Assembly (NCBI RefSeq): GCF_000426625.1
Contig: NZ_KE384548.1
Location: 434,001-498,000, forward strand
Source of the DNA: Psychrilyobacter atlanticus DSM 19335
Lineage (GTDB): Bacteria > Fusobacteriota > Fusobacteriia > Fusobacteriales > Fusobacteriaceae
Direction of reading: 5' to 3'
DNA length: 64,000 nt
The position numbers and the translations under genes were made by a program. The notes under the pieces were generated by a model. The model had not been told where the DNA came from, made no database searches, and saw only the letters and a program-made list of their open reading frames with translations. Each line of letters starts with the position of its first letter. Position 1 is the first letter of the stretch. Below are positions 1 through 64,000 of the stretch, piece after piece.

Positions 1-225
1 GAATTAAGAAATCGCCTTGCTGCATATATCTTGTTTTCACAAAATAATAATATTTATAGGGAAAAACATACTGAAACTGCTGAATATTTAGGTGTTAGCT
101 ATAGACATCTATTGCATACTTTCAAGGAGTTTACTGATAAGGGGATTCTAATAAAAAATGGAAAGTATTACCAAATAGATACAGAATCTTTAAAGCTTCT
201 GTCACTTGATATTCAAATTATATAA
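1..225 (+). CDS. Crp/Fnr-family regulator, C-terminal DNA-binding part (partial)
   Basis: The reading frame is open from the first base of the window, so the start lies outside it. The visible 74 residues begin [14 protein letters not shown] and continue into a winged helix-turn-helix ([34 protein letters not shown]). This layout is typical of the C-terminus of Crp/Fnr regulators, especially the YeiL-like branch: a dimer-helix end, then the recognition helix, then the wing. The nucleotide-binding or sensor domain is not visible. A full-length relative is encoded at 31924-32568. A strong hairpin terminator follows at 333-372. The family is fairly sure; the effector and targets are unknown. Confidence 0.75.
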
Positions 226-332
226 TATTGGCTTCTCAAAGAAGACTCTTTTATAGCTCAAAACATTACATAGAAATCTAAGAATTTATTTCTATTAATT
301 AGATTATTAAATCTAAATCCTTGAAAAAGAAT

Positions 333-372
333 AACTAAAAAGTCTACCAATTAAGGTAGACTTTTTTTAGTT
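333..372. terminator. Bidirectional intrinsic terminator
   Basis: A long near-perfect stem (AACTAAAAAGTCTACC paired with GGTAGACTTTTTTTAGTT) with a 6-nt loop and T/A runs on both sides. It ends the regulator transcript and could also stop transcription from the other side. Confidence 0.8.
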
Positions 373-643
373 ATTTTAACATGTAATTTATTGTACATTT
401 ATTTAGTGTTTTTTCATTTTTTGTTTGTAGTCTATACTATTTTATTAGTTCTCAGACTGTCCGCAGATACTCTCAAAACACCAAACTGGATAAACACTAA
501 TAATGTCAACGGTTTAATTTTTTGAGAATATAATATAACCGAAATTATATTTATTTTGATTACTTCCTATAATTTTTAATAGTCATACAACTAAGAAAGG
601 ATAAAGAGATAAAAGGTTATAATAAAAATATTTGCTTTAATAG
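373..643. other. Intergenic stretch with no recognised gene
   Basis: AT-rich sequence between the terminator and the minus-strand nucleotidyltransferase gene. I see no open frame with a ribosome-binding site, no clear hairpin and no RNA gene. Confidence 0.5.
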
Positions 644-1117
644 TTAATAATTATTTTCCATATATTTTTTTATCAGAGTAATTTTTTCCTCTCTATTAGG
701 CAATAATTTGTAGATACTATACCAGTCATTTAATTTAGCCAAAGGAATTTTTATATTATCAATCTCCATAAAATCTCCAATAGAGTCCTTAGTAAAGTCA
801 AAAGAATAATCTTTGCCACCAAAACAGATACATAACCCTGCCATAACGTCTATTTCTATTCCGTCAATAATGTACTCATAAAAATATCTAGTTTTATAAA
901 TTTTATTAGGAAATCTTTCTTGTTTTTCGCCTAAATCAGATAAAATATTATCTAATTTATTAATGTCTTTTAAATCAATTAAAATATCAATATCTCTAGG
1001 ACCCTGAACTATTCCATAATAGTTTAGCATTATTGATGCTCCTACAGCCCAAGTAATATTTTGATCATCTAATAATTTAGCAATTTTTTTTAAAACAAAT
1101 TCCAGTTGATTATTCAT
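644..1117 (-). CDS. Nucleotidyltransferase-like protein (AbiEii/DUF6036 type)
   Basis: 157 residues from the ATG at 1117, preceded by GGAGG at a good distance. A longer in-frame start at 1168 has no such site. The core GASIMLNYYGIVQGPRDIDILID has the glycine-serine and paired aspartates (DID) of the polymerase-beta nucleotidyltransferase fold, as in AbiEii-type antitoxin/toxin and DUF6036 proteins. A further acidic residue (EIDVM, about residue 95) could complete the metal triad. No partner toxin or antitoxin gene is visible beside it, so an orphan housekeeping or defence role are both possible. Fold assignment is good; function is inferred. Confidence 0.65.
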   Translation of the reverse strand: MNNQLEFVLKKIAKLLDDQNITWAVGASIMLNYYGIVQGPRDIDILIDLKDINKLDNILSDLGEKQERFPNKIYKTRYFYEYIIDGIEIDVMAGLCICFGGKDYSFDFTKDSIGDFMEIDNIKIPLAKLNDWYSIYKLLPNREEKITLIKKYMENNY

Positions 1118-1212
1118 TTTGTACCTCCAAATAAAATTGTATAATTGATTTATTATAATCGCATTCAATTTTAAAATGCAATGAAATAAATAAAAAGTTT
1201 TAAATCAAAATT

Positions 1213-1260
1213 AATCGGAGACAAAATTCAAATGGAATTGAAGACAAAATAATAAAAAAT
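1213..1260. repeat. Direct repeat copy A (flanks the AlbA-type gene)
   Basis: About 45 bp sharing GACAAAATT and ATTGAAGACAAAA blocks with 3352-3399 in the same orientation and order. The spaced repeated blocks look like the multiple terminal repeats of some insertion sequences (for example the IS21 type), but no transposase is present. Confidence 0.45.
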
Positions 1261-1433
1261 ATAAAAAAAAGATTAAGTGTATTGCTTTTATCGCTCGATA
1301 AAAGTATTATGCTAAATACCATACTATTTTGTGTTGTTTTAATAAATTTTAACACACTTTATATAAGCGTTAAAAATAACATTATTTTCTTTTTTAATAA
1401 AAGAAGGAAAGGTTTGGCCCTCTCCTAAAAATT

Positions 1434-1598
1434 TTACTTTTTATTGATTTCGGAACTCCCGAAATAGAAACCTATTATCAGCATGGTGATATTGGTTATA
1501 GAGCCAACTACCATGCTATTCATCTGTTTGTCGCTGCCTACTTCTCCCTTTAAGATTATCCAGTATAGGTAAATACAAAACAGCACCCATACAATGTA
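1434..1598 (-). pseudogene. Remnant of a small two-helix membrane protein (holin-like tail)
   Basis: An open frame of about 54 codons with no ATG/GTG/TTG start backed by a ribosome-binding site and a stop codon just upstream. It encodes a hydrophobic segment (WVLFCIYLYWIILKG), a short polar linker and a second hydrophobic segment ending GFYFGSSEINKK. The FYFGSS-plus-lysine ending recalls small phage holin-type proteins. It is read as a decayed C-terminal piece. A functional short gene is unlikely but not excluded. Confidence 0.35.
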
Positions 1599-1638
1599 CT
1601 AGTGATTCTAATTTCTATCTGTTCATAGAACTGTATAA

Positions 1639-3054
1639 TTATAAAGAAACCTTTTGTTTTTTAATAATATAATGAGTTGATTTTCCCTTCCCTACTTTTA
1701 AAATAATTTCTTTTTTTCTCATTTCTTCTAGTACTTTTCTTGCTCTAGAATCTTTAACATTTAAAAGTTCTTCTACTTCTTTTTTTGTAACTTGCTCGTT
1801 TTCTTTTATAAAGTTATAAATTATTTTTTCTTGATTATTTAATATTTTTCCAGTACTTTTCGAGTTTTCCAGTATTTTTCCAGTACTTTTCGAGTTTTCC
1901 AGTATTTTTCCAGTACTTTCATTTCTAAATAATCTAACTCCTACAAAATCATTGACTTCTTCTATAAATGGCTCTTTTAATCCCGCCTTTAAACAAGATA
2001 ATTTAATTCTATTTATTCCACTTCCCCATTGCTCAATGTAGTTTAATTCTTTAAAGACTCTAGCAACCACTCTATTTCTTACCTCAGATCTACCTGTAAA
2101 GATATCTTCATTAGTTAACCCGTTAGGTAATCCTCCTGGAGAAACAATTTCTATCCTATTGTCGTAGATGGCGACCTTAATATCTCTTCCTAGGTTACTA
2201 TAATCTCTATGGACAATGGCATTAATTAACGTTTCTCTTATCGCTACTTCTGGAATTTCATAGGTATCTACCCTTTGGAGGCCTTTAATATCACCTCTAA
2301 GGTTCAAATGATTTTTTATAAATATTTCTATGTTTTCTAGTTGAGCAAAAAGATCTTTGCTATATTCTTTTTTATCTAAAAATACCTCCATAGTGTTTCC
2401 TTTAAATCGGCTGCACTTTGTGGAGACATTTTCTAAAATACCAAGTATTATTAGAAGACCATTAGTTGGATATTTATTACCGTTTTCAATTTTAATTAAT
2501 TTTAACGTCAACAATTTTTCTTCTGTGAGTTCTTTCTGGAATTCGGTAAAGACTTTCTTTAAAGTCGATAAATTTAAAGAGTCAAGTTTATAATCATAAT
2601 TGATATCTTCATCAAAGGTAATATTTCTTTTTTGTCTTTCTAATTCGATTATATTTTCAAAACTAGCTTTTCTGTTAGTCGCTCCTAATCTTATATAAGT
2701 TCCGTTATTTTTCCCTTGAGATTTTAGATAATACGGAACTAAATTTCCCTTATGAACCTCTATAACCAATATTATTTGCCCTTCTATATTTTTAGTATAG
2801 ATTTCAGGGATTATATTAGGATAGCAACTTTCATAGAGAATAGAAGATATTTTATCTTGAATATCAAAAATATCACCCTCAATACCAACAATATTTCTAT
2901 TATCATCAACACCTATAATTAATTTACCACCTGCTGTATTAGAGAAAGCAATTATAGATTTAGCAATACTCTGATTATTAGGTAGTTTTTCTTTAAATTC
3001 TAAAACCTTACTTTCTCCTAATTTTATTTCATCTTCTAATTTCAATCTTTTCAC
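1639..3054 (-). CDS. AlbA/Schlafen-type ATP-binding putative regulator
   Basis: 471 residues from an ATG preceded by GAAGGTG. Domains in order: AlbA_2 (Schlafen-like nucleic-acid binding) at about 10-130, with EFKEKLPN and AFSNTAGGKLIIGVDD; a GHKL-type HATPase_c_4 domain at about 265-375 (RETLINAIVHRDYS, NRIEIVSPGGLPNG, EQWGSGINRI); and a C-terminal winged helix (TKKEVEELLNVKDSRARKVLEEMRKK). Between the last two sits a tandem repeat, STGKILENSK, nearly three times. These proteins are common in accessory DNA and are thought to be DNA-binding regulators or defence-related. The gene lies between two direct repeats (1213 and 3352), suggesting horizontal acquisition. Confidence 0.8.
   Translation of the reverse strand: MKRLKLEDEIKLGESKVLEFKEKLPNNQSIAKSIIAFSNTAGGKLIIGVDDNRNIVGIEGDIFDIQDKISSILYESCYPNIIPEIYTKNIEGQIILVIEVHKGNLVPYYLKSQGKNNGTYIRLGATNRKASFENIIELERQKRNITFDEDINYDYKLDSLNLSTLKKVFTEFQKELTEEKLLTLKLIKIENGNKYPTNGLLIILGILENVSTKCSRFKGNTMEVFLDKKEYSKDLFAQLENIEIFIKNHLNLRGDIKGLQRVDTYEIPEVAIRETLINAIVHRDYSNLGRDIKVAIYDNRIEIVSPGGLPNGLTNEDIFTGRSEVRNRVVARVFKELNYIEQWGSGINRIKLSCLKAGLKEPFIEEVNDFVGVRLFRNESTGKILENSKSTGKILENSKSTGKILNNQEKIIYNFIKENEQVTKKEVEELLNVKDSRARKVLEEMRKKEIILKVGKGKSTHYIIKKQKVSL
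1849..1918 (-). repeat. 30-bp tandem repeat inside the AlbA-type gene
   Basis: Two full and one partial copy of a 30-bp unit encode STGKILENSK in the linker before the C-terminal winged helix. The copies are almost identical in DNA, so the array is recent or prone to slippage. Unit gain or loss keeps the frame. Confidence 0.85.
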
Positions 3055-3211
3055 CTTCTATTTTTTTTATTAATATAATAAGTTGTACTACCTTTTCCTT
3101 TTTCTATCATGTATTTTAATTCTGCTTTTATTAATCGACTCTATCTCATAAAAATTACGTTCCTCTAAATTATCTACCTTATATAAAAATATACAGTGAG
3201 ACCAACTTAAT

Positions 3212-3244
3212 TTGAATTATGCAGACAGTGTCTGCATAATTCAA
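3212..3244. repeat. Perfect 33-bp palindrome (16-bp arms, 1-nt centre)
   Basis: TTGAATTATGCAGACA, one G, then its exact reverse complement. A T-rich stretch follows on the plus strand, so it may terminate transcription, but no plus-strand gene precedes it. It could also be the end of a small mobile repeat or a protein-binding site. Confidence 0.8.
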
Positions 3245-3351
3245 TATTTTTTATAATTTTCATTTATTCCTCTAATTTGTCATTTAATTTTTATAAACTT
3301 ATATTATTATTATACCATACCTACAGTTTCTTGGATTTCAAATAATAAAAT

Positions 3352-3399
3352 AATCACGGACAAAATTTTAAGAAAATTGAAGACAAAACAATAAATAAT
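3352..3399. repeat. Direct repeat copy B
   Basis: Partner of the repeat at 1213-1260, same orientation, sharing GACAAAATT and AATTGAAGACAAAA with the same spacing. Together they bracket the holin-like remnant and the AlbA-type gene, about 2.1 kb. Confidence 0.45.
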
Positions 3400-3816
3400 A
3401 CTAAATAAAAAAGTGATAAATTTATAACGCCCCTCTAAGACTGATTTTATTACTCTTCAAAATGAAAGTTACAAAAAAGATATTATGGAACTTACATAAT
3501 TCTAATTAAACCCATTTTTATTAATTTTTATCTAATCATTACAGATAGTATATAATTTACTTTTATTATTGCTGTTTAGTAATGATAATAATTAAACTTA
3601 TTTTAATTATTATCAAGAATTTAATTTTAATTCCTTTTCTTTTCCAAAAGCCTTTATTTTACTAGCTAAAGATATTCATTGAAATATTTTATGGAGTATA
3701 TTTTAATTTTCTATTTCATGATTTTTTAATATTTGCCTTTTTTTATTAATTAGCTATTAAAAATTATCCTTAGCTATTATCATTTATCAACGTTTTTTTA
3801 ATCAGCTTATTCAGTG

Positions 3817-3839
3817 TTGATATCAAAGTTGAGTATAAT
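3817..3839 (+). promoter_or_regulatory. Putative promoter and autorepressor operator
   Basis: A TATAAT box at 3834-3839 lies 21 nt before the TTG start of the S24 repressor. Overlapping its upstream side is the 10-bp palindrome TTGATATCAA (3817-3826), and related half-sites (ATCAACG, AAAGTTGA) lie nearby. The placement suits self-repression but is inferred. Confidence 0.45.
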
Positions 3840-3860
3840 ATTATTAATGAGGTGATTAAT

Positions 3861-4511
3861 TTGAGTGATTATATTGTATTGGAAAAAATGAGAATAAAAT
3901 TAGGAGAATTTTTAAAAAATAAAAGAGAGAGTAAAAATTATGGATTAAATCAATTTTGTATGAATAATAATATTCAAACATCGCTATATTCTAGATTAGA
4001 AAATGGGAAGGTTCAAAAGATAAATCCATACCTGCTAAAAAAGATAGCGAGAGGGTTAAAAATAGATTATAAAGAATTATATATAATAGTTAACTACTTA
4101 GAAGATGGCAATGATATAGAACAGAAAATTAAAACTCCTACAATCAAAATCCCTTTATTCGAATCAATATCAGTAGGATACGGATTTAAAGAAGGAGCCG
4201 TTCTTGACTATATAGTCGTTCCTGAGTTAAAGAATACGCATCTTTATTATGCAATTAAATTAATGGGGAATTCTATGGAACCGACTATTAAAGATCGTTC
4301 TATAATTATTATAAAAAAAGATGAGAGTATCACGGATGGTGAAATAGGGGCTTTTATAGTAGAGGGTGGAGCTGTAGTAAAAAGAATTAGAAGAGGCGAG
4401 AATGAAAACATTTTAATTAGTGACAACCATAGCTATATGCCAATAGTTATAAGAAATGAAGAAGACTATCATGAATGTGGGAGAATCGTTAAAGTTATAA
4501 CTGATTTATAA
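3861..4511 (+). CDS. S24 (LexA/CI-like) HTH repressor-peptidase
   Basis: 216 residues from TTG at 3861, chosen because GAGGTGA sits 6 nt ahead; a GTG at 3852 lies inside that site. An XRE-type helix-turn-helix occupies about residues 8-75 (LGEFLKNKRESKNYGLNQFCMNNNIQTSLYSRLENG). The C-terminal half is an S24 peptidase domain with the catalytic Ser138 in GNSMEPT and Lys174 in AVVKRI. The usual Ala-Gly or Cys-Gly cleavage pair is not obvious; ISVGYGF is in the expected position. Such proteins repress prophage or stress genes and self-cleave when RecA is activated. Targets here are unknown. The diguanylate cyclase starts 49 nt downstream. Confidence 0.85.
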   Translation: MSDYIVLEKMRIKLGEFLKNKRESKNYGLNQFCMNNNIQTSLYSRLENGKVQKINPYLLKKIARGLKIDYKELYIIVNYLEDGNDIEQKIKTPTIKIPLFESISVGYGFKEGAVLDYIVVPELKNTHLYYAIKLMGNSMEPTIKDRSIIIIKKDESITDGEIGAFIVEGGAVVKRIRRGENENILISDNHSYMPIVIRNEEDYHECGRIVKVITDL

Positions 4512-4560
4512 AAATATATTTTAAATTTAAATAAGATACTAAGAAGTAAGGGAGAATATT

Positions 4561-5454
4561 ATGGATTTAACAAAACTTGTCGAGAAGAACGGAAAAGTAT
4601 TAACAGAGTTATTGGATCTTCTTCCAGTTCCTGTTTTTTATAAAAATAAAGAGGGGATCTACTTAGGTTGTAATAAGGAATTTGAAAAAATATTAAATCT
4701 TTCAAGAGAAGATATTTTAGGGAAAACAAGTTTTGAACTATATCCTAAACAATTAGCAGATTGTCATTTCCAAAAAGATAATGAGTTATTTAAACAGCCA
4801 GGTCTTCAAATTTATGATGGGACACTTATATTGCGTAATGGAGAATCATCTATTTTTCGTTATCATAAAGCGAGTTTTACAAATGAAGATGGTAAAATTA
4901 TGGGGCTTATAGGTGTTGCATTTAATATTAAACAGGAAAAAACTTTGGAAAAATTTGCTAACTATGATTGCCTTACTGGATTACTTAATCGACGCATAGG
5001 GTTAGAACTATTAAATAAGTCTATTAATGAATGTAAAAATAAAACAAGTTTTCTATCTGTTGTTTTAATGGATATAGATTACTTCAAACAAATTAACGAT
5101 ACTTATGGACACAACTTCGGAGATCAAGTTCTTAAAAAAATTTCTCAGATATTAAAAGATAACTTAAGAGAAAATGACATTATTTTTAGGTATGGAGGAG
5201 AAGAATTTATATATGTACTTCCTAATACCAGTAAAGAGAAAGCTTTTTTTATATCGGAAAGGATACGAAAGAATATATTTACAATTTTTAGTGATTATGA
5301 CCTAAAAATCCAGAAAGGTATTTCGGCAAGTTTTGGAATATCATTGTTTCCAAATAATGGAACTACTATCAATCAGTTGATTAACAAAGCGGATAGTGCT
5401 ATGTATAAAATAAAAAAAAATGGACGTAATGGAGTAGGGGTTGCAATTGAATAA
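4561..5454 (+). CDS. PAS-GGDEF diguanylate cyclase
   Basis: 297 residues, ribosome-binding site GGGAG just before the ATG. A PAS sensor domain covers about 13-125 (LDLLPVPVFYKNKEGIYLGCNKEFEKIL). A GGDEF domain covers about 135-297, with the active-site loop GGEEF at 212-216 and an intact product-inhibition I-site RxxD (REND, 203-206) five residues upstream. There is no membrane segment, so it should be a cytoplasmic sensor that makes cyclic di-GMP from GTP. It lies directly after the S24 repressor and may be co-transcribed. Cyclic di-GMP riboswitches and an HD-GYP phosphodiesterase at 60-63 kb form the output side of the same signalling network. Confidence 0.9.
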   Translation: MDLTKLVEKNGKVLTELLDLLPVPVFYKNKEGIYLGCNKEFEKILNLSREDILGKTSFELYPKQLADCHFQKDNELFKQPGLQIYDGTLILRNGESSIFRYHKASFTNEDGKIMGLIGVAFNIKQEKTLEKFANYDCLTGLLNRRIGLELLNKSINECKNKTSFLSVVLMDIDYFKQINDTYGHNFGDQVLKKISQILKDNLRENDIIFRYGGEEFIYVLPNTSKEKAFFISERIRKNIFTIFSDYDLKIQKGISASFGISLFPNNGTTINQLINKADSAMYKIKKNGRNGVGVAIE

Positions 5455-5482
5455 AAAAAACTATTTTCAAAAGGTAGTTTTT
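5454..5482 (+). terminator. Short intrinsic terminator
   Basis: AAAACTA and TAGTTTT arms around TTTTCAAAAGG, followed by T residues, directly after the diguanylate cyclase stop codon. Confidence 0.5.
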
Positions 5483-5580
5483 TAGTGCTTGTGGCTGAAA
5501 TCTGTGTTAGTGTAAATATAAGAACTAACAATAGAATAAAAGTTCTTAAGTTTTAATTGTATTTTATTAGGAGGAAGAAG

Positions 5581-5919
5581 ATGTTAAAAAAAAGAAGTAT
5601 TGGGATGTGCATAGTTTTAAGTGTTATTACTCTAGGAATTTATTCTTTGTTTTGGATGGTAGGATTAGCTAATGATTTTGCAAGTAAGAATAATGAACCT
5701 GCTCAAGGAGGTAAATTGATTTTATTAACAATAATAACTTTTGGGATTTATTTTTTAATTTGGAATTATAAAATGGGAGATTCTATTGAAAAATCAGGAG
5801 GAACAAATGAGGGAACAATTTATTTAGTTTTATCCATTTTTAGTTTAAGTATTGTTTCGCTAGCGTTAATGCAAATACAAGAAAATAAATTATGTGAATT
5901 AAAAAGTCTTCAAAGTTAA
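5581..5919 (+). CDS. DUF4234 membrane protein
   Basis: 112 residues from the ATG at 5581, with AGGAGGA 6-12 nt ahead. An upstream TTG at 5557 would include the ribosome-binding site. Three hydrophobic segments are visible, with the repeated signature RSIGMCIVLSVITLGIYSLFWM and LTIITFGIYFLIWNYKMGD typical of DUF4234. The role of this family is unknown. It stands alone, upstream of a terminator hairpin. An inverted repeat (TAAGAACT/AGTTCTTA, about 5519-5549) lies in its leader and may be regulatory. Confidence 0.75.
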   Translation: MLKKRSIGMCIVLSVITLGIYSLFWMVGLANDFASKNNEPAQGGKLILLTIITFGIYFLIWNYKMGDSIEKSGGTNEGTIYLVLSIFSLSIVSLALMQIQENKLCELKSLQS

Positions 5920-5936
5920 AAAATTATGACTTAAGG

Positions 5937-6049
5937 AGTGACCTATAAAATATAGGTCACTTTTTATTATTATTTTTGATTGGTTAATGATATGAAATTA
6001 TAGTTTAAAAAATCTGAGAATAGATGTACTATTAAAATAAGTTAATGAA
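5937..6049 (+). repeat. Terminator-promoter cassette, copy 1
   Basis: Begins with a perfect 11-bp-arm hairpin (AGTGACCTATA, AAA, TATAGGTCACT; 5937-5961) and T run that ends the DUF4234 gene. It continues into a conserved AT-rich block (TTATAGTTTAAAAAATCTGA, then AATAGAT...TATTAAAATAA) that looks like a promoter for the next gene. Copies 2 and 3 are at 28881 and 31758. Confidence 0.75.
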
Positions 6050-6068
6050 TTAAAAGAAAGGAGAATAA

Positions 6069-6263
6069 ATGAATAAAATATTATTAAGTATATTAATAAC
6101 TGGAATTTTTTCAGCTTGTTCAAACTCAGAATTGAAAACAACCGTTTTTTCTCAAAAACAAGAGTATAAATTATTAAAAACTGAAACAAGAGAATTAAAG
6201 ATGGAAATTGAAGAATTGAAAAGAGAAATCCAAAAATTGGCTGATTTTAAGAATGAAAGTTAG
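6069..6263 (+). CDS. Small coiled-coil lipoprotein, paralogue 1
   Basis: 64 residues. A 17-residue signal peptide ends in FSAC, an acceptable fusobacterial lipobox with Cys17. The mature part is a short charged coiled coil (EYKLLKTETRELKMEIEELKREIQKLADF). The paralogue at 29019-29210 is nearly identical through the signal peptide and has the same repeat cassette upstream. It probably sits in an outer-membrane-facing leaflet like other short fusobacterial coiled-coil envelope proteins (compare FadA-like adhesins), but the specific function is unknown. Confidence 0.7.
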   Translation: MNKILLSILITGIFSACSNSELKTTVFSQKQEYKLLKTETRELKMEIEELKREIQKLADFKNES

Positions 6264-6333
6264 ATAATAGAATGAATATGCAATAAAGATTAGAAAGAGA
6301 ATTAAAATAAATATAAAAAAGAAAGGGGGAGCG

Positions 6334-6573
6334 ATGTTAGAAGAAATTTTTTATACTATATGTTTTATTGGGTTCTTATTTTGGGTTCCTATTTTAGTCG
6401 CTATTATAATTTTAATACTATTGAGTTTATTATTAAGAAATAAGATTAAAAATTGGTTTGTTAGAGGCTGTGTATGTTTTATTATTACAGCATTAATTAT
6501 ATCACTAACTTATCCTTATTTACTAGAATTACAAGAAATGTATCTTAGGAAAATTAATTTTAATTGGCAATAA
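6334..6573 (+). CDS. Small membrane protein, unknown function
   Basis: 79 residues, preceded by AAGGGGGAG. Two hydrophobic helices (about 6-32 and 45-62) are separated by a basic loop (RNKIKNWFVRG). I do not recognise a family. It lies 30 nt before the DUF2628 gene and is likely co-transcribed with it. Confidence 0.55.
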   Translation: MLEEIFYTICFIGFLFWVPILVAIIILILLSLLLRNKIKNWFVRGCVCFIITALIISLTYPYLLELQEMYLRKINFNWQ

Positions 6574-6603
6574 GGCATTAACAAAAGGAGAATAAAGAAA
6601 AAT

Positions 6604-7251
6604 ATGGATATTTATGCAGGATTTATAACAGCAGCAGCAATAACGTTTTGGATATGGTTTCCTTTGGTAATTTCAATTCTTTGTATGGTTATCTTGGGTG
6701 GAGTAATTTATAAAAAGTCTCTTAAAAGTCGTGTGAATCTAGAAGAAATGTCTGATTATAGAAAGATAGAAAAAAGAATGATTACAGAAAAATCGATTTT
6801 TCAAACGAAAGGAAAAAAAACATATTTCTTTACGGATGAGGATAGAAATTTTTTAGAAGAAAATTTAGAAGAAATGTCCAAAAGAATAGGTGAAAAGAGT
6901 GAATATTATATAAAAAGTTTTTATGGTAATAAGAATAAGTATAATATCGGAAGTGCGATTGGAGGAGTTTTTTGGTTGGGATATAGAGGGATGTTTAAAG
7001 AATTATTTATTACTTTCTCTCTCATCGGAGTATCAGACTATATAATTTTTAATCTAGGTATTGAATTAAGCCTAGGTATTCCTATTGCAGCTATATTGGG
7101 TTCGCTTGGAAATTATATGTATTTTAAATCACTCCAAAGAAGAATAAAGAATAATAAAGGAGAGGTACACTGGGGATGGGGGATTTCTTTGACAATATTT
7201 TTAATGATCTTTTATGTATATTTTACTACTATATTGTATAATACAATTTAA
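6604..7251 (+). CDS. DUF2628 membrane protein
   Basis: 215 residues. An N-terminal hydrophobic helix (about 8-36), a charged middle (to about 115), then FWLGYRGMFKELFI followed by two or three membrane helices, the hallmark of DUF2628. Function of the family is unknown. AAGGAG lies 13 nt before the ATG, a long spacing; no better start is visible in frame. Confidence 0.65.
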   Translation: MDIYAGFITAAAITFWIWFPLVISILCMVILGGVIYKKSLKSRVNLEEMSDYRKIEKRMITEKSIFQTKGKKTYFFTDEDRNFLEENLEEMSKRIGEKSEYYIKSFYGNKNKYNIGSAIGGVFWLGYRGMFKELFITFSLIGVSDYIIFNLGIELSLGIPIAAILGSLGNYMYFKSLQRRIKNNKGEVHWGWGISLTIFLMIFYVYFTTILYNTI

Positions 7252-7370
7252 TCCAAGTATTATTAAAATAATTGAATTAGAAGTAATGATGAAAGGAATA
7301 AGATCAAAAGGTTTTAGGTATAATAATTTTATGTATGATTTATTAAAATAAATTAAAGAAGGTGAAAGTT

Positions 7371-7547
7371 ATTTTTTATTATATAGACATTCAAACTCAT
7401 TATATTCATAGGCAGCGTTTATGCAATCACTTACCAAAACAAAATAGAGAATATTTAGGTCATTATAAGCGCTTAGGAGAAGCTGTGGCTTCTGCGAAAG
7501 CTAAGGGTTATTTAGATGTAAATAGTTGCGATTACTGTTGTAATTAA
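7371..7547 (+). CDS. Ada-like mini zinc-binding protein, paralogue 1 (possible ATT start)
   Basis: A short protein with the pattern YID-x5-IH-x4-C-x9-YLG-x13-GYL-x5-C-x2-C. This resembles the small metal-binding domain of Ada (KxHxxxC ... GYxPCxxC), so the His/Cys residues probably bind zinc. Two paralogues lie at 43212 and 43431. Start choice is odd: AAGGTG is 6 nt before ATT (7371), while the in-frame GTG at 7362 overlaps that ribosome-binding site. By comparison with the 43212 paralogue, ATT is the better-placed start; the GTG gives 61 residues, the ATT 58. No function is known. Confidence 0.6.
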   Translation: MFYYIDIQTHYIHRQRLCNHLPKQNREYLGHYKRLGEAVASAKAKGYLDVNSCDYCCN

Positions 7548-7599
7548 AGAAAAAATCAAAATTTACGAAAGAAAAGTAAAGATGGAAGGGGGAAAAATT

Positions 7600-8223
7600 A
7601 TGGGAAATAAAAAAAATCATATTTTAGATTATATTATTGAATTGCAGTTTATAGCACAAGGAGGATTAACTTACTCTAAAGACCCTTTTGATATAGAGCG
7701 TTTTGAAAGGATTCGTCAAATAACGGCAGAGATCCTTAGTGAAAAAACAGATAAATCTCTAGAATTTGTAAAAGAAGTCTTTTGTAATGAAACAGGCTTT
7801 CAAACACCAAAACTAGATTGTAGAGCAGCTATATTTAAAGAAGATAAAATACTTCTTATACAGGAAAAGAATGGCACTTGGTCTTTACCTGGAGGATGGG
7901 TAGATGTAAATCAGTCTATAAAAACAAATACTATAAAAGAAGTAAAAGAAGAGGCTGGTTTAGATGTAGTAGCTGAAAAATTAATAGCTATCTTAGATAG
8001 GAATCTACACAATACTCCTAAATATATCTATGGGATTGCTAAATCTTTTATGCTATGTAAGACAATAGGCGGAAGTTTTAAAGAAAATATAGAAACTATC
8101 CAAAGTAATTATTTTAAAATAGATGAACTCCCAAAACTAGCTGTAGAGAAAAACACTGAGTCTCAAATTAAAATGTGCTTTGATGCTTATTATGATGAAA
8201 ACTGGGAAACTATTTGTGATTGA
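7600..8223 (+). CDS. NUDIX hydrolase with N-terminal helical domain
   Basis: 207 residues from ATG 7600; AGGGGG lies 7 nt ahead, inside a possible longer start at 7582. Residues about 1-65 match the helical Nudix_N_2 domain. The NUDIX fold follows, with GGWVDVNQSIKTNTIKEVKE then EAGL. In this box the first conserved Glu is Gln and the Arg is Lys, while the metal-binding EE pair is kept. It should hydrolyse a nucleoside-diphosphate-linked substrate such as an ADP-sugar; the substrate is not predictable. It lies 34 nt after the mini zinc protein and may share its transcript. Confidence 0.8.
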   Translation: MGNKKNHILDYIIELQFIAQGGLTYSKDPFDIERFERIRQITAEILSEKTDKSLEFVKEVFCNETGFQTPKLDCRAAIFKEDKILLIQEKNGTWSLPGGWVDVNQSIKTNTIKEVKEEAGLDVVAEKLIAILDRNLHNTPKYIYGIAKSFMLCKTIGGSFKENIETIQSNYFKIDELPKLAVEKNTESQIKMCFDAYYDENWETICD

Positions 8224-8275
8224 TAAATAAGTTTGGAAGAGTTGTTAAAGTGATATTGAATTTGTAGGAGGAAAA

Positions 8276-8737
8276 ATGAAAAAAATATTGTTAATTTTTT
8301 TAATGTTTGGAACTCTGGTATTTGGAGAAACACTGGTAGGGAAAGTAATTAAAGTTTATGATGGGGACACTATTACTATCCTGGTGGATGGAGAAAAAGA
8401 AAAAATTCGATTTTATGGCGTGGATGCTCCAGAGATAAAACAAAGTTATGGTATTGAATCCAGGGATTTTATTAGAAGTAAAATTATGAATAAAGAAGTA
8501 ACAGTAAAAGTAATAAATACTGACAGATATGGTAGAAAGATAGGAAAAATATATTATAAAAATGGAAAGTATCTCAATCTTGAAAGTGTGAAAGGTGGTC
8601 ACTCATGGTGGTATGAATACTATGCCAAGAATGAACATGACTTGAAATTAGCACAAGAACAGGCTAAAAGATCAAAGAAAGGTTTGTGGAGGGATAAGAA
8701 CCCTATAAATCCATATAAATGGAGGAAGAAAAATTAA
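8276..8737 (+). CDS. Secreted thermonuclease-family nuclease (SNase)
   Basis: 153 residues with an N-terminal signal peptide (MKKILLIFLMFGTLVFG). The SNase fold shows VYDGDTITI, KIRFYGVDAPE, the catalytic arginine region (VINTDRYGRKIGKIY) and the C-terminal LAQEQAKRSKKGLW. It should cleave DNA or RNA outside the cytoplasmic membrane with calcium. A strong ribosome-binding site (TAGGAGG) precedes it. A decayed second copy of the last 48 codons is at 20901-21044, so the gene has been duplicated within this region. Confidence 0.9.
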   Translation: MKKILLIFLMFGTLVFGETLVGKVIKVYDGDTITILVDGEKEKIRFYGVDAPEIKQSYGIESRDFIRSKIMNKEVTVKVINTDRYGRKIGKIYYKNGKYLNLESVKGGHSWWYEYYAKNEHDLKLAQEQAKRSKKGLWRDKNPINPYKWRKKN

Positions 8738-8788
8738 AAAAAGGGAACTGTTAATTTTTTCAAGAGGGCCTAAAAAATAGATAAATAG

Positions 8789-8820
8789 AAAAAGATCCTA
8801 TTTTGTAGGATCTTTTTTTT
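8789..8820 (+). terminator. Intrinsic terminator after the SNase gene
   Basis: AAAGATCCTA, TTTTG, TAGGATCTTT followed by T residues. Confidence 0.85.
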
Positions 8821-8939
8821 AGTTTTTTAATCTATAATAAAACTTTTAAAATTTGATTATTTTAACACAAAGTGTGTAAAAAAACAATTCTAACTGTGAT
8901 AGTTATAAAATAAAAAATATATTAAAATTTACTTCTTAA

Positions 8940-9788
8940 GTTATTGAATTTTATATAGGTAATTCTGATTTTATTAAAAATTTAGATGAAATCCCATTTC
9001 CTGCTAGACATCTTTTTCCTGAAGAAGATTTTATTTTTAAAGGGCGGTTATCTAGAACAGACAAAACAATAACACATATACATGCAAGTAGAGGATGCCC
9101 TTATTCATGTTATTTTTGTGGTTCTTTAAATAAAAATCATCGGTATAGAAGTCCTGAAAATATTTTAAAAGAATTAAATGTGTTAAAACAAAAATATAAA
9201 ATTGATGGATTTGTTATTAATGACGAAAATTTTATTATAAATGAAAAAAAAGTTTTAGAAATATGTAAAGAAGTAAAAAAATTAAACATGCCTTGGTCGG
9301 CCCTGTCTAGAGTTAATACTATTAATGAAAAAATTATTAAACATTTAAAAAAATCTAATTGTATTGAACTTAAATTTGGGCTTGAAACAGGTAGTAATAA
9401 AATGATGAAATATATGAATAAGAATACAACGTGTGAGCAAGCTGAGAAAGCTTTAAGTTTATGCAATAAATACGGCATTAAAGCAAAAATTTTTTTAATT
9501 CACGGTTTTCCAGGTGAAAATATAGATACGACAACTGAAACAATAAATTTTTTAAAAAAGAATAGAAAATTTATTAATAGAATTACACTATTTCAGTGGA
9601 CTCCCCTTCCAGGCTCATACGTATATAATAATCCATCTAAATTTGGGATAGATCCTAAAATGCTTACATTTGAGAATGCGGTTATATATGGTGAAAACCA
9701 AGGTTTTTTTTTAAAAGATAAAATTAATAAAGAGATTAATGAATCTTATTTAATTTTAAATGATTTTATAAAAAATTCTTTTAATTAA
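8940..9788 (+). pseudogene. Truncated B12-binding-type radical SAM protein
   Basis: A frame open for 282 codons with no ATG/GTG/TTG near its beginning and no ribosome-binding site. It begins at the linker typical of cobalamin-dependent radical SAM proteins (NLDEIPFPARHLFPEED), then has the iron-sulfur motif CPYSCYFC and a radical SAM barrel (INDENFIINEKKVLEICKEV, LKFGLETGSNKMMKYMNK, HGFPGENIDTTTETINF). The N-terminal B12-binding domain of about 150-200 residues is missing. An internal GTG at 9180 would lose the cluster motif. The downstream genes follow closely (16 nt), so this was the head of an operon. Probably inactive unless an unusual start is used. Confidence 0.65.
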
Positions 9789-9803
9789 GGAGGGATGGGT
9801 CTA

Positions 9804-10427
9804 ATGAGTGTTATTATCGCCTTTTCTGGTATAGATGGTTCAGGGAAAAGTACATATATAAAATACATAAAAGATTCTTTAGAAAAGAAAAATATTAGTG
9901 TAAAAGCTTATAATCCTATGAAATCAGGTAGATATAATAGAAGTTTAAAAGAAGGTAGTAATTGTAAAAGTAACGATGATTTGTATTCAAATTTTGATAA
10001 ATCTTTAATTAGTATTACATATGCTTTGGATTTAGTTGAATTTATGAATAGTATAAAAGAGTTGAAAACAGATGTAGTTCTAATCCATAGACATTCTTTA
10101 TGTTGTAATACCTGTGCAGAACTTTTTTTTAAACCTCCTAAGTTATTTAAACAAATATTAGGATTACTTGAAGAACCAAACTTATTAGTACATTTAGATG
10201 TAGATGTAGAAATTGCATTAGAAAGAATTAAAAGTAGAGGAGAGAAAAGAAGTGTAAAAGAGAGTAAAAATAATTTAAACTTTTGTCGAGAAAGGTATAA
10301 AAGTAGTTTAGAAAAGAAAAAAGGAAATTATTTCTTTTTTAATACTAATTTAGATATTAGTTATAATAAAGAAAAATTAATTCTTTTAGAATCTAAAATA
10401 AGAGATATACTTAAAACTAATATGTAA
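9804..10427 (+). CDS. Thymidylate-kinase-like P-loop kinase
   Basis: 207 residues from ATG 9804; AAGGAGGG ends 10 nt ahead, while the ATG at 9795 is too close to it. A Walker A motif GIDGSGKST occurs at the N-terminus. VLIHRHSLCCNTCAELFF and LLVHLDVDVEIALERIKSRGEKR match the DRY-like and lid regions of the dTMP kinase family, although the usual DR(Y/F/H) is altered to HRHS. Such paralogues are found in sugar-nucleotide or secondary-metabolite operons and may not use dTMP. Part of a four-gene operon with the radical SAM, HAD and NUDIX genes. Confidence 0.7.
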   Translation: MSVIIAFSGIDGSGKSTYIKYIKDSLEKKNISVKAYNPMKSGRYNRSLKEGSNCKSNDDLYSNFDKSLISITYALDLVEFMNSIKELKTDVVLIHRHSLCCNTCAELFFKPPKLFKQILGLLEEPNLLVHLDVDVEIALERIKSRGEKRSVKESKNNLNFCRERYKSSLEKKKGNYFFFNTNLDISYNKEKLILLESKIRDILKTNM

Positions 10428-10443
10428 TTAAAGGAGTCAAATT

Positions 10444-11202
10444 ATGTTTGAGATGGTTGTGTTTGATATAGATGGTACATTAACAACTGACAGAAATAAT
10501 ATACCAATTAGAACTATAAAGACGATTAAAGCACTAAAAAAGAAAGGAAAAAAAGTTGTTTTAGCCACAGGTCGTTCGGAAGTAGATCTAAAGTATATCT
10601 TAGAAAAAACAGGGATAGATAGCTTTATTGCAAATAATGGTAATTTAATAAAAATAAAAGGGGAAACTATTTATGCAAATCATTATACAAAAAAAGAAGT
10701 TGAGTTGATCAAAAAGATCTGTAAAAAATCTAATTTTTATTTTGGATTAGGCTGTAATTCTGGGATTTTTATACCTCAATTTAAAAAAGTATATAAAGAA
10801 TATTTTCATGAAATGCTTAATAACAGTAAAATAATTTTTACTTTACCCAATACAACTAAAATTGAATCTATAATTATATTTGCTGAAGGTAATATAAAAA
10901 ACTGTTTTGAAAAATTAAATTTTGATTTAATACCTTGGGGGGAGCGAAATTTTGATTTAGTAAGAAAAAATAATTCAAAAGCCATAGCCATTGATACAAT
11001 CGCAAAAACATATAATATCCCTCCCCTAAAAATTGCGTGCTTCGGTGATGGTATAAATGATATAGAAATGATTAAATATGCGGGATTAGGAGTTGCGATG
11101 GGAAATGCTGTAGAAGAATTAAAAATTGTAGCAGATTATGTAACAAATTCTGTTGATAATGATGGTATTTATAATGCATGTAAAAAACATAATATATTTT
11201 AA
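10444..11202 (+). CDS. HAD-superfamily phosphatase, Cof/IIB type
   Basis: 252 residues, AAAGGAG ahead of the ATG and 16 nt after the kinase. Motif I FDIDGTLTTD, motif II VLATGRS, motif III Lys in KAIAIDTI and motif IV CFGDGINDIEMI, with a IIB cap between II and III. These enzymes dephosphorylate sugar phosphates, flavin or pyridoxal intermediates. Its place between a nucleotide kinase and a NUDIX hydrolase suggests a joint role in making or clearing a phosphorylated small molecule. Confidence 0.85.
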   Translation: MFEMVVFDIDGTLTTDRNNIPIRTIKTIKALKKKGKKVVLATGRSEVDLKYILEKTGIDSFIANNGNLIKIKGETIYANHYTKKEVELIKKICKKSNFYFGLGCNSGIFIPQFKKVYKEYFHEMLNNSKIIFTLPNTTKIESIIIFAEGNIKNCFEKLNFDLIPWGERNFDLVRKNNSKAIAIDTIAKTYNIPPLKIACFGDGINDIEMIKYAGLGVAMGNAVEELKIVADYVTNSVDNDGIYNACKKHNIF

Positions 11203-11217
11203 AACAAGGAGGTTTCA

Positions 11218-11631
11218 ATGTCTATGATTGTAAAAAAACATATAATAACAAATGTATATAAGAAGTATGCCGTTATTATAACTTATGAAAATGGGAAGTT
11301 ACTTTTAGTTAAGCACAAGGAGAGAGAAACATGGGAAATTCCTGGAGGTCACCATGAAACAGGAGAGACTCTTATAGAAACAGCAAAGAGGGAGTTATTT
11401 GAAGAAACTGGGGCCACTGATTTTGATATAAAGCATCTATTTGACTATTCTGTTGAACAAGAAGATCATATAGATTATGGGGGTGTTTTTGAAGCGAATA
11501 TAAAAGTTAGAAATAAAAATTTAAATTATGAAATATCAAAAGTTAAAATTTTTGATGAACTTCCACCGATTAATGAAATGACTCATGGGGATATTCAAAC
11601 TAAACTATTTAATTATTTTAAAGGAATTTAA
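11218..11631 (+). CDS. NUDIX hydrolase (canonical box)
   Basis: 137 residues, AAGGAGG ahead of the ATG. The NUDIX box GGHHETGETLIETAKRELFE then ETGA is complete. MutT-like small size, no extra domain. It is the last gene of the operon and is followed by a strong terminator. Substrate unknown; pyrophosphate cleavage of a nucleoside diphosphate derivative is expected. Confidence 0.85.
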   Translation: MSMIVKKHIITNVYKKYAVIITYENGKLLLVKHKERETWEIPGGHHETGETLIETAKRELFEETGATDFDIKHLFDYSVEQEDHIDYGGVFEANIKVRNKNLNYEISKVKIFDELPPINEMTHGDIQTKLFNYFKGI

Positions 11632-11701
11632 AGCTGATAATTTTAAGAATTAGGTATAGAGTAAAATTTTATCAATAAGACCCATTGAAGGGTTATCCAA
11701 A

Positions 11702-11746
11702 GATAGCCTCCTGTAGTATATTATTACTGAAGGAGGCTATCTTTTT
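11702..11746 (+). terminator. Strong intrinsic terminator
   Basis: GATAGCCTCCT and AGGAGGCTATC arms with an 18-nt loop and a T run, closing the radical SAM-NUDIX operon. Confidence 0.9.
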
Positions 11747-11896
11747 ATATTTTATTTACAAACTTTTTTAGTTAGTTCCCTCAAAATAAAATTTAAGTAT
11801 AGATATATATTTTTTTGAAAGTATCTAAAGATAAATCAAATTATAATAATTTGATTTATAATAATTTATATTATATAATTGATTGAGGTGTTTAAT

Positions 11897-13264
11897 ATGA
11901 AATTTATAAATAGAAAAAATGAAATGAAGACATTGGAAAAAGAATTTACCAGAGATTCTAGTTTTACAGTGATCTATGGAAGAAGAAGAACGGGGAAAAC
12001 AACCCTGATTAAAGAATTTATAAAGACAAAAGAATCATTTTACTTTTTTGCAGATAAGCAAAATGAAATTATACAGATAGAAAGATTTAAAAAACAACTA
12101 GCAATTTATTTTAATGATGACCTGTTGGATAAGATAGAGATAAAGGACTGGGATACATTGTTTACTTATTTAATCTCAAAACTGTCTAAGAATGAGAAAT
12201 TTGTCCTGGTAATAGATGAATTTCAATATCTCTGTATGACCAATAAAAACTTTTCGTCTATATTTCAAAGGATATACGATGAAAAATTAAAAGACAGCAA
12301 TGTAATGCTGATATTATGCGGGTCATTGATCTCTATGATGTATTCAGAGGTCTTAGCCTATGACAGTCCCCTATACGGAAGGAGAACTGCTCAGATAAGG
12401 CTAAAACCTATTAAGTTTGATTATTACAATGAGTTTTTTACAGATAAATCCCATAAGGAATTGATTGAATTTTATTCAATTACTGGAGGGATACCTAAAT
12501 ATATTCAGGAATTTAATAAAAATAGATCCCCCATATGGAATATAGAAAATAATATTTTTGATAACAATAATTTTCTCTATTCGGAACCTAAATTTTTACT
12601 CCAGGAGGAAATAAATGATCTTTCCAGATACTTTTCTATAATTCAGTCCATAGCCAACGGGGATACAAAGATGGCAGCTATAGCAACCAGACTGGGACTT
12701 AATTCCGGCAGCTTGAGCCCCTATCTGTCAAAACTGATAGATCTGGATATACTGGAAAGGGAAGTGCCTGTAACTGAAAATATAGATAACAGCAAAAAAA
12801 GTCTGTATTATATAAAGGATAATTATTTAGCATTTTGGTTTAATTATGTATATCCTTATCAGAGTTATCTGGAGATAGAAAATCTGAAATATCCCCTGGA
12901 AAAAATATCTTCAACCTTTGACCTATGGGTTTCTAAAGCATATGAAAGATTATGTCTGGAAAGTCTCATAACCCACGAAGAAATAGATTTTCCCATAAGT
13001 AAGGTGGGAAGATGGTGGAGTAAGAATGAAGAGATAGATGTAGTGGGACTGGGAGAAAATGAAATTATCTTCGGAGAGTGTAAATGGTCTAAAAAACATG
13101 TGGGATTAAGTGTATTATTTGCATTGAAGGAAAAAGCAAAAAAAGTTAAATGGAAAAATAATAGCAGGGAAGAATATTTTATATTGTTTTCTAAATCCGG
13201 GTTCAGCCCTGATCTGATAGAGGCAGCTGAGAAAGATTTGAGGATTATATTGAGTGAGTTTTAA
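11897..13264 (+). CDS. ATP-binding protein, archaeal-type ATPase with DUF234
   Basis: 455 residues from ATG 11897 preceded by GAGGTG. Walker A GRRRTGKTTLIKEF at about residue 28, Walker B VLVIDEFQYLC at about 110, and sensor-like LILCGSLISMMYS. A winged helix follows (ATRLGLNSGSLSPYLSKLIDLDILEREVPV), then a C-terminal DUF234 nuclease-like domain (RWWSKNEEIDVVGLGENEIIFGECKWSKK, with the D-E-K layout of restriction-type folds). Codon choice is slightly less AT-extreme than in neighbouring genes, suggesting a different origin. These proteins are common, mobile and of unknown role. It stands alone between two terminators. Confidence 0.85.
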   Translation: MKFINRKNEMKTLEKEFTRDSSFTVIYGRRRTGKTTLIKEFIKTKESFYFFADKQNEIIQIERFKKQLAIYFNDDLLDKIEIKDWDTLFTYLISKLSKNEKFVLVIDEFQYLCMTNKNFSSIFQRIYDEKLKDSNVMLILCGSLISMMYSEVLAYDSPLYGRRTAQIRLKPIKFDYYNEFFTDKSHKELIEFYSITGGIPKYIQEFNKNRSPIWNIENNIFDNNNFLYSEPKFLLQEEINDLSRYFSIIQSIANGDTKMAAIATRLGLNSGSLSPYLSKLIDLDILEREVPVTENIDNSKKSLYYIKDNYLAFWFNYVYPYQSYLEIENLKYPLEKISSTFDLWVSKAYERLCLESLITHEEIDFPISKVGRWWSKNEEIDVVGLGENEIIFGECKWSKKHVGLSVLFALKEKAKKVKWKNNSREEYFILFSKSGFSPDLIEAAEKDLRIILSEF

Positions 13265-13307
13265 TACTTGTAAAGGCATCATCAAGGTTTCTAGAGATGT
13301 GTAATCC

Positions 13308-13362
13308 ACTAAATAAAAATAAGATCTAAGAATGCTATCCTTAGATCTTATTTTTATTTAGT
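13308..13362. terminator. Long bidirectional terminator
   Basis: Arms of more than 20 bp (ACTAAATAAAAATAAGATCT with its reverse complement) around a short loop, with A/T runs on both sides. Confidence 0.85.
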
Positions 13363-13537
13363 TTATTTAGCTTATTTTTTTTATTTAGTTAATCTGAATA
13401 TTACTTGATTTATATATATTAAAACAATACAATTGTACCTTGGTAGAAATTTAGTTTCTATCAAAATAAATGGAGTCTATCATAATCGTTAGGCTCTATT
13501 ATATTCTAAAAATATAATCAAAAGGAGTAAATAAAAT

Positions 13538-13909
13538 ATGAAACAATTAATAATTGGAATATTTCTACTGGCTAGTCTGGTCTCTTATAGTTCAGAAAAT
13601 GAAAACTATATAACTTACACTACTAAAATAAATGGTGTGTCTACAACTAAAATCAGGTCTAAAACAGATGGAACTATAGAGGGCACTGTAGAAGTAAGAA
13701 AAGGAATTATCCCAGTTGAGGAAATTAACAAAGACTATCCGGGTAAAATAAGAATAAAAGAGGGAATTAAATATATAGATGATGAAACAATTATCGTAAA
13801 TGTAAATTATTATAAGGGGAATACAATAATCTCTAAAAAATATATTGATATTGGAAATACAGAAAGTACAAAGGCTATTGATTGGGAATTGAAAAACATA
13901 ATGAGTTAG
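13538..13909 (+). CDS. Small secreted protein, unknown
   Basis: 123 residues with a signal peptide (MKQLIIGIFLLASLVSYSS) and a beta-rich mature part (ITYTTKINGVSTTKIRSKTDGTIEGTVEV). AAAGGAG precedes the ATG. I do not recognise the family. Two imperfect inverted repeats lie in its leader (TGGTAGAAA/TTTCTATCA at 13441-13462 and GAG-CTA/TAG-CTC at 13472-13497). It overlaps a decayed frame downstream by 28 nt. Confidence 0.6.
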   Translation: MKQLIIGIFLLASLVSYSSENENYITYTTKINGVSTTKIRSKTDGTIEGTVEVRKGIIPVEEINKDYPGKIRIKEGIKYIDDETIIVNVNYYKGNTIISKKYIDIGNTESTKAIDWELKNIMS

Positions 13910-14121
13910 TAAAGGGGAAAAAGGGTATCAATGGAGTATCCGCAGCGGCAGATGATGTAGAACATCTAAAATCATTCTTAGAGGCTAAATACAAACAATT
14001 GGAAAGATTAGGGTATGATGTAGAGGGTAGACTCGATCAGTCAGAGCTTAGACCATATATAGATCGACAAATTGGAATCCAAAAATTTAAAGTGGAGAAT
14101 AAAGATTTTTTAAATTACTAA
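13882..14121 (+). pseudogene. Orphan C-terminal fragment of an unknown protein
   Basis: An open frame with no ribosome-binding site and only a TTG at its start, overlapping the previous gene. The convincing part starts about 13918 (KGINGVSAAADDVEHLKSFLEAKYKQLERLGYDVEGRLDQ) and reads like a soluble domain end. A deletion joining two genes would explain it. No family recognised. Confidence 0.35.
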
Positions 14122-14189
14122 CTGATGTTTTGCAGGTCTGTTTCATATTTTATATAAACCTCCAAATTGGTGTAAAATAAAATCAGACT

Positions 14190-14231
14190 AATAAGCAGAT
14201 GTAAGAATTTCTACACCTGCTTATTTTTATT
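14190..14231 (+). terminator. Intrinsic terminator
   Basis: AATAAGCAG-TGTA and TACA-CTGCTTATT arms, followed by T residues on the plus strand. It separates the plus-strand remnant from the converging regulator-peptide pair. Confidence 0.7.
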
Positions 14232-14275
14232 GACTAGCTATATAATTTATTTTACCTCTAAATTTTATGCTTTTT

Positions 14276-14401
14276 TTAGTTTGATTCAAAACTTGTCGGT
14301 GTTAGTGGGGGATGTTTACCAATTTGACCTATATCTTCATCACATAAAACTAAGGTAAAAAACATTAATAACCCAATATAAATCAATAATTTTTTATTCA
14401 T
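14276..14401 (-). CDS. 41-residue secreted peptide, candidate signalling pro-peptide
   Basis: MNKK, then a hydrophobic helix (LLIYIGLLMFFTLVLC), then a polar tail DEDIGQIGKHPPLTPTSFES ending in Asn. It begins 19 nt after the stop of the HTH-TPR regulator on the same strand; the ATG follows a weak AGG. Basic start, export helix and short C-terminal tail match the pro-peptides of RRNPP systems (PapR, NprX, Phr, AimP), which are encoded directly downstream of their receptor. LVLC is also a possible lipobox, so a pheromone could alternatively be cut from the signal peptide, as with enterococcal pheromones. Which residues are active is unknown. Confidence 0.65.
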   Translation of the reverse strand: MNKKLLIYIGLLMFFTLVLCDEDIGQIGKHPPLTPTSFESN

Positions 14402-14420
14402 AAATAAAGCCTATTTTTTT

Positions 14421-15638
14421 TTATAAATTAATATTTTTAATTAGAAGCGATGCTTCATATTCCATATTGTTATTAAAATAATACTTTAATATAGAAATAA
14501 TAAATTCTGAACTTAAATATTTAAATTCAATTTGTTGGATATGTTTTATGAGTTTTTCCTGTTTTAAAGGTCTCTTCCCATAGAGAATAACAAGATGTTT
14601 AATACTATCTAAATGTTTTTCAATGCTAAAAGAAGTATTATGTAAGTTTATTTCAAAAGAAATTTCTTTTTCAAATGCTTCTACAGCCTTTACCCTATCT
14701 TTTAGATGTAGATAAATCTTTCCTATGTTCCAATAAGTTTGATAGATATTTTCCCCTTTGAGGTGCTTTAAGGTAGTTTCTAATTTTTTTAAAGTATTTA
14801 TCATAAGGGGTTCATATTTCATCTCTTTAGCACAAGAAAGAATATTGACATAACATATTTTTAACTGTTTATAGTTTGTGGGATCACTTACACCTTTTTT
14901 AAAAAATTCGATAGCTTTTTCATATTTTCCTAAATTTTTATAACAAATACCTAAGTTGGTAAAAGAATGGTAAAAATGTTTGGTTACCTCCTGTATATTA
15001 ATAACAATTTCAAAGCATGAGATAGCTTTACTCCATTTTTTTGTTCTCAAGAGGTTCACTCCAGTATTATAAGCTAAGAGAGTCTTTGTTTTGTATGGAG
15101 CTATATCGATCTGTTTTTTATATTTCAGGTATATATCATGGGTAAGTTCGAATTTTTCCAGTCTGATGATCTCAATTAAGATAGAGTAGAAAAGATTAGA
15201 GCAAGGGAAGTTATTTAATAGATCATGATAGATCTTTAAAGCATCATCTTTCTTACCCATCTTTTGATTATATTTGGCTATAATATATCGATATTTTAAG
15301 CTATAAACTTCTTTTTCTCGTCCAAATAATTCTATTTCTTCTTGTTTTTCTTTGAAATAAATACTTTTATCTATGAGACTTTTATTTACTAATTTATCTA
15401 GTTCTTCTTGGGGAGTAAAAAAGATTAATTTAGATAATTCATCTATAGTCATTATTTTATCTGTTTTTCTTTCGTGGAAAACTCTATTGAAAGATCCAAC
15501 CAATAAAGGGATATGTTTTTCTTTAAAAAAATTATGACCTCTTTTTATTTTAGAAAGATATGTTGAACTAAGTCCTTGCCCTGAAAGTTCTTTTAAAGTT
15601 ATTTTATGTTCTTTTGCTAGTTCAAATATTTTTTGCAC
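14421..15638 (-). CDS. RRNPP-type HTH-TPR transcriptional regulator
   Basis: 405 residues from GTG, with GGAGGG 6 nt ahead. Residues about 5-55 form an XRE-like helix-turn-helix (KEHKITLKELSGQGLSSTYLSKIKRGHNFFKEKHIP). The rest is a chain of tetratricopeptide repeats (IAKYNQKMGKKDDALKIYHDLL; FTNLGICYKNLGKYEKAIEFFKKG; YWNIGKIYLHLKDRVKAVEAFEKEI). HTH plus TPR with a small secreted-peptide gene immediately downstream is the defining layout of peptide-sensing RRNPP receptors (Rgg, NprR, PlcR, AimR). It is divergent from the MFS operon across a large inverted repeat that is its likely operator. Ligand and sign of control are inferred. Confidence 0.75.
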   Translation of the reverse strand: MQKIFELAKEHKITLKELSGQGLSSTYLSKIKRGHNFFKEKHIPLLVGSFNRVFHERKTDKIMTIDELSKLIFFTPQEELDKLVNKSLIDKSIYFKEKQEEIELFGREKEVYSLKYRYIIAKYNQKMGKKDDALKIYHDLLNNFPCSNLFYSILIEIIRLEKFELTHDIYLKYKKQIDIAPYKTKTLLAYNTGVNLLRTKKWSKAISCFEIVINIQEVTKHFYHSFTNLGICYKNLGKYEKAIEFFKKGVSDPTNYKQLKICYVNILSCAKEMKYEPLMINTLKKLETTLKHLKGENIYQTYWNIGKIYLHLKDRVKAVEAFEKEISFEINLHNTSFSIEKHLDSIKHLVILYGKRPLKQEKLIKHIQQIEFKYLSSEFIISILKYYFNNNMEYEASLLIKNINL

Positions 15639-15687
15639 GGTAATCCCTCCCTATTAATATTAAGAGTATATCTTTAAAATTCAATTT

Positions 15688-15773
15688 ATCAAAAAAACTT
15701 TAAAATAGATGAAAAAATGAATGAAATAGTCCTTTAAAATTCATTTTTTGTCTATTTTTCAAGTTTTTTTGAT
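15688..15773. promoter_or_regulatory. Inverted-repeat operator between regulator and exporters
   Basis: Two about 35-bp arms (15688-15722 and 15739-15773) are reverse complements with one substitution and a small shift, around a 16-nt spacer. Both contain ATCAAAAAAACTT and AAAAAATGAAT blocks. TTTAAAATTCA also occurs as a direct repeat at 15673 and 15733. The right arm overlaps the -35 of the exporter operon and the left arm lies about 50 bp ahead of the regulator's GTG. It is the natural binding site for the HTH-TPR protein. Confidence 0.65.
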
Positions 15774-15798
15774 ATTTCAGAAAAGCCCAGTATATATA
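15769..15798 (+). promoter_or_regulatory. Promoter of the MFS operon
   Basis: TTGATA at 15769-15774, an 18-nt spacer and TATATA at 15793, about 55 nt before the first MFS start. The -35 lies inside the right arm of the inverted repeat. Confidence 0.55.
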
Positions 15799-15852
15799 TA
15801 TTACAGTAATGAAAATATTTAGTTTTTTATTGATTAAAAAGGGGAGGAGAAT

Positions 15853-17082
15853 ATGAATTTTTTACTATATTTAATATCATCAGTTACATCAATTGTAGGT
15901 TCGGGGATGCAGTCAGTTGTTATTCCACTATATATTTTAAAAGTCACAGGGTCAGGCCTAGAGATGGGAAAAGCTGCCAGTGTATTTTTAGTTCTAAGTC
16001 TTATTACCGGTCCAATAATGGGAATAGTAGCAGATAAATTCAATAGAAAACACCTATTAATAATATGTGATTTTTTGTCTTTTATAACAATATCAATTCT
16101 ACTTCTGAGTGGAAGAACTAGCACTTCTTCTATAATTCTTATGCAAGGAGTTCTGGTTGTTATTTCAAGATGTTTTTCATCTGCATCTTCGGCAATTTTT
16201 TCAGAATTAGATTCTATAAAAAAAGTTGAAAGAAATAACAATATCTATAGTGGAGTAATCACCTTTACACAAATATTTACTCCAATTTTAGGAGTTGCTT
16301 TGTATGGATTTATGAAAATAGAATTAATCTTTCTTTTAAACGCAATAACTTTTTTAATTTCAGGATTCTCTGAAGTTTTTATCAAATACACTCCTAGTGA
16401 AAAGAGGAAAGAGATAAAGATTCAAAGTATTAAGAGTGTCATAGCATCCTATGCTCCTGTTGTAAAATATTTAAAGGAAAAAGATGAAATCTTAGGGGTT
16501 TCAGGGTATATTATTGTTCTAAATTTCTTTTTTAACCCTGTGACAACGATTGTATTTTCATACTTTATCTTACAAGAATTAAACTTAAAACCTTCATATA
16601 TAGGTTATTTAGAGAGTGTATTTGTTATTGGTCTTTTATTAGGTAATATTATCATTGGTAAATTTTTTAAAACAATTGAATTTAGAGAAAAAATAACTTA
16701 TTTTTTGATAATTCAACTAATGATTTTAGCATTATTTATGAATATGGATCTATATATTCCTAATCCATACTTTATTTATATAAATGGATTTCTTATCTTG
16801 ATGCTTGGTATTTTTAATAGTTTAGTCAATGTTCCATTTTTATCTTATCTACAAAAAACCGTAGACTGTGATATTAAAGGGAGGTTTTTCTCATTATTGG
16901 ATACAATGGTTAGATCTGTAGTTCCTTTTGGTTTAATAATTTTTGGTCTTTTGATAGATTATAAATTCAATATAAGATCTGTTGTTACTATGGGATCAAT
17001 CACATTAACAATAGCAACCTATTTGTTTTTTGGAAAAACTAAAGCAGGAAAAAAGTTTGTAAATAAATCAATTGCTAATTAA
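15853..17082 (+). CDS. MFS transporter 1 of the tandem cluster
   Basis: 409 residues with about 12 membrane helices and the MFS loop motif GIVADKFNRKHLLIICD between helices 2 and 3. GGGGAGGAG precedes the ATG. Length and motifs fit the MFS_3 / MefA-like exporter branch (efflux of macrolides, siderophores or peptides). First gene of a four-gene operon under the inverted-repeat operator. Substrate unknown. Confidence 0.85.
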   Translation: MNFLLYLISSVTSIVGSGMQSVVIPLYILKVTGSGLEMGKAASVFLVLSLITGPIMGIVADKFNRKHLLIICDFLSFITISILLLSGRTSTSSIILMQGVLVVISRCFSSASSAIFSELDSIKKVERNNNIYSGVITFTQIFTPILGVALYGFMKIELIFLLNAITFLISGFSEVFIKYTPSEKRKEIKIQSIKSVIASYAPVVKYLKEKDEILGVSGYIIVLNFFFNPVTTIVFSYFILQELNLKPSYIGYLESVFVIGLLLGNIIIGKFFKTIEFREKITYFLIIQLMILALFMNMDLYIPNPYFIYINGFLILMLGIFNSLVNVPFLSYLQKTVDCDIKGRFFSLLDTMVRSVVPFGLIIFGLLIDYKFNIRSVVTMGSITLTIATYLFFGKTKAGKKFVNKSIAN

Positions 17083-17107
17083 TTGTAACGAATAGGAGGA
17101 GAGGAAG

Positions 17108-18364
17108 ATTTTTAATAAAAAATTATTAAGAAATTCAAATTTTATGTTGTTAATTGTAGGTCGGTTTGTTTCGATTTTTGGGACATATATTCAAAACTTT
17201 TCATTATCACTATATGTACTTCACAAGACTGGAGATGCTGCGTTATTTGCGTCTACGATAGCAGTATCTTTTATACCTAGAATTATTTTAGGGCCATTTG
17301 CAGGAGTATTGGCAGATAAGTTTAATAAGAAAAAAATTATGGTTACCTTAGATTTTATAAGTGGAGGAGTAATAGCCATCTACTCTTTGATATTTTTTTT
17401 AAAAGGAGAGTTTTCAATCTTTGATATCTATGTTATCCAAATAACGCTTTCTCTTCTTAATGTAATATTTGCTCCTGCCTCAATGGGAGTATTACCTGTA
17501 ATTATAGAAAAAAGCGAAAGAAAAGATGCCAATAGTTTAAACTCATTTTTATCTTCAGGTTTGGAGTTTATTACTCCGTTAATTGCAGGATTCACATACA
17601 GCTTTGGATTACTTCCTATAATGATATTTAATAGTTTAAGCTTTGTTATATCAGGAATAAGTGAGATATTCATAAAACTTCCTGTGAGTAAGAGAGAAAA
17701 AAGTAAACTGAATGTAAAAAGTTTCTTAGTAGACCTAAAGGAAGGTGTAGTTATTTTAGGTAAGGATAGATCTATATTAGGTCTTATATTTATAGGATGC
17801 GGCTTAAACCTATTGATAGGACCTCTTTTCTCCATTGCTTTCCCGTATATATTAAAAACACAACTATTAGTTGACGATAGAACTTTTGGAATTGTTCTAT
17901 CCATAATGATCAGTGCTATGGTTATCTCTCCATTTATAGCCAGCAATATATTAAAGAAAGTTAGTATCAATACACTACTAAAAAAAATCTATCTATTAAT
18001 AATAATTATGACAATCGCTTGTGGTGGAATCTTTTTAGGAACATCAAATTTCTTAGTTCTTATAATTTCACTGACTATATTTGGATTTTTAGTAGCAGGG
18101 TTAATAAATATTCTTGGAATATGTCTAGTAGGAAGTTTTCAAGATATAGTTCCGGAAGAGTATTACGGCCGAATAGGAGCTCTATTTAATAGTTCCATGG
18201 ATATAGCCACACCCTTAGGTCAATTGCTGATAGGGTTTATATTAGCAGGGGGAAATTCTGCATCACTTTTTATTATTACCGGTATATTACTATCTACTTA
18301 TCTTATAGTTTTTAGATGGTTAACAAAAGAAAATAAAAATAAAAATAAGTATAGAAGTGTATAA
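17108..18364 (+). CDS. MFS transporter 2, probable ATT start
   Basis: The frame has an ATG at 17144 but it lacks a ribosome-binding site. TAGGAGGA lies 7 nt before an in-frame ATT at 17108, giving the extra N-terminus IFNKKLLRNSNF ahead of helix 1, a typical MFS start (compare MRNYW in transporter 3). Twelve helices and GVLADKFNKKKIMVTLD are seen. About 418 residues from the ATT, 406 from the ATG. It is 25 nt after transporter 1 and about 35-40 nt before transporter 3. Exporter of unknown substrate; divergence from its two neighbours suggests different cargo or a heteromeric role. Confidence 0.8.
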   Translation: MFNKKLLRNSNFMLLIVGRFVSIFGTYIQNFSLSLYVLHKTGDAALFASTIAVSFIPRIILGPFAGVLADKFNKKKIMVTLDFISGGVIAIYSLIFFLKGEFSIFDIYVIQITLSLLNVIFAPASMGVLPVIIEKSERKDANSLNSFLSSGLEFITPLIAGFTYSFGLLPIMIFNSLSFVISGISEIFIKLPVSKREKSKLNVKSFLVDLKEGVVILGKDRSILGLIFIGCGLNLLIGPLFSIAFPYILKTQLLVDDRTFGIVLSIMISAMVISPFIASNILKKVSINTLLKKIYLLIIIMTIACGGIFLGTSNFLVLIISLTIFGFLVAGLINILGICLVGSFQDIVPEEYYGRIGALFNSSMDIATPLGQLLIGFILAGGNSASLFIITGILLSTYLIVFRWLTKENKNKNKYRSV

Positions 18365-18405
18365 TTTATACTAAAATTATTTTGTAGGTATAGGGAGGAA
18401 TAAAA

Positions 18406-19644
18406 ATGAGAAACTATTGGTTATATTTTTGGTGTAGGATCGCATCAATACTAGGAGGATCGCTCCAAAATGCTATTATTCCCATTGTTATACTAGAGGG
18501 GACTAGATCAGGTGGTACTTTAGGTTCTGTTTTAGGTGTACAAGAGATTTTACTACTATTAACTTCTTTTGTAGCAGGGTACATAGCGGATAAATTTAAT
18601 AGAAAATATATAATGATCATTTGTGATCTAATAAACGCAGGGTTATTAGGTGGATACATATTTTTAGCAGAAGGAGACATAAACTATCTTTTTGCCCTTA
18701 TTTTTATACAAAACTCAGTAAATAAGATGTTTTTTGCAGCTTCTGGGACTATTTTTAGTCAAATTGTCAAAAGTAAAGATCTATTAAAAAGAAAATCATT
18801 GATGAAAACTGTGATCAGGATTATAAATATATCTGCACCTCCCATAGGAATTTTTCTCTATACGAAATTAGGATTAAACTTTATTTTAACTATAAACCTA
18901 TTATCATTTTTAATCTCCGGAATTTTTGAGTTTTTTATTAGATATAAGTCACATCTAACAAAAACAAAGAAAAAAGAAAGGGTAAATATTATCAAAGAGT
19001 ATCAGGAACCATTGGTATATATCAAAAATGCTGATTCGAGTTTTAAAGGTCTTATGTTGTTTATTTTATCTGTAAATTTCTTCTTTAATCCTATAATATC
19101 GGTTGTTTTTCCATTTATTATCACCAGCTATCTAAATCTTCCTGTGATATTTCTAGGATATACAATGTCTAGTATCGCAATAGGATATATTGCAGGAGGA
19201 GGGATTTTAGCTAAATATCCTGAGAAATTTGAATTAGGAGGGAAGCTATGGAAAAAGATGGTTATAATTAATTTTATAGTTTTAGCAGGAATTCCTGTTT
19301 CACTATATGTTTTTAGTAATAATTTACTATTATGCCAGTTGAGTATAATCAGCTTATTTTTTATCTTTGGGGCTACAAATATTATTTATGTTGAAACTTT
19401 ATTTGTATATTTTGAGATAGTGATCCCTCACAAGATAAAAGGCAGGGCTTTCTCATTGATAGAGATATTTGGATCTATACTGACTCCTATCGGATATTTT
19501 TTAGTAGCTGGAATTATAGATAAAGTTAATCCACTTTATTTATCTCTTACAGCCAGTGGCTTATGTGCTGTTTTTTACTTTATTGTAGTGGTGAGAAGGG
19601 TAGATTCAAAAGATATAAAAATGAATTTGGGAAAATTTATATAA
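18406..19644 (+). CDS. MFS transporter 3 of the tandem cluster
   Basis: 412 residues, AGGGAGGA ahead of the ATG. Twelve helices and the loop motif GYIADKFNRKYIMIICD. Closest in N-terminal layout to transporter 1. It ends 48 nt before the Tiki/EreA-like gene. Same exporter branch; substrate unknown. Confidence 0.85.
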   Translation: MRNYWLYFWCRIASILGGSLQNAIIPIVILEGTRSGGTLGSVLGVQEILLLLTSFVAGYIADKFNRKYIMIICDLINAGLLGGYIFLAEGDINYLFALIFIQNSVNKMFFAASGTIFSQIVKSKDLLKRKSLMKTVIRIINISAPPIGIFLYTKLGLNFILTINLLSFLISGIFEFFIRYKSHLTKTKKKERVNIIKEYQEPLVYIKNADSSFKGLMLFILSVNFFFNPIISVVFPFIITSYLNLPVIFLGYTMSSIAIGYIAGGGILAKYPEKFELGGKLWKKMVIINFIVLAGIPVSLYVFSNNLLLCQLSIISLFFIFGATNIIYVETLFVYFEIVIPHKIKGRAFSLIEIFGSILTPIGYFLVAGIIDKVNPLYLSLTASGLCAVFYFIVVVRRVDSKDIKMNLGKFI

Positions 19645-19692
19645 AAGATTCTTCGAAAATTTTATTAAAATAAAATTAAAAAGGAGTATATT

Positions 19693-20796
19693 ATGAAAAA
19701 AATATTTTTAATAGTTTTAATATTTGTAGCATTAGTATTTATAGGAAAAAAAAGGATAGAAACTACTTATTTTAATGAAACATTCCAAAAAACAACCTTA
19801 GAAAAATTTCAAACTGAAGTAGTTGAAAAAGATATAAAATTGATTACAATAGGTGAAAATCATCGTTATTTTTTATCGTATGATATTTCTTTGGATTTTT
19901 TAAAACTTCTTTACGAAACAAGAGGGATAAAACATTTTTTATTAGAATTCCCTCCTGCAAATGCAGAATATGCTAATAAATTTGTATTGACTGGCAATGA
20001 AGAATACTTATATAAAGCTATAAATTTTCCAGGTGTAATAAATAACAAATTTAAAATTCAACATGTTAAGTTTGAAAATTTTTTTAGAGATCTTTATGAA
20101 TTTAATAGATCAAAGACTTTTGAAGATAAAGTTAAATTAGTAGGTGTTGATCTTGAGTTTAGACCTCATCCATTTTTAAACTTTTTATTAACTGAAGTAG
20201 TAAAAGATAGGAACTTAAAGGGGGAAATAAAAGATTTGTTAGTGAAATATCCAGATACCCACACTAAAGATTACACTAAAGATCATAAAACTTTTTTAAA
20301 GAAACTTCAGCGTAAATTGGACAAAGATTTAGACCCTATGACTCGTTATTTTATAAAATCTGCAATAGATACCTCAAACATACATCAAACTAAAGCCGTT
20401 GATTTTAACAAAAGAGAAGTTCATATTTCAAAAAATATTGAATATATTTCAAAACTCTACCCTAATGAAACATTCATATTAGTTATAGGTAAAGATCATA
20501 TATTTAAAAGTAAAGTTAATAGTTATTCATCTTGTGTTTATTTATTAAAAACTCAGAGTGATTATTTTAAAGATAAAACTTTATCTCTTGATATTGAACG
20601 AAGATCAAATATAAAATCGAATAGTTTTTTAAGTAATAATTATATTGAAGACAAAATTTTCTATAAAACTATAAACTCAGATATGTTTAATAATATTGCA
20701 AATTTTATTTTTCCTAAAAAGAAAATATCCTCTAACAAAACTTTTGAATATGGCCAAAAATATAGTGATGTTTATGATTATTTAATTATTAAGTAA
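19693..20796 (+). CDS. Membrane-anchored Tiki/EreA-like protein
   Basis: 367 residues with an N-terminal signal anchor (KKIFLIVLIFVALVFIGKK). The motif LITIGENHRYFLSYDISLDF and FLLEFPPANAEYANKF match the ChaN/TraB/erythromycin-esterase-like (EreA, Tiki) fold, where a Glu-His pair in GExH is catalytic or metal-binding. Later FILVIGKDHIFKSK supplies another His of the fold. Members act as esterases, proteases or haem-binding proteins. As the last gene of the exporter operon it might process or detoxify the exported compound outside the membrane; this is inference. Confidence 0.6.
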   Translation: MKKIFLIVLIFVALVFIGKKRIETTYFNETFQKTTLEKFQTEVVEKDIKLITIGENHRYFLSYDISLDFLKLLYETRGIKHFLLEFPPANAEYANKFVLTGNEEYLYKAINFPGVINNKFKIQHVKFENFFRDLYEFNRSKTFEDKVKLVGVDLEFRPHPFLNFLLTEVVKDRNLKGEIKDLLVKYPDTHTKDYTKDHKTFLKKLQRKLDKDLDPMTRYFIKSAIDTSNIHQTKAVDFNKREVHISKNIEYISKLYPNETFILVIGKDHIFKSKVNSYSSCVYLLKTQSDYFKDKTLSLDIERRSNIKSNSFLSNNYIEDKIFYKTINSDMFNNIANFIFPKKKISSNKTFEYGQKYSDVYDYLIIK

Positions 20797-20900
20797 GTAG
20801 CTTTAAATTTCTTTTATTTGTTATAAAAATATCTAATTTTAAATGTGATTGATACGATGTCAAAGAAAAACCGAAGCTAAAACCATTTTGTCTTGGTTTA

Positions 20901-21044
20901 GTAGGTCACTCATGGTGGTATGAATATTATGCCAGGAATGAGGAAGATTTAAAATCGGTACAAGAGCAGGCTAAAAGATCAAGGAAGGGTTTGTGGAGGG
21001 AGGAAAATCCAGTGAATCCATATAAGTGGAGGAAGAAGAATTAA
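20901..21044 (+). pseudogene. C-terminal remnant of a second SNase
   Basis: 48 codons, VGHSWWYEYYARNEEDLKSV through NPYKWRKKN, matching the end of the nuclease at 8276-8737 with most residues identical. The N-terminal two thirds, start codon and ribosome-binding site are absent. Confidence 0.85.
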
Positions 21045-21045
21045 G

Positions 21046-21077
21046 AAAAGTAGAGGTAGAATTCTCTACTTTTTTTA
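21046..21077 (+). terminator. Intrinsic terminator
   Basis: AAAAGTAGAG and CTCTACTTTT arms with an 8-nt loop and a T run, after the SNase remnant. Confidence 0.85.
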
Positions 21078-21196
21078 GTACCAATGAATATACTATTGCT
21101 TAAATTTAAATAAGATTATTATTAATTTTGACTTTGGATATTAATGTTGTATTATAGATATTGTCAATATTTTGTAACTATAGAGGGGGAGAGAAT

Positions 21197-22963
21197 ATGA
21201 AACATTTTTTAACAGTTATTCTGTTATCACTTGGTCTAGTAGCATGTGGGACTAGTAGCAATGATAATAAGGATGCAGGAAACAAAGAAAGAGCAATTAT
21301 AATTAAATCAAGTAACTTTAATGGTGATTTTTATGATGGTTGGACGAATACTGTAGATGATAACAATGTTAGGAAATTAGTATGGGGTGAAGGGTTACTT
21401 GCACAAACTCCAACTGGCGAAAGGATACCATCAAAAATTATCGAAAATCTAACTAAAAGTAAGTCAGATCCTAGTAAGACAAACGATGACGTATGGACAT
21501 TTAAAATTAAAGATGGGGTAAAGTTCTCTAATGGTAAAGAACTTACTGCGGAAGATGTAAAATTCACTTATGATTTTTTTATGAATGATGTAGAATTACA
21601 AAAGACAGGGGCAACAAGTACATTAAACCAATTCATAGATAAAGTCGAATTGGATAAAGAGAACAATAGTGTATCTTTCTATTTTAAAGATATGATCTAC
21701 ATAATAGATGAATATATGATGCAATATATAATGAATAAAGATATCATTGAAGTAGGAGCTAAAAAAGATGGTATAACAGTTCAACAATGGGTAAAAGCAA
21801 ATATAAGTACACCCACTGGAAATGGTCCATATAAAATAGTTGAATATGTTCCTTCACAATATGTTAAATTAAAAATAAATCCATATTATGAGGGGAATTA
21901 TGAAGGTGATAAACCAAGTATCAAAACTTTGATATTACAAAATATACCTTCAGAAACCGCTATGAACCAGTTAGTAGCACATGAGATAGATATATCAAGT
22001 GGGGTAACTTCAGAAGAGGACATAGATGTAGTTACACATGATCCTAATCTTACAACTAATGAATACCTAAGACATGGTGGAGGACAACTTACTTTCCATA
22101 CAGACTTTGGTGCAACCAAATTAGAAGAAGTTAGAAAAGCATTTGCCTATATGTTAGATAGAATTAAATTTAGAGAAATATTAATAGGTAAATATGCAAT
22201 AGAAACTAATGCACCATTTTCAAGAAATATGTGGATGATGTATGATGATGATGAAAAAATAGGAACTCCTAGTAGATTTGAAAATACTTTGACATCTTAT
22301 GACATTATAGATGAAAATGGAAATTGGGATGAAAAAGCTAATGTTAAAGAGGCTAGAAAATATCTTGATATTGCAGTGAAAAAGACTGAAGGTGAGTATA
22401 AAAATCTAACTAAAGTAAATGGTAATTATTTATGGAAAGGTAAACCATTGGAGTTGACTTTTGGTATGTCTGCTATGTGGGTAGATCCTGTAAATCTTAC
22501 ACTTACTAAAAAAATACAACAAGAAGTAGGAATGTTGATAAATATTGAAAGTATAGATTGGTCAATTTTATCTAAACATTTATATGGTTCTGCCCCATTA
22601 AGTGAAAGGAGATATAACATATTTGCTGGAAGTACTGCTTATTCTATCAAGACGGATTATAGTACAACTAAAGCTGATAGAATTTTACCATTCGGTCAAG
22701 GTGTTACATCAAATACAACAAGATACGCTATATCTGATGATATTTTATATAGAATGAGATATGCGGATCCATCATCTGAAGAAGGAAAGATCCAGTATAA
22801 AAAAGCATTTAGAGAATATATAAATGTTATAAACCAACATTTACCACAATTACCTCTATATACGAATATATACTTTGATGCATATAGTTCAGATATCATA
22901 GATTATGAGACTAATCCAATGTGGGGATTCCCTTATGCAATAATAAAAGCAAAAATTAAATAA
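21197..22963 (+). CDS. Peptide ABC transporter substrate-binding lipoprotein (OppA-like)
   Basis: 588 residues from ATG 21197, with GAGGGGGAGAG ahead. Signal peptide with lipobox GLVAC (Cys17). The solute-binding family 5 fold is clear: DVWTFKIKDGVKFSNGKELTAEDVKFTYDFF, then NGPYKIVEYVPSQYVKLKINPYY and VRKAFAYMLDR. It should capture oligopeptides outside the cytoplasmic membrane for an ABC importer. No permease or ATPase genes are next to it, so it must use components encoded elsewhere. It sits just past the peptide-sensing locus, so pheromone uptake is a possible but unproven role. Confidence 0.85.
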   Translation: MKHFLTVILLSLGLVACGTSSNDNKDAGNKERAIIIKSSNFNGDFYDGWTNTVDDNNVRKLVWGEGLLAQTPTGERIPSKIIENLTKSKSDPSKTNDDVWTFKIKDGVKFSNGKELTAEDVKFTYDFFMNDVELQKTGATSTLNQFIDKVELDKENNSVSFYFKDMIYIIDEYMMQYIMNKDIIEVGAKKDGITVQQWVKANISTPTGNGPYKIVEYVPSQYVKLKINPYYEGNYEGDKPSIKTLILQNIPSETAMNQLVAHEIDISSGVTSEEDIDVVTHDPNLTTNEYLRHGGGQLTFHTDFGATKLEEVRKAFAYMLDRIKFREILIGKYAIETNAPFSRNMWMMYDDDEKIGTPSRFENTLTSYDIIDENGNWDEKANVKEARKYLDIAVKKTEGEYKNLTKVNGNYLWKGKPLELTFGMSAMWVDPVNLTLTKKIQQEVGMLINIESIDWSILSKHLYGSAPLSERRYNIFAGSTAYSIKTDYSTTKADRILPFGQGVTSNTTRYAISDDILYRMRYADPSSEEGKIQYKKAFREYINVINQHLPQLPLYTNIYFDAYSSDIIDYETNPMWGFPYAIIKAKIK

Positions 22964-22966
22964 ATT

Positions 22967-23006
22967 AAAAGATGATTTCTGTATTGTGCAGGAGTCATCT
23001 TTTTTA
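22967..23006 (+). terminator. Intrinsic terminator after oppA-like gene
   Basis: AAAAGATGA and TCATCTTTT arms with a 19-nt loop and a T run. Confidence 0.8.
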
Positions 23007-23024
23007 TTTAACTTATTTTATTTA

Positions 23025-23987
23025 TTATCTTTCTAAATCATTGTTTATGTTTCTCTTTTTAGGAAAAATAATTTTTCCTTTATATTTTTGTTTTTCTTTC
23101 TCTAATTTGTTAAAATTACCGATCAACCTTTCTGCTATTTTTTCAGAATCACTTGCTGCTTTGTATATCTCATTATTATCTTCTTTCAAAACTTTTATCC
23201 AGGATTTTATATAAGCACTATGATTTTCGATATGATTATTCTTTAGTTCTAAGCCTAATTCATTTTGTGTGAATACAGATGACATCTCAGCTCTAAGCTC
23301 CTCTTTTGCGTATTCTGGGCTACCAAATTTATTTCCTAGCACTCTATCGAGTCTACTACTGTGACCAGTACTATGAGCCATTTCATGAAGCATTGTCCCT
23401 AAAAATTCTTCATGGGACTTAAAATTTTCCTTCAGAGGTAAAACTATATGATCACTAGCTGAGCTATAGTAAGCTCTATCTTGGTTCTTTTCTAAAATTT
23501 GACATTCTGATGATTTTTTTATCCTTTCAATGAATTCTATATTAGTTTTACTAAATTCTAATTTCTTAACTTTGTTAAGAGGAGGGATTCCTTCTATATC
23601 ACTGGCATTGAATACTCTAAAATAATTGGCAATAGGGTTTTCTAATTTAATAAGAATTTCTTCTCCTGTTAACTTATTTTTTTCTTTTTTTGTAAATATC
23701 CATTTTTCTAATGCTATAGATTTTGCGCCTTTTTTTATTTTCCAACCTTTAGTTTGTGCTTGCTTAAAAGTAACCCATCTAGGATCTTCTAGTTCTTTCT
23801 GATCAGCTATTATCATTAATTTTATTTTATTTCCACGACTATATGGTAAATCAGTAGCTCCATTTTTAGGTGTACATTGACTCCTCCACCCTTTTATCCA
23901 ATTTAAGCCATCTTTTTCAAGGTTTTTAATAACTATTTCTGTTAATTTCTTTCTTTCATCATTAATTATTTGGCGAGCTGTCCCCAT
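23025..23987 (-). CDS. ArdC-like antirestriction protein with zincin domain
   Basis: 320 residues, AAGGAGGTG ahead of the ATG. The N-terminal ArdC domain (DUF1738) shows NWIKGWRSQCTPKNGATDLPYSRGN and WVTFKQAQTKGWKIKKGAKS. The C-terminal zincin peptidase-like domain carries HEMAHSTGH, the HExxH zinc motif with a third His. These proteins bind single-stranded DNA and help incoming conjugative DNA survive restriction. Last gene of the mobilisation operon. Confidence 0.85.
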   Translation of the reverse strand: MGTARQIINDERKKLTEIVIKNLEKDGLNWIKGWRSQCTPKNGATDLPYSRGNKIKLMIIADQKELEDPRWVTFKQAQTKGWKIKKGAKSIALEKWIFTKKEKNKLTGEEILIKLENPIANYFRVFNASDIEGIPPLNKVKKLEFSKTNIEFIERIKKSSECQILEKNQDRAYYSSASDHIVLPLKENFKSHEEFLGTMLHEMAHSTGHSSRLDRVLGNKFGSPEYAKEELRAEMSSVFTQNELGLELKNNHIENHSAYIKSWIKVLKEDNNEIYKAASDSEKIAERLIGNFNKLEKEKQKYKGKIIFPKKRNINNDLER

Positions 23988-23988
23988 T

Positions 23989-24135
23989 TTACACCTCCTT
24001 ATTCTTATTAAAAAAATCTTCTAATTCTACTTCATCTCCTGGTGTCTCGCAATCATCTAAAGTTATTCCATCATTCTCTTCAACTACTCCTAATTCTTCT
24101 TCAAATAGCTTTTCCATTGACTTCTCTTTACTCAT
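23989..24135 (-). CDS. Small acidic protein, unknown
   Basis: 48 residues, MSKEKSMEKLFEEELGVVEE followed by an acidic tail. TAGGAGG stands 7-10 nt ahead of the ATG, and the stop codon overlaps the spacer of the ArdC-like gene, so coupling is likely. No family recognised. Acidic small proteins in such modules can be DNA mimics, but this is speculation. Confidence 0.6.
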   Translation of the reverse strand: MSKEKSMEKLFEEELGVVEENDGITLDDCETPGDEVELEDFFNKNKEV

Positions 24136-24147
24136 TTGATTAACCTC

Positions 24148-24642
24148 CTAGTTTTTATGTTTTTTAAATTCAACTATCCCTATCTCATAAAACCTCTGCA
24201 ACTCATAGCTATTACAATTATGAAACTCTACAAAATAGCCACCTAATATTGCTTTATTCTCTTTTAGGAGCCCTGCTTTTTCTATTAGAGCTCCTTTTGA
24301 TATTAGTTTATATGCCCTTTCTTTTTTTTCTTTGGTAGTAAGATGAAATAATGGAGCTTCTCTTATCTCCTCTTTTTTTAACAGTTTTTTCCCTATTGGC
24401 TCTAATATCTTTAACTGAGATCTCTTTTTAAATTCTAAAAAATATCCCAGTAAAATCTCTTTACCTTGAGTAAGAATACCGGCTTTTTCCATTAAAATAC
24501 CGATCATTAAAAGCTTTCTTCCTCGATCTTTTCTTGATTTATATTTATTGTCTTGTAAAATTTTGTTTCTTTTCATAGATAATTTCTTTAATTTATATGA
24601 TATTTGCTCTTCCTTTAAAGAAAGGTTAATGTGAGTTTTCAT
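24148..24642 (-). CDS. TraD-like conjugal transfer accessory protein
   Basis: 164 residues, very basic. It contains the TraD-family pattern twice: RGRKLLMIGILMEKAGILTQ then LLGYFLEF, and RAYKLISKGALIEKAGLLKE then LGGYFVEF. Single-copy versions of this domain accompany MobA/MobL relaxases as relaxosome accessory proteins. The internal duplication is unusual. Confidence 0.7.
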   Translation of the reverse strand: MKTHINLSLKEEQISYKLKKLSMKRNKILQDNKYKSRKDRGRKLLMIGILMEKAGILTQGKEILLGYFLEFKKRSQLKILEPIGKKLLKKEEIREAPLFHLTTKEKKERAYKLISKGALIEKAGLLKENKAILGGYFVEFHNCNSYELQRFYEIGIVEFKKHKN

Positions 24643-24744
24643 AGTTACTCCTATTTATTGCGGATATTTTTATAAAAAATATTCAATCTAGGGGATTTTG
24701 GGGTGTGGGGATATGGGGAATAATTCCCCAGAGTCTCCCATAGG

Positions 24745-27249
24745 TTATCTTTCTAATTCCACTATATCTTTATCTTTTTTATCTCTTAATGAGACTTTAA
24801 TTCCGTAATTGCTATTTTTATTCTCTAATATTTTTTTGAGATCTAGGCCATTATTAGATCTTGAAGGTCCAGGAACATATTTTTTAGTTGTTTTTAAAGT
24901 CTTTGTAAACTCTATTTTTTTATTTGAGTAATTAATCTGCATATCGATGTTTCTTTTAGCATTTTTGAAGCCTTTTCGAACTTTTTTTCTTACTTTACCT
25001 AAGGTTTCATCGCTAAAATCTTTAGTTATATCCTGCTGTTTAGTATTTAGTTTAGTTAATCTAATTTCTAGATCATTTAAACTCTTTTTTAAATTTTTCT
25101 TTTCTAAAACTTTAAACATCCCCAAAGATCTAATCTCTTTTTCTTTCCTAGTAATCTCTATTTTAAGCTTATTTTTATTAGCTTCTATCTTTAAATACTC
25201 TCCTTTAGTTAAAATGTTTAAAGCTAATTTATCTATATTTTTATCACTAGCTTTTAAGTTTAAATTTTCTTTAATAGCTTTCAATTTTTTAATATTGTCA
25301 TATTCCTGATCTATTACTTTAAAGGCAACTTTAGATTTAATATTATTTTCTGACTTATACCATGGGATTTTATCTTCATTTTCTTTAACTTGGAGCTCTT
25401 TTACATGAATTTTTTTACTTATTAAATCTATTTCAAAGTTAACTTTATTAAGCCTATTTAATTGCCAGTTCTTATTATCTAAATTATATGAATTCTCTTT
25501 TTCTTTCTTTATTGGATCTGCTGTTGCTTGTTTATTTGATTTTTCAAAACTGTTTGAAATAATAGAGTGTTCTAGATAGTTTTTCTCATCTTTTAATACG
25601 TTATATTGAGCTTTATAATCTATTAGATCAGTAACTATCCGTTCGTCTAGTAACTCTTGTAGTGGTGGTTTTAAGCTGCTTAAATATCCTTTTAATATGT
25701 CTTCTTCTTTATATAAATCTTTAATCTCTAAAGACTTGTTAGAGGTTAATCTATCAGATTCTTTATTAATTAATTGAGAGATGTTAGGATCTTTTAATTG
25801 ACTATGAAACAGCTTCATTTCATCTCTTAATTTGTCTTGATCTTTCTTTTCTTTATCAGTTTTAAATAAATAATTTTGATACATATTTAAAGCACTAAAT
25901 TTGTTTCCAGAGATATTGTCTACAGCTTCTGTATAGATCATATCTGTATCGTTTAATTGCTTATTTAAAGTCTCTTTATATAGATTTATTTCTTCCAATC
26001 TATTTTGCACTGTAAAATAATCACTAGTATCAATAGTGATTTTGTTGTTATATGTATTTAGATCCATCTCCTCTATTTTTTCTTTAGGATGTAGTTCTTT
26101 TAAATCGGATTTTGAGACATTATATTTTTCATCTAATATACTCAGACATTTCTCTAATTTTATTTCATAAGCATCTTTAATTTGTATATATTTTGCTTTA
26201 TATTTATCACTAATTTTTAAATCATTTTTTAGATAATCTAAATTATTTATTGTTTGGGTTAATTCAGATTTCAATTCCAGATCTGTAGGTTTTTTTCTTA
26301 TATCTTTTCTTAAGGTTCGTGCCCTGTTAACCATCTTATAGTAAGCTCCATTACTACAAAAATTAAGTGCAGTTTTATCTAATTTATCTTCTTGGAGCTT
26401 AGTTTTAGTTTTATTATATTCTTCAATTAACTCACTTTTTTCCATTTGATTTATATCACTTTTTTTCTTATAATTTTCAAGCTTTTTTAGCTTGATCAAC
26501 TTATTTTCTTCATGAATTTTTAAAGATTTTTTCTCCCATTTGTTTAATGTGTCTTCTGCCTTTTGTAATATTTTTCCCGGGATATCAATAGGATCTCTTA
26601 ATAACAAATTGGCTTTATCAATATCTCCTTCTGCAAGTGCTTGATTCATTTGTTTTTCTAAACTTAAATGACTAACTCTTTCATCTAAACCTGCTTTTTC
26701 CAAATAACTATTTGTTATGTCAGCAAAGAGTTTTCTGTCTTTAAGTAACTTCTCTTTTTTCTGCCAAGTTCTATCTTTTTTAGCACCTCCTTTTTCTGGA
26801 CTTTTAGTGTTTGCACGTTTAAAAAAAATCTCTTTTTCTCTTTCTATACCATCAAATTTCCTTTCGCAAAACATCAAATGGACATGAACATTTCCCTCTC
26901 CTCGATTATTAGTTTTATTATGAATGGCGTAGGTATATGGATAATCTTTTCCTATTATTTTTTTTACAAATTCATCAACAATTTGCTTATTTTCTTCTAG
27001 AGCTAATTCATTAGGAAGTGAAATTTCATATTCTTTATATGGTCTTCTATTTACTTCATAAACATCCGCTGCATCCCAAAATTCTTTAGGATCTTTTTCT
27101 CCAAAACTAGGCATGTTTCCAGACTCTTTATATACTAATTCCTCCTTCTTTGTTCCCTTGGAATATTTCCCTTCTCTCAAAATATATTCGGCATGAGGTA
27201 ATCCATGGCCAACTGATCCATTTTTAGCTTTTAATCTATAGATTGCCAT
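24745..27249 (-). CDS. MobA/MobL-family relaxase
   Basis: 834 residues, GGAGG ahead of the ATG. The N-terminal relaxase domain has YRLKAKNGS, AEYILREGKY and the metal-binding NVHVHLMF (His122, His124), with His110 upstream. Residue Tyr4 or Tyr22 could be the strand-cleaving tyrosine. The remaining about 600 residues are a long, lysine/glutamate-rich coiled-coil region of unknown role. It nicks DNA at oriT to begin mobilisation. Downstream TraD-like and ArdC-like genes form one operon. Confidence 0.85.
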   Translation of the reverse strand: MAIYRLKAKNGSVGHGLPHAEYILREGKYSKGTKKEELVYKESGNMPSFGEKDPKEFWDAADVYEVNRRPYKEYEISLPNELALEENKQIVDEFVKKIIGKDYPYTYAIHNKTNNRGEGNVHVHLMFCERKFDGIEREKEIFFKRANTKSPEKGGAKKDRTWQKKEKLLKDRKLFADITNSYLEKAGLDERVSHLSLEKQMNQALAEGDIDKANLLLRDPIDIPGKILQKAEDTLNKWEKKSLKIHEENKLIKLKKLENYKKKSDINQMEKSELIEEYNKTKTKLQEDKLDKTALNFCSNGAYYKMVNRARTLRKDIRKKPTDLELKSELTQTINNLDYLKNDLKISDKYKAKYIQIKDAYEIKLEKCLSILDEKYNVSKSDLKELHPKEKIEEMDLNTYNNKITIDTSDYFTVQNRLEEINLYKETLNKQLNDTDMIYTEAVDNISGNKFSALNMYQNYLFKTDKEKKDQDKLRDEMKLFHSQLKDPNISQLINKESDRLTSNKSLEIKDLYKEEDILKGYLSSLKPPLQELLDERIVTDLIDYKAQYNVLKDEKNYLEHSIISNSFEKSNKQATADPIKKEKENSYNLDNKNWQLNRLNKVNFEIDLISKKIHVKELQVKENEDKIPWYKSENNIKSKVAFKVIDQEYDNIKKLKAIKENLNLKASDKNIDKLALNILTKGEYLKIEANKNKLKIEITRKEKEIRSLGMFKVLEKKNLKKSLNDLEIRLTKLNTKQQDITKDFSDETLGKVRKKVRKGFKNAKRNIDMQINYSNKKIEFTKTLKTTKKYVPGPSRSNNGLDLKKILENKNSNYGIKVSLRDKKDKDIVELER

Positions 27250-27279
27250 GTGATTACCTCCTTAAATCTTTAAAAATTT

Positions 27280-27333
27280 ATAAAAAAAAGTCTGTTAAAG
27301 AAAGCAATAATAATTGCTTTTTCTAACAGACTT
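27280..27333 (-). terminator. Terminator or attenuator ahead of the relaxase
   Basis: AAAGTCTGTTA and TAACAGACTTT with an inner AGAAAGCAA stem; on the minus strand it ends in a T run, 31 nt before the relaxase ATG. It would stop transcription entering from upstream or attenuate the mobilisation operon. Confidence 0.75.
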
Positions 27334-27483
27334 TGAGCTCTTGCTCACTAACCTATTTTAAATTTTAGAAAATAAAATTTTGAGTTAATTTTTAACTCAC
27401 AACTTTATTTTTTTATAACTTTTACACTATAAGTATATCTTTATTTTTGGCAAATGTCAAAAATAAAAATCCAGGCGAATGCC

Positions 27484-27575
27484 TTCTTCTGCAACGCAGA
27501 AGTTTCCATATTGACAGGGGTCAAGGGAGCTCCCTTGCACGGCATAACTTTAGTTATGCGTATGCGTGCACTCCT
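27484..27575. other. Candidate origin of transfer (oriT)
   Basis: A GC-richer patch crowded with palindromes: CTTCTGC/GCAGAAG, the perfect AAGGGAGCTCCCTT, and GCATAAC-TTTA-GTTATGC. The last is followed by GTATGCGTGCACTCCTTA, which resembles the nick region of MobQ/IncQ-type origins (from memory, an inverted repeat followed by TAAGTGCGCCCT). It lies 240-330 bp upstream of the relaxase, the usual place. Confidence 0.5.
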
Positions 27576-27624
27576 TAAAATCAGACTTTAGAAAAGTTTG
27601 ATTTGCCCTTTGGAGTGATTTGAA

Positions 27625-27653
27625 AAAGATAGTCAGAATTGACTACCTTTTTG
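27625..27653. terminator. Hairpin with A/T tails
   Basis: AAAAAG-TAGTCA and TGACTA-CTTTTT with a 4-nt loop. It could terminate in either direction near the edge of the mobile module. Confidence 0.5.
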
Positions 27654-27733
27654 CCTTTGACTTTTGTTTTCTGTTGAGGCTTGCTTTATAAAAAATTATA
27701 AAAAAAGACAGTATATAACTGTCTTTTAAATTA

Positions 27734-27844
27734 TTATTTTAATTCTAATTCTAATTTTTTAAATGTTGCCAATTTTGGTATTAAGAAATCAGAAGAACCC
27801 CAATGTATTGAGCAATTTAATTCTAAATCATTTTCTAATTTAAT
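27734..27844 (-). pseudogene. 36-codon gene remnant
   Basis: An open frame lacking a start codon and ribosome-binding site, reading ENDLELNCSIHWGSSDFLIP then KLATFKKLELELK. The composition looks like the end of a real protein, but the family is not recognised. Probably debris at the border of the mobile module. Confidence 0.3.
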
Positions 27845-27849
27845 TTAAT

Positions 27850-27966
27850 TTTTTAATTATATCATAAATCCTAAAAAATAATAATTCCAAGAGTGAGTTT
27901 TAATTTTATTTTGATCTGCTATAATTAGTTTTAATTTTCTAATGATTACGATTTTAATATTAGCGG
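27850..27966 (+). repeat. Upstream element shared with the ompA gene (copy 1)
   Basis: About 110 bp that match 33030-33170 in order: TTAATTATA-CATAAA, AGTTTTAATTTT, CTG-TATAATT and TTTCTAATG--TAC-ATTTTAAT. It contains a TATAAT box at 27920-27925 and lies ahead of the aquaporin gene. Confidence 0.6.
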
Positions 27967-28073
27967 AATCATAAAGAAAAAAAGAAATTATCTGAAAAAG
28001 ATAATGATTTTAAATGAGTTACAAAATATACAAATTTTTAACTCAAATTATTTTACGGAGGAATATTATTAAG

Positions 28074-28769
28074 ATGAAAAGAAAAATGGTAGCAGAATTT
28101 ATTGGAACGTTTTGGTTAGTGTTAGGGGGATGCGGAAGTGCAGTTTTAGCTGCAAATATCCCTGGAGTAGGAATCGGATTTGCAGGAGTAGCATTAGCAT
28201 TTGGTTTAACAGTGGTTACTATGGCATTTGCACTAGGACATATTTCAGGATGTCATCTCAATCCAGCAGTATCTATTGGTTTATGTGTAGGAGGGAGATT
28301 TGAAAAAAAAGAACTTATGCCTTATATTATATCTCAAGTTTTAGGTGGGATTGCAGGGGCTGGAATACTATATATTATTGCTAACGGTTTTACTGGATTT
28401 GATGCAACTCTGAGTGGATTCGCTTCAAATGGATTTGGAACTCATTCTCCTCTTGGATTTAATATGATGGCAGGTTTTGTAACAGAGGTTGTTATGACAA
28501 TGATGTTTTTAATTATTATAATGGGATCTACAGACGAAAGAGCACCAAAAGGATTTGCACCTATTGCAATTGGATTAGGGTTGACTCTTATTCATTTAAT
28601 TAGTATCCCTGTAACTAATACTTCTGTAAATCCTGCTAGGAGTACAGCAGTAGCTATTTATCAAGGTGGCTGGGCATTAAAACAATTATGGCTATTTTGG
28701 TTAGCACCAGTTATAGGAGCAATATTAGGAGCTTATATATATAGATATATAGGCGCTAAAAAAGATTAA
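28074..28769 (+). CDS. aqpZ: Aquaporin Z-type water channel
   Basis: 231 residues from ATG 28074. Six membrane helices with the two pore motifs HLNPAVS (first half) and SVNPARS (second half), and [20 protein letters not shown] at the start, typical of AqpZ rather than of glycerol facilitators. GGAGG lies 12 nt before this ATG but only 6 nt before an in-frame ATT at 28068; either could be used. It sits in the inner membrane and equilibrates water during osmotic change. Single-gene unit with a shared upstream element. Confidence 0.9.
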
Positions 28770-28880
28770 TAAAGGTGAATTTCTAGAATTATTTTATCAA
28801 AATATAAAGGTATGAAGATTGATGATTTGAGAAGAAGAAACCTAATCATTAAAAGATCTTAAAAATATCTATTTTTAGAG

Positions 28881-28995
28881 AGTGGCCTATAAAATATAGG
28901 CCACTCTTTTATTAATTTTAGGTTGGTTAATAATATCAAATTATAGTTTAAAAAATCTTAGGATTAGATCTGTTATTAAAAATAAATTAATAATC
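28881..28995 (+). repeat. Terminator-promoter cassette, copy 2
   Basis: Perfect hairpin AGTGGCCTATA-AAA-TATAGGCCACT (28881-28905) with a T run, then the conserved block TTATAGTTTAAAAAATCT and GTTATTAAAAATAAATTAAT. Compensating base changes relative to copy 1 (A-T pair to G-C pair) keep the stem paired. It precedes the second small coiled-coil lipoprotein. Confidence 0.75.
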
Positions 28996-29018
28996 TGAGT
29001 TATAAAAAGGGGAATGAA

Positions 29019-29210
29019 ATGAATAAAATACTATTAGGCATATTAATAACTGGAATTTTTTCAGCTTGCTCAAATTCAGAATTGAAAGCAACAGTTTTTA
29101 CTCAAGGAGAAGAGTATAAATTATTAGAAAATGAAACAGAAGAATTAAAGATACAAATAGAAGAATTAAAAATAAGAACTGAAAAATTGATGAAATTCAC
29201 AGATGAATAA
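29019..29210 (+). CDS. Small coiled-coil lipoprotein, paralogue 2
   Basis: 63 residues with the same signal peptide as the 6069 protein (MNKILLGILITGIFSAC) and a similar charged coiled coil (EYKLLENETEELKIQIEELKIRTEKLMKF). First gene of a three-gene envelope operon with the basic secreted protein and the MORN-L,D-transpeptidase lipoprotein. It may be a small lipoprotein linking peptidoglycan and outer membrane; not proven. Confidence 0.7.
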   Translation: MNKILLGILITGIFSACSNSELKATVFTQGEEYKLLENETEELKIQIEELKIRTEKLMKFTDE

Positions 29211-29228
29211 AAATAGGAGGGATTAGAT

Positions 29229-29513
29229 ATGAAAAAAGGATTATTAGTAATTTTAATAGCCATATTAGGTGTAACAGCTACAGCAAATGATACTATACAA
29301 AATGTAATAAAGGTAAAACGAAAAGTAAGAAAAGTCAAAAATTATAAAGTGTTGGACACCAAAAAAACAAAAAAATTGAAACGAAAAGTGAAAAAAACAA
29401 AAAATAAAGTGGATGATTTAAAAGATCTTGATTTATCATTATCAGACAAAAATTTAAATACAGTCGATAACTTACTAGATGCTATGGAGAAGAAAAAAGA
29501 TAAGGAAGATTAA
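29229..29513 (+). CDS. Small lysine-rich secreted protein
   Basis: 94 residues with a signal peptide (MKKGLLVILIAILGVTATAND) and a very basic repeat-like mature part (KRKVRKVKNYKVLDTKKTKK, LKRKVKKTKNKVDDL). AGGAGGG precedes the ATG. Many lysines could act as binding or cross-linking sites on the cell wall next to the L,D-transpeptidase encoded directly downstream. Family not recognised. Confidence 0.65.
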   Translation: MKKGLLVILIAILGVTATANDTIQNVIKVKRKVRKVKNYKVLDTKKTKKLKRKVKKTKNKVDDLKDLDLSLSDKNLNTVDNLLDAMEKKKDKED

Positions 29514-29535
29514 AATAAAAAAAGGAGAGTCGAGT

Positions 29536-31413
29536 GTGAAGAAGAAGTTATTTTTATTCATAGTAATGTTGAACTTTATATCGTGTGCTAGGATGTCACC
29601 AGAGGAAAGGTATCAAAGTTTAATAGTTAGTAAAGAAAGTGGGAAATTGAAAGTAGTTGAAGAACATTTGGTTTACAAAAGATCTAAGAAAAATTATGTA
29701 GGTAGATATGTTGTCAATTATGATAATGGTAAGGTTAAAAGTAATGCTTATTATTTGGAGGGGAAAAAAGAAGGAAAAGAAGAAGAATTTTATGAAAATG
29801 GAAAAATGAAAAGTGAAAGAGATTTCATAAATGGAGAAAAGGAAGGGGAAGAGATTACCTACTTTTTAAACGGTGATATAAAGAGTAAAACAAATTATAC
29901 TGCAAATAATAAAAATGGTAAAGAAATAATATTTAGCAAGGGCAAGGAGTCTTATATTATTACAAATTATCTATTAGGTAAAAAGAAAGGAAGTGAAAAG
30001 GAGTATAAAAAAGGGGTTCTGATAAGAGAAACAGAATTTATAAACTCTCTAAAAAATGGTAAAGAAATTTTTTACAAAAATGGAAATAAAATAGAAAAAA
30101 GAAATTATAAATCTGGAAAGTTACTTTCATATGAAAAGGTAGAATATTTAAATGATAATAAGAAAATAAGTTATTTTAAGGGGAATCAACTGGTAACTAT
30201 AGAAATATATGAAAAATCCAGATTGATAAAAAAAATTCCATATAAATATAATATTAAAAACGGAAAAGGATATGAATTTAAAGGGAGCTATCCCTATGAA
30301 ATCATATACTCAAATGGAGATATTTTAGAGAAAAAAGAGTTATTAAAAGAAGCTAATTACAATGAAAACATAAAGTTTTCTGGGGCACTTCCGGAAAGAA
30401 AATATGTTCTTATAACAAGTAATAAGGCTATCCCAAAGAAAGACGCATACAAAACTAGTGAACGTTTAAAAGAAAAGGTATTCTGGGGAGAGAAATATAC
30501 CTATCTTGGTGAGACAAAAAAATTTTATAAAATTAGTTGTTATGGGAAAACTGCTTATATAACTAAAAAATACTCTATTTTAAGAAGATTTGATTTTAAT
30601 AAGATGGTTAGTAAATTAAAAGAATTAAACAAATTTATAGAGACTTCACCTAAAAAATCTGACATAAGGATTATTAACCATTATATCAATCCTACATCAA
30701 AGAAAAATGACCAAGGAGAAAGGGATAGTTATGGAAGTAGAGGTGAACAGGCAGCAATAGCTTATTATATAGAAAATAAGGTAGAAAAATTTCGTTATAT
30801 ACATGATAGACAATACATTTTAATTACCGGAAAAGATGAAGAAAAAGGGACAATTTCTTTTAAACTTCCAGGAGATAATAAGGTTTATAAAACGCTAAAA
30901 AACGAGGTAACAAAAAAAAATTATGGGGATCCGATAAAGAAAGCAATAATCATAGATAAGAAAAACCAAAATCAGGGAGTCTTTGAAAAGGTAGATGGCA
31001 TCTGGGAACTGGTTTCATATTCCTATATAAACTCTGGTAGAGATAATGGAGAGGACAGTTATAAAACCCCTTCAGGAGAGTATTCTATAGCCTATGGAGT
31101 TCCTTTTATTCTATTTCTTTCAAAAGAGGATGATGGCAATGACATCAAAGCAAATTTTGGTATACGATTTAGTGGAGGAGGGTATATTCATACTATTCCA
31201 TATGCAAAGAAACAAGACAGCGAATTAAAAGTGGAATTAAAAACTATAATTGCAGAAGGAGAAAAAAAACTAGGAATATACCCTACAACACATAAGTGTG
31301 TTAGGAATCCACAAGATCATGGGAAGTTTCTTTATGAGTGGCTGGGAGCTAAAAAAATCAGAAATGGGAGGTATAGGATACCTGAAGAAAATAGTATAGT
31401 AATATCGTATTAA
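29536..31413 (+). CDS. MORN-repeat, SH3 and L,D-transpeptidase lipoprotein
   Basis: 625 residues from GTG 29536 (AAAGGAG ahead). Signal peptide with lipobox ISC (Cys17). Residues about 60-240 are YwqK-type MORN repeats (EEFYENGKMKSERDFINGEK). About 285-350 fits a bacterial SH3 domain (PKKDAYKTSERLKEKVFWGE). The C-terminal third has the L,D-transpeptidase (YkuD) features: GGYIHTIP supplies the His and THKCVRN the catalytic Cys588 and Arg. The usual SHGCVRM is altered to THKCVRN. It should act on peptidoglycan in the periplasm, cross-linking stems or attaching proteins. The MORN fusion is unusual. Confidence 0.75.
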   Translation: MKKKLFLFIVMLNFISCARMSPEERYQSLIVSKESGKLKVVEEHLVYKRSKKNYVGRYVVNYDNGKVKSNAYYLEGKKEGKEEEFYENGKMKSERDFINGEKEGEEITYFLNGDIKSKTNYTANNKNGKEIIFSKGKESYIITNYLLGKKKGSEKEYKKGVLIRETEFINSLKNGKEIFYKNGNKIEKRNYKSGKLLSYEKVEYLNDNKKISYFKGNQLVTIEIYEKSRLIKKIPYKYNIKNGKGYEFKGSYPYEIIYSNGDILEKKELLKEANYNENIKFSGALPERKYVLITSNKAIPKKDAYKTSERLKEKVFWGEKYTYLGETKKFYKISCYGKTAYITKKYSILRRFDFNKMVSKLKELNKFIETSPKKSDIRIINHYINPTSKKNDQGERDSYGSRGEQAAIAYYIENKVEKFRYIHDRQYILITGKDEEKGTISFKLPGDNKVYKTLKNEVTKKNYGDPIKKAIIIDKKNQNQGVFEKVDGIWELVSYSYINSGRDNGEDSYKTPSGEYSIAYGVPFILFLSKEDDGNDIKANFGIRFSGGGYIHTIPYAKKQDSELKVELKTIIAEGEKKLGIYPTTHKCVRNPQDHGKFLYEWLGAKKIRNGRYRIPEENSIVISY

Positions 31414-31496
31414 TTTTGATTGTTACAGCAACTTACGGTGTTACAATACACTTACTAATATACCTTATTCTAGTTATAATTCTAGATATTCATTCT

Positions 31497-31538
31497 AAAA
31501 GGACTTTTCGATTTAATACATCGATTAGTCCTTTTCTT
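31497..31538 (+). terminator. Intrinsic terminator
   Basis: AAAAGGACT-TCGAT and ATCGA-AGTCCTTTT form a strong stem followed by T residues, closing the MORN-transpeptidase operon. Confidence 0.85.
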
Positions 31539-31600
31539 ATCATGTTTAAATAAAAGAAATGATTGACGAATATATATGCGAACGCTATCCTATAAAAAAC

Positions 31601-31756
31601 TTATAGCAGTTTTAAAAAATGGAAATTCATAATCCAAAAAAATGAAAATAAGCTCCCGTGAGAGTCTGTGTTATTTGAGACTACTATTTCAAAAGGACCT
31701 ACCAAACTATCCCATCCAAGGCCTAATCCTACTCCAGAAGTAAAAATATTATTAGA
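31601..31756 (-). pseudogene. C-terminal remnant of an outer-membrane beta-barrel protein
   Basis: An open frame without a start: SNNIFTSGVGLGLGWDSLVG then PFEIVVSNNTDSHGSLFSFFW. The G-x-GLGWDSLVGPF pattern is that of the last strands of Omp85/BamA-like barrels and of patatin-type (type Vd) autotransporters such as FplA. The upstream end is cut exactly where repeat cassette copy 3 begins. Confidence 0.5.
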
Positions 31757-31757
31757 A

Positions 31758-31876
31758 AGTGGTCTATAAAATATAGATCACTTTTTTATTAAATCTGATA
31801 GATTAATTAGTAATATTAAATTCATAGTTTAAAAAATCTGAGAATAGATATATTATTAAAATAAATTAATAATATG
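31758..31876 (+). repeat. Terminator-promoter cassette, copy 3
   Basis: Hairpin AGTGGTCTATA-AAA-TATAGATCACT (one G-U pair), T run, then CATAGTTTAAAAAATCTGAG, AATAGATATATTATTAAAAT and AAATTAATAAT. It abuts the beta-barrel remnant on one side and the Crp/Fnr-type gene on the other. Confidence 0.75.
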
Positions 31877-31923
31877 ATTTGAAGGGAATAATGATAAAAA
31901 AAATTAATTGAAAGGAGAAAACT

Positions 31924-32568
31924 ATGGACGATAAAGAAAGATTTTTATTTTATAATTTATTAACAAACGAAGAAAAAGAACTTTTAAAAATAAAAAATTA
32001 TAAAAAAGGAGATACTTTAACCTATTTTGAAAAGATGCATAAATTTTATTTTATTTTAGATGGCGAAGTTAGGCTTTTTAAAAATCTGGATAAAATGCTA
32101 TTAGTATCTGTTTCAGTATTATCGGAGGGATACTTAGTTGGAATTTTAAGGTTTCTAACAGAAGTTGGAATAACTGACGAGACAATAGTCTTAACAGACA
32201 CTTTAAAAGTGATTGAGATTGACCTTGACATAATTAAAAGATTAAAAAATGAAAGTTTTGAATTCAATAATTATTTAATTGATTTAATTCTAAAACGTGG
32301 GCTAGAGACTATAGAATCTTTAAGAATAAAGACTTTTTCTGGGATAAAAGGATTAATTGCATATAATTTAATAAAGCATTCGAGAGGTGATTACTTATAT
32401 ATCGAACGTTATGATGAAATTATTAAATATTTAAATATTAGTCATAACGGTTTTTACAGTACGTTAAATAAGCTTGTTAAAGACAAATTAATAGAAAAAT
32501 CAAAAAATAGTATAAAAATTTTAGATGCTCAAAAACTTAAAGGACTTTATTCAGACTTTTTAAATTAA
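31924..32568 (+). CDS. Crp/Fnr-family transcriptional regulator (YeiL-like)
   Basis: 214 residues, AAAGGAG ahead of the ATG. N-terminal beta-roll sensor domain (FYFILDGEVRLFKNLDKMLL, VLSEGYLVGILRFLTEVG), a dimer helix (FNNYLIDLILKRGLETIESL) and a C-terminal winged helix (EIIKYLNISHNGFYSTLNKLVKDKLIEK). No cysteine cluster, so not an oxygen-sensing Fnr. The cyclic-nucleotide-binding arginine is not evident. It is expressed from repeat cassette copy 3. Target genes unknown; the flanking envelope genes are candidates. Confidence 0.8.
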   Translation: MDDKERFLFYNLLTNEEKELLKIKNYKKGDTLTYFEKMHKFYFILDGEVRLFKNLDKMLLVSVSVLSEGYLVGILRFLTEVGITDETIVLTDTLKVIEIDLDIIKRLKNESFEFNNYLIDLILKRGLETIESLRIKTFSGIKGLIAYNLIKHSRGDYLYIERYDEIIKYLNISHNGFYSTLNKLVKDKLIEKSKNSIKILDAQKLKGLYSDFLN

Positions 32569-32653
32569 TAATAAAAATTTAATAATAAGAATGTAGATTA
32601 GTGTATTGTTAGGGATTGCCTAAAAAAGTCTCTAAGATCTGTAAGTAAAATAT

Positions 32654-32692
32654 AAAAAAGCTTTCAAAATATTATATTCTGAAAGCTTTTTT
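32654..32692. terminator. Bidirectional terminator between convergent genes
   Basis: AAAAAAGCTTTC and GAAAGCTTTTTT with a 15-nt loop, shared by the Crp-type gene (plus) and the zinc-ribbon gene (minus). Confidence 0.9.
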
Positions 32693-32698
32693 ATTTAA

Positions 32699-32869
32699 TT
32701 AATTATGAGGTTTCTGAAAACTGAAAAGAATACCTCTATTCTGTGATGTTCTATTTTTCTTACACCCTCTACAAATTTTATTATAAGGGACTCCACAAGA
32801 GTCTATCTCTGTTTCAAATACTCTCTTACATTTTAAACATTTTGTTTTTTTCTTTATTTTATTTTCCAT
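32699..32869 (-). CDS. Small zinc-ribbon protein, paralogue 1
   Basis: 56 residues: MENKIKKKTKCLKCKRVFET and EIDSCGVPYNKICRGCKKNR. Two CxxC knuckles (CLKC, CRGC) form a zinc ribbon. GGGAGA precedes the ATG. A paralogue at 41083-41238 has the same layout. Role unknown; small zinc ribbons often act as regulators or nucleic-acid binders. Confidence 0.7.
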   Translation of the reverse strand: MENKIKKKTKCLKCKRVFETEIDSCGVPYNKICRGCKKNRTSQNRGILFSFQKPHN

Positions 32870-33029
32870 AAATATCTCCCTTCATAAATTATCAAAATAT
32901 ACACTAAATGATCTTTATTTGTATATTTATAGATTATAATAAAATTTATTTCAAATATAACGACTTGTAGTGATTGATTTTTTTCTTAAAATATGCAACG
33001 TAATTTTTATTAATTAGAAACTTGAAATT

Positions 33030-33170
33030 CTTAATTATACCATAAAATTGAAAAAAAATAAATTTCAATGGTTAGTTTTAATTTTTTATTAGTCTGTTAT
33101 AATTGTTTTCTAATAGAAAATTAATTTATTTTAATTTTTCTAATGGGTACAATTTTAATGTTAAAACAAT
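33030..33170 (+). repeat. Upstream element shared with the aquaporin gene (copy 2)
   Basis: Matches 27850-27966 with an extra stretch in the middle. It has AGTTTTAATTTTT, GTCTGTTATAATTG with TATAAT at 33098-33103, and TTTCTAATGGGTACAATTTT. It is the likely promoter of the OmpA-family gene. Confidence 0.6.
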
Positions 33171-33184
33171 TATAAGGAGGGAAA

Positions 33185-34219
33185 ATGAAAAAAATATCAA
33201 TTTTATTAGCAGCTTTAGTTATTACTGGAGTTTCTTATGGGGCACAACTAGAACTAAAAGGTGGATTTGAACCTTGGAGAGAAGGAAATAATTCATCTTC
33301 AAGTTTTGATCAAGGTGGGAGTTTAGGAGCAGAACTATTATTTAATGCAGAAAATAGCCCATTTGATTATGGTATAGGAATGGAGTGGAAATCTGAATTT
33401 TCTGGAGGAGAAAATAATGTGTTAGCTGAAACAAAAAGTAATGCATTTCCTGTATATTTAACTGGTAAATACGGAATAGGAGAAGATTTATTTTATTTAG
33501 TAGGTAGAGCTGGATGGGCTATGTATGATACTTCTGAATCTATTGATGGGTTTTATGGAGCTGTAGGAGTTGGAAAACAATTTGCTCACATTACTGTAGA
33601 AGCACTTTATGAATCTATGGATTTAAGTGGAAGTTCTCATATGTATTCAGGTGATAGAGCTAACCTGGCATCAATCAAATTTGGTTATAAATTCGGTGAA
33701 AATAAGAGAGATGTAATCTCAAGAGAAAAAGAAGAGGCATTAAAAGCAGAGTATGAAAAACAACAAGCTGAGGAAGCTGCTAAAATAGCTGCAGAAAATA
33801 AAGCAAAGGAAGAAGCGGCTGCTTTAGAGACTGAAAATATTGCTAAAGAAAATGAAAGAACCGAAATCCTAAAAAAATATAATAACGTGATTGTTGCTGA
33901 TGGTTATTCTATGGATAAAAACGAACCTATGAATGTGAATCAAGAATTTTTAGAAAATATCGCTAGTGATTTATCCGAAGAGTCTGGGACTCTTACAGTT
34001 AGGGCTTATACAGATAATACAGGATCAGAAGCAGCTAATTTAAGAATTTCTAAAAAAAGAGCAGACAAAGCTGCTGAAGCAATAAGAGAAGGAATCAATA
34101 ATGAAAATATTGAAGTTATATCAGAAGGATTAGGAGAAACTAATTTTTTAACTGATAACTCTACTCTTGATAAAAGAAAAACTAATAGAAGAATAGAAGT
34201 TAATTTTATAGCTAAATAA
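33185..34219 (+). CDS. OmpA-family outer-membrane protein
   Basis: 344 residues, AAGGAGGG ahead. Signal peptide (MKKISILLAALVITGVSYG). An eight-strand-type barrel covers about 20-180 (LELKGGFEPWREGNNSSSSF, GAVGVGKQFAHITVEALYES). An alanine/glutamate-rich linker with a coiled-coil look follows (about 185-235), then an OmpA-like peptidoglycan-binding domain (TVRAYTDNTGSEAANLRISK then KRADKAAEAI). It ties the outer membrane to the wall. Operon with a YbaY-like lipoprotein 13 nt downstream. Confidence 0.85.
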   Translation: MKKISILLAALVITGVSYGAQLELKGGFEPWREGNNSSSSFDQGGSLGAELLFNAENSPFDYGIGMEWKSEFSGGENNVLAETKSNAFPVYLTGKYGIGEDLFYLVGRAGWAMYDTSESIDGFYGAVGVGKQFAHITVEALYESMDLSGSSHMYSGDRANLASIKFGYKFGENKRDVISREKEEALKAEYEKQQAEEAAKIAAENKAKEEAAALETENIAKENERTEILKKYNNVIVADGYSMDKNEPMNVNQEFLENIASDLSEESGTLTVRAYTDNTGSEAANLRISKKRADKAAEAIREGINNENIEVISEGLGETNFLTDNSTLDKRKTNRRIEVNFIAK

Positions 34220-34232
34220 TATAGGAGGAATA

Positions 34233-34616
34233 ATGAAAAAAATAATATTAATAGCTTTATCTATTTTAACATTAGTAAGTTGTAATTTAGATAAAGAAAA
34301 AAAATCAAGTATAAATATAACTGCAACTTACCGTGAAAGGATAGCGTTATTACCTGGAGCTAAAGTTATAGCAATACTAGAAGATGTTTCTAAAGCAGAT
34401 GCACCTAGTATTGAAGTAGTAAAACAAGAGATACCGGCAGGGAATTTGCCTTATAAACTAACAATAGATTTTCCTAAAAAAGACATTATTGAGACACATA
34501 GATACAATGTAAGAGTTAAGATTATGAAAGACGAAAAGTTACTTTTTACATCAACAGATTCATATGATCCTTTTAAAGAAGATGAAAAGGTAATTATATT
34601 GAAAAAAATGAAGTAA
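34233..34616 (+). CDS. YbaY-family lipoprotein
   Basis: 127 residues, TAGGAGGA ahead. Lipobox LVSC (Cys17). TATYRERIALLPGAKVIAIL and EDVSKADAPSIEVVKQEI match the YbaY domain (type III secretion lipoprotein-like beta sandwich). It lies directly after the OmpA gene and is probably co-expressed; it may assist outer-membrane protein or surface assembly. Function in this phylum is unknown. Confidence 0.8.
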   Translation: MKKIILIALSILTLVSCNLDKEKKSSINITATYRERIALLPGAKVIAILEDVSKADAPSIEVVKQEIPAGNLPYKLTIDFPKKDIIETHRYNVRVKIMKDEKLLFTSTDSYDPFKEDEKVIILKKMK

Positions 34617-34627
34617 AAATTTAAATT

Positions 34628-34678
34628 AAACCCATGGATGAAGATGCTAAATAAAAGTACCCATTCCATGGGTTTTTT
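34628..34678 (+). terminator. Intrinsic terminator
   Basis: AAACCCATGGA and TCCATGGGTTT with a 26-nt loop and a T run. Confidence 0.85.
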
Positions 34679-34811
34679 ATAAAAAAAACAAAATTATAAC
34701 ACATATATCATTAAAAAACAATCACTACAGGTAGAGATGTAAAATAGAAAATTTATTATAATTTAAAAGAAATCATATTATTAAAATTATATTATTATAG
34801 GGAGAGAATTA

Positions 34812-37800
34812 GTGCTTATGCCAAAAAATTATAACGAATTAAAAAAAAGAGGATTAAAAGGGACAGTGGCTATTGGTATTGTTGTAGCTACATTATTATT
34901 AATGCATTCATGTTTTTCTGATAAGGAAATAGAGAAAAAGGAAGGATTAACTAACATTGGAGATAAAAAAATAGAAAAATCAACTAATACTGATGAGAAA
35001 GAAGAACTAGTTTCTTCTAAGGAAGATGCAAATTCGAATATTAAAGACGGAGTTATTAAAGCTAGTAATTCTAAATCAGGGTCTTCAGTAACGGAAGAAG
35101 ATTATTTTAAGCCAAACAAATTAAAGGAAAAAACACTTATAAAAACTCAAAATCAAAAAACAGAAGATACTCAAAAATTTAAAGTAAAAAAGAAAATAGA
35201 AACTAAAGGGGATTCAAGTGAGACTACTTCAAAAGAGAGTGTTAACAGTTTTGATGATACTAATCAAGGTAATGAGAGTTTAATAAAAGGGGAAAAAAAG
35301 CTAAAAGAAGAAGAGAATAAAGAAGAACATAGTTTATTAGTCTTTGGAAGCTTAGGTTTTGAGAAAATTAATCATAGCAGCAGTAAAGATACAGGATCTA
35401 CAGATCCGATAGATCCAGATAAACCAGATAAACCAGATAAACCAGACAGACCAAACAGACCAGATATAGACGATTTATTACCAATAACACCAGAAGTACC
35501 AGTAACAGAAGTAATAATTTGGGAAAATGGGAATGAGATATATGGTAATAAATATACTTTGAAAAATAACTTAGAAATGATAGATAATATAGATGGGTTA
35601 AAAACAACCGGAGGAACTATTATTAATGAGGCTACAATTAATTCAAATGCTTTTGTTGGGGAAAATTATGCTATGAGAGCTGAAGATCATGCAGATGGTC
35701 GTCAAGGTATAGCAATTAATAAAGGGAATATCACAGGTGGTAGCAAGGGAATGATTGCTATAAATGGTGGAGAAATTATAAATGATGGAACAATTGACCT
35801 TACTTTTGATTCTAATGGAGGTATGGTTGCAGATGGTGCTGGGAGTTCAGCTATAAATAATGGAACTGTAAAGGGAACAATGGCATCACATCGATTTGCT
35901 TCTATGATAAATGAAGGGACTGCAGATACAATGAGAGCATTTTCTAATTCTACTGCTATAAATAATGGTGAGACAGGGCGTATGGATGCCTCATTTGAAG
36001 CTACTATGACAAATTATAACAAAGCTTCAGATATGTGGGCTTATAACGCTACTATCATTAATGAGGTTGGAGGAGTAATTAGTACTTCTGACTCTCTTAT
36101 TTCTGACTCTCATGGAATGTATGCTAGAGAAGGTTCAACTGCTATAAATAAAGGTGAAATAAGAGTTGCACTATCTCCAGGGAAATATGGAATGTATGCT
36201 ACAGGTGGCTCAACAATAATTAATGAAAAAGGTGGAACAATAATTAATGCAGCAGACGGTGGAATGAGAGCCAATGGTGCAGGTAGTATAGCTACAAATA
36301 AAGGCGAAATTCAAAGTGGTAATAGAGGAAGTGGAATGGGAGCCAATAGTGTTGCCGTTGCTATAAATGAAGAAACAGGAGTTATCACTGGTAGCGACAA
36401 CCATAATGGAATGTATGCAGATGGAGCAAGGTCTTTAGTAAGAAATAAAGGAACTATTTCTAATAGTGGAACAACTAATATGTTATCTTACAGAGGTGGT
36501 CAGGCCATCAATGAAGAAACAGGAATCCTTTCAAATAGTAAAGAAGCAGGTATGGAAGCTGATGGAGGTAACGGTTCAACAGCAATTAATAAAGGAACTA
36601 TAAAAGATTCTCAAATGAATGGAATGCGTGGTCATACTGGAACTCATGTAGAAAACACTTCAACTGGTAAGATCATTAATTCTAAAGAAACTGGAATATA
36701 TGCAGCTGGAGTAGGATCAACTGGAATTAATTTCGGTATCATATCAGATTCAGGTATTAGGGGAATGTATACAGATAGTAAGGGAACTATAATAAATGAA
36801 AAAGGTGGAGAAATAATTAATTCTAAAAGTTCAGGGATGCATGTATATGGAGAAGGAGCATCTGGAATTAATAAGGGGACAATATCGGGTTCAGGAAGTA
36901 GTGGTATGTATGCAGATGGTGAAGGTGTAGTAATAAATGATACAAATGGAGAGATCAATAAATCTAAAGGATCAGGTATCCATATAAGTGGATTAAATTC
37001 AGTAGGAACTAATGATGGTAAGATATTAGATTCAGAGATTAGTGGGATGTTTGTAGAAAATAAAGGTACTATAATAAATACTGTAAATGGAAAGATTACT
37101 AACTCAAAGGGATCAGGTATGCATGTTGATGGACCAAAGTCACTAGGAACTAATAGTGGTAGTATATTAGGTTCAGGAATTAGTGGAATGTATGCAGAAA
37201 ATGGAAGTACAGTAATAAATGAAAAAGATGGAAAGATCATTGGTTCAAAAGGATCAGGTATCCATGTAAGTGGTTTCGGTTCAACAGGGATTAATAGTGG
37301 TGAAATATTGGATTCCGAGATTAGTGGAATGCATGCCGAAAATCATGGCAGTATAGTAAACACTGTTGATGGAAAAATAATTAATTCTAAAGGTTCCGGA
37401 ATGTATGTAAGTGGAACGGGAGCATCTGGAATTAATAGTGGTACAATATCGGGTTCAGAAGATTGGGGTATGTATACTGAAGGAAAAGATTCATCAGGAA
37501 TAAATGATGGAGAAATAACAAGTGAAAAACAAGGAATGTATACAAGTGAAGGAACTATAACTAATAATGACTTAATAACGATAAATAGAAATGGTGTAGG
37601 AATGGAAATAGATGGTGGATCTGCTGTTAATAAAGGAACTATAACATCTATTAGTGGATCTAACATAGGTATTAGGGTTTATAATAATGGAACCGCTGTA
37701 AATGAAGGAACGATCTCTACTGATGGTGACTATGGAATGCATATAGTTAGAGGAACAGGAATAAATGAAAAAGGTGCAACAACCTCTAATACTGGTGACC

Positions 37801-40586
37801 ATGGAATGTATATAGCTGATGCAGGAATAGGGACCAACAAAGGAACGATCTCTAATACTGGTAACAATGGAATGACTATATCTGGAGCAGGAAGTACAGG
37901 GATAAATGAAAAAGGTGCAACAATCTCTAATACTGGTGCCTATGGAATGAATATATCTGGAATAGGAATAGGGACCAACAAAGGAGCTATCTCTAATACT
38001 GGTAACTATGGAATGAATGTAGTTGAAGCAGGAAGTACAGGGATAAATGAAGTAGGTGCAACAATCTCTAATACTGGTAACTATGGAATGAATATATCTA
38101 GAGGAATAGGGACCAACAAAGGAACGATCTCTAACGATGGTGACGATGGAATGAGGATATATGCAACAAGTATAGGAATAAATGAAAAAGATGCAACAAT
38201 CTCTAACAATGGTGACGATGGAATGAATATAATTTATGGAGGAACAGGGACCAACAAAGGAACGATCTCTAACGATGGTGACTATGGAATGTATATAGCT
38301 GAAGTAGGAAGTACAGGAATAAATGAAGTAGGTGCAACAATCTCTAATACTCGTGACTATGGAATGCTTATAGAGAAAGCAGGAGTAGGGATCAACAAAG
38401 GAACAATCTCTAATACCGGCAACAATGGAATGACTATATCTGGAAGTACAGGGATAAATGAAGAAGGTGCAATAATCTCTAATACTGGTGACTATGGAAT
38501 GAAAATATCTGGAGGAACAGGAACCAACAAAGGAGCTATCTCTAACGATGGTGATTATGGAATCTATATAACTGGATCAGGTAGTACAGGAATAAATGAA
38601 GTAGGTGCAACAATCTCTAATGTTGGTGACTATGGAATAGAGATAACTTCTGGAGGAACAGGAACCAACAAAGGAATAATCTCTAACGATGGTGACTATG
38701 GAATGCATATAGTTAGAGCAACAGGAATAAATGAAGAAGGTGCAACAATCTCTAATACTGGTAGCTATAGGATGCACATAGAGAGAGGGGGAACAGGAAT
38801 AAATAACGGGGATTTAGACGATGGATCTGATAACTATATTGTAATGCGAGCATCTAGTAGCGATAGTTTTGGTAAGAATACTGGAACTATTGATATAAAT
38901 TATTCTAATAGTATTGCAATGAACGGAGTGTTAGGAGGTTCACTTTTAAACGAGGGAACAATTAACATAAATGGAGATAATGGTGTTGGAATGTATATTA
39001 ATGGAGGTGGAACAGCTACAAATGAATCAGGAGGTATTATTAACCTAAATTCTACTAATGGAATTGGTATTTATGCTACCGGAAAAGGATCAAAAGTTGT
39101 AAATAATGGTGAGATTAATCTTTCAGGTAACTCAACAGATGGAGATAAAACCGATGATAAAGGGAACAGAAATATAGTTTTAGAAGATGGAGCAACGTTC
39201 CTTAATAGTGGAGTATTTAGATCCGATGGAAATATAAATTTTGATGAAATGGGTGACGGTAAATTTATTATGAGTAGTGGTGGAACAGTAGAAGCCGATA
39301 AAATAGAAGGAGATATCTATGCAAGTGGAGCATTAGCCATGGGCGGATATGATGATGTCTACAGTACATATAAGATGCTGGAAACTAATGAATTAGATGG
39401 AAACATAATTTCTAATTCGGCAATGTTTGATGCTCACTTTACTGATAATGCTGATGATAATGGTTTTTATGATGTTGTATTGGATAGGAAAGATTTTAAT
39501 ACAATTGTTAGTAACGAAGAAATAGGGGAAATATTAGAAGATAATTATGAAGATAATGGAAATGAATTAAAAGAAGATTACTATGATGCTCTAAAGCTAG
39601 TATCAACAGAAAAAGGTTTAGATAAAGCAGTCGAAGATAGTTATGGAATGTCTTACTACCCAACATTAGCTAAACAAACTTTTGAAATAGTAAATGATAG
39701 TAACCAGGTAATCGTTGATAATGTTATTAACAATGAAAGAGTAAGAAGGGTTGGAGAAACTATAGCTATAGCAGGAGTAAATACTACAAGATTAGAAAAT
39801 GATTCCCATGATAATGCTTCAGGGTATGATACTGATTTGTACAGTGTTTATTTAGGAGCAGAAAAACAAATAAATAAAAACACACGTATCGGTGGAATTC
39901 TTACCATAGGTAAAGGAGATACAGATTTAAATGATATAAAAGGATCTAGAGAAGATTATTATTACCAAGGTAATGTATATTTTACTTATGAAAATGAAGA
40001 TAGATTAAAATTTACATCAATGATATTTGGTGGGATGACTGATACATCTCTAGATAGAACCTTAGCATTTGGAAGTTTGTATGAAACAATGGAAGATGAT
40101 ATCAATAACTATTATGTAGGATTAAATAATGAATTAAGTAAAAAATATTATTTTGGTCAAAATTATATAAAACCTAAATTTGAGCTTAACTTTACATATA
40201 TGATGCAAGATGATATTTCAGAATCAGGGGACCAAGGATTAGAGATTGATGGTGTAAATTCTGTATCTGTGGAGACAGGCTTAGGATTAGCATTAGGAAG
40301 AGATTTTTATATGGATAATGGAAGTAAGTTCAACATTGAAGGAAGTGTTACAGGATATGCTGAATTAGCAGACCCATATAAAGATTTAGATTCGACTTTT
40401 AATACTTTAAGTACAGATAAAGTTAAGATAGACGGATATAATAATGACGATTTTTATGGCGACATCATGATTGGTGGAAGTTATGAAACCAAAAATTCAT
40501 TAAAATTATATACAAAAATAGGATATAGAATAGGTAATGATTCAGATGGACCTATAGGGAATATTGGATTTAATTATTTATTTTAA
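34812..40586 (+). CDS. Giant autotransporter adhesin with glycine-rich repeat passenger
   Basis: 1924 residues from GTG 34812 (AGGGAGAG 5 nt ahead; the ATG two codons later is less well spaced). A hydrophobic signal (about 17-32, ending MHSC34) is followed by a charged linker and a proline-aspartate hinge (DPDKPDKPDKPDRPNRPD, about 196-218). The passenger, about 230-1460, is built of short beta-helix repeats of the type GMYADG..GSTGINE.GATISNTG. The last about 270 residues form an autotransporter barrel ending in GNIGFNYLF with a terminal Phe. It is a type Va surface adhesin. Near-identical repeats indicate recent expansion. Confidence 0.88.
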   Translation: MLMPKNYNELKKRGLKGTVAIGIVVATLLLMHSCFSDKEIEKKEGLTNIGDKKIEKSTNTDEKEELVSSKEDANSNIKDGVIKASNSKSGSSVTEEDYFKPNKLKEKTLIKTQNQKTEDTQKFKVKKKIETKGDSSETTSKESVNSFDDTNQGNESLIKGEKKLKEEENKEEHSLLVFGSLGFEKINHSSSKDTGSTDPIDPDKPDKPDKPDRPNRPDIDDLLPITPEVPVTEVIIWENGNEIYGNKYTLKNNLEMIDNIDGLKTTGGTIINEATINSNAFVGENYAMRAEDHADGRQGIAINKGNITGGSKGMIAINGGEIINDGTIDLTFDSNGGMVADGAGSSAINNGTVKGTMASHRFASMINEGTADTMRAFSNSTAINNGETGRMDASFEATMTNYNKASDMWAYNATIINEVGGVISTSDSLISDSHGMYAREGSTAINKGEIRVALSPGKYGMYATGGSTIINEKGGTIINAADGGMRANGAGSIATNKGEIQSGNRGSGMGANSVAVAINEETGVITGSDNHNGMYADGARSLVRNKGTISNSGTTNMLSYRGGQAINEETGILSNSKEAGMEADGGNGSTAINKGTIKDSQMNGMRGHTGTHVENTSTGKIINSKETGIYAAGVGSTGINFGIISDSGIRGMYTDSKGTIINEKGGEIINSKSSGMHVYGEGASGINKGTISGSGSSGMYADGEGVVINDTNGEINKSKGSGIHISGLNSVGTNDGKILDSEISGMFVENKGTIINTVNGKITNSKGSGMHVDGPKSLGTNSGSILGSGISGMYAENGSTVINEKDGKIIGSKGSGIHVSGFGSTGINSGEILDSEISGMHAENHGSIVNTVDGKIINSKGSGMYVSGTGASGINSGTISGSEDWGMYTEGKDSSGINDGEITSEKQGMYTSEGTITNNDLITINRNGVGMEIDGGSAVNKGTITSISGSNIGIRVYNNGTAVNEGTISTDGDYGMHIVRGTGINEKGATTSNTGDHGMYIADAGIGTNKGTISNTGNNGMTISGAGSTGINEKGATISNTGAYGMNISGIGIGTNKGAISNTGNYGMNVVEAGSTGINEVGATISNTGNYGMNISRGIGTNKGTISNDGDDGMRIYATSIGINEKDATISNNGDDGMNIIYGGTGTNKGTISNDGDYGMYIAEVGSTGINEVGATISNTRDYGMLIEKAGVGINKGTISNTGNNGMTISGSTGINEEGAIISNTGDYGMKISGGTGTNKGAISNDGDYGIYITGSGSTGINEVGATISNVGDYGIEITSGGTGTNKGIISNDGDYGMHIVRATGINEEGATISNTGSYRMHIERGGTGINNGDLDDGSDNYIVMRASSSDSFGKNTGTIDINYSNSIAMNGVLGGSLLNEGTININGDNGVGMYINGGGTATNESGGIINLNSTNGIGIYATGKGSKVVNNGEINLSGNSTDGDKTDDKGNRNIVLEDGATFLNSGVFRSDGNINFDEMGDGKFIMSSGGTVEADKIEGDIYASGALAMGGYDDVYSTYKMLETNELDGNIISNSAMFDAHFTDNADDNGFYDVVLDRKDFNTIVSNEEIGEILEDNYEDNGNELKEDYYDALKLVSTEKGLDKAVEDSYGMSYYPTLAKQTFEIVNDSNQVIVDNVINNERVRRVGETIAIAGVNTTRLENDSHDNASGYDTDLYSVYLGAEKQINKNTRIGGILTIGKGDTDLNDIKGSREDYYYQGNVYFTYENEDRLKFTSMIFGGMTDTSLDRTLAFGSLYETMEDDINNYYVGLNNELSKKYYFGQNYIKPKFELNFTYMMQDDISESGDQGLEIDGVNSVSVETGLGLALGRDFYMDNGSKFNIEGSVTGYAELADPYKDLDSTFNTLSTDKVKIDGYNNDDFYGDIMIGGSYETKNSLKLYTKIGYRIGNDSDGPIGNIGFNYLF
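37700..38790 (+). repeat. Tandem DNA repeats in the autotransporter passenger
   Basis: About ten two-part units with shared blocks such as GGAATAAATGAAGTAGGTGC, AACAATCTCTAATACTGGTG and ACTATGGAATG, each coding for INE-GATISNTGDYGM and TNKGTISNDGDYGM. Units differ by few bases. An older, more diverged array with the MHVSG..GINSGEI pattern lies at about 36720-37470. Confidence 0.85.
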
Positions 40587-40596
40587 AAATTATTGA

Positions 40597-40631
40597 TTAG
40601 AAGGAAATTCTGATAATTTCCTTCTAATTTT
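40597..40631. terminator. Intrinsic terminator
   Basis: TTAGAAGGAAATT and AATTTCCTTCTAA with a 5-nt loop, followed by TTTTC, directly after the autotransporter. Confidence 0.85.
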
Positions 40632-40651
40632 CTGTTTAGGAGACTTTAGAT

Positions 40652-40792
40652 ATGAAAAAAGAAAAGAATTATGGGAAAATACGGTCTAAAAAATATAAAA
40701 AAAATTCTATTATCGGAATATGGGATCTTTTAAAAGCTATTATTATCAGTTTTGCTCTAATAGTTGTTCTATTGATAATAAAAGATTATTAA
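40652..40792 (+). CDS. Small basic membrane protein
   Basis: 46 residues: a basic N-terminus (MKKEKNYGKIRSKKYKK) and one membrane helix (LLKAIIISFALIVVLLIIK). TTTAGGAGA precedes the ATG by about 10 nt. Family not recognised. Confidence 0.5.
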   Translation: MKKEKNYGKIRSKKYKKNSIIGIWDLLKAIIISFALIVVLLIIKDY

Positions 40793-40880
40793 TACTGTAA
40801 GAAAGATATTTATAAAAAATAGTTTGTTTTAGGATGTTATTTTATACAGATAGAGACTTCAAATATAAGGAAGTATAACT

Positions 40881-41012
40881 ATGGATCAATTATTTTATAT
40901 AATAATGAAGAATCAAATGTACCTTATAGAAACTCAAACTCCTACTCATATAAAATTTTCTACAGTAGGAAAACCAAAATTATTTATAAGTAAGAAAAAG
41001 GCTGAAAAATAA
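40881..41012 (+). CDS. Short hypothetical protein
   Basis: 43 residues, MDQLFYIIMKNQMYLIETQT then a basic tail. AAGGAAG lies 5-9 nt before the ATG. No family recognised; could be a remnant. Confidence 0.4.
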   Translation: MDQLFYIIMKNQMYLIETQTPTHIKFSTVGKPKLFISKKKAEK

Positions 41013-41082
41013 CGTGAAAAAACAGGTGGAATTATTGTTAAAATTAAAACAACAAACAATGGTATTAGTTAGGAGGAATATT

Positions 41083-41238
41083 ATGGAAAAGAACCTTAAA
41101 AAGAAAGTAACTTGTTTAAAATGTAAGAAAAAATTTGAATCAGAGATAGATTTTTTAGGAATACCATATTATAAAATTTGTCCTTCATGTAAAAAAAATA
41201 CTGGAAATTATGGGCGAGGAATAAGTAGCTATTCGTAA
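41083..41238 (+). CDS. Small zinc-ribbon protein, paralogue 2
   Basis: 51 residues from ATG 41083 with TAGGAGGA ahead; a longer frame from 41014 has no ribosome-binding site. KKVTCLKCKKKFESEIDFLG and YKICPSCKKNTG give two CxxC knuckles. Close relative of the protein at 32699-32869. Followed 38 nt later by the MORN lipoprotein. Confidence 0.7.
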   Translation: MEKNLKKKVTCLKCKKKFESEIDFLGIPYYKICPSCKKNTGNYGRGISSYS

Positions 41239-41276
41239 AATATCAATAGTGAAGTGTTAATAAAAAAGGAGAAATT

Positions 41277-43154
41277 ATGAATATAAAATATAAAGTAGTT
41301 TTAATCTCTGGACTTTTATTTATTATGGGTTGTAAATCTGTAGAGAATAAAGTTATAGAGGGGGCAATTTACAGTAAGGATAAAAAAGTTTATAGTGTTT
41401 TTGATAATAAACCTGTAAATGGAGTATTAGAAAAGGAAGGATACTATGGGAAGAGAGAATATTCTACTTATAAAAAAGGAACTCTTTATAATTTAAAAAA
41501 AATAAGTAAAGAAAATGAGCTTCTTTATGAGGTATCTTTTGATGGAATGGGACTTTTTAATGGAAAAACATTTGAGGAGAAAGGGAAGAGCAGTGAGTAC
41601 TCCCATGGAGTTTTAGACGGAGAAGTTATCTATGAAGATTATAGAGGTAATAAGATTATAGAAAGATATGCTGATGGTGTTCTAAACGGGGTACAAGAAA
41701 AAAAAGAAGGTAAAAAATTATTTTTTAATCAAGGTTTGAGAACTACAAAAGATATAGAATCACCAACTAAAAAGCAATCAAAAGTTATTGTATGGGGAGA
41801 GATCCCTAAAGAAAACTTTACTGGAGAATTATACGGAAAGCCTAAAACAGGTATTATAAATAATAATTATGCAGCTATGCAAATAGAAAATTATAAGAAT
41901 GGGGTTTTACTATCTAGGAAGTACTATGATAAACAAGGAAAAAAGATGTATGAATTTCACTTTGTGGATGGAAATATAAAAAAAATAATAAAAAAAATAG
42001 AATATACCAAAGGGATTTTAAGGGAATTAAAAAATTATAATTCAGATGGAGTCTTAAATGGAAAATATATTTTAGGGAGTTATTATTCTACTAACACTGA
42101 AGTTAAAAATTATAAAAATGGAATCCCGCATGGAGAAGTAGAGATATTAATTGAAAAAGATGGGAAATTAGATAAAAAAATAGGCTTTTATGATAAAGGA
42201 ATCTATACTGGATATAAAAATACACAATACTATAAGGATGGAATTGAAATTGATAAAGAATTAGCTAATACAGTTTCTTCTAACTTTATAATAACTAATA
42301 TAAAAGATATCAAGAATAAAGAAAGTTTTAGTGGTTATACAAACCAAATAATTAATAATAACAATGCTGAAGATGGGAATATTTATTACTATGAAAACGG
42401 ATTTCTTAAAGAAGAATATAAATATGAAAATAATTCTTTAATTCAATCAAAATATTATCTAAAGAATGGAAAATACATTCAAAAAACTTATAAAGATGGA
42501 ATTATTCAAAAAATTTCAAATTATAATGCTGATGGTATTGAAGATGGAGCCTTTACAGCGTATGAACATGATAATAGCAAAACTGTTGGTTATATAGTAA
42601 ATGGAGTAATAGACGGAAGAAGTGTTCATTATCATGGAACAAAAGTTTATTATGTCGATGTCTATTCTAAAGGGAAAGAATATCAAAGAACTATTTACTA
42701 TGATTACGAGAAAAAACAAATTTTTCAGACACAAAAAGGTGTCAATACAGGCAGAGGATGGATCATAATAGGGATGGATAAAACCTATTATGAAGATGGA
42801 AACTTGAAAAAGGTAGTTAATTATGGAGATGGATTATCTTCAGAGAAAAAAGTAGAAGTTACTAAATTTTATTCTAATGGGAAGATAAAATCAAAAGGTA
42901 CAATGGATTATTGTTTATATAAAAATATTGGTAAAAAAACTATATTCTATGAGAATGGAAAGAAAAAAATAGAAGAAAATTACAATGATAGAAACTATAA
43001 TACTGGAACAAAAAAATATTATTTTCCCAGTGGAAAGATAGAAAAAATAGAAAGTTATAATGATAGAGGTTATAAAGATGGGACATTTAAAACTTACAAT
43101 AAAGATGGGAAATTAATAGAAGAGTTACATTATAAAAATGGATATAAAAAATAA
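41277..43154 (+). CDS. MORN-repeat (YwqK-type) lipoprotein
   Basis: 625 residues. Signal peptide with lipobox IMGC (Cys19). The whole mature protein is a string of YwqK/MORN repeats of the type YYENGFLKEEYKYENN, FYSNGKIKSKGT and YFPSGKIEKIESYNDRG. AAAAGGAG precedes the ATG. Unlike the lipoprotein at 29536 it has no transpeptidase domain. YwqK repeats occur in surface and contact-dependent antitoxin proteins; here the lipid anchor suggests an envelope scaffold. Role unknown. Confidence 0.8.
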   Translation: MNIKYKVVLISGLLFIMGCKSVENKVIEGAIYSKDKKVYSVFDNKPVNGVLEKEGYYGKREYSTYKKGTLYNLKKISKENELLYEVSFDGMGLFNGKTFEEKGKSSEYSHGVLDGEVIYEDYRGNKIIERYADGVLNGVQEKKEGKKLFFNQGLRTTKDIESPTKKQSKVIVWGEIPKENFTGELYGKPKTGIINNNYAAMQIENYKNGVLLSRKYYDKQGKKMYEFHFVDGNIKKIIKKIEYTKGILRELKNYNSDGVLNGKYILGSYYSTNTEVKNYKNGIPHGEVEILIEKDGKLDKKIGFYDKGIYTGYKNTQYYKDGIEIDKELANTVSSNFIITNIKDIKNKESFSGYTNQIINNNNAEDGNIYYYENGFLKEEYKYENNSLIQSKYYLKNGKYIQKTYKDGIIQKISNYNADGIEDGAFTAYEHDNSKTVGYIVNGVIDGRSVHYHGTKVYYVDVYSKGKEYQRTIYYDYEKKQIFQTQKGVNTGRGWIIIGMDKTYYEDGNLKKVVNYGDGLSSEKKVEVTKFYSNGKIKSKGTMDYCLYKNIGKKTIFYENGKKKIEENYNDRNYNTGTKKYYFPSGKIEKIESYNDRGYKDGTFKTYNKDGKLIEELHYKNGYKK

Positions 43155-43211
43155 TTTTGTATAATAAAAATAAAATTAGATTTTTTATAGTATAAAGATT
43201 GGAGGTTAGTT

Positions 43212-43400
43212 ATCTTTTATTTTATCAATACAAAAAATCAAAAGATACATCTAAAACATTGTGAGTATTTATCAGAAAAAAAGAAATTCTTTTTAGGATC
43301 TCATAACAATTTAGAGTCTGTAGTAATTACTGCTATATCAGAAGGATATGTTAATGCAAAAATTTGTTCTCATTGTTGCATGTCAATAAATTGGGACTAG
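43212..43400 (+). CDS. Ada-like mini zinc-binding protein, paralogue 2 (ATC start)
   Basis: 62 residues: IFYFINTKNQKIHLKHCEYL through GYVNAKICSHCCMS. Same IH-x3-C and CxxC(C) pattern as the proteins at 7371 and 43431. No ATG, GTG or TTG exists between the upstream stop and the conserved start of the domain. GGAGG at 43201-43205 is exactly 6 nt before ATC 43212. So either an AUC start is used or the ATG has mutated and the gene is dying. Function unknown. Confidence 0.55.
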   Translation: MFYFINTKNQKIHLKHCEYLSEKKKFFLGSHNNLESVVITAISEGYVNAKICSHCCMSINWD

Positions 43401-43430
43401 TAGTTTTAATTAAAAAATAGGGGGATTGAA

Positions 43431-43616
43431 ATGCACTATATTGACTTTTATATCGATACCAAAACACGTAAAATTCATAAAGCAAGTTGTACAAAATCAT
43501 CATATAAATCTAATATTTATTTAGGTATTTTTAGAAATTTTCATATAGCACTAATACATGCTGAGTCTAGAGGATATTTAGAGTTTTCTATTTGTGAGCA
43601 TTGTAATGTTTCTTAA
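43431..43616 (+). CDS. Ada-like mini zinc-binding protein, paralogue 3
   Basis: 61 residues with a normal ATG 6 nt after GGGGG. DFYIDTKTRKIHKASCTKSS and GYLEFSICEHCNVS carry the probable zinc ligands (His, Cys, CxxC). It lies 30 nt after paralogue 2. This proves the family is translated as a short stand-alone domain here. Compare the damaged-phosphate-sensing metal domain of Ada; the methyl-transfer function cannot be assumed. Confidence 0.7.
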   Translation: MHYIDFYIDTKTRKIHKASCTKSSYKSNIYLGIFRNFHIALIHAESRGYLEFSICEHCNVS

Positions 43617-43649
43617 AGATGTTAACTTATTTAATAAAGGAGATTAAGA

Positions 43650-43868
43650 ATGGGAAAAATAGTAATAATGTTATTAATAATAGTAATAATAGGGGGATAT
43701 CTTTGTTTGTCGGTTTATAAAAATGATGAGAGATTCTTTAGTCTGCCCTATCAGAGAAGAACAGTAAATATTTTTGGAAGAAAAATAGCTAGATTATTTT
43801 ATTTTGGGTTTGGATTTGTAATGATCATTTTTGCTTCATTTCTGATTTTTAAGATGTTAAATCAATAA
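43650..43868 (+). CDS. Small two-helix membrane protein
   Basis: 72 residues: helix about 3-20 (KIVIMLLIIVIIGGYLCLSV), a loop (KNDERFFSLPYQRRTVNIFG) and helix about 49-70. AAAGGAG precedes the ATG. Family not recognised. Confidence 0.55.
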   Translation: MGKIVIMLLIIVIIGGYLCLSVYKNDERFFSLPYQRRTVNIFGRKIARLFYFGFGFVMIIFASFLIFKMLNQ

Positions 43869-44177
43869 AAGATGAATGTTTCTAGTATTCAAGTAACAGA
43901 TAGTAGTGGTGAAATGAGGAAATCAAAATAACTGCTTTTAGTATACTAAAAAATTGACCAAACAATAAAAATATTAAATAGAAATTCCTAAGATCTAGAT
44001 TTAAAAAACTGGATTTTTTAAAAACTGCTTTAAATATGAGCCTTATGAATTATCGTTTATATGGAACTATTTTTTAAATTTTTATAAAAAATTTAAAACT
44101 TTTTCTTCACTTTCTACGACTAATTAGTATAAGTAAATGAAAATAATATTTTTCGTTTCTTTCTTTCCTTAATAGTT
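43869..44177. other. Intergenic stretch with no recognised gene
   Basis: About 310 bp before a bidirectional terminator. A weak hairpin-like repeat (TTTAAAAAACTGGATTTTTT) is present; no frame or RNA gene is recognised. Confidence 0.4.
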
Positions 44178-44230
44178 AAAATAAAACCCTCCTGACTGTG
44201 TGACTATTACAGTTAGGAGGGTTTTATTTT
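44178..44230. terminator. Strong bidirectional terminator
   Basis: AAAATAAAACCCTCCT and AGGAGGGTTTTATTTT arms plus an inner ACTGT/ACAGT stem. It serves the minus-strand oxidoreductase gene and blocks plus-strand read-through. Confidence 0.9.
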
Positions 44231-44243
44231 GTTGTTTTAATTA

Positions 44244-44966
44244 TTATGCATCTTGCTTTGTATCTGTGATTACAATCTCTCTTAAAGATACTGATTGAGG
44301 TAATTCATAAGCATATTTAATGGTCTTTGCAACATCATTTGCCGTTATATTTATAGCTCCTACTGCTTCTTTCCAAGCTTCATATCCGTTAATAATATCT
44401 TTATCTGTAGTATGTCCTAATAATTCTGTTGCTACTGCTCCTGGACAAATAGATAACACTCTTACGTTATGAGAGGACATCTCTTGTCTCGCTACTTCTG
44501 TAAGGCCTGTTACTCCATATTTTGTTGCACAATAAGCAGCATGACCACCAAATGGCTTTAATCCTGCTATTGAGGATAAATTGATTATTGTACCAAATTC
44601 TCTTTCTTTCATATCATTCATTACTATCTGCATTCCGTTCATTACACCCATTACATTTACATTTAACATAGTTTGCCATTCATTGGCATCTTGAGTTGCT
44701 AGATCCCCTAAGAGCATCATTCCAGCATTATTTATTATTAAATCCGTTTTTCCATATTTCGATTCTGCTTCTCTTATTGCATTTTCAAATTCAATTTTGT
44801 CAGTTACATCTACTTTTCTACACATTGTGTTTGGTAAGTTAAGGGCTTTCATTTTTTCCACTCTTCTTGCTAACAGTAGTGTAGGATATCCATCTTTTGA
44901 AAATTCTTTTGCTAACTCCATCCCAAATCCACTACTTGCTCCTGTTATTACTACTAATTTTTTCAT
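44244..44966 (-). CDS. Short-chain dehydrogenase/reductase (SDR)
   Basis: 240 residues, AGGAGG ahead of the ATG. NAD(P)-binding TGASSGFG, DVTD, NNAGM and the catalytic SS...YCATK (Ser, Tyr, Lys) are all present; the PGAVATE region follows. A classical SDR close to YdfG-like 3-hydroxy acid dehydrogenases. Arg34-Arg35 after the second strand (LLARR) favours NADPH. Monocistronic. Substrate not predictable. Confidence 0.9.
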   Translation of the reverse strand: MKKLVVITGASSGFGMELAKEFSKDGYPTLLLARRVEKMKALNLPNTMCRKVDVTDKIEFENAIREAESKYGKTDLIINNAGMMLLGDLATQDANEWQTMLNVNVMGVMNGMQIVMNDMKEREFGTIINLSSIAGLKPFGGHAAYCATKYGVTGLTEVARQEMSSHNVRVLSICPGAVATELLGHTTDKDIINGYEAWKEAVGAINITANDVAKTIKYAYELPQSVSLREIVITDTKQDA

Positions 44967-45136
44967 TTTATTTCCTCCTAAAGTTTTATTATGAAATTAG
45001 TATATATGTTAAACCATGGTTTAATGCAAATTTTTTTCGTTTTTATTCTTGAATCATATTTTTCTTTCAGTTTCACATGAATTTCACACTATTGTTTTAT
45101 TCTTTAGTTAAATCAAATAAATGGAGTGTGAAAATT

Positions 45137-45490
45137 GTGATAAAAAGAGAACTGAATATAAATAAAGAATTTTATGATATTAGTAAGTATATTGGGATAG
45201 TCAATCCGAATGAGGATATTTATGAAAGTTATTCTTTAAAAGAAAAATTAATAGTTTTAACTCTAAAAAGATTAATAGTTATTGAAGAAGGTATAGTTGA
45301 TATAGAATTAAATTTTTCCTCTATTACTGGTTATGATTTTTTGTGTAGTAATATCGATCCAAATAACTTATGTGTAAAACTTAAAACAGATGAAAAAATA
45401 ATCATTCTTAATTTTAAAGAAAAAAAGAAATACTTTCGTTTTATAACCAACTTGATGATAGGACTTAAAAATCAAAAGCACTTAAATTAA
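45137..45490 (+). CDS. Small PH-like domain protein, unknown
   Basis: 117 residues from GTG 45137, with GGAGTG about 9 nt ahead; the longer frame from 45077 has no ribosome-binding site. ESYSLKEKLIVLTLKRLIVI, ELNFSSITGYDF and EKIIILNFKEKKKYFRF give the strand pattern of bacterial PH-like (YokE/bPH) domains. No membrane segment. Function unknown. Confidence 0.5.
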   Translation: MIKRELNINKEFYDISKYIGIVNPNEDIYESYSLKEKLIVLTLKRLIVIEEGIVDIELNFSSITGYDFLCSNIDPNNLCVKLKTDEKIIILNFKEKKKYFRFITNLMIGLKNQKHLN

Positions 45491-45599
45491 TTTGCTTGTA
45501 ATTGGGCTCTAAAGAGTCTTAGTTGACACCAGAATTCTTTTGGTTGTAAAACAAAAAATAAATACATCGGGAAGATCCCTTGAAAAGGAGACAAATAAA

Positions 45600-45770
45600 A
45601 TAGAATTTAAAGAAGAAAAATTAATAGACTACATTATAACAGAATACACACTCGAAGAAATTAATGAAGCTAAAAAAAAAGCTATGAAAGATGAAGAGAG
45701 AAGAGCATTTGTTTTGATGCATAGAGGAAATGCTTTAATAGGTTATTTAATATGTCATGGATATCTATGA
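45600..45770 (+). CDS. Small hypothetical protein, start uncertain (possible ATA)
   Basis: The frame is open from 45540 (TTG, no ribosome-binding site). AAGGAG at 45585-45590 lies 9 nt before an in-frame ATA at 45600, giving 56 residues: IEFKEEKLIDYIITEYTLEE and a hydrophobic C-terminus MHRGNALIGYLICHGYL. The composition looks coding. No family recognised. Confidence 0.45.
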   Translation: MEFKEEKLIDYIITEYTLEEINEAKKKAMKDEERRAFVLMHRGNALIGYLICHGYL

Positions 45771-45802
45771 GTATTTTTGTAAAAAATATGGGTATTTATA
45801 AA

Positions 45803-45845
45803 AAAATCCCCCTGAGTTTATTTCTCAGAGGGGCTTTTTTATTTT
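45803..45845 (+). terminator. Intrinsic terminator
   Basis: CCCC-CTGAG and CTCAG-A-GGGG with a T run. Confidence 0.85.
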
Positions 45846-46065
45846 TCATTATCTTTCCAGAATAGATATTAACCTCTCCCTTCTCTCTAGTACTGTATAA
45901 TTTTCGTTTTATTCATTGCTTCTAAAAATTGCTTTTTCAAACCCACTATATCATTTTTTTCGACTTAAAAAAAAGTTAAAAAAAAATGCAACTTTTTTTT
46001 TAAAATTGACTCTATGTTAGTGTAGAAGAAAAAAATAAAATTTTAAAATAAAGGAGTGAGAAATT

Positions 46066-47025
46066 ATGTGGAAGTTTTTAACAGATACTATTTGGGCTAA
46101 ATTAATTGAAGGGATATTAGGATTATCGTTGGAAAGCAGAGTAGGAGAGGTTGCTTGGTATTTTTTACATGCAGCTAGTACTATCTTAATATTATTAGGG
46201 TTAGGGATATTTATTATATCTATATTAAGGACTTTTATATCAACGGAAAAAATTAAAAAGTTTATTGAATCGCACAAAGGTATAAAATCAAATGTCATGG
46301 CATCAGTACTTGGAGTAATTACACCGTTTTGTTCGTGCTCTAGTGTTCCTATCTTTATAGGATTTATAGAAGCAGGTATACCAACTGGAGTAGTATTTTC
46401 ATTCTTAATAACTTCACCAATAGTAAATGAAGCAGCATTTTTAATATTGATGACTATCTTTGGATGGAAGGTCGCTACTATATATGCAATATCAGGAATA
46501 GTTATAGGTGTCTTAGGTGGTATGCTGATAGGTAAATTAAAGATGGAAAAGTATATCGAAGGTTATATCTATAAGATGCACTTAGAAGGTAAAAAAGAAA
46601 AAATATATAGGGGTAGAGAAAGGCTTACTTATGCATGGAAAGAAACTAAAGATGTAGTAATAAAATTAATTCCTTATATGATAGTAGGTATAGGCATAGG
46701 AGCATTTATCCATGGATGGGTACCAACAGATTTATTATCAAAGTATGGGGGAAAAGATAATTTCTTTGCAGTGCCAATCGCAACATTAGTTGCAATCCCT
46801 CTATATACAGATGCAGCAGGAATTATTCCGGTAGCAGAAGCGTTAATAACAAAGGGAGTAGGAATAGGAACAACTATGGCATTTATGATGGCAGCAGTAG
46901 CATTATCACTTCCAGAGATGTTACTTTTAAAAAAAGTAATAAAATTACCATTAATAGCAACATTTGTAGGAATAGTAGGAACAGGAATCATAGCTGTGGG
47001 ATATTTATTTAACTATATTGCTTAA
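46066..47025 (+). CDS. DUF318/ArsP-type permease
   Basis: 319 residues, AAAGGAGTGAG ahead of the ATG. About eight helices and the family motif TPFCSCSSVPIFIGF at the end of the first half, with SPIVNEAAF and PLYTDAAGIIPVAEALI. This is the PF03773 permease family (ArsP/YraQ-like). The conserved cysteine cluster suggests handling of a thiol-reactive metalloid or metal. The next gene encodes a small Cys-rich protein and then a SigZ-type sigma factor, a combination that suggests metal or redox stress. Confidence 0.85.
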   Translation: MWKFLTDTIWAKLIEGILGLSLESRVGEVAWYFLHAASTILILLGLGIFIISILRTFISTEKIKKFIESHKGIKSNVMASVLGVITPFCSCSSVPIFIGFIEAGIPTGVVFSFLITSPIVNEAAFLILMTIFGWKVATIYAISGIVIGVLGGMLIGKLKMEKYIEGYIYKMHLEGKKEKIYRGRERLTYAWKETKDVVIKLIPYMIVGIGIGAFIHGWVPTDLLSKYGGKDNFFAVPIATLVAIPLYTDAAGIIPVAEALITKGVGIGTTMAFMMAAVALSLPEMLLLKKVIKLPLIATFVGIVGTGIIAVGYLFNYIA

Positions 47026-47062
47026 AGTATAATGTTAAATTTTTAAAATAAAGGAGGAAAAT

Positions 47063-47260
47063 ATGGGATTATTAGGAAAACTTTTAAAAAAAGAGGAAAA
47101 GAGTAAAGGTGGATGTTGTTCATTTAATTTAGAGGATGAGATAGCTAAGGTTGATTCTAAAGACATAAAAAAAGAGAAAGAAAGCTCGTGCTGTGATTTT
47201 GATTTAGATGCAGAAATTAATAAAGCAAAGAATCAAAAGAAAAATTCTTGTTGTGGGTAA
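47063..47260 (+). CDS. Small protein with repeated CC motifs
   Basis: 65 residues, AAAGGAGG ahead. It has GGCCSFNLEDEIAKVDSKD, SSCCDFDLDAEINKAKNQ and a final NSCCG, so three Cys-Cys pairs with two SCC-F-L--EI repeats. It follows the permease by 37 nt. A metal or metalloid chaperone for the permease is a reasonable inference; the family has no function known to me. Confidence 0.7.
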   Translation: MGLLGKLLKKEEKSKGGCCSFNLEDEIAKVDSKDIKKEKESSCCDFDLDAEINKAKNQKKNSCCG

Positions 47261-47278
47261 AAGATTTTAATGAGATTA

Positions 47279-47315
47279 AAAAAAGTAGTGATCCTTAAAC
47301 AGATCACTACTTTTT
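47279..47315 (+). terminator. Intrinsic terminator
   Basis: AAAAGTAGTGATC and GATCACTACTTTT with an 8-nt loop and a T run. Confidence 0.9.
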
Positions 47316-47453
47316 CAGTTTTTATTTTTTAGTTATAATGCTATTATGTATTTATTAATAGCTGTAGTAACATATCTATATAGTATAAAATATAGATTCT
47401 TTAAAAGATATTTTTTAGTTGATATTATAGATTACAAAGGAGAGATTATACAA

Positions 47454-47989
47454 ATGGAGAAAAAATTATTAGAAACATGGGAAGAACTTAATAACCATTT
47501 ATTATTTTTTATAAGAAAAAGAATTAAAAATAAAGAAGATGCGGAAGATATCCTCCAGGATGTCTATATTAAACTACATAAAAATATTGATAGTTTAAAT
47601 GATGAAAAAAAATAATTTCTTGGATATATCAGATAACAAGAAATACCATAAATGAGTGTTATAGGAAGTGTTATAGAATTAAACAAGTGGGGTTTGAAGA
47701 CTGCCATATAGAGATGACTCAAGAGGAAGAGGAAAATTTAAATGACGAAATATTAGTGAGTATGAAAAAATTTATAGAAGAACTCCCGGAAGATTCAAAA
47801 AAATTAATTGAATTATATGAGTTTGAAGATATGAGCCATAAAGAGATTAGTAAAAAATTAGAGATCAAAGAAAATACATCTAAATCCAGATTAAAAAGAG
47901 CAAAAGAAAAGTTGAAAAATCAATTGGATGAATGCTGTCTTTTTCAAATAGACAAATTTGGAAACGTTTTGGATTATACAAAAAAATAA
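47454..47989 (+). pseudogene. SigZ-type ECF sigma factor, frame broken at an A8 run
   Basis: From ATG 47454 (AAGGAG ahead) the first frame encodes sigma region 2 (LLFFIRKRIKNKEDAEDILQ then DVYIKLHKNID) and stops at TAA 47613 after an A8 run. The -1 frame continues at once: ISWIYQITRNTINECYRKCY, then region 4 (PEDSKKLIELYEFEDMSHKE then ISKKLEIKENTSKSRLKRA) and the family's end DECCLFQIDKFGNVLDY. One extra A or a -1 slip on A-AAA-AAA restores a full protein of about 178 residues. It may be a real mutation, a sequencing error or programmed slippage. Confidence 0.75.
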
Positions 47990-47999
47990 AAAGAGATAT

Positions 48000-48471
48000 A
48001 AAATGACGGTGGAAACTCAATACTTTTTTTAGAATATTGAAACTTTTTTAGCTAAACGGTGTAGATAGTAGGAATAGCCCTGTAACTGCTATACTTTATA
48101 TGAAAAAAGGACTCTTTTAGAGTCCAATTTCTTGAGAACTTTTCAAAACTATATAAAACATTTTTTCACGTTAGGGAATGCTTTATAAGATTCGCTTAAA
48201 AGAACTTAGCTAATTTTTTTACATTTAATTTTTTAATGAGATTAATAATACAAGTAGTAATAATGTTGAAAATTATATAAGATTAAATAAAATAAATTTT
48301 AGTATTAACTCCACAAAATACTATCATTATTAATTTATTCTAATTACTTGCAAACAATTGGCCTTACAGTAAAATAAAAAAATTAGCTTGTGTTTGATTT
48401 CAATTATATCTTTTTACATATTTCACCTCCTTGTGTTATATTTATGTACTAGCACGATAAAAAATACGACA
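48000..48471. other. Intergenic stretch
   Basis: About 470 bp between the sigma factor and asrC. A hairpin GGACTC-TTTTA-GAGTCC sits at 48112-48128, possibly a terminator. On the minus strand, CAAGGAGGTGAAATATG is followed at once by a stop codon, perhaps the stub of a lost gene. Nothing else is recognised. Confidence 0.4.
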
Positions 48472-49506
48472 TTAATAACTAAGACCTCTACTAGGGTGAC
48501 TAGAAAGTGGTTTTACATTAATATTTGCTCTATATTCTGTTTCTGCCCACATTATTCTTTGAGCAACTTCAGCTTCAGGATTTAATTTTATATCTTTTAA
48601 AATTAGATCTTTAAATTTATCATATCCAGCTCTATCTATTAGATGACCTCCATGTAAATATTGAGGTTTATTTTCTAATATATTTGCCGAGAATTTTTGC
48701 CAATTTTTAATAACACCGATAACAACTTCTTCTGTTACCCAATTTAAAAATATTTTTCCCATTCTAGGATATTGTTTACCAGTTCTTCCACCAATAGTTA
48801 CTCTAAATAGTTTTTCTTCTGGTCTTACCCATGCTGATGTAGGACATGCTTCTACACATTCACCACATCCAACACAACAACAGTTATCTTTAACTGCTTT
48901 ATGGTTTTCACCAGATAAAACTCTCGTTGCATGAGATTTACATACTTTGACACATCTTCCGCATCCAATACACCTTTCTTTGTTGAATATAGGTTTTGTT
49001 ACACCAATAATTCCAAAGTCATTAAAATGTCCTTTAGCACAATCATTTGGACATCCTGATAACGCCATTTTAATATGGTAATGACTAGGAAATATTTCTT
49101 TTTCTAATTTTTTTGATAAATTTTGTGTATTATAATTTGCTTTAATACAATGAGCTCCGCCTATACAAGCCATAATATTTCTAGCTCCAATAGTTGGATA
49201 TCCAGCAGAATTTACTTCCATATCGATATTACATGCGTCAACTTCAACAGCTTTAATATATTCATCTAGATATTCATTTACATTTTCTATATCTTTATAT
49301 TTGATACCAGGAATATTTAAAGTTTGTCTCATCCCTGGGTGAAAAGATCCATTACCCCAAGTCAATGCAATATGTTGAACAGAACTTAAATATTTTGCAT
49401 CTATAAGCCCTCCCGGGACTCTCATTTGTAACATAAATTCACCTGGAATTTTTGATTGTCTAAAACAATTTAATTTTAATTTAGTAATATCTATATCATG
49501 ATTCAT
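48472..49506 (-). CDS. asrC: Anaerobic sulfite reductase subunit C
   Basis: 344 residues, GGAGG ahead of the ATG. Catalytic subunit with the sirohaem and 4Fe-4S ligands CIGGAHC (Cx5C) and GCPNDC (Cx3C), and an inserted ferredoxin domain with CIGCGRCVKVC and CVGCGECVEAC. It reduces sulfite to sulfide in the cytoplasm together with AsrA and AsrB. 15 nt after asrB in the operon asrA-asrB-asrC. Length is close to the family norm. Confidence 0.95.
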   Translation of the reverse strand: MNHDIDITKLKLNCFRQSKIPGEFMLQMRVPGGLIDAKYLSSVQHIALTWGNGSFHPGMRQTLNIPGIKYKDIENVNEYLDEYIKAVEVDACNIDMEVNSAGYPTIGARNIMACIGGAHCIKANYNTQNLSKKLEKEIFPSHYHIKMALSGCPNDCAKGHFNDFGIIGVTKPIFNKERCIGCGRCVKVCKSHATRVLSGENHKAVKDNCCCVGCGECVEACPTSAWVRPEEKLFRVTIGGRTGKQYPRMGKIFLNWVTEEVVIGVIKNWQKFSANILENKPQYLHGGHLIDRAGYDKFKDLILKDIKLNPEAEVAQRIMWAETEYRANINVKPLSSHPSRGLSY

Positions 49507-49521
49507 ATTTATTTGACCTCC

Positions 49522-50340
49522 TTAATCGATTAAGTATTTACCTTTAGTATAGTTAAATACTGGTCCATCTAAACAGACGTATGTTTCATCAACTCTACAA
49601 TGACCACACTTTCCAACTGCACAAGACATTTTTCTTTCAAATGAAAGCCAAATTTGCTCTTCAGGAACCCCCATTTTAACAAATTCTTTTGCACTAAATT
49701 CCATCATTTTTGGAGGTCCTACTATTACTATTTCAACATTAGATAGATCAGATAGATCTAATTTTGAAAAATGTTCTGTAACTAATCCACTAGAAAGACC
49801 TAAAGAACAGTTTCCATCTTTACACATTTCATCAACTGTAGTTATGATATTTGATTTTTTTTCCCAACTAGAAATATCATCTTCAAATAAAATACATTCT
49901 TCATTTTTAAAACCTAAGATAACTTCCATATTTTTAACAGATTCAAAGTTGTTATTTACTGCATTAATCATAGATCTTACTGGTCCACATCCAGACCCAC
50001 CAGCTACAACAATTAGATTTTTATTTCTATAGTTTTCATCAAATGGAAATCCATTTCCATATGGACCTCTCATAAATATTTCATCACCAGGTTTTAATTC
50101 AAATAAAACATTAGTAACTAGTCCAACTTTTCTAATTAAAAATTCAATCCATCCTTCCTCAGCATTAAATTCTGTGATAGAAATAGGAGCTTCTCCTATT
50201 TTAGGGATTGAAATTTGTATAAATTGTCCATAATTAATCTTTTCTATTTCATCAAATTCTACTCTAAACAGCCATTCTATTGCTGTTAATTTTTTTACTA
50301 TTAATATCTTGTATGGTTTAGGTTCTAGTATATTATCCAT
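49522..50340 (-). CDS. asrB: Anaerobic sulfite reductase subunit B
   Basis: 272 residues from ATG 50340, with GAGGAGG 6 nt ahead; the ATG at 50355 would overlap that site. A ferredoxin-reductase-like flavoprotein: FIQISIPKIGEAPISI for FAD, VAGGSGCGPVRSMI for NAD(P)H, and a C-terminal 2Fe-2S cluster (CAVGKCGHCRVDETYVC). It passes electrons from NADH to AsrA/AsrC. Its start overlaps the end of asrA by 8 nt, showing translational coupling. Confidence 0.93.
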   Translation of the reverse strand: MDNILEPKPYKILIVKKLTAIEWLFRVEFDEIEKINYGQFIQISIPKIGEAPISITEFNAEEGWIEFLIRKVGLVTNVLFELKPGDEIFMRGPYGNGFPFDENYRNKNLIVVAGGSGCGPVRSMINAVNNNFESVKNMEVILGFKNEECILFEDDISSWEKKSNIITTVDEMCKDGNCSLGLSSGLVTEHFSKLDLSDLSNVEIVIVGPPKMMEFSAKEFVKMGVPEEQIWLSFERKMSCAVGKCGHCRVDETYVCLDGPVFNYTKGKYLID

Positions 50341-51373
50341 TGATATCCTCCTCATTTAATTTATCTACTTCAACACTTAATTTATTTACAAGTGTAGAAA
50401 AAGATATGAATGCTGGGCAATGGTCACTACATCTACCACAACCTACGCACATATGTTCCCCTCCAAATCTTTTAGCATGATCATGAATTTTATGCATAGT
50501 TTTAAATCTTAATCTTTCACCAGCACTAGGTCTAAACGAATGACCACCAGCCATATCAGTATATCCATCAATATGACACGAAGCATTGATTCGTCTTCTT
50601 TCACCAGCATTACTATCTGGAGTATACGACATATCGTACGAAGTATAGCAAGTACATGTAGAGCAGGCTATAGTACAGCTACCACACTTAATACATCTTT
50701 TATCATACTCTTTCCATAGATCTAAATCTTTAACTTTAGCTTGAACATCTTTATTAGAAATCATTGGAATTTTTACCGATATTAAGTTCTCTTCTACTAC
50801 AGGAACATGGTAAGTGATTTGACTTCCGTCAAAAATTTCTGTTAATGATGGATCTTTGATATCTACTTTAATTTCTTCTCCAAGTTGTATTCCAAATATA
50901 TATTCATCATCATTTACAATGTTACTTTTCATAGAAGCACAGAAGCATGTATCCCATCCTTTAGAAGGGCACTCCATTAAAGCAAAACTTATATTTTCTC
51001 TTATTCCTGCATAAAATGAATCTACAAATCCTCCATTTTTTAAATAAATATCATCAAATCTTTTGATAGCATTTATGTCGCAAGCTCTTACAAACATAAG
51101 TATAGGTTTTTTAGCTATTTTTTTAGCTCTGTATTCATTATCTGTAAAATAAAATAAAGTTTCAGTGATAGGACTCAATACTTCTTTAGCAGCATAGTTA
51201 GATTTTTCGTTAAAAACAATTTCATCACTAGAATTTATAACATCATATTTGATGATATCGGTATCGCAAAACCTCCCCTGTTTTGGGGACCTTTTAGGTG
51301 CGTATATAGTATAGATTTCCTTTAGCTTATCAAATGAATTTGAAAAGCTTTTTTTAGTTAATTTTAAACTCAT
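50333..51373 (-). CDS. asrA: Anaerobic sulfite reductase subunit A
   Basis: 346 residues, GAGGAGG ahead of the ATG. Ferredoxin-like electron carrier with two 4Fe-4S motifs, CIKCGSCTIACSTC and CVGCGRCSDHCP, near the C-terminus; the N-terminal domain belongs to the 4Fe-4S dicluster hydrogenase/reductase group. First gene of asrABC; the upstream CFA synthase gene ends about 50 nt away on the same strand and may share the transcript. Confidence 0.93.
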   Translation of the reverse strand: MSLKLTKKSFSNSFDKLKEIYTIYAPKRSPKQGRFCDTDIIKYDVINSSDEIVFNEKSNYAAKEVLSPITETLFYFTDNEYRAKKIAKKPILMFVRACDINAIKRFDDIYLKNGGFVDSFYAGIRENISFALMECPSKGWDTCFCASMKSNIVNDDEYIFGIQLGEEIKVDIKDPSLTEIFDGSQITYHVPVVEENLISVKIPMISNKDVQAKVKDLDLWKEYDKRCIKCGSCTIACSTCTCYTSYDMSYTPDSNAGERRRINASCHIDGYTDMAGGHSFRPSAGERLRFKTMHKIHDHAKRFGGEHMCVGCGRCSDHCPAFISFSTLVNKLSVEVDKLNEEDING

Positions 51374-51426
51374 ATCTTCCTCCTCACATTTAATTTTTCT
51401 ACATCTTTAATTAATAACTTTAAAAT

Positions 51427-52557
51427 TTATATAGCTCTTGAATATTCTTGTTTTTCTGTACCAATTTTAGATAAAACAAGTTGCCAAGTATTTAATTTTC
51501 TTGATCTAAATGCTCCAGCACAAGATAATAGGTAATATTTCCACATCCTATAAAACTTATCACCATATTTTTCTTCTAAGTTTTTCCAAGAATTTTCAAA
51601 ATTTTCATACCATTTTACTAGAGTTTTATCGTAGTCTGGACCAATATTATGGAAGTCTTCTATATTGAAAATATTCTCCATAGAACTACCTAATTGAGCT
51701 ACAGAAGGGATAACACCATTTGGGAAAATATATTTTCTAATCCAAGGGTCACAACTTTTAACAGTTTCAACTCCTCCTATTGTATGAAGTAAGAATAATC
51801 CATCATCTTTTAAGAAGCTAGTTGAACATTCAAAAAATTCTTTATAGTTTAGTGGTCCTACATGCTCTATCATTCCAATTGATACAACTCTATCGTATTT
51901 TTCTGTAGGAACATATTCTCTATAGTCTGTTAACACAAAATTAACATCTAATCCTTTACATTTCTCAATTCCTAACTTAACTTGTTCTTTTGATAAAGTT
52001 AAACCATCACAAACAACTCCATAGTGCTCAGCTGCATATTTCATAAATGAACCCCATCCACAACCAATATCTAATACTCTCATTCCTTTTTTTAGCCCCA
52101 TTTTTTTACAAACAAGGTCTAATTTTTGTTCTTGAGCTACATCTAAAGAATCACTATCTTTAAAGTAAGCACATGTATAAGTCATATATTTATCTAACAT
52201 AGGTTCAAAGATGTCATTTCCAATATCATAATGAAAAGGGACGTCTTTTTTTGTCCTTAATATACTTTGTGGATTTATTAAAGTTTTAAGTTTTTCTTTT
52301 CCTAATAATAATTTTTCTTTTCCTGTTATTTTCTTATCTAAATCTGCTTTTAAAACTCTATTTATCATTTCATCTAGTTGATTACAATCCCAAAGATGAT
52401 CCATATATCCTTCTCCAAATCCAAGTGATCCAGATTCTAATATTTTAGTGAAAACTGTTTCATCATTTATTTTTATATCCCATGGTCTATCACCATTTAA
52501 TTTAATGTCTGCTTTATATAATAATTCCTCAAATAATTTATATTTTGGACTCTTCAT
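51427..52557 (-). CDS. cfa: Cyclopropane-fatty-acyl-phospholipid synthase
   Basis: 376 residues, AGGAGGA ahead. The SAM-binding motif VLDIGCGWGSFMKYAAEHYG, VSIGMIEHVG and the C-terminal WQLVLSKIG region are typical of Cfa. It adds a methylene bridge from S-adenosylmethionine to unsaturated phospholipid acyl chains at the membrane, hardening it in stress or stationary phase. It lies directly upstream of asrABC on the same strand. Confidence 0.92.
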   Translation of the reverse strand: MKSPKYKLFEELLYKADIKLNGDRPWDIKINDETVFTKILESGSLGFGEGYMDHLWDCNQLDEMINRVLKADLDKKITGKEKLLLGKEKLKTLINPQSILRTKKDVPFHYDIGNDIFEPMLDKYMTYTCAYFKDSDSLDVAQEQKLDLVCKKMGLKKGMRVLDIGCGWGSFMKYAAEHYGVVCDGLTLSKEQVKLGIEKCKGLDVNFVLTDYREYVPTEKYDRVVSIGMIEHVGPLNYKEFFECSTSFLKDDGLFLLHTIGGVETVKSCDPWIRKYIFPNGVIPSVAQLGSSMENIFNIEDFHNIGPDYDKTLVKWYENFENSWKNLEEKYGDKFYRMWKYYLLSCAGAFRSRKLNTWQLVLSKIGTEKQEYSRAI

Positions 52558-52886
52558 ATTTATTCCTCCTTAAGTTTTATATGAAATAATTATATGTTAT
52601 TTAAGTCTTTTTTAAAAATATAACTTTCTGATCATAACGATAGGTTTTTAGCTATAAATTGCTTATTAGTATTACAAAAATGTTATGTTGACACAAACTA
52701 AATATTACGCTATTATAATATGTGTTGATGTAATGAAGGTCGAAAAAAATTACGATATGATCCTTTTATATTGGTTACTACTAACTATCTTTCATTAAGC
52801 TAGATAGAGGGAATCCCTTTAATAATAAGGTTTTATACAAAAAAATATCGTAATACGGATAACAACAATTTGAAGTATAATATTAA
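52558..52886. other. Promoter region of the cfa-asr genes
   Basis: About 330 bp. It includes TTGACA...TATAAT-like elements on the plus strand (about 52689-52716) and a half-site-like GATCATAACGATAGG similar to the palindrome at 57607. No gene is seen. Confidence 0.35.
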
Positions 52887-53288
52887 GAAAAAAAAGACTT
52901 CATAGAAGAGCTTTCTTTGATAGGACTTCATGAGCCTAATAGTTTTTGTATGGATATAGTCATATCTACTTAAAATGAAGGAGAAGAGTGGTTAGAGGCA
53001 GTCCTAGAGCATCTGAGAGGGAATATAGACTTCGCTGTGGATTATATTAGTAACAATATTCCTAAAATAAAAGTAGAGAAGCCTGAAGCTACTTATTTAC
53101 TTTGGCTTAATTTAAACGAATATGAACTTAATGAAAATAAATTAAAAGAAAAGTTAGTAGAAGAAGGTGGGTTAGGCCTTACAATGGGTGGAGCTTTTAT
53201 GGGTGATGGATTCGTAAGAATGAATATAGCTTGTCCTAGATATATGTTAGAGGATGGATTAGAAAGGCTTAAAAAAGCTTTTGGATAA
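52887..53288 (+). pseudogene. C-terminal remnant of MalY/PatB cystathionine beta-lyase
   Basis: An open frame tail reading LIGLHEPNSFCMDIVIST, in-frame TAA (52971), NEGEEWLEAVLEHLRGNIDF, then KPEATYLLWLNLNEYELNEN and DGFVRMNIACPRYMLEDGLE. This is the last third of MalY-type PLP enzymes (C-S lyases). The stop replaces the Tyr of the AYNEGEEW motif, and the N-terminal two thirds, including the PLP lysine, are gone. A start at 53037 would give only 83 residues without an active site. It is debris next to sulfur genes. Confidence 0.8.
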
Positions 53289-53315
53289 AGATGAGTAGTA
53301 GTACGTATTAAATTG

Positions 53316-53350
53316 AAAATATCCCACTTTACTTAAAGTGGGATATTTTT
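53316..53350. terminator. Intrinsic terminator
   Basis: AAAATATCCCACTTT and AAAGTGGGATATTTTT with a 4-nt loop. Confidence 0.9.
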
Positions 53351-53556
53351 TATATTCTAAATTTTTTATTTACTATCTAAAATATATTTTACTATTTTGA
53401 CAGTAACTATGAAAATTATAATCCCTGAAATAACTAACACACTTCTACCTAAACTAATTAAAATAGAAGCATTGTAAACCTTTTAACGGCTCCTATGGAT
53501 ATATTAAATAAGTTTTTATTCTATTTATAGATTTGTTTAATGGATAAATTTTATTT

Positions 53557-54030
53557 TCACTTTTCTTCTAAGTATTTAGGAGTTCTTATTCCAAAAATAA
53601 GCTTCATATTAGTCAAAATTTCAACCATCTCATTTCTATATGTTTCATATTGAAAAATCTCTTTTTCATTGAAATTTTTTATAGTATTATCATAAATTTT
53701 TTCTACGCCTTCTTTTACTACCATTTCACCTAATTTTGTTAAATATAATGGTTTTTTTAAAAGTCCACCTGTCATCTCTGACTTCTTTTCTAGATACCCC
53801 ATTTTTTCTAATTTACTTACTATCTGATTAATTCTAGATTTAGTTAATGTTGTAAACTTTAAAAAATTATACTGTATTTCTCCTGGATTTTTTTCTAAAT
53901 AACGTAACAAGTAATACTCATTTTGATTTACATTATAATTTTCTACTACATTACATAATAGTTCTTTTCCAGCCATTGAAAGAATATTTGCTACTGTCAA
54001 AACATCTATAATGATTTCTTTATTTTCCAA
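53557..54030 (-). CDS. MarR-family transcriptional regulator
   Basis: 157 residues from TTG, with GAGGTGA 6 nt ahead. Winged helix with EYYLLRYLEKNPGEIQYNFL, KFTTLTKSRINQIVSKLEKM and GYLEKKSEMTGGLLKKPLYL. It is 110 nt downstream of the ArsB/NhaD permease gene on the same strand, so it may belong to the transporter operon and bind the 22-bp palindrome at 57607. Ligand unknown. Confidence 0.8.
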   Translation of the reverse strand: MENKEIIIDVLTVANILSMAGKELLCNVVENYNVNQNEYYLLRYLEKNPGEIQYNFLKFTTLTKSRINQIVSKLEKMGYLEKKSEMTGGLLKKPLYLTKLGEMVVKEGVEKIYDNTIKNFNEKEIFQYETYRNEMVEILTNMKLIFGIRTPKYLEEK

Positions 54031-54140
54031 TTGTAATCACCTCATTTTTTTTTATATAAAAAGCTTAATTGCTTTAAAATTTTTTATTAATAGTATGTAC
54101 ATAAAAAAAAGATTTTTAGGGATCTTTTTTTCAACAATTT

Positions 54141-55415
54141 TTAAAAGTATCTAACAAGTAGATAAACATTAGCTATAACTAAAGTTTGAATAGCTATAAC
54201 GACTCCAAATTTCAAGAATTTACCGAAGCTTATCTTACATCCTGCTTTATTAGCTGAGTTTATAGCTACTACATTGGTTGCTGATGCTAAGATAGTGATG
54301 TTTCCTCCCAAAAGAGATCCCATAGATAGTGCCCACCAAAGTGACATAGTATTTTCTCCTACAAAAGTAGGTAACATGAAATGAATGATCTTAGAAACCA
54401 TAGCTGCATTGGCTACATTTCCTATAACAGATGTAAACAAGGCTGAAATCCAAAGTATCATGGTAGCAGCATAGTGTAAATGACCATCAGCTAATTCTAA
54501 AACTTTATCTCCTACAAGGTCTACAACTCCTGTAGCTTCTATCCCTTGAATTAACATAAATAATCCCATAAAGAAGAATAGTGTATCCCATTCTACATGT
54601 TTGAAAACTTCTACAGGTTCACTTTTCGTGATTAAGATTAATGCTATTGCACCAGTAAGAGCCATTATTGCTAAACCTTTGTCGATAAAGTTATTCATTA
54701 AAAATCCAAAGATAACAAGAGCAAATATAGTTGCTGATTCTCTTAATAATTTAATATCTTTTAATGATCTAGAAGCATCTAGTTCCATTACTCTAGCTTT
54801 TAGATCTCTTGATACTTTCATCTTTCGACCATACATAAAATAAACAGTGATAATAAGTACTACCAATGAAATAATAGCAACTGGAGCTGTGTTAGCTAAG
54901 AAAGCATTAAAACCAATCTTACCTTCTACTCCTATGATAAGTTGAGTAGGATCACCGATTAGTGTAGCTAATCCTCCTATATTTGCTGACATTATGAGGG
55001 TCATAATATATACAAATGGATCTATTTTTAGCTGGTTTGCTAATAAGATAGATACTGGAGCCATTAATAAGATAGTAGTTACATTATCTAAAAACGCTGA
55101 ACATAAAGCTGTAATTACTGCAAGAAGGATAAGTAATAGAAAAGGTTCTCCCTTTACTAACTGTGCTACCTTTATTGCTAAGTATTGAAATACTCCTGTT
55201 TCTGAGATGAAATGAACTATTATCATCATCCCTACAAGTAAGAGAATTATCTCTAGTCTTGAACCGATAGCATTAAGTGCTTGGTGTTCGTTTATAATTC
55301 CTACAAGGGCCATAGAAAGACCACCTAAAAGAGTAGCTATTGGACCTGGAACTTTCTCTGTTATTATTAAATAAAATGTCGCTATAAATATAATTAAACC
55401 TATTATTAACTGCAT
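54141..55415 (-). CDS. ArsB/NhaD-family anion permease
   Basis: 424 residues, AGGAGG ahead. About 11-12 helices and family motifs SAFLDNVTTILLMAPVSI, SANIGGLATLIGDPTQLIIG and SALFTSVIGNVANAAMVSKI. This ion-transporter superfamily covers arsenite, sodium/proton and dicarboxylate carriers, so substrate remains open. It lies 20 nt after the PTS-IIA/CBS gene, a pairing seen in other bacteria where the IIA/CBS protein likely controls the permease. Confidence 0.85.
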   Translation of the reverse strand: MQLIIGLIIFIATFYLIITEKVPGPIATLLGGLSMALVGIINEHQALNAIGSRLEIILLLVGMMIIVHFISETGVFQYLAIKVAQLVKGEPFLLLILLAVITALCSAFLDNVTTILLMAPVSILLANQLKIDPFVYIMTLIMSANIGGLATLIGDPTQLIIGVEGKIGFNAFLANTAPVAIISLVVLIITVYFMYGRKMKVSRDLKARVMELDASRSLKDIKLLRESATIFALVIFGFLMNNFIDKGLAIMALTGAIALILITKSEPVEVFKHVEWDTLFFFMGLFMLIQGIEATGVVDLVGDKVLELADGHLHYAATMILWISALFTSVIGNVANAAMVSKIIHFMLPTFVGENTMSLWWALSMGSLLGGNITILASATNVVAINSANKAGCKISFGKFLKFGVVIAIQTLVIANVYLLVRYF

Positions 55416-55434
55416 CTTTACTTTCCTCCTAAAC

Positions 55435-56358
55435 TTATATGTGTAAAACTTTTTTGATTATATGTGATCTTAATATTGTTCCGTAATATTTACCATTTTC
55501 AACTACATATATTCTGGTAAAGCCTTTATTTTCCATAAGGAAACATATTTCCATTATAGGCGTTTTTCTGTCTACAATTGTTGTTGTTTTCCTATAAATA
55601 TCTTTAATTCTAGTTATCTTTTCATTCTTTAAGTATTCCTCAAAAGGTTCTCCTACAGTTAAGAAATCTAAATCATCCATCACCAAAGTATACTTAGGCA
55701 TTCCAAATAAGATTAACTCTCTTTCTGTCATTTCTCCTAAAAAAGTTCCATCAGTATCTACAACTGGAAATCCTGATTTTTCTTCTCTGATAAGTCTTCT
55801 TGCGATATTATCTAAGGTATCGTTAGGGCTCACAGGTTTTATTGTAGGATCCATAACATCTTCAGCGATGATCTTATTTTCAATCTTTACATCGATATGA
55901 CTTAATAGATCATATACCTCAGATCCTGTCTTAGCATTTTTCAATTTTTCTAAGAGAACTTTGTCCTTAACAGCTATTTTAGTGATAGAAGACATGATCT
56001 TTAAGATAACTTTACTTTTTAGAGTTTCGGCTGTAATCATAAAGAAGATCTTAACCTGATCTTTATTTCTCATATCTGCCATCTCGCATTCAATAGGTTC
56101 CTTCACGATACCTATTGAGATGAGGATATCGTCATATCCATCCACTCTGGCATGAGGGATAGCAATACTACTTCCCATTGCAGTAGAGACCTCGGCTTCC
56201 CTGGCAAAAATAGATTTTCTTATGAGATCCACAGATTCATTGAATATTTCGTCATTTTTAGCAGTGTTATTGATCATTTGACCGATGATATCTTCCTTGG
56301 AACATCCCTCTAAATTTAAGTAGATACACTTAGGATTTAGATAACTTGATAATTTCAT
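55435..56358 (-). CDS. PTS IIA-like and CBS-domain regulatory protein
   Basis: 307 residues from ATG 56358, 5 nt after TGGAGG; a TTG at 56370 would overlap that site. Residues about 5-150 are a fructose/nitrogen-type PTS IIA domain with the phosphorylatable His in IAIPHARVDG. Residues about 170-305 are a CBS pair (AEDVMDPTIKPVSPNDTLDN; RKTTTIVDRKTPIMEICFLM) that may bind adenine nucleotides. No EIIB/EIIC is encoded beside it, so it is a regulator rather than a sugar transporter, likely coupling energy state to the adjoining permeases. Confidence 0.85.
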   Translation of the reverse strand: MKLSSYLNPKCIYLNLEGCSKEDIIGQMINNTAKNDEIFNESVDLIRKSIFAREAEVSTAMGSSIAIPHARVDGYDDILISIGIVKEPIECEMADMRNKDQVKIFFMITAETLKSKVILKIMSSITKIAVKDKVLLEKLKNAKTGSEVYDLLSHIDVKIENKIIAEDVMDPTIKPVSPNDTLDNIARRLIREEKSGFPVVDTDGTFLGEMTERELILFGMPKYTLVMDDLDFLTVGEPFEEYLKNEKITRIKDIYRKTTTIVDRKTPIMEICFLMENKGFTRIYVVENGKYYGTILRSHIIKKVLHI

Positions 56359-56462
56359 ATTAACCTCCAAATATATTTCTTTTCAAATATATAATTTTTT
56401 TTATATTTTAAATAAGTTTTAATAAGCTTATAAATAACTACTGTTTATTTGATCTCATATCT

Positions 56463-57527
56463 TTAGAATGATAATCCATACATAAGCTCTATTAATGCAA
56501 CGGCTGCAACTACTTGTACAACTCCAATGATTAATCCATATGTTAGAGCTTTAGGTCCTTGACTAAATAAAGTACTAAATTTAACTCTCATTCCTATTCC
56601 TGCAAGTGCTATGATCTCAAATTTAGAACTTATAGAATGGAATATGTTTGAAAGATCTCCATTGAATACTCCTAAAGTTTTTAGCGTTGTAAAAATAAAA
56701 AATCCAGTGATATACCAAGGTATGTTTAATTTTTTAAATCCTCTTTTTTTAGTTTCTTCTAAAGTAGTTTCATTTACTTCAACTTCTACTTCAATTTCTA
56801 CTTCTTTCTCAATCTTAGCTAACTTACTATCTTTTGCAACTTTTTTACCTAAATAACTTACTAATACTACTATGAAGATAATTCTTATTATCTTAAAGAT
56901 TGTAGCTAACTGTAATACTTCATTATTAACTAATTGACCTGCACCAATAACTTGACCTACCGATTGAAGAATACCTCCTATAAGAGCAGAAGTCATAACT
57001 GTGTCTCCATGAAATATTACTCTAGAGGTAAATGGAAGTAAAAACATTAATACCGTTCCAACTAAGTTTACTATTGTAATAGATATTCCAAGATCATTTT
57101 GTTCAGGTTTAACAACTGGAGAAACTGCTCCGATTGCCGATGATCCACATACTGCGTTTCCACTACCCATTAGGTATGTAAATTTCTTCTTAAATTTCAT
57201 TTTTTTTCCAATCCATATAGAAGCTGCTACAGTTATCATCATCTGAATGATAATAAAACTCACACCTTTAACTCCAACACTGAAAACACTATAGATATTT
57301 AATGTTCCTCCTAAAAGAACTATAGAATAAGATAATAGGTTTGATTCTGAAAAAACAGATCCAGCAGCAAATTTATCACTTTTAACTAACGTGTTTCCAA
57401 GAATAATTCCAAGTATAATTGCAAAACTGGCTCCTCCTAATTTAGGAAATATACCACCTAAAACTGTTCCAATATATGCAATAACAGAACAAACAATAAA
57501 TCCCGGTATAATTTTTTTAATATTCAT
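56463..57527 (-). CDS. YeiH/UPF0324-family putative sulfate or sulfite exporter
   Basis: 354 residues, AGGAGTG ahead. About ten helices, the family block SGNAVCGSSAIGAVSPVVKP and SIVLLGGTLNIYSV at the expected places, and an acidic insertion (EKEVEIEVEVEVNETTLEE). This family is annotated as a sulfate exporter. First gene of the operon with IIA/CBS, ArsB/NhaD and MarR. Near asrABC it could export or import sulfur oxyanions; direction and substrate are not established. Confidence 0.8.
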   Translation of the reverse strand: MNIKKIIPGFIVCSVIAYIGTVLGGIFPKLGGASFAIILGIILGNTLVKSDKFAAGSVFSESNLLSYSIVLLGGTLNIYSVFSVGVKGVSFIIIQMMITVAASIWIGKKMKFKKKFTYLMGSGNAVCGSSAIGAVSPVVKPEQNDLGISITIVNLVGTVLMFLLPFTSRVIFHGDTVMTSALIGGILQSVGQVIGAGQLVNNEVLQLATIFKIIRIIFIVVLVSYLGKKVAKDSKLAKIEKEVEIEVEVEVNETTLEETKKRGFKKLNIPWYITGFFIFTTLKTLGVFNGDLSNIFHSISSKFEIIALAGIGMRVKFSTLFSQGPKALTYGLIIGVVQVVAAVALIELMYGLSF

Positions 57528-57606
57528 AATCTTTCACTCCTTTTATTAATATAGCTTTATTTTAAGCTGATTTTAATGATAAGTAAAATACTAATAATTG
57601 ATCTTT

Positions 57607-57628
57607 ATCATAGGTTATAACCTATGAT
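57607..57628. promoter_or_regulatory. 22-bp perfect palindrome, candidate operator
   Basis: ATCATAGGTTA joined to its exact reverse complement, with no spacer, 80 nt upstream of the YeiH-type gene's ATG. Size and symmetry suit a dimeric winged-helix repressor such as the operon's own MarR protein. Confidence 0.6.
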
Positions 57629-57855
57629 TGTAAAAAAAATAAACATAATTAGGATAAAAGTACAGACGCTTCGTAAGTTCTCATAGTGATTATTTGACTA
57701 ACAAAATCACAAAGGTATCTTCTCCTATGAGACTAAAAGAGGTAGTGTTTATTTTAAATCTGGAAGAGATTGGAAGAAGGTAGCCACCGGATCTATTGTC
57801 TACGGCTATATAATTTATGAATTATTCTAAGAAAAATAAAAATTGAGGTGATTAT

Positions 57856-58012
57856 AATGGAATATATAGCAAATTTAAGAGTGGATCTAAAAGAAATAAA
57901 AATAATCAGGGCATTGATAGAGGTTGAGATAAATAATTAGTTTTTAAAACAATTATTAAAGAAAATACAACTTGGAGAGATCAATATTTTAGAAGACTCA
58001 TTAGAAATTTGA
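57856..58012 (+). pseudogene. Decayed small gene
   Basis: GAGGTGA and an ATG start a frame reading MEYIANLRVDLKEIK. After an A6 run the coding look moves to the next frame (IIRALIEVEINN, stop, FLKQLLKKIQLGEINILEDS). One frameshift and one in-frame TAG separate the pieces. Family not recognised. Confidence 0.35.
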
Positions 58013-58023
58013 TATTTTGATAA

Positions 58024-58064
58024 AAAAAGGAAGTAGTAACCTTTTTAGTTAATACTTCCTTTTT
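58024..58064 (+). terminator. Intrinsic terminator
   Basis: AAAAAGGAAGTA and TACTTCCTTTTT with a 17-nt loop, directly after the decayed gene, which supports its having been transcribed. Confidence 0.8.
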
Positions 58065-58167
58065 ATTTCTTTAATTATCAGAAAAATGATTTTGTAACAT
58101 TTTATTCTGTTGTGTTTATTTATATTATTGAAGTTATTTTAAACTTTTGTAATACTTCAAAAGTAAT

Positions 58168-58473
58168 TTAATAATAACCACTTTTTACCCATTTTTTATT
58201 TTCATCATTAGCATTATAGAATGATAATAATTCTCTGTGAGCATTAATGTAGGCCTCTTTTTTAGAATTAGCTATACATAAAGAGCTCACATAAGGTGCT
58301 GCTTGTTCACTACCCTGATAGTGATGAGAACATGAATGATGATATCTTCCATATTCATCTTTTTCAATTTTCACCCCTATTCTTTGAGTATCAATATATA
58401 CAATAAACTCTTCAATAAATTTATAACTTTGTACAGTTTCTTTGTCACTAAATATTTCTAAAAATTCTTTCAT
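58168..58473 (-). CDS. Small hypothetical protein
   Basis: 101 residues, AAGGGGGAAG ahead. A His/Tyr/Cys-rich centre (RYHHSCSHHYQGSEQAAPYV) and an acidic N-terminus. The C-terminal part (AYINAHRELLSFYNANDENK) looks helical. The 47-residue gene just upstream is probably in the same operon. No family recognised; the His cluster might bind metal. Confidence 0.6.
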   Translation of the reverse strand: MKEFLEIFSDKETVQSYKFIEEFIVYIDTQRIGVKIEKDEYGRYHHSCSHHYQGSEQAAPYVSSLCIANSKKEAYINAHRELLSFYNANDENKKWVKSGYY

Positions 58474-58488
58474 TACTTCCCCCTTTCC

Positions 58489-58632
58489 TTATTTTTTAAT
58501 AAATCCATTTTTTTCCAATAATTCATAAAGATTTTTATGCGTCATATGATTAATATTTCCTAATAGACATTCTTTTTCTATAAATTCTTTGACTTCAGAA
58601 CAATAAAAAAACTCCCAATCACTTTTAGACAT
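58489..58632 (-). CDS. Small hypothetical protein
   Basis: 47 residues: MSKSDWEFFYCSEVKEFIEK then ECLLGNINHMTHKNLYELLE. AAGGAGAT stands about 7 nt before the ATG. It ends 15 nt before the 101-residue gene. No family recognised. Confidence 0.55.
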   Translation of the reverse strand: MSKSDWEFFYCSEVKEFIEKECLLGNINHMTHKNLYELLEKNGFIKK

Positions 58633-58758
58633 TTTTATATCTCCTTTTATATATATTTTTGCAATAATAAGAGTTTAGCTTAAGTTTTAGTTTATTCAAA
58701 ATTTAGTTTTTTTTAATTTTTATAAGGTGTAATTAAAAGAGAGTTTCGGAGCTTCTAA

Positions 58759-59142
58759 GGAGCATTTATTAATTCAATAATTCATGCTAACTTTGAGGTA
58801 GAACAGCCAATTAAAGTAATTAAATATCCTAATTACTTTCAATTTGAAAATCTGGGGACCTTGATAATTTCCAAGGGAGACTTTTTCGAAGGAGAACATT
58901 CTGATCTAAGAAATCATATTATTCAAGAAATTTTTAGATACTTAAATTTATGCGAAAGAGATGGCAACGTGATTCCTAAGATCTTAAAAACTGTAAAAGA
59001 TTATTCATATAAGCATCCAGACATTAAGGAAGATAAAGATCCATTAAGGATAATACTTGAAAATTTAAATTACTATAAGTTAAAAGGTTATATATATTCG
59101 ACTAAAAAAGAATGTGGAGATAGTTTCTCTGAAAAAATATAG
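58759..59142 (+). pseudogene. Internal fragment of an AlbA/HATPase-type protein
   Basis: AFINSIIHANFEVEQPIKVI and NLGTLIISKGDFFEGEHSDL correspond to the GHKL ATPase region of the family also seen at 1639-3054 (REALINAIVHRDY, PG-L), here of a different subfamily with HADF. It begins after an in-frame stop, both ends are missing, and no ribosome-binding site precedes it. Confidence 0.65.
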
Positions 59143-59312
59143 ATATTATAGAGCGGTGGGAATCAATTTTATTTGACGAGGAGTTGGTCGGTTATTACTT
59201 TGCAGAGATCATTGATTTTCAGAGGATACCTCATATTTTTAGAGATTATTTTGATTATGAGACCTATGAAATATTAGAGAGTCTATCTTATTTCATAGAG
59301 ATAGCCCCATAG
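59142..59312 (+). pseudogene. Small C-terminal fragment, possibly ArdA-like
   Basis: DIIERWESILFDEELVGYYF then YFDYETYEILESLSYFIEIA. The acidic composition and the YFDYE block recall the end of ArdA antirestriction proteins (YIDYEAMARDL). No start codon or ribosome-binding site. Assignment is tentative. Confidence 0.3.
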
Positions 59313-59328
59313 GGGGCTATTTTTTAGT
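59300..59328. terminator. Short terminator
   Basis: ATAGCCCC and GGGGCTAT arms with a 4-nt loop and T run, at the converging ends of the fragment and the HD hydrolase gene. Confidence 0.75.
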
Positions 59329-59904
59329 TTTTATTATTCCCCTTGCTCTGTATTTTTCAAGCTCAGGAAGTATATATTTTTCAAATAATTCAGGTACATA
59401 AAGTTTTAAAAAATTTACTCTACCTAAAACTTGATCCATAGTTGCTTCAAATTTTTTCCAAGTGTGCCCATCAGAAGTCAAGTTTTGCATAAACCCTTGG
59501 TATCTATCACAGACATTAGCATATTTTGCTTCACTTGTTTCGCAATCTTCAAATTCTAACCATAGATCTAAAAATTCTTTTCTTTGATCTTCCGGTAAAA
59601 TAGAAAATAATTGTTTTGCTGCTTGAGTTTCTTCTTTTCTCTTATCTGGTCTTTCTACACCATAAACAGGAGTATCTCCAGCATATATTTCTATTAAATC
59701 ATGGATTAATATCATTTTTAGTGATTTTTCTAAATCTACTTTTTCTATAAAATATTCTTTCAATGTTAGAGCTACCATAGCCATATGCCAACTATGCTCT
59801 GCATCATTCTCTCTTCTTTTATTAAGAGCTAGAGATTCTCTAAAAATATCTTTTACCTTGTCAATTTCATGTAAAAAATCCATTTGCTGTTTTATTCGCT
59901 TCAT
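59317..59904 (-). CDS. HD-domain hydrolase (YfbR/HDDC2-like 5'-nucleotidase)
   Basis: 195 residues, AGGAGGA ahead. HD motifs: ENDAEHSWHMAMVA (His), ILIHDLIEIYAGDT (HD and following Glu/Asp) and CDRYQGFMQN (late Asp). Length and LHEIDKVKDIFRESLAL match the HDDC2/YfbR group, which removes phosphate from deoxynucleoside monophosphates. Monocistronic. Exact substrate inferred. Confidence 0.8.
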   Translation of the reverse strand: MKRIKQQMDFLHEIDKVKDIFRESLALNKRRENDAEHSWHMAMVALTLKEYFIEKVDLEKSLKMILIHDLIEIYAGDTPVYGVERPDKRKEETQAAKQLFSILPEDQRKEFLDLWLEFEDCETSEAKYANVCDRYQGFMQNLTSDGHTWKKFEATMDQVLGRVNFLKLYVPELFEKYILPELEKYRARGIIKTKK

Positions 59905-60230
59905 TTATATTCCTCCTATATCTTTATTTTTCTTATTGTACCACATATAGTCTACATATTTTCATTAAGTAGTATCAATTGACTATCCCCCTCTAAAGCG
60001 GTAGCGTTCGAAGAGGATACTCATATGGGGGATTAAGCTCGTTCGCTCTCCCTCGGAGTATGGCAGAGATAAATAGTCTCAGACCCCTCTTTAAAAGAAA
60101 ATCTTAAATTGTAATGAAATTTTAATATTATAATGAAATATTCAACATTAAAATGAATTAATTTGGAGTTTAATCTCAAACTTGATACAATTAGTTCAGT
60201 ATATTTTAAATTAAAAACTAAATAATTATG
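59905..60230. other. Intergenic stretch before the first riboswitch
   Basis: A GC-richer patch (about 59985-60090) holds short inverted segments (CCCCCTCTAAAGCGG, ATGGGGGATTAAGC) but no RNA gene I can name. The remainder is AT-rich, with likely promoter elements (TTGATACAATTAGTTCAGTA...) for the riboswitch transcript. Confidence 0.4.
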
Positions 60231-60312
60231 AAAAAGGCAAAACAGAAGAAATTCTGTGACGCAAAACTAGAGGGTCTACGTTTATATTAGATATGACAGC
60301 CAGTTACCAAAA
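60231..60312 (+). ncRNA. c-di-GMP-I (GEMM) riboswitch 1
   Basis: Shows the GEMM-I core in order: GGCAAA, a hairpin (ACAGAAGAAATTCTGT), GACGCAAAACTAGAGGGTCT, a second hairpin (TCTATATTAGATAT type) and CAGCCAGTTACC that closes on GGCAAA. It is followed at once by a terminator hairpin and the HD-GYP gene, so cyclic di-GMP should control expression of an enzyme that degrades it. Confidence 0.9.
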
Positions 60313-60319
60313 CTTTTTT

Positions 60320-60360
60320 CGAGAGTCACTATCTGTAGAATGCAGTGTAGTCTCTTTTTT
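60320..60360 (+). terminator. Riboswitch expression platform (terminator)
   Basis: GAGA-CACT and AGTG-TCTC arms with a T6 run between the aptamer and the HD-GYP ribosome-binding site. Whether ligand favours or blocks it is not clear from sequence. Confidence 0.65.
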
Positions 60361-60410
60361 ATTTGATTTTTATTTGATATAAAATTATTTTAATAAATTA
60401 AGGAGGTTTT

Positions 60411-62594
60411 ATGAAAAAATTTATATGGATATTTTTATTCGTTTTTTCCATCTCAGCTTTTGGTAAAAAGTTAATTACTGTTCCGCTGACTTCAGAAGAA
60501 AAAGAATGGATTAAATCTATAAAAAAAGATAAGATTAAAATCTATTTGGACAGCGATTTGGGAATATTGAATTATTCAGTTAAGGGAAAATACGATGGTA
60601 TTTATCTTGAACTCATTAAAATTTTAGAAAATAGTACAGGAATGGAGTTTGAAATAATAAAAAAAGATGAAAACGAGTTTGAAGCGGAAATAAATTCAGG
60701 AACCCTTGATATAGTAATGGGAGTAGAGGATTATAAAAGGAACCGCGGTGATTATTATTATTTAGAAAAACCGATTACATTAAATGGAGTTTTTCTGACC
60801 AGAAAAGATTACCCCATTACTGACTCCAATACAGATTTATCTGGAAAAATTGTAGTTTATTTACATAATGACCAGATTGTAAATAAAGTTATAAACAAAT
60901 ATGGGAACAGGGTAGTGGTTGTTCAAAAACCTAATTTTAAGGAAGCGGTCCAGAGTCTTCTTTCTAGAGAAGCAGATATATATGTTGATGACCTTGAAGA
61001 TACTTTAAAATACCTTCTAAAAAATAATGTTCCTGAGATTAAAATCAACTATTCATCTTCCTCCTTGGAAACAGACTATTATATCGGTGGTCTTTATAAG
61101 TATAAACCTTTGATAGATATAATAGGCAGGATATCTGATACCTTTGATTTGACCAATAAAGCTGTCTATAAAGAAGTCTTAGATTATACAAAGGATCATC
61201 TTGAAATATCCAAAGAGATAGAAAATTACCTGAAAAAAAATAAAACTTTAAAAGTCCTTCTTCCAAAAAATATAAATGCTTATCCAATATATTACAGAGA
61301 TAGTTCGGGAAAACATAACGGATTTCTTTTGAACTATTTTTATGAGATTGAACAAATTTTTGGGATTAAAATGTTATTTGAAGAATCTGATTCCATGGAA
61401 GGATTTCATATCAACCCATACGTTGCAGCCATAAATGGGAAAGATATAAATAATAATAATGATTTTCTTACCACAGATCCTTATCTACACTTTCAATTTC
61501 ATATTTTCAACAGGGAAGAACGCGGCTATATATCCAACCTTGAATCTTTAAAAAAATACAAGATAGCAGCGAGGAAAGGAAGTTTAGAAGAAACTTATCT
61601 TCTAAAGAAAGGATTAGAAAAAAATCTTGTTTTATTTGATACAGATAGAGATGTTATAGAGTCTTTAGACCAGGGAGCTGTCGATGTTATAATAGGCAGA
61701 GTACGAAAAGTTCATTATTTACTGAAAAAATATAATATACAGAGTATAAAAACTACTGGAATTATTTCAGACAAAATAAGCCTTAAATTTGGTATCCCTA
61801 AAGACAATGAAGTTCTTTATTTTTTAATAAATTCATATACAAAGGATTTTTTCTCCAGTATAGAATCCAGAAAAAATAATTTTTTAGAAAGAAAAATTAA
61901 AGTTATAAAAGATTTTAAAATTTCAATAATTATAACTTTAATTTCAGCATTAGGATTTTTGGCAGTGTATATTCATTTAAAAAAATTTAAGGCACTCTAT
62001 TCAAAATTAACCAATATAACTCTGGGAATGGTAGAAGCACTGGAAAACGCCAACACATATAATGACGAAGATACCGGAGATCATGTAAAGAGGATAAGCA
62101 GGTATTCTGAATTTATAGCATATGAAATGAAACTATCTAATAAATTTATAAAGGAGATAGGTCTTTATGCCTCCCTGCATGATATAGGTAAGATAGGTAT
62201 ATCCGATGCCATTCTAAAGAAACCTGGAAAATTAACAGAAGAAGAATTTGAAACTATGAAAACACATGCAGAGATAGGGTATAATATGATAAAGGATTTA
62301 GAGGTAAGTGAAGTGGCTCTAAATATTATAAGGTACCACCATGAAAAATGGGATGGGAACGGCTATGGAAAGGGACTCAAGGGAACCGAAATTCCTCTTG
62401 AAGCCAGAATAGTAGCTCTGGCAGATGTCTACGATGCATTGAGGCAGAAAAGAGTATATAAGAAATCATTTACCCATGAAAAATCAGTAGAAATAATAAG
62501 TTCTGAAAGTGGAAAACATTTTGATCCCTATATAGTCAGAATTTTTCTAAGAAATCATAATCACTTTAAAGATATTTTCGACAATGAAAAGTAG
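60411..62594 (+). CDS. Double SBP_bac_3 sensor HD-GYP c-di-GMP phosphodiesterase
   Basis: 727 residues, AAGGAGG ahead. Signal peptide (MKKFIWIFLFVFSISAFG), two periplasmic solute-binding family 3 domains (about 30-265 and 270-490), a membrane helix (about 506-525) and a cytoplasmic HD-GYP domain. Metal ligands His590-Asp591 in LHDIGKIG and HHEKWDGNG are present. The family GYP reads GYG (Gly653 replaces Pro), which may alter partner binding but not metal binding. It should hydrolyse cyclic di-GMP in response to a periplasmic amino-acid-like ligand. Expression is under a cyclic di-GMP riboswitch, giving feedback. Confidence 0.9.
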   Translation: MKKFIWIFLFVFSISAFGKKLITVPLTSEEKEWIKSIKKDKIKIYLDSDLGILNYSVKGKYDGIYLELIKILENSTGMEFEIIKKDENEFEAEINSGTLDIVMGVEDYKRNRGDYYYLEKPITLNGVFLTRKDYPITDSNTDLSGKIVVYLHNDQIVNKVINKYGNRVVVVQKPNFKEAVQSLLSREADIYVDDLEDTLKYLLKNNVPEIKINYSSSSLETDYYIGGLYKYKPLIDIIGRISDTFDLTNKAVYKEVLDYTKDHLEISKEIENYLKKNKTLKVLLPKNINAYPIYYRDSSGKHNGFLLNYFYEIEQIFGIKMLFEESDSMEGFHINPYVAAINGKDINNNNDFLTTDPYLHFQFHIFNREERGYISNLESLKKYKIAARKGSLEETYLLKKGLEKNLVLFDTDRDVIESLDQGAVDVIIGRVRKVHYLLKKYNIQSIKTTGIISDKISLKFGIPKDNEVLYFLINSYTKDFFSSIESRKNNFLERKIKVIKDFKISIIITLISALGFLAVYIHLKKFKALYSKLTNITLGMVEALENANTYNDEDTGDHVKRISRYSEFIAYEMKLSNKFIKEIGLYASLHDIGKIGISDAILKKPGKLTEEEFETMKTHAEIGYNMIKDLEVSEVALNIIRYHHEKWDGNGYGKGLKGTEIPLEARIVALADVYDALRQKRVYKKSFTHEKSVEIISSESGKHFDPYIVRIFLRNHNHFKDIFDNEK

Positions 62595-62613
62595 TTAAAA
62601 TTATTTTATAAAG

Positions 62614-62655
62614 GAAGAGACCTCTTAAAATTTTTAAGAGGCTCTTTTTAGTTAT
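62614..62655 (+). terminator. Intrinsic terminator
   Basis: AAGAG-CCTCTTAAAA and TTTTAAGAGG-CTCTT arms followed by T residues after the HD-GYP gene. Confidence 0.85.
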
Positions 62656-63131
62656 TCAATATTTTTTTAATCTACAGATTCTACGAAGTCTTTAATTTCA
62701 CTTGTAGATATCTTTTCTAATGTATCTTCAAGGATTTTCATCAATAAATTATCTTCTATTTCATATTAATTTATCATCTTTCTAAGTTTTAAAACAGTGA
62801 CCTAGTAATTCATTTTTTTCTATACTTTTAATGGCTTTTATTATAGAAGTGTAATTTATAAAAATAAAATTATGGAAAAAAATAAAAATTACCCTTAGTT
62901 TTTCATTATTCATGACCTTTTAATTTGTTTTTAGTTCTAATTTGATTTCTTATGCAGTTAAATGAAACGTGTTTGTTTTGAAATTCAAAAATGGATTAAT
63001 TTTTTTTAATTTTTTCTGAAAGTAAATCGTGTTATAATAACATCCGTTATGAAATGTGCCATACATTTTTTTTAAAATTAAAATATGTTTAGCATATGAC
63101 CAAATATTTTTTTTGAAATATTTGATAAAAA
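62656..63131. other. Intergenic stretch with a short minus-strand remnant
   Basis: At 62670-62770 the minus strand reads YEIEDNLLMKILEDTLEKIS then TSEIKDFVESVD before a stop, without a ribosome-binding site; probably a gene end left behind. A likely promoter for riboswitch 2 (TTGTTTTGAAATTC..., TATAAT at about 63033) lies in 62970-63060. Nothing else recognised. Confidence 0.35.
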
Positions 63132-63215
63132 AGAAAATAGCAAACCTTGGGAAACCTTGGGACGCAAAGCTATAGGGTCTACGTCTATATTAGATATGGC
63201 TGCCAGTTGCCTTTA
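63132..63215 (+). ncRNA. c-di-GMP-I (GEMM) riboswitch 2
   Basis: AGCAAACCTTGGGAAACCTT, GGGACGCAAAGCTATAGG, GTCTACG, hairpin TCTATATTAGATAT and GGCTGCCAGTTGCC. It fits the GEMM-I consensus better than copy 1, with the canonical GGGACGCAAAGC. A terminator follows and then a pilus-chaperone-like gene. Confidence 0.93.
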
Positions 63216-63246
63216 ATTTAAGCACTTTAGTTAATTTTTTAATTTT

Positions 63247-63282
63247 AATGCATAACTTATTAAGGTTATGCATTTTTTTTTT
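63247..63282 (+). terminator. Riboswitch expression platform (terminator)
   Basis: AATGCATAAC and GTTATGCATT with an 8-nt loop and a long T run, 35 nt before the next start codon. Confidence 0.85.
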
Positions 63283-63314
63283 TTTGCATTTTTTTGATTT
63301 AAATGGAGGGAACC

Positions 63315-64000
63315 ATGAAAAGAATAATAGGAGTAATAATTTTAAATTTAGTTTTTCTTACTTATAGTTATGCTGGTTTTTCTGTAATAAAACCATCCTT
63401 TGGGATTACTTTGAACAGAGCCAAAACCCAGGAACAGCTTATAATGAACACAGGAAATAAAAATTTAAGAGTAAAAATATACGCAGAAAAACCAGCAAAC
63501 CTTAAAGATGAGGAATTATATATGGGTGATTGGGTAAAGGTTTATCCTAGATATGTCACCATACCGGCAAATGGAAGAAAAAGGGTAAGGTTTATAGTGA
63601 AGCCACCAAAGGACCGTCATATCGCTGATGGTGAATACAGATGTGTATTGTACTATGAAGAAATCAAGCAAATAGGTGATGAAGGATTCAGTCTTAGAGT
63701 TGGTACACCAATCTATGGAAGAACAGGGAATCTCATCTATGCAGCAGAATATGAAAAATTGAAAGTAAAAAAAACTCAAAAGGGGTATAAGCTGAATGGG
63801 GTGGTTAAAAACACCGGAAACACTTCCTTTGCATTGAGAGCTGAGATAAAATTTTATGATAAAAAAAATAAACTGCTGAAAAAAATAGATAAAAAAGCAG
63901 CCTCTCTATTTAGAGGAACTACAAAAAATATCGGAATTGAATTGGAAGAGATAAAGAAAACTTCGAAAATTACGGTACTATTTTATGAGAAAAATAAAAA
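63315..64000 (+). CDS. Periplasmic pilus-chaperone-like protein (partial, runs off the window)
   Basis: ATG 63315 with GGAGGG ahead; at least 228 codons with no stop before the window ends. Signal peptide (MKRIIGVIILNLVFLTYSYA). FSVIKPSFGITLNRAKTQEQ then LIMNTGNKNLRVKIYAEKP and YPRYVTIPANGRKRVRFIVK have the Ig-fold strands of the PapD-like chaperone N-domain; a second Ig-like segment (LNGVVKNTGNTSFALRAEIK) follows. Such genes head operons for non-classical chaperone-usher or surface-fibre systems. Control by a cyclic di-GMP riboswitch fits an adhesion role. Confidence 0.75.
   Translation, partial: MKRIIGVIILNLVFLTYSYAGFSVIKPSFGITLNRAKTQEQLIMNTGNKNLRVKIYAEKPANLKDEELYMGDWVKVYPRYVTIPANGRKRVRFIVKPPKDRHIADGEYRCVLYYEEIKQIGDEGFSLRVGTPIYGRTGNLIYAAEYEKLKVKKTQKGYKLNGVVKNTGNTSFALRAEIKFYDKKNKLLKKIDKKAASLFRGTTKNIGIELEEIKKTSKITVLFYEKNK

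What the first reader, a model, noticed from the sequence alone, without database searches (positions are those of the whole stretch)
29019..31413. Envelope operon with a MORN-SH3-L,D-transpeptidase lipoprotein and a lysine-rich partner
A lipoprotein fusing YwqK MORN repeats to SH3 and L,D-transpeptidase domains is unusual. Just upstream is a secreted protein with dense lysines and a small coiled-coil lipoprotein. L,D-transpeptidases attach proteins to peptidoglycan through lysine side chains in other bacteria (Braun lipoprotein). The trio could be a wall-anchoring system specific to this lineage.
Basis: partly seen in the sequence, partly recalled or inferred. Interest (0 to 1): 0.6.

Follow-up and report, generated by a model that had tools for sequence, protein, structure and literature searches.

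The report
MORN-extended fusobacterial cell-wall L,D-transpeptidase
A marine Fusobacteria relative (Psychrilyobacter) carries an odd, fast-changing copy of a cell-wall-linking enzyme that nearly all Fusobacteria have; here it has gained a string of MORN repeats and sits next to a small membrane-anchored protein and a unique lysine-rich protein, but there is no sign yet that these form a dedicated protein-anchoring machine.

Summary
Three genes lie at 29019-31413: a 63-aa coiled-coil lipoprotein (A), a 94-aa exported Lys-rich protein (B) and a 625-aa lipoprotein (C) built of about nine MORN_2 repeats, a bacterial SH3 domain and a YkuD L,D-transpeptidase (LDT) domain. The transpeptidase fold is well supported (LdtMt2 tops the PDB fold search). 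The 'altered' THKCVRN site is not decay: C belongs to an SH3-LDT family found in 85 of 98 fusobacterial genomes, where Lys (63 of 71) or Met precedes the catalytic Cys instead of the canonical Gly. C keeps all 19 near-invariant residues although its tree branch is long; it is a diverged paralog sister to the other Psychrilyobacter LDTs. The MORN fusion was seen nowhere else. The trio is not a conserved unit: B has no convincing homolog, and A has a second copy 23 kb away, under a copy of the same promoter, without B or C. Yet relatives of A, or Pal-like OmpA lipoproteins, sit beside this LDT in seven other genera, which favours a job at the outer-membrane/wall interface. Neither A nor B ends in the Lys that Lpp-type anchoring uses. 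Best reading: an active envelope LDT with a swapped-in MORN module; protein anchoring remains possible but unproven.

The parts
29019..29210 (+). Gene A: 63-aa coiled-coil lipoprotein (lipobox FSAC); Lpp-like in size, no C-terminal Lys
   Evidence: 71% identical to a second copy at 6069-6263; related to the small lipoproteins upstream of a Pal-like OmpA lipoprotein on the main chromosome (L130)
29229..29513 (+). Gene B: 94-aa exported Lys-rich protein, mature part 22 Lys of 74; predicted three helices
   Evidence: (no convincing homolog in 98 genomes)
29536..31413 (+). Gene C: 625-aa lipoprotein MORN_2 x about 9 + SH3 + YkuD L,D-transpeptidase; GTG start
29698..30333 (+). MORN_2 repeat region of gene C (residues about 55-266), nine units of 23-24 aa
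   Evidence: modelled with low confidence only
30400..30588 (+). SH3-type domain of gene C (residues about 289-351)
   Evidence: 2kt8, TM 0.68 by target
30940..31410 (+). YkuD catalytic domain (residues 469-625); His552 at 31189-31191, Cys588 at 31297-31299, Arg590 at 31303-31305
28868..29018 (+). Terminator plus promoter-like repeat upstream of gene A (copy 1)
   Evidence: copies at 31747-31880 (before the Crp-like gene) and 5936-6069 (before the second gene A)

Best explanation
Gene C is an active, lipid-anchored L,D-transpeptidase: a diverged Psychrilyobacter paralog of the pan-fusobacterial SH3-YkuD enzyme that has acquired a MORN_2 module between its lipid anchor and its wall-binding/catalytic part. 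Proposed working: the lipidated N-terminus sits in the outer membrane (sorting inferred), the MORN repeats act as a spacer or docking surface (inferred), the SH3 domain binds peptidoglycan (inferred from the domain type), and Cys588 with His552 takes up a tetrapeptide stem as an acyl-enzyme and passes it to an amine (chemistry inferred from YkuD homology and kept residues). The acceptor is most likely another stem peptide (3-3 cross-link); a protein amine is the alternative. Gene A is a separately duplicated Lpp-like coiled-coil lipoprotein of the outer-membrane/wall interface; gene B is a species-specific cationic periplasmic protein, probably transcribed with them.
For: YkuD above Pfam's cut-off; Foldseek top hits LdtMt2 and other LDTs at probability 1.00; C588 and H552 align with the Cys of 4xxt (SHGCIR) and the His of 4xvo (GGVYVHSAP); family in 85 of 98 fusobacterial genomes with K/M before Cys in 69 of 71; all 19 near-invariant positions kept in C against 58 of 108 majority positions; sister to the other Psychrilyobacter LDTs with 100/98 support, branch 1.15; other members carry other N-terminal parts: coiled-coil lipoprotein, Asp-rich region, PG_binding_1; LDT gene next to a Pal-like OmpA lipoprotein in g4, g5, g7, g12 and next to a coiled-coil small lipoprotein in g9, g10, g14.
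Against: No activity data for any fusobacterial LDT were found. The MORN part is modelled poorly. Lipoprotein sorting in Fusobacteria was not tested. Cross-linking versus anchoring cannot be read from sequence: PMC10434034 reports that LDTs with these functions cannot be assigned to distinct clusters. The long branch could also mean relaxed constraint or changed specificity.
Confidence: 0.6

Rival explanations
1. Wall-anchoring system: C attaches gene B (and/or A) to peptidoglycan through Lys side chains, B being its dedicated substrate.
For: Same-strand adjacency with short gaps and own ribosome-binding sites; B is exported and has 22 Lys in 74 residues; LDT family next to small coiled-coil lipoproteins in g9, g10, g14; internal-Lys attachment is reported for Coxiella LimB (cited in PMC12274547).
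Against: B ends KKKDKED and A ends KFTDE; Lpp-type attachment needs a C-terminal Lys (PMC12274547). B has no homolog beside any other member. A has a second copy without LDT.
Confidence: 0.17
2. MORN surface/adhesion lipoprotein in which the SH3-LDT part mainly binds the wall; catalysis minor or lost.
For: MORN_2 lipoproteins are many in this genome and in Fusobacterium, reported near OmpA and autotransporter genes (PMC10434195); here an OmpA protein (33185) and an autotransporter (34812) lie just downstream.
Against: All 19 near-invariant positions, catalytic Cys/His/Arg included, are kept despite strong divergence.
Confidence: 0.13
3. Hydrolase of the DpaA kind: C cleaves rather than forms wall links.
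For: YkuD proteins include the Lpp-detaching DpaA (PMC8263019 and PMC10653827, abstracts); Foldseek also lists DpaA, 8ikr, more weakly.
Against: LdtMt2-type enzymes rank far above DpaA in the fold search (1.5e-5 against 4.2e-2); the aligned known relatives are LDT-type proteins. Weak evidence, since function does not follow clusters in this family.
Confidence: 0.08

Closest known systems
YkuD-type L,D-transpeptidases (Pfam PF03734), e.g. LdtMt2
   Same: Fold, catalytic Cys and upstream His, TPxG and CxR positions
   Different: Gly before the catalytic Cys is Lys here; SH3 domain and MORN repeats at the N-terminal side in place of the domains of LdtMt2
Pan-fusobacterial SH3-LDT family (F. nucleatum Q8RFF3 and Q8RF13 are annotated as LDTs in PMC10326533; whether they are members was not tested)
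   Same: SH3-YkuD core, [ST][HR]KC[VI]R signature, lipoprotein or signal-peptide start
   Different: MORN_2 module, long branch, different neighbours
Braun lipoprotein Lpp with its LDTs (LdtA-C)
   Same: Small coiled-coil lipoprotein near an envelope LDT
   Different: Gene A has no C-terminal Lys and no shown link to the wall
MORN_2 / YwqK-type lipoproteins of Fusobacteria
   Same: Repeat units, lipoprotein start
   Different: The others seen here are not fused to an enzyme

Membership tests
YkuD L,D-transpeptidase | Significant match to the catalytic-domain profile | tested here: met
   24.2 bits, cut-off 23.4; 34 of 34 relatives match
YkuD L,D-transpeptidase | LDT fold | tested here: met
   Model pLDDT mostly 85-98 over the catalytic domain; Foldseek top hits LDTs, probability 1.00
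YkuD L,D-transpeptidase | Catalytic Cys and upstream His | tested here: met
   C588 and H552 invariant in 71 of 71; aligned with the Cys of 4xxt and the His of 4xvo
YkuD L,D-transpeptidase | Canonical Gly before Cys ([ST]HGC) | tested here: not met
   Lys in 63, Met in 6, Gly in 2 of 71. The canonical motif comes from general knowledge and from the aligned 4xxt and 4lpq. It is a difference of the whole subfamily, so the claim is limited to membership of the YkuD fold family, not of the canonical HGC group
YkuD L,D-transpeptidase | Transpeptidase activity | not testable with these tools
   needs enzyme assay
Lpp-type covalent wall anchor (for A or B) | C-terminal Lys | tested here: not met
   A ends KFTDE, B ends KKKDKED
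Lpp-type covalent wall anchor (for A or B) | Small coiled-coil outer-membrane lipoprotein | tested here: inconclusive
   A has lipobox and heptad-like sequence; outer-membrane location not tested; B has no lipobox
MORN_2 repeat proteins | Tandem 22-24-aa repeats matching PF07661 | tested here: met
   E 5e-5, 23.5 bits, below the whole-protein cut-off of 29.6; 25.8 bits for one unit; nine units laid out by eye

The most novel reading that the evidence does not exclude
A dedicated protein-to-peptidoglycan anchoring cassette in which a MORN-LDT lipoprotein couples an exported polylysine-like protein (B) through internal Lys residues to the wall, giving Fusobacteria a route for tethering envelope proteins that differs from Lpp.
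Probability: 0.1. Interest if true: 0.75.

Novelty: new variant of a known kind. Interest (0 to 1): 0.42.

Why it matters
Nearly every fusobacterial genome searched has this SH3-LDT family, in several genera beside a Pal-like or coiled-coil lipoprotein, yet the open-access papers searched hold only annotation of fusobacterial LDTs. It marks a testable set of candidates for how Fusobacteria (F. nucleatum has lanthionine in place of DAP, PMC11602996 abstract) cross-link their wall or tie the outer membrane to it. The MORN fusion is a natural experiment for what MORN_2 modules, common and unexplained in Fusobacteria, do in the envelope.

Tried and rejected
Decayed active site: rejected, the KC motif is family-wide and all near-invariant residues are kept. 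Trio as a conserved operon: rejected, no other genome has it. Gene B homologs: hits at 1e-4 to 1e-5 are partial, 28-32% identical and mostly inside longer frames; judged low-complexity Lys-rich matches, sequences not inspected further. MORN-LDT fusion elsewhere: none among the family members read from 98 phylum genomes or the 39 loci of the genome-contig scan; metagenomes could not be searched. Plasmid collection: five weak LDT matches, none over 30% identical. Papers joining MORN and D-transpeptidase: none.

Full report
What is there. The window lies on a 1.15-Mb contig (C3) of a 3.5-Mb, three-contig genome. Its genus group is Psychrilyobacter: contig G058:C201 has the same length and hit as a record titled Psychrilyobacter sp. 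SW_4_5 (inference from matching lengths). Genes A (29019-29210), B (29229-29513) and C (29536-31413) run in one direction with ribosome-binding sites. An aquaporin gene with its own terminator lies upstream (28014-28769; terminator 28877-28909), a Crp-like regulator downstream (31924), then an OmpA protein, a YscW-domain lipoprotein and a 1924-aa autotransporter.

Gene C. Pfam gives MORN_2 (residues 78-99 best) and YkuD (469-604, above cut-off). Nine 23-24-aa MORN units can be laid out over residues 55-266. AlphaFold2 on a 34-row alignment models the C-terminal 350 residues mostly well and the MORN part poorly. Foldseek puts LdtMt2 and other LDTs first at probability 1.00, and bacterial SH3 domains (2kt8, 2krs) lower. 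Pfam calls YkuD in all 34 members, SH3_3 in 24, MORN_2 only in the window protein and PG_binding_1 in two members, which by their sequences are the Clostridia- and Bacillota-labelled ones.

The catalytic motif. In 71 family proteins Cys588, Arg590, His552, Tyr550, Gly548 and Arg544 never vary; the residue before Cys is Lys in 63, Met in 6, Gly in 2; the one before that is His in 37, Arg in 33. In a profile alignment the Cys falls on the Cys of SHGCIR in 4xxt, and the His on that of GGVYVHSAP in 4xvo. Bacteroidota members read SHMC[VI]RN; Clostridia and Bacillota members read SHKCVRN, SRKCVRN or SHMCVRN. So THKCVRN is a normal form of this subfamily. The window protein keeps 19 of 19 positions that are at least 97% conserved in the others, while matching only 58 of 108 majority positions, the lowest of the six tested.

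Distribution and descent. The family was found in 85 of 98 fusobacterial genomes (72 of 79 good ones) (a minority of those matches may be MORN-only), and by a genome-contig scan also in a few Clostridia, Bacillota and Bacteroidota records. The window genome has two YkuD genes: C and a MORN-free paralog at C3:577 kb. In a tree C is sister to the other Psychrilyobacter LDTs (100/98) on a long branch of 1.15; its place should be read with that caution. Another long-branch copy, in G048 (L097, 0.81), has a free-standing MORN_2 lipoprotein 43 bases downstream. Two cases are too few for a claim but suggest that extra, diverged LDT copies can become linked with MORN.

Neighbourhoods. In genera g4, g5, g7 and g12 the LDT gene is usually followed, in the same direction, by a Pal-like OmpA lipoprotein of 177-213 aa (gaps from -46 to 151 bases); in g9 and g14 an 80-aa coiled-coil lipoprotein and a Pal-like OmpA lipoprotein lie 0.5-0.8 kb downstream; in g10 an 82-aa coiled-coil lipoprotein follows at 26 bases. 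Gene A is 47-51% identical to small lipoproteins that precede a Pal-like OmpA lipoprotein in Psychrilyobacter genomes, and more weakly similar to those of g9, g10 and g14. About 70 LDT genes were inspected, not every hit.

Is the trio a unit? A second gene A (6069-6263, 71% identical) stands 23 kb upstream behind the same terminator-promoter repeat, without B or C; a third copy of the repeat precedes the Crp-like gene. The repeat was found in no other genome of the phylum. Gene B has no convincing homolog. Hence the three genes look like a local assembly in this species rather than a conserved system.

Mechanism. Shown: domain content, family membership, kept catalytic residues, neighbourhoods. 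Inferred: lipid anchoring, outer-membrane sorting, wall binding by SH3, L,D-transpeptidation. Cross-linking is preferred over protein anchoring because neither A nor B ends in Lys, which is required for Lpp-type attachment in the Dickeya OutB/Lpp study (PMC12274547), whereas an internal Lys is mentioned there only for Coxiella LimB. PMC10434034 notes that LDTs of different function cannot be assigned to distinct clusters, so sequence cannot settle this. MORN_2 proteins of F. nucleatum are numerous in outer-membrane vesicles and their function is unproven (PMC10434195), which fits an outer-membrane place for C without proving it.

Verdict.

Noticed in passing
window 5936-6069, 28868-29019, 31747-31880: Three copies (81-82% identical) of a 130-150-bp terminator-plus-promoter-like repeat on one replicon, in front of two gene A copies and a Crp-like gene; not found in other fusobacterial genomes. 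Possible shared regulation.
   Followed up: partly
window 27844-27977 and 33022-33178: Upstream regions of the aquaporin and OmpA genes are about 75% alike (direct repeats D1, D4).
   Followed up: no
window 41277-43154: A second MORN_2 lipoprotein of 625 aa without any enzyme domain, downstream of a 1924-aa autotransporter.
   Followed up: partly
window 23025-27249: ArdC-type antirestriction gene and MobA/MobL relaxase gene on the minus strand: a mobilisation module beside the cassette.
   Followed up: no
L130:2310-3370, L131, L132: Tandem near-identical small coiled-coil lipoprotein genes ending in a Pal-like OmpA lipoprotein with the same N-terminus, in Psychrilyobacter genomes.
   Followed up: partly
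L149 (G058:C201): Two tandem LDT genes of 495-513 aa; the second seems to carry a Glu/Lys-rich insertion inside the catalytic region.
   Followed up: no
L097:3187-4965 (minus strand): MORN_2 lipoprotein gene 43 bases downstream of a diverged SH3-LDT gene in another fusobacterial genus.
   Followed up: partly

Follow-up and report, generated by a model that had tools for sequence, protein, structure and literature searches.

The gene with a probable ATC start and other genes of the window

Positions 43212–43400 (+ strand) of the window, the whole 64,000-nucleotide stretch of Psychrilyobacter atlanticus DNA that was analysed, encode a 62-residue Cys/His mini protein for which ATC (43212–43214) is the only possible start, an assignment based on the lack of an upstream in-frame NTG, the alignment of family starts, a dN/dS of 0.30 and a predicted structure with a pLDDT of 87. 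The Shine–Dalgarno (SD) core GGAGG (43201–43205, + strand) is separated from the ATC by 6 nt (TTAGTT), exactly as the initial annotation had described, and thus combines a strong SD with normal spacing. The frame is closed upstream by TAG (43188–43190), which is followed by the codons TAT AAA GAT TGG AGG TTA GTT ATC. No ATG, GTG or TTG occurs in this frame between the TAG and the conserved domain, which bears out the second claim of that annotation, namely that a conventional start is absent from this interval. The earliest in-frame ATG downstream of the ATC is at 43380, close to the C-terminus.

The gene is followed by a tandem paralogue (43431–43616, + strand; 61 residues), which has an ATG start and a GGGGG SD. 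A 72-residue membrane-type protein (43650–43868, + strand) also starts at ATG here, and its orthologue in a second species (G058) has ATA after an 8-base SD (dN/dS 0.20). Two other genes of the window had been listed together with 43212 as having AUH codons (ATC, ATT or ATA) at their starts. The first (7371–7547, + strand) encodes a 58-residue paralogue of the mini protein with ATT at the start column of the family alignment, preceded by the SD-like sequence AAGGTG(A) (7359–7364, + strand) and the spacer AAAGTT. The ATT and its 6 nt spacing are as claimed, but the likeness to 43212 is incomplete, as an in-frame GTG (7362–7364) lies inside the SD-like word, itself without an SD. The second (45600–45770, + strand) encodes a 56-residue protein and starts at ATA, 9 nt after the SD AAGGAG (45585–45590, + strand), in agreement with the earlier reading. 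An in-frame TTG at 45540 lacks an SD, and the G058 orthologue (84% identical; dS 0.44, dN/dS 0.157) retains both ATA and SD and has a TAA that closes the frame between the equivalent of this TTG and the ATA, so that the ATA region is the only one common to the two species. A fourth AUH case, absent from the earlier list, is an MFS-type transporter of 418 residues (17108–18364, + strand) with an ATT start after the SD AGGAGG (17094–17099, + strand), which overlaps the upstream stop TAG; the NTG codons near its N-terminus (ATG 17144 and a TTG after it) have no SD. Its G058 orthologue shares both the ATT and the SD and is 98% identical, and at a dS of 0.03 the pair is too close to show that the ATT is kept.

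The mini-protein family and its start column

The P. atlanticus genome contains 12 clear members of the 43212 family (E below 1e-10), and matches (E up to 0.001) were found in 13 of 98 Fusobacteriota genomes, three of them weak. No Pfam family scored above its cut-off, NCBIfam gave no match and plasmid searches with two family members as queries also gave none. The 62-residue translation of 43212 aligns with the products of 7371 and 43431. Residues I5, H13, C17, L28, G29 and C55 (P0001 numbering) are invariant in a 15-row family alignment, and T9 and G45 are almost so. The candidate metal ligands are H13, C17, C55 and the mostly conserved C52, rather than four cysteines. A structure predicted from a three-row alignment consists of three strands and two short helices, with a mean pLDDT of 87.3. 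Its best fold match in the PDB is the Ada N-terminal metal-binding domain (1wpk and 1u8b), at a non-significant level (Foldseek E 0.92, TM 0.47), and its viral matches, which include Ada-like and zinc-ribbon names, are not significant either. The protein is probably a small, lineage-specific Cys/His protein that binds zinc, although the non-significance of all of these fold matches means that zinc binding can only be suggested.

Genes of the family often form tandem doublets. These are found in P. atlanticus at C3:477212/477440, C3:863757/864247, C2:1350926/1351241 and C2:1099054/1099378, and G058 and a close relative, G054, carry doublets or a triplet. At 43212 and in G054, the AUH copy is in each case the first gene of its doublet.

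Start codons were compared over 49 rows, including two duplicates, and hence over 47 distinct members. ATG was assigned in 37 of them (33 by script and four by eye from rows that the script had marked 'none'), GTG in one, TTG in one and AUH in four, and the four unassigned members belong to one divergent subfamily, in which an ATA called by the script for one member was rejected as a remote site. The four AUH members are 43212 (ATC), its G058 orthologue (ATA), 7371 (ATT) and the G054 copy (ATT), whose orthologues in P. atlanticus and G058 and whose paralogue all carry ATG. The ATC of 43212 falls exactly on the column in which most members have ATG, which indicates that its placement is more than chance, and the ATA of the G058 orthologue is at the same place with the same SD (GGAGGT). 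A rival reading is that translation begins elsewhere, for instance at a distant NTG reached by frameshifting, or by reinitiation from an upstream frame. In its favour, 7371 and 45600 each have an NTG in frame, without an SD, and the G058 orthologue of 43212 is open further upstream, with an ATG there. In P. atlanticus, however, the TAG closes the frame just 5' of the SD of 43212, the preceding gene ends 57 nt short of the ATC and, as read from the printed sequences, the similarity to G058 is concentrated from the SD onward. We regard a start elsewhere as highly improbable.

The 43212 gene is conserved and under purifying selection: its comparison with the G058 orthologue gives a dN/dS of 0.30, with 8, 7 and 17 differences at codon positions 1, 2 and 3, respectively. 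The ATT copy of G054 and its ATG paralogue give a dN/dS of 0.13, with 5, 6 and 19 differences at the three positions. These values, with their codon-position pattern, indicate that both frames are maintained as proteins.

AUH starts elsewhere in the genus

Several genes support the use of AUH starts in the genus, namely 45600, a HAD hydrolase, a YkoE-like transporter, a debranching enzyme and infC. The HAD hydrolase gene (L076) has ATA in P. atlanticus and G058, where G054 and most relatives have ATG; the ATG is at this column or one codon on in 17 of the 20 loci read, the exceptions being P. atlanticus, G058 and G060, and the G060 copy is apparently disrupted. The first two copies differ with a dS of 0.37 and a dN/dS of 0.054. 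The gene that we take to encode a YkoE-like transporter (L116) likewise has ATA in both species (dS 0.44, dN/dS 0.049), and the 16 further loci that were read carry ATG in this column or close to it; seven codons downstream of the ATA there is an ATG in frame that lacks an SD. The ATT of the P. atlanticus gene for a presumed debranching enzyme (L074) aligns with ATG in G040, and the ATG of G059 is one codon later. The initial annotation had proposed an inspection of infC, the start of which was read as the codon that precedes the serine; it is AUU or AUA in all 30 loci read and AUU in P. atlanticus, as in other bacteria. Further cases in the genus, among them the MFS-type gene 17108 and 7371, are more weakly supported.

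Several candidates were rejected or set aside. An MFS frame without NTG in L112 (minus strand, ORF 14680–15862 of the reverse complement) has an ATG one base out of frame beside an A-run and is thus a frameshift rather than an AUH case, whether through slippage, error or a recent mutation. A flavoprotein-like gene (L114:13420–14012, + strand) has an SD and ATG, a TGA after four codons and then ATT with an intact 186-codon frame, and was rejected on account of the ATG and in-frame TGA. The G058 candidates in L107 and L130 look false on reading, and those of P. atlanticus in L115 and L120 have no orthologue start available for comparison. Kinase-like (L072) and permease-like (L074) frames have no usable NTG in either species, and their SDs are weaker. 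A 565-codon sensor-type frame (L072:4942–6636, + strand), the first 89 codons of which contain no NTG, is 96% identical in G058 and overlaps the final part of a regulator-like frame that lies upstream. Frames interrupted by UGA, SelD-like ones included, were not counted as AUH cases but put down to selenoproteins, which those in L075, L084 and L108 presumably encode; a tRNA-SeC gene is present in the sample.

The initial annotation had offered relaxed initiation or loss of ATG as explanations for the AUH starts. Under the second, the mini genes would have lost their ATG and be decaying, with the AUH a fossil of it and the frames still open only because the loss is recent. The genome is AT-rich (GC 0.31), which makes ATG to ATA a likely mutation, some copies differ between ATG and AUH among close relatives (the G054 ATT copy and the ATG/ATA pair at 43650), and the ATA-bearing G060 HAD copy appears disrupted. 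Against this, dN/dS is far below 1 (0.05–0.30) in all AUH pairs for which intact genes were measured, the differences are in excess at third positions, and AUH and SD are retained together in two species at dS values of 0.37–0.49. The relaxed selection expected of a lost-start pseudogene was not seen in the AUH genes tested, and the ATA at the same place in G058 together with the dN/dS of 0.30 argues that 43212 is not a decaying gene. Decay is therefore improbable, and this half of the earlier explanation is contradicted, while the occurrence of AUH at several genes, aligned with the ATG of relatives, stands.

Frequency of AUH starts and a model for initiation

AUH codons after SDs were counted, as had also been proposed, in an 858,200 bp sample of P. 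atlanticus with 622 coding ORFs past a codon-usage filter (GC 0.31); the 43212 and 7371 genes failed this filter and are outside the count. No NTG with an SD was found in 40 of the 622 ORFs, 20 of which have an SD of at least five bases near the N-terminus, and in eight of these, including infC, the SD is followed by AUH (permutation mean 4.11, P = 0.026). The corresponding G058 figure is 7/23, two of the seven being judged false (mean 4.38, P = 0.114), and the controls gave 1/7 (G025), 0/9 (G068) and 1/12 (E. coli K-12, the one being infC). A modest excess over chance is thus found in P. atlanticus but not clearly in G058 or against the controls: with infC left out, P. atlanticus and G058 together have 14/1152 and the three control samples 1/441 (P = 0.08), so the AUH rate of the genus may be an ordinary one and a higher use than in the controls is suggestive only. 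Within the mini-protein family, 4 of the 32 members of the genus with assigned starts have AUH against a P. atlanticus background of 7/621 (P = 0.0012), the two counts having been obtained by different methods. The first codon-blind scans of orthologues were swamped by shadow frames, and only NTG/NTG tallies and single cases were used from them; in 191 of 325 filtered pairs, the two species have an NTG with an SD in a common column.

These counts bear on a general relaxation of start selection, in which an altered IF3, initiator tRNA or ribosome would make AUH starts routine. About 1% of the coding ORFs of P. atlanticus (8/622, including infC) have AUH at an SD and no SD-supported NTG, and its IF3 lacks several basic residues of the E. 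coli protein (R99K, R112G, R129M and R131F). In the IF3 comparison (25 of 30 loci; the control frames L260, L261 and L265 were not recovered by the pattern and were dropped), however, position 131 is also Phe or Tyr in other genera, and a genus-specific change was rejected. An unusual initiator tRNA was likewise rejected: the initiators carry CAU, and no UAU-type initiator is among the 33 distinct tRNA sequences read from the P. atlanticus sample and from 30 of the 64 matching loci, a set beyond which other tRNAs may exist. The weak enrichment of AUH and the 191 shared NTG starts also argue against relaxation, as does the retention of AUU/AUA by infC, which suggests that discrimination at initiation still matters. 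General relaxation thus draws weak support and seems unlikely.

AUH-type weak start codons are known in bacteria but are rare; infC, which encodes IF3, starts at AUU in E. coli and others, and pcnB starts at AUU. Like these genes, 43212 has AUH after a strong SD and no usable NTG; it differs from them in function and size, and IF3 autoregulation is a feature described for infC. Judged from sequence comparison, the ATC of 43212 is most probably a genuine start, functional but inefficient and carried by its strong SD as in infC, pcnB and Staphylococcus aureus cvfC1, and the gene is best read as a member of this class. The GGAGG would position the ribosome at the ATC, where the initiator fMet-tRNA (CAU) would pair with A and U at bases 1 and 2 and mismatch at base 3. 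With only AU paired, initiation would work at a fraction of the efficiency of AUG, presumably under discrimination by IF3, and the Cys/His protein would be kept at a low level; the same device would serve several other genes of the genus. Assignment of AUH to a weak, IF3-disfavoured class fits the pairing rules reported by Katoh and Suga (PMC10158994), by which only Watson–Crick pairs are tolerated at codon bases 1 and 2 and weak base-3 pairs are excluded by IF3.

A further likeness is to S. aureus cvfC1, which is reported (PMC13009471) to encode a putative zinc finger of 61 residues, to start at AUU behind an extended SD and to reach about 10% of the activity of AUG when the medium is poor; ccpN and citZ start at AUA in the same account. 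Both cvfC1, as described there, and 43212 encode tiny putative zinc proteins from AUH with a strong SD and a start conserved between species, a likeness of features rather than of compared sequences. In contrast to cvfC1, ccpN and citZ as so described, 43212 belongs to another phylum and to a multi-copy family with mixed ATG and AUH members. Streptomyces sigR, as reported (PMC5472188), is similar in that a non-canonical start holds the protein low under IF3, and different in that the codon is GTC and the product a sigma factor. Literature searches gave no paper on AUH starts in Fusobacteria among the matches listed.

More tentatively, the AUH starts might act as a dosage dial, in which the first gene of a mini-protein doublet drifts back and forth between AUG and AUH, its partner stays at AUG, and base 3 determines how much of one protein is made relative to the other; the whole set of AUH genes, infC among them, would follow the level of IF3 in concert. 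We consider this rather doubtful. Gene finders limited to ATG, GTG and TTG miss or truncate AUH-started genes. Orthologues of the species pair with differing starts (ATG/ATA and ATC/ATA) and a conserved SD are natural material for testing the effect of AUH and for asking whether selection holds starts away from AUG.

Elsewhere in the window, two c-di-GMP-I riboswitches (60226–60311 and 63129–63214) score above the Rfam gathering threshold, and a repeat-rich frame of 1924 codons (34812–40586) ends in what we take to resemble an autotransporter beta domain.
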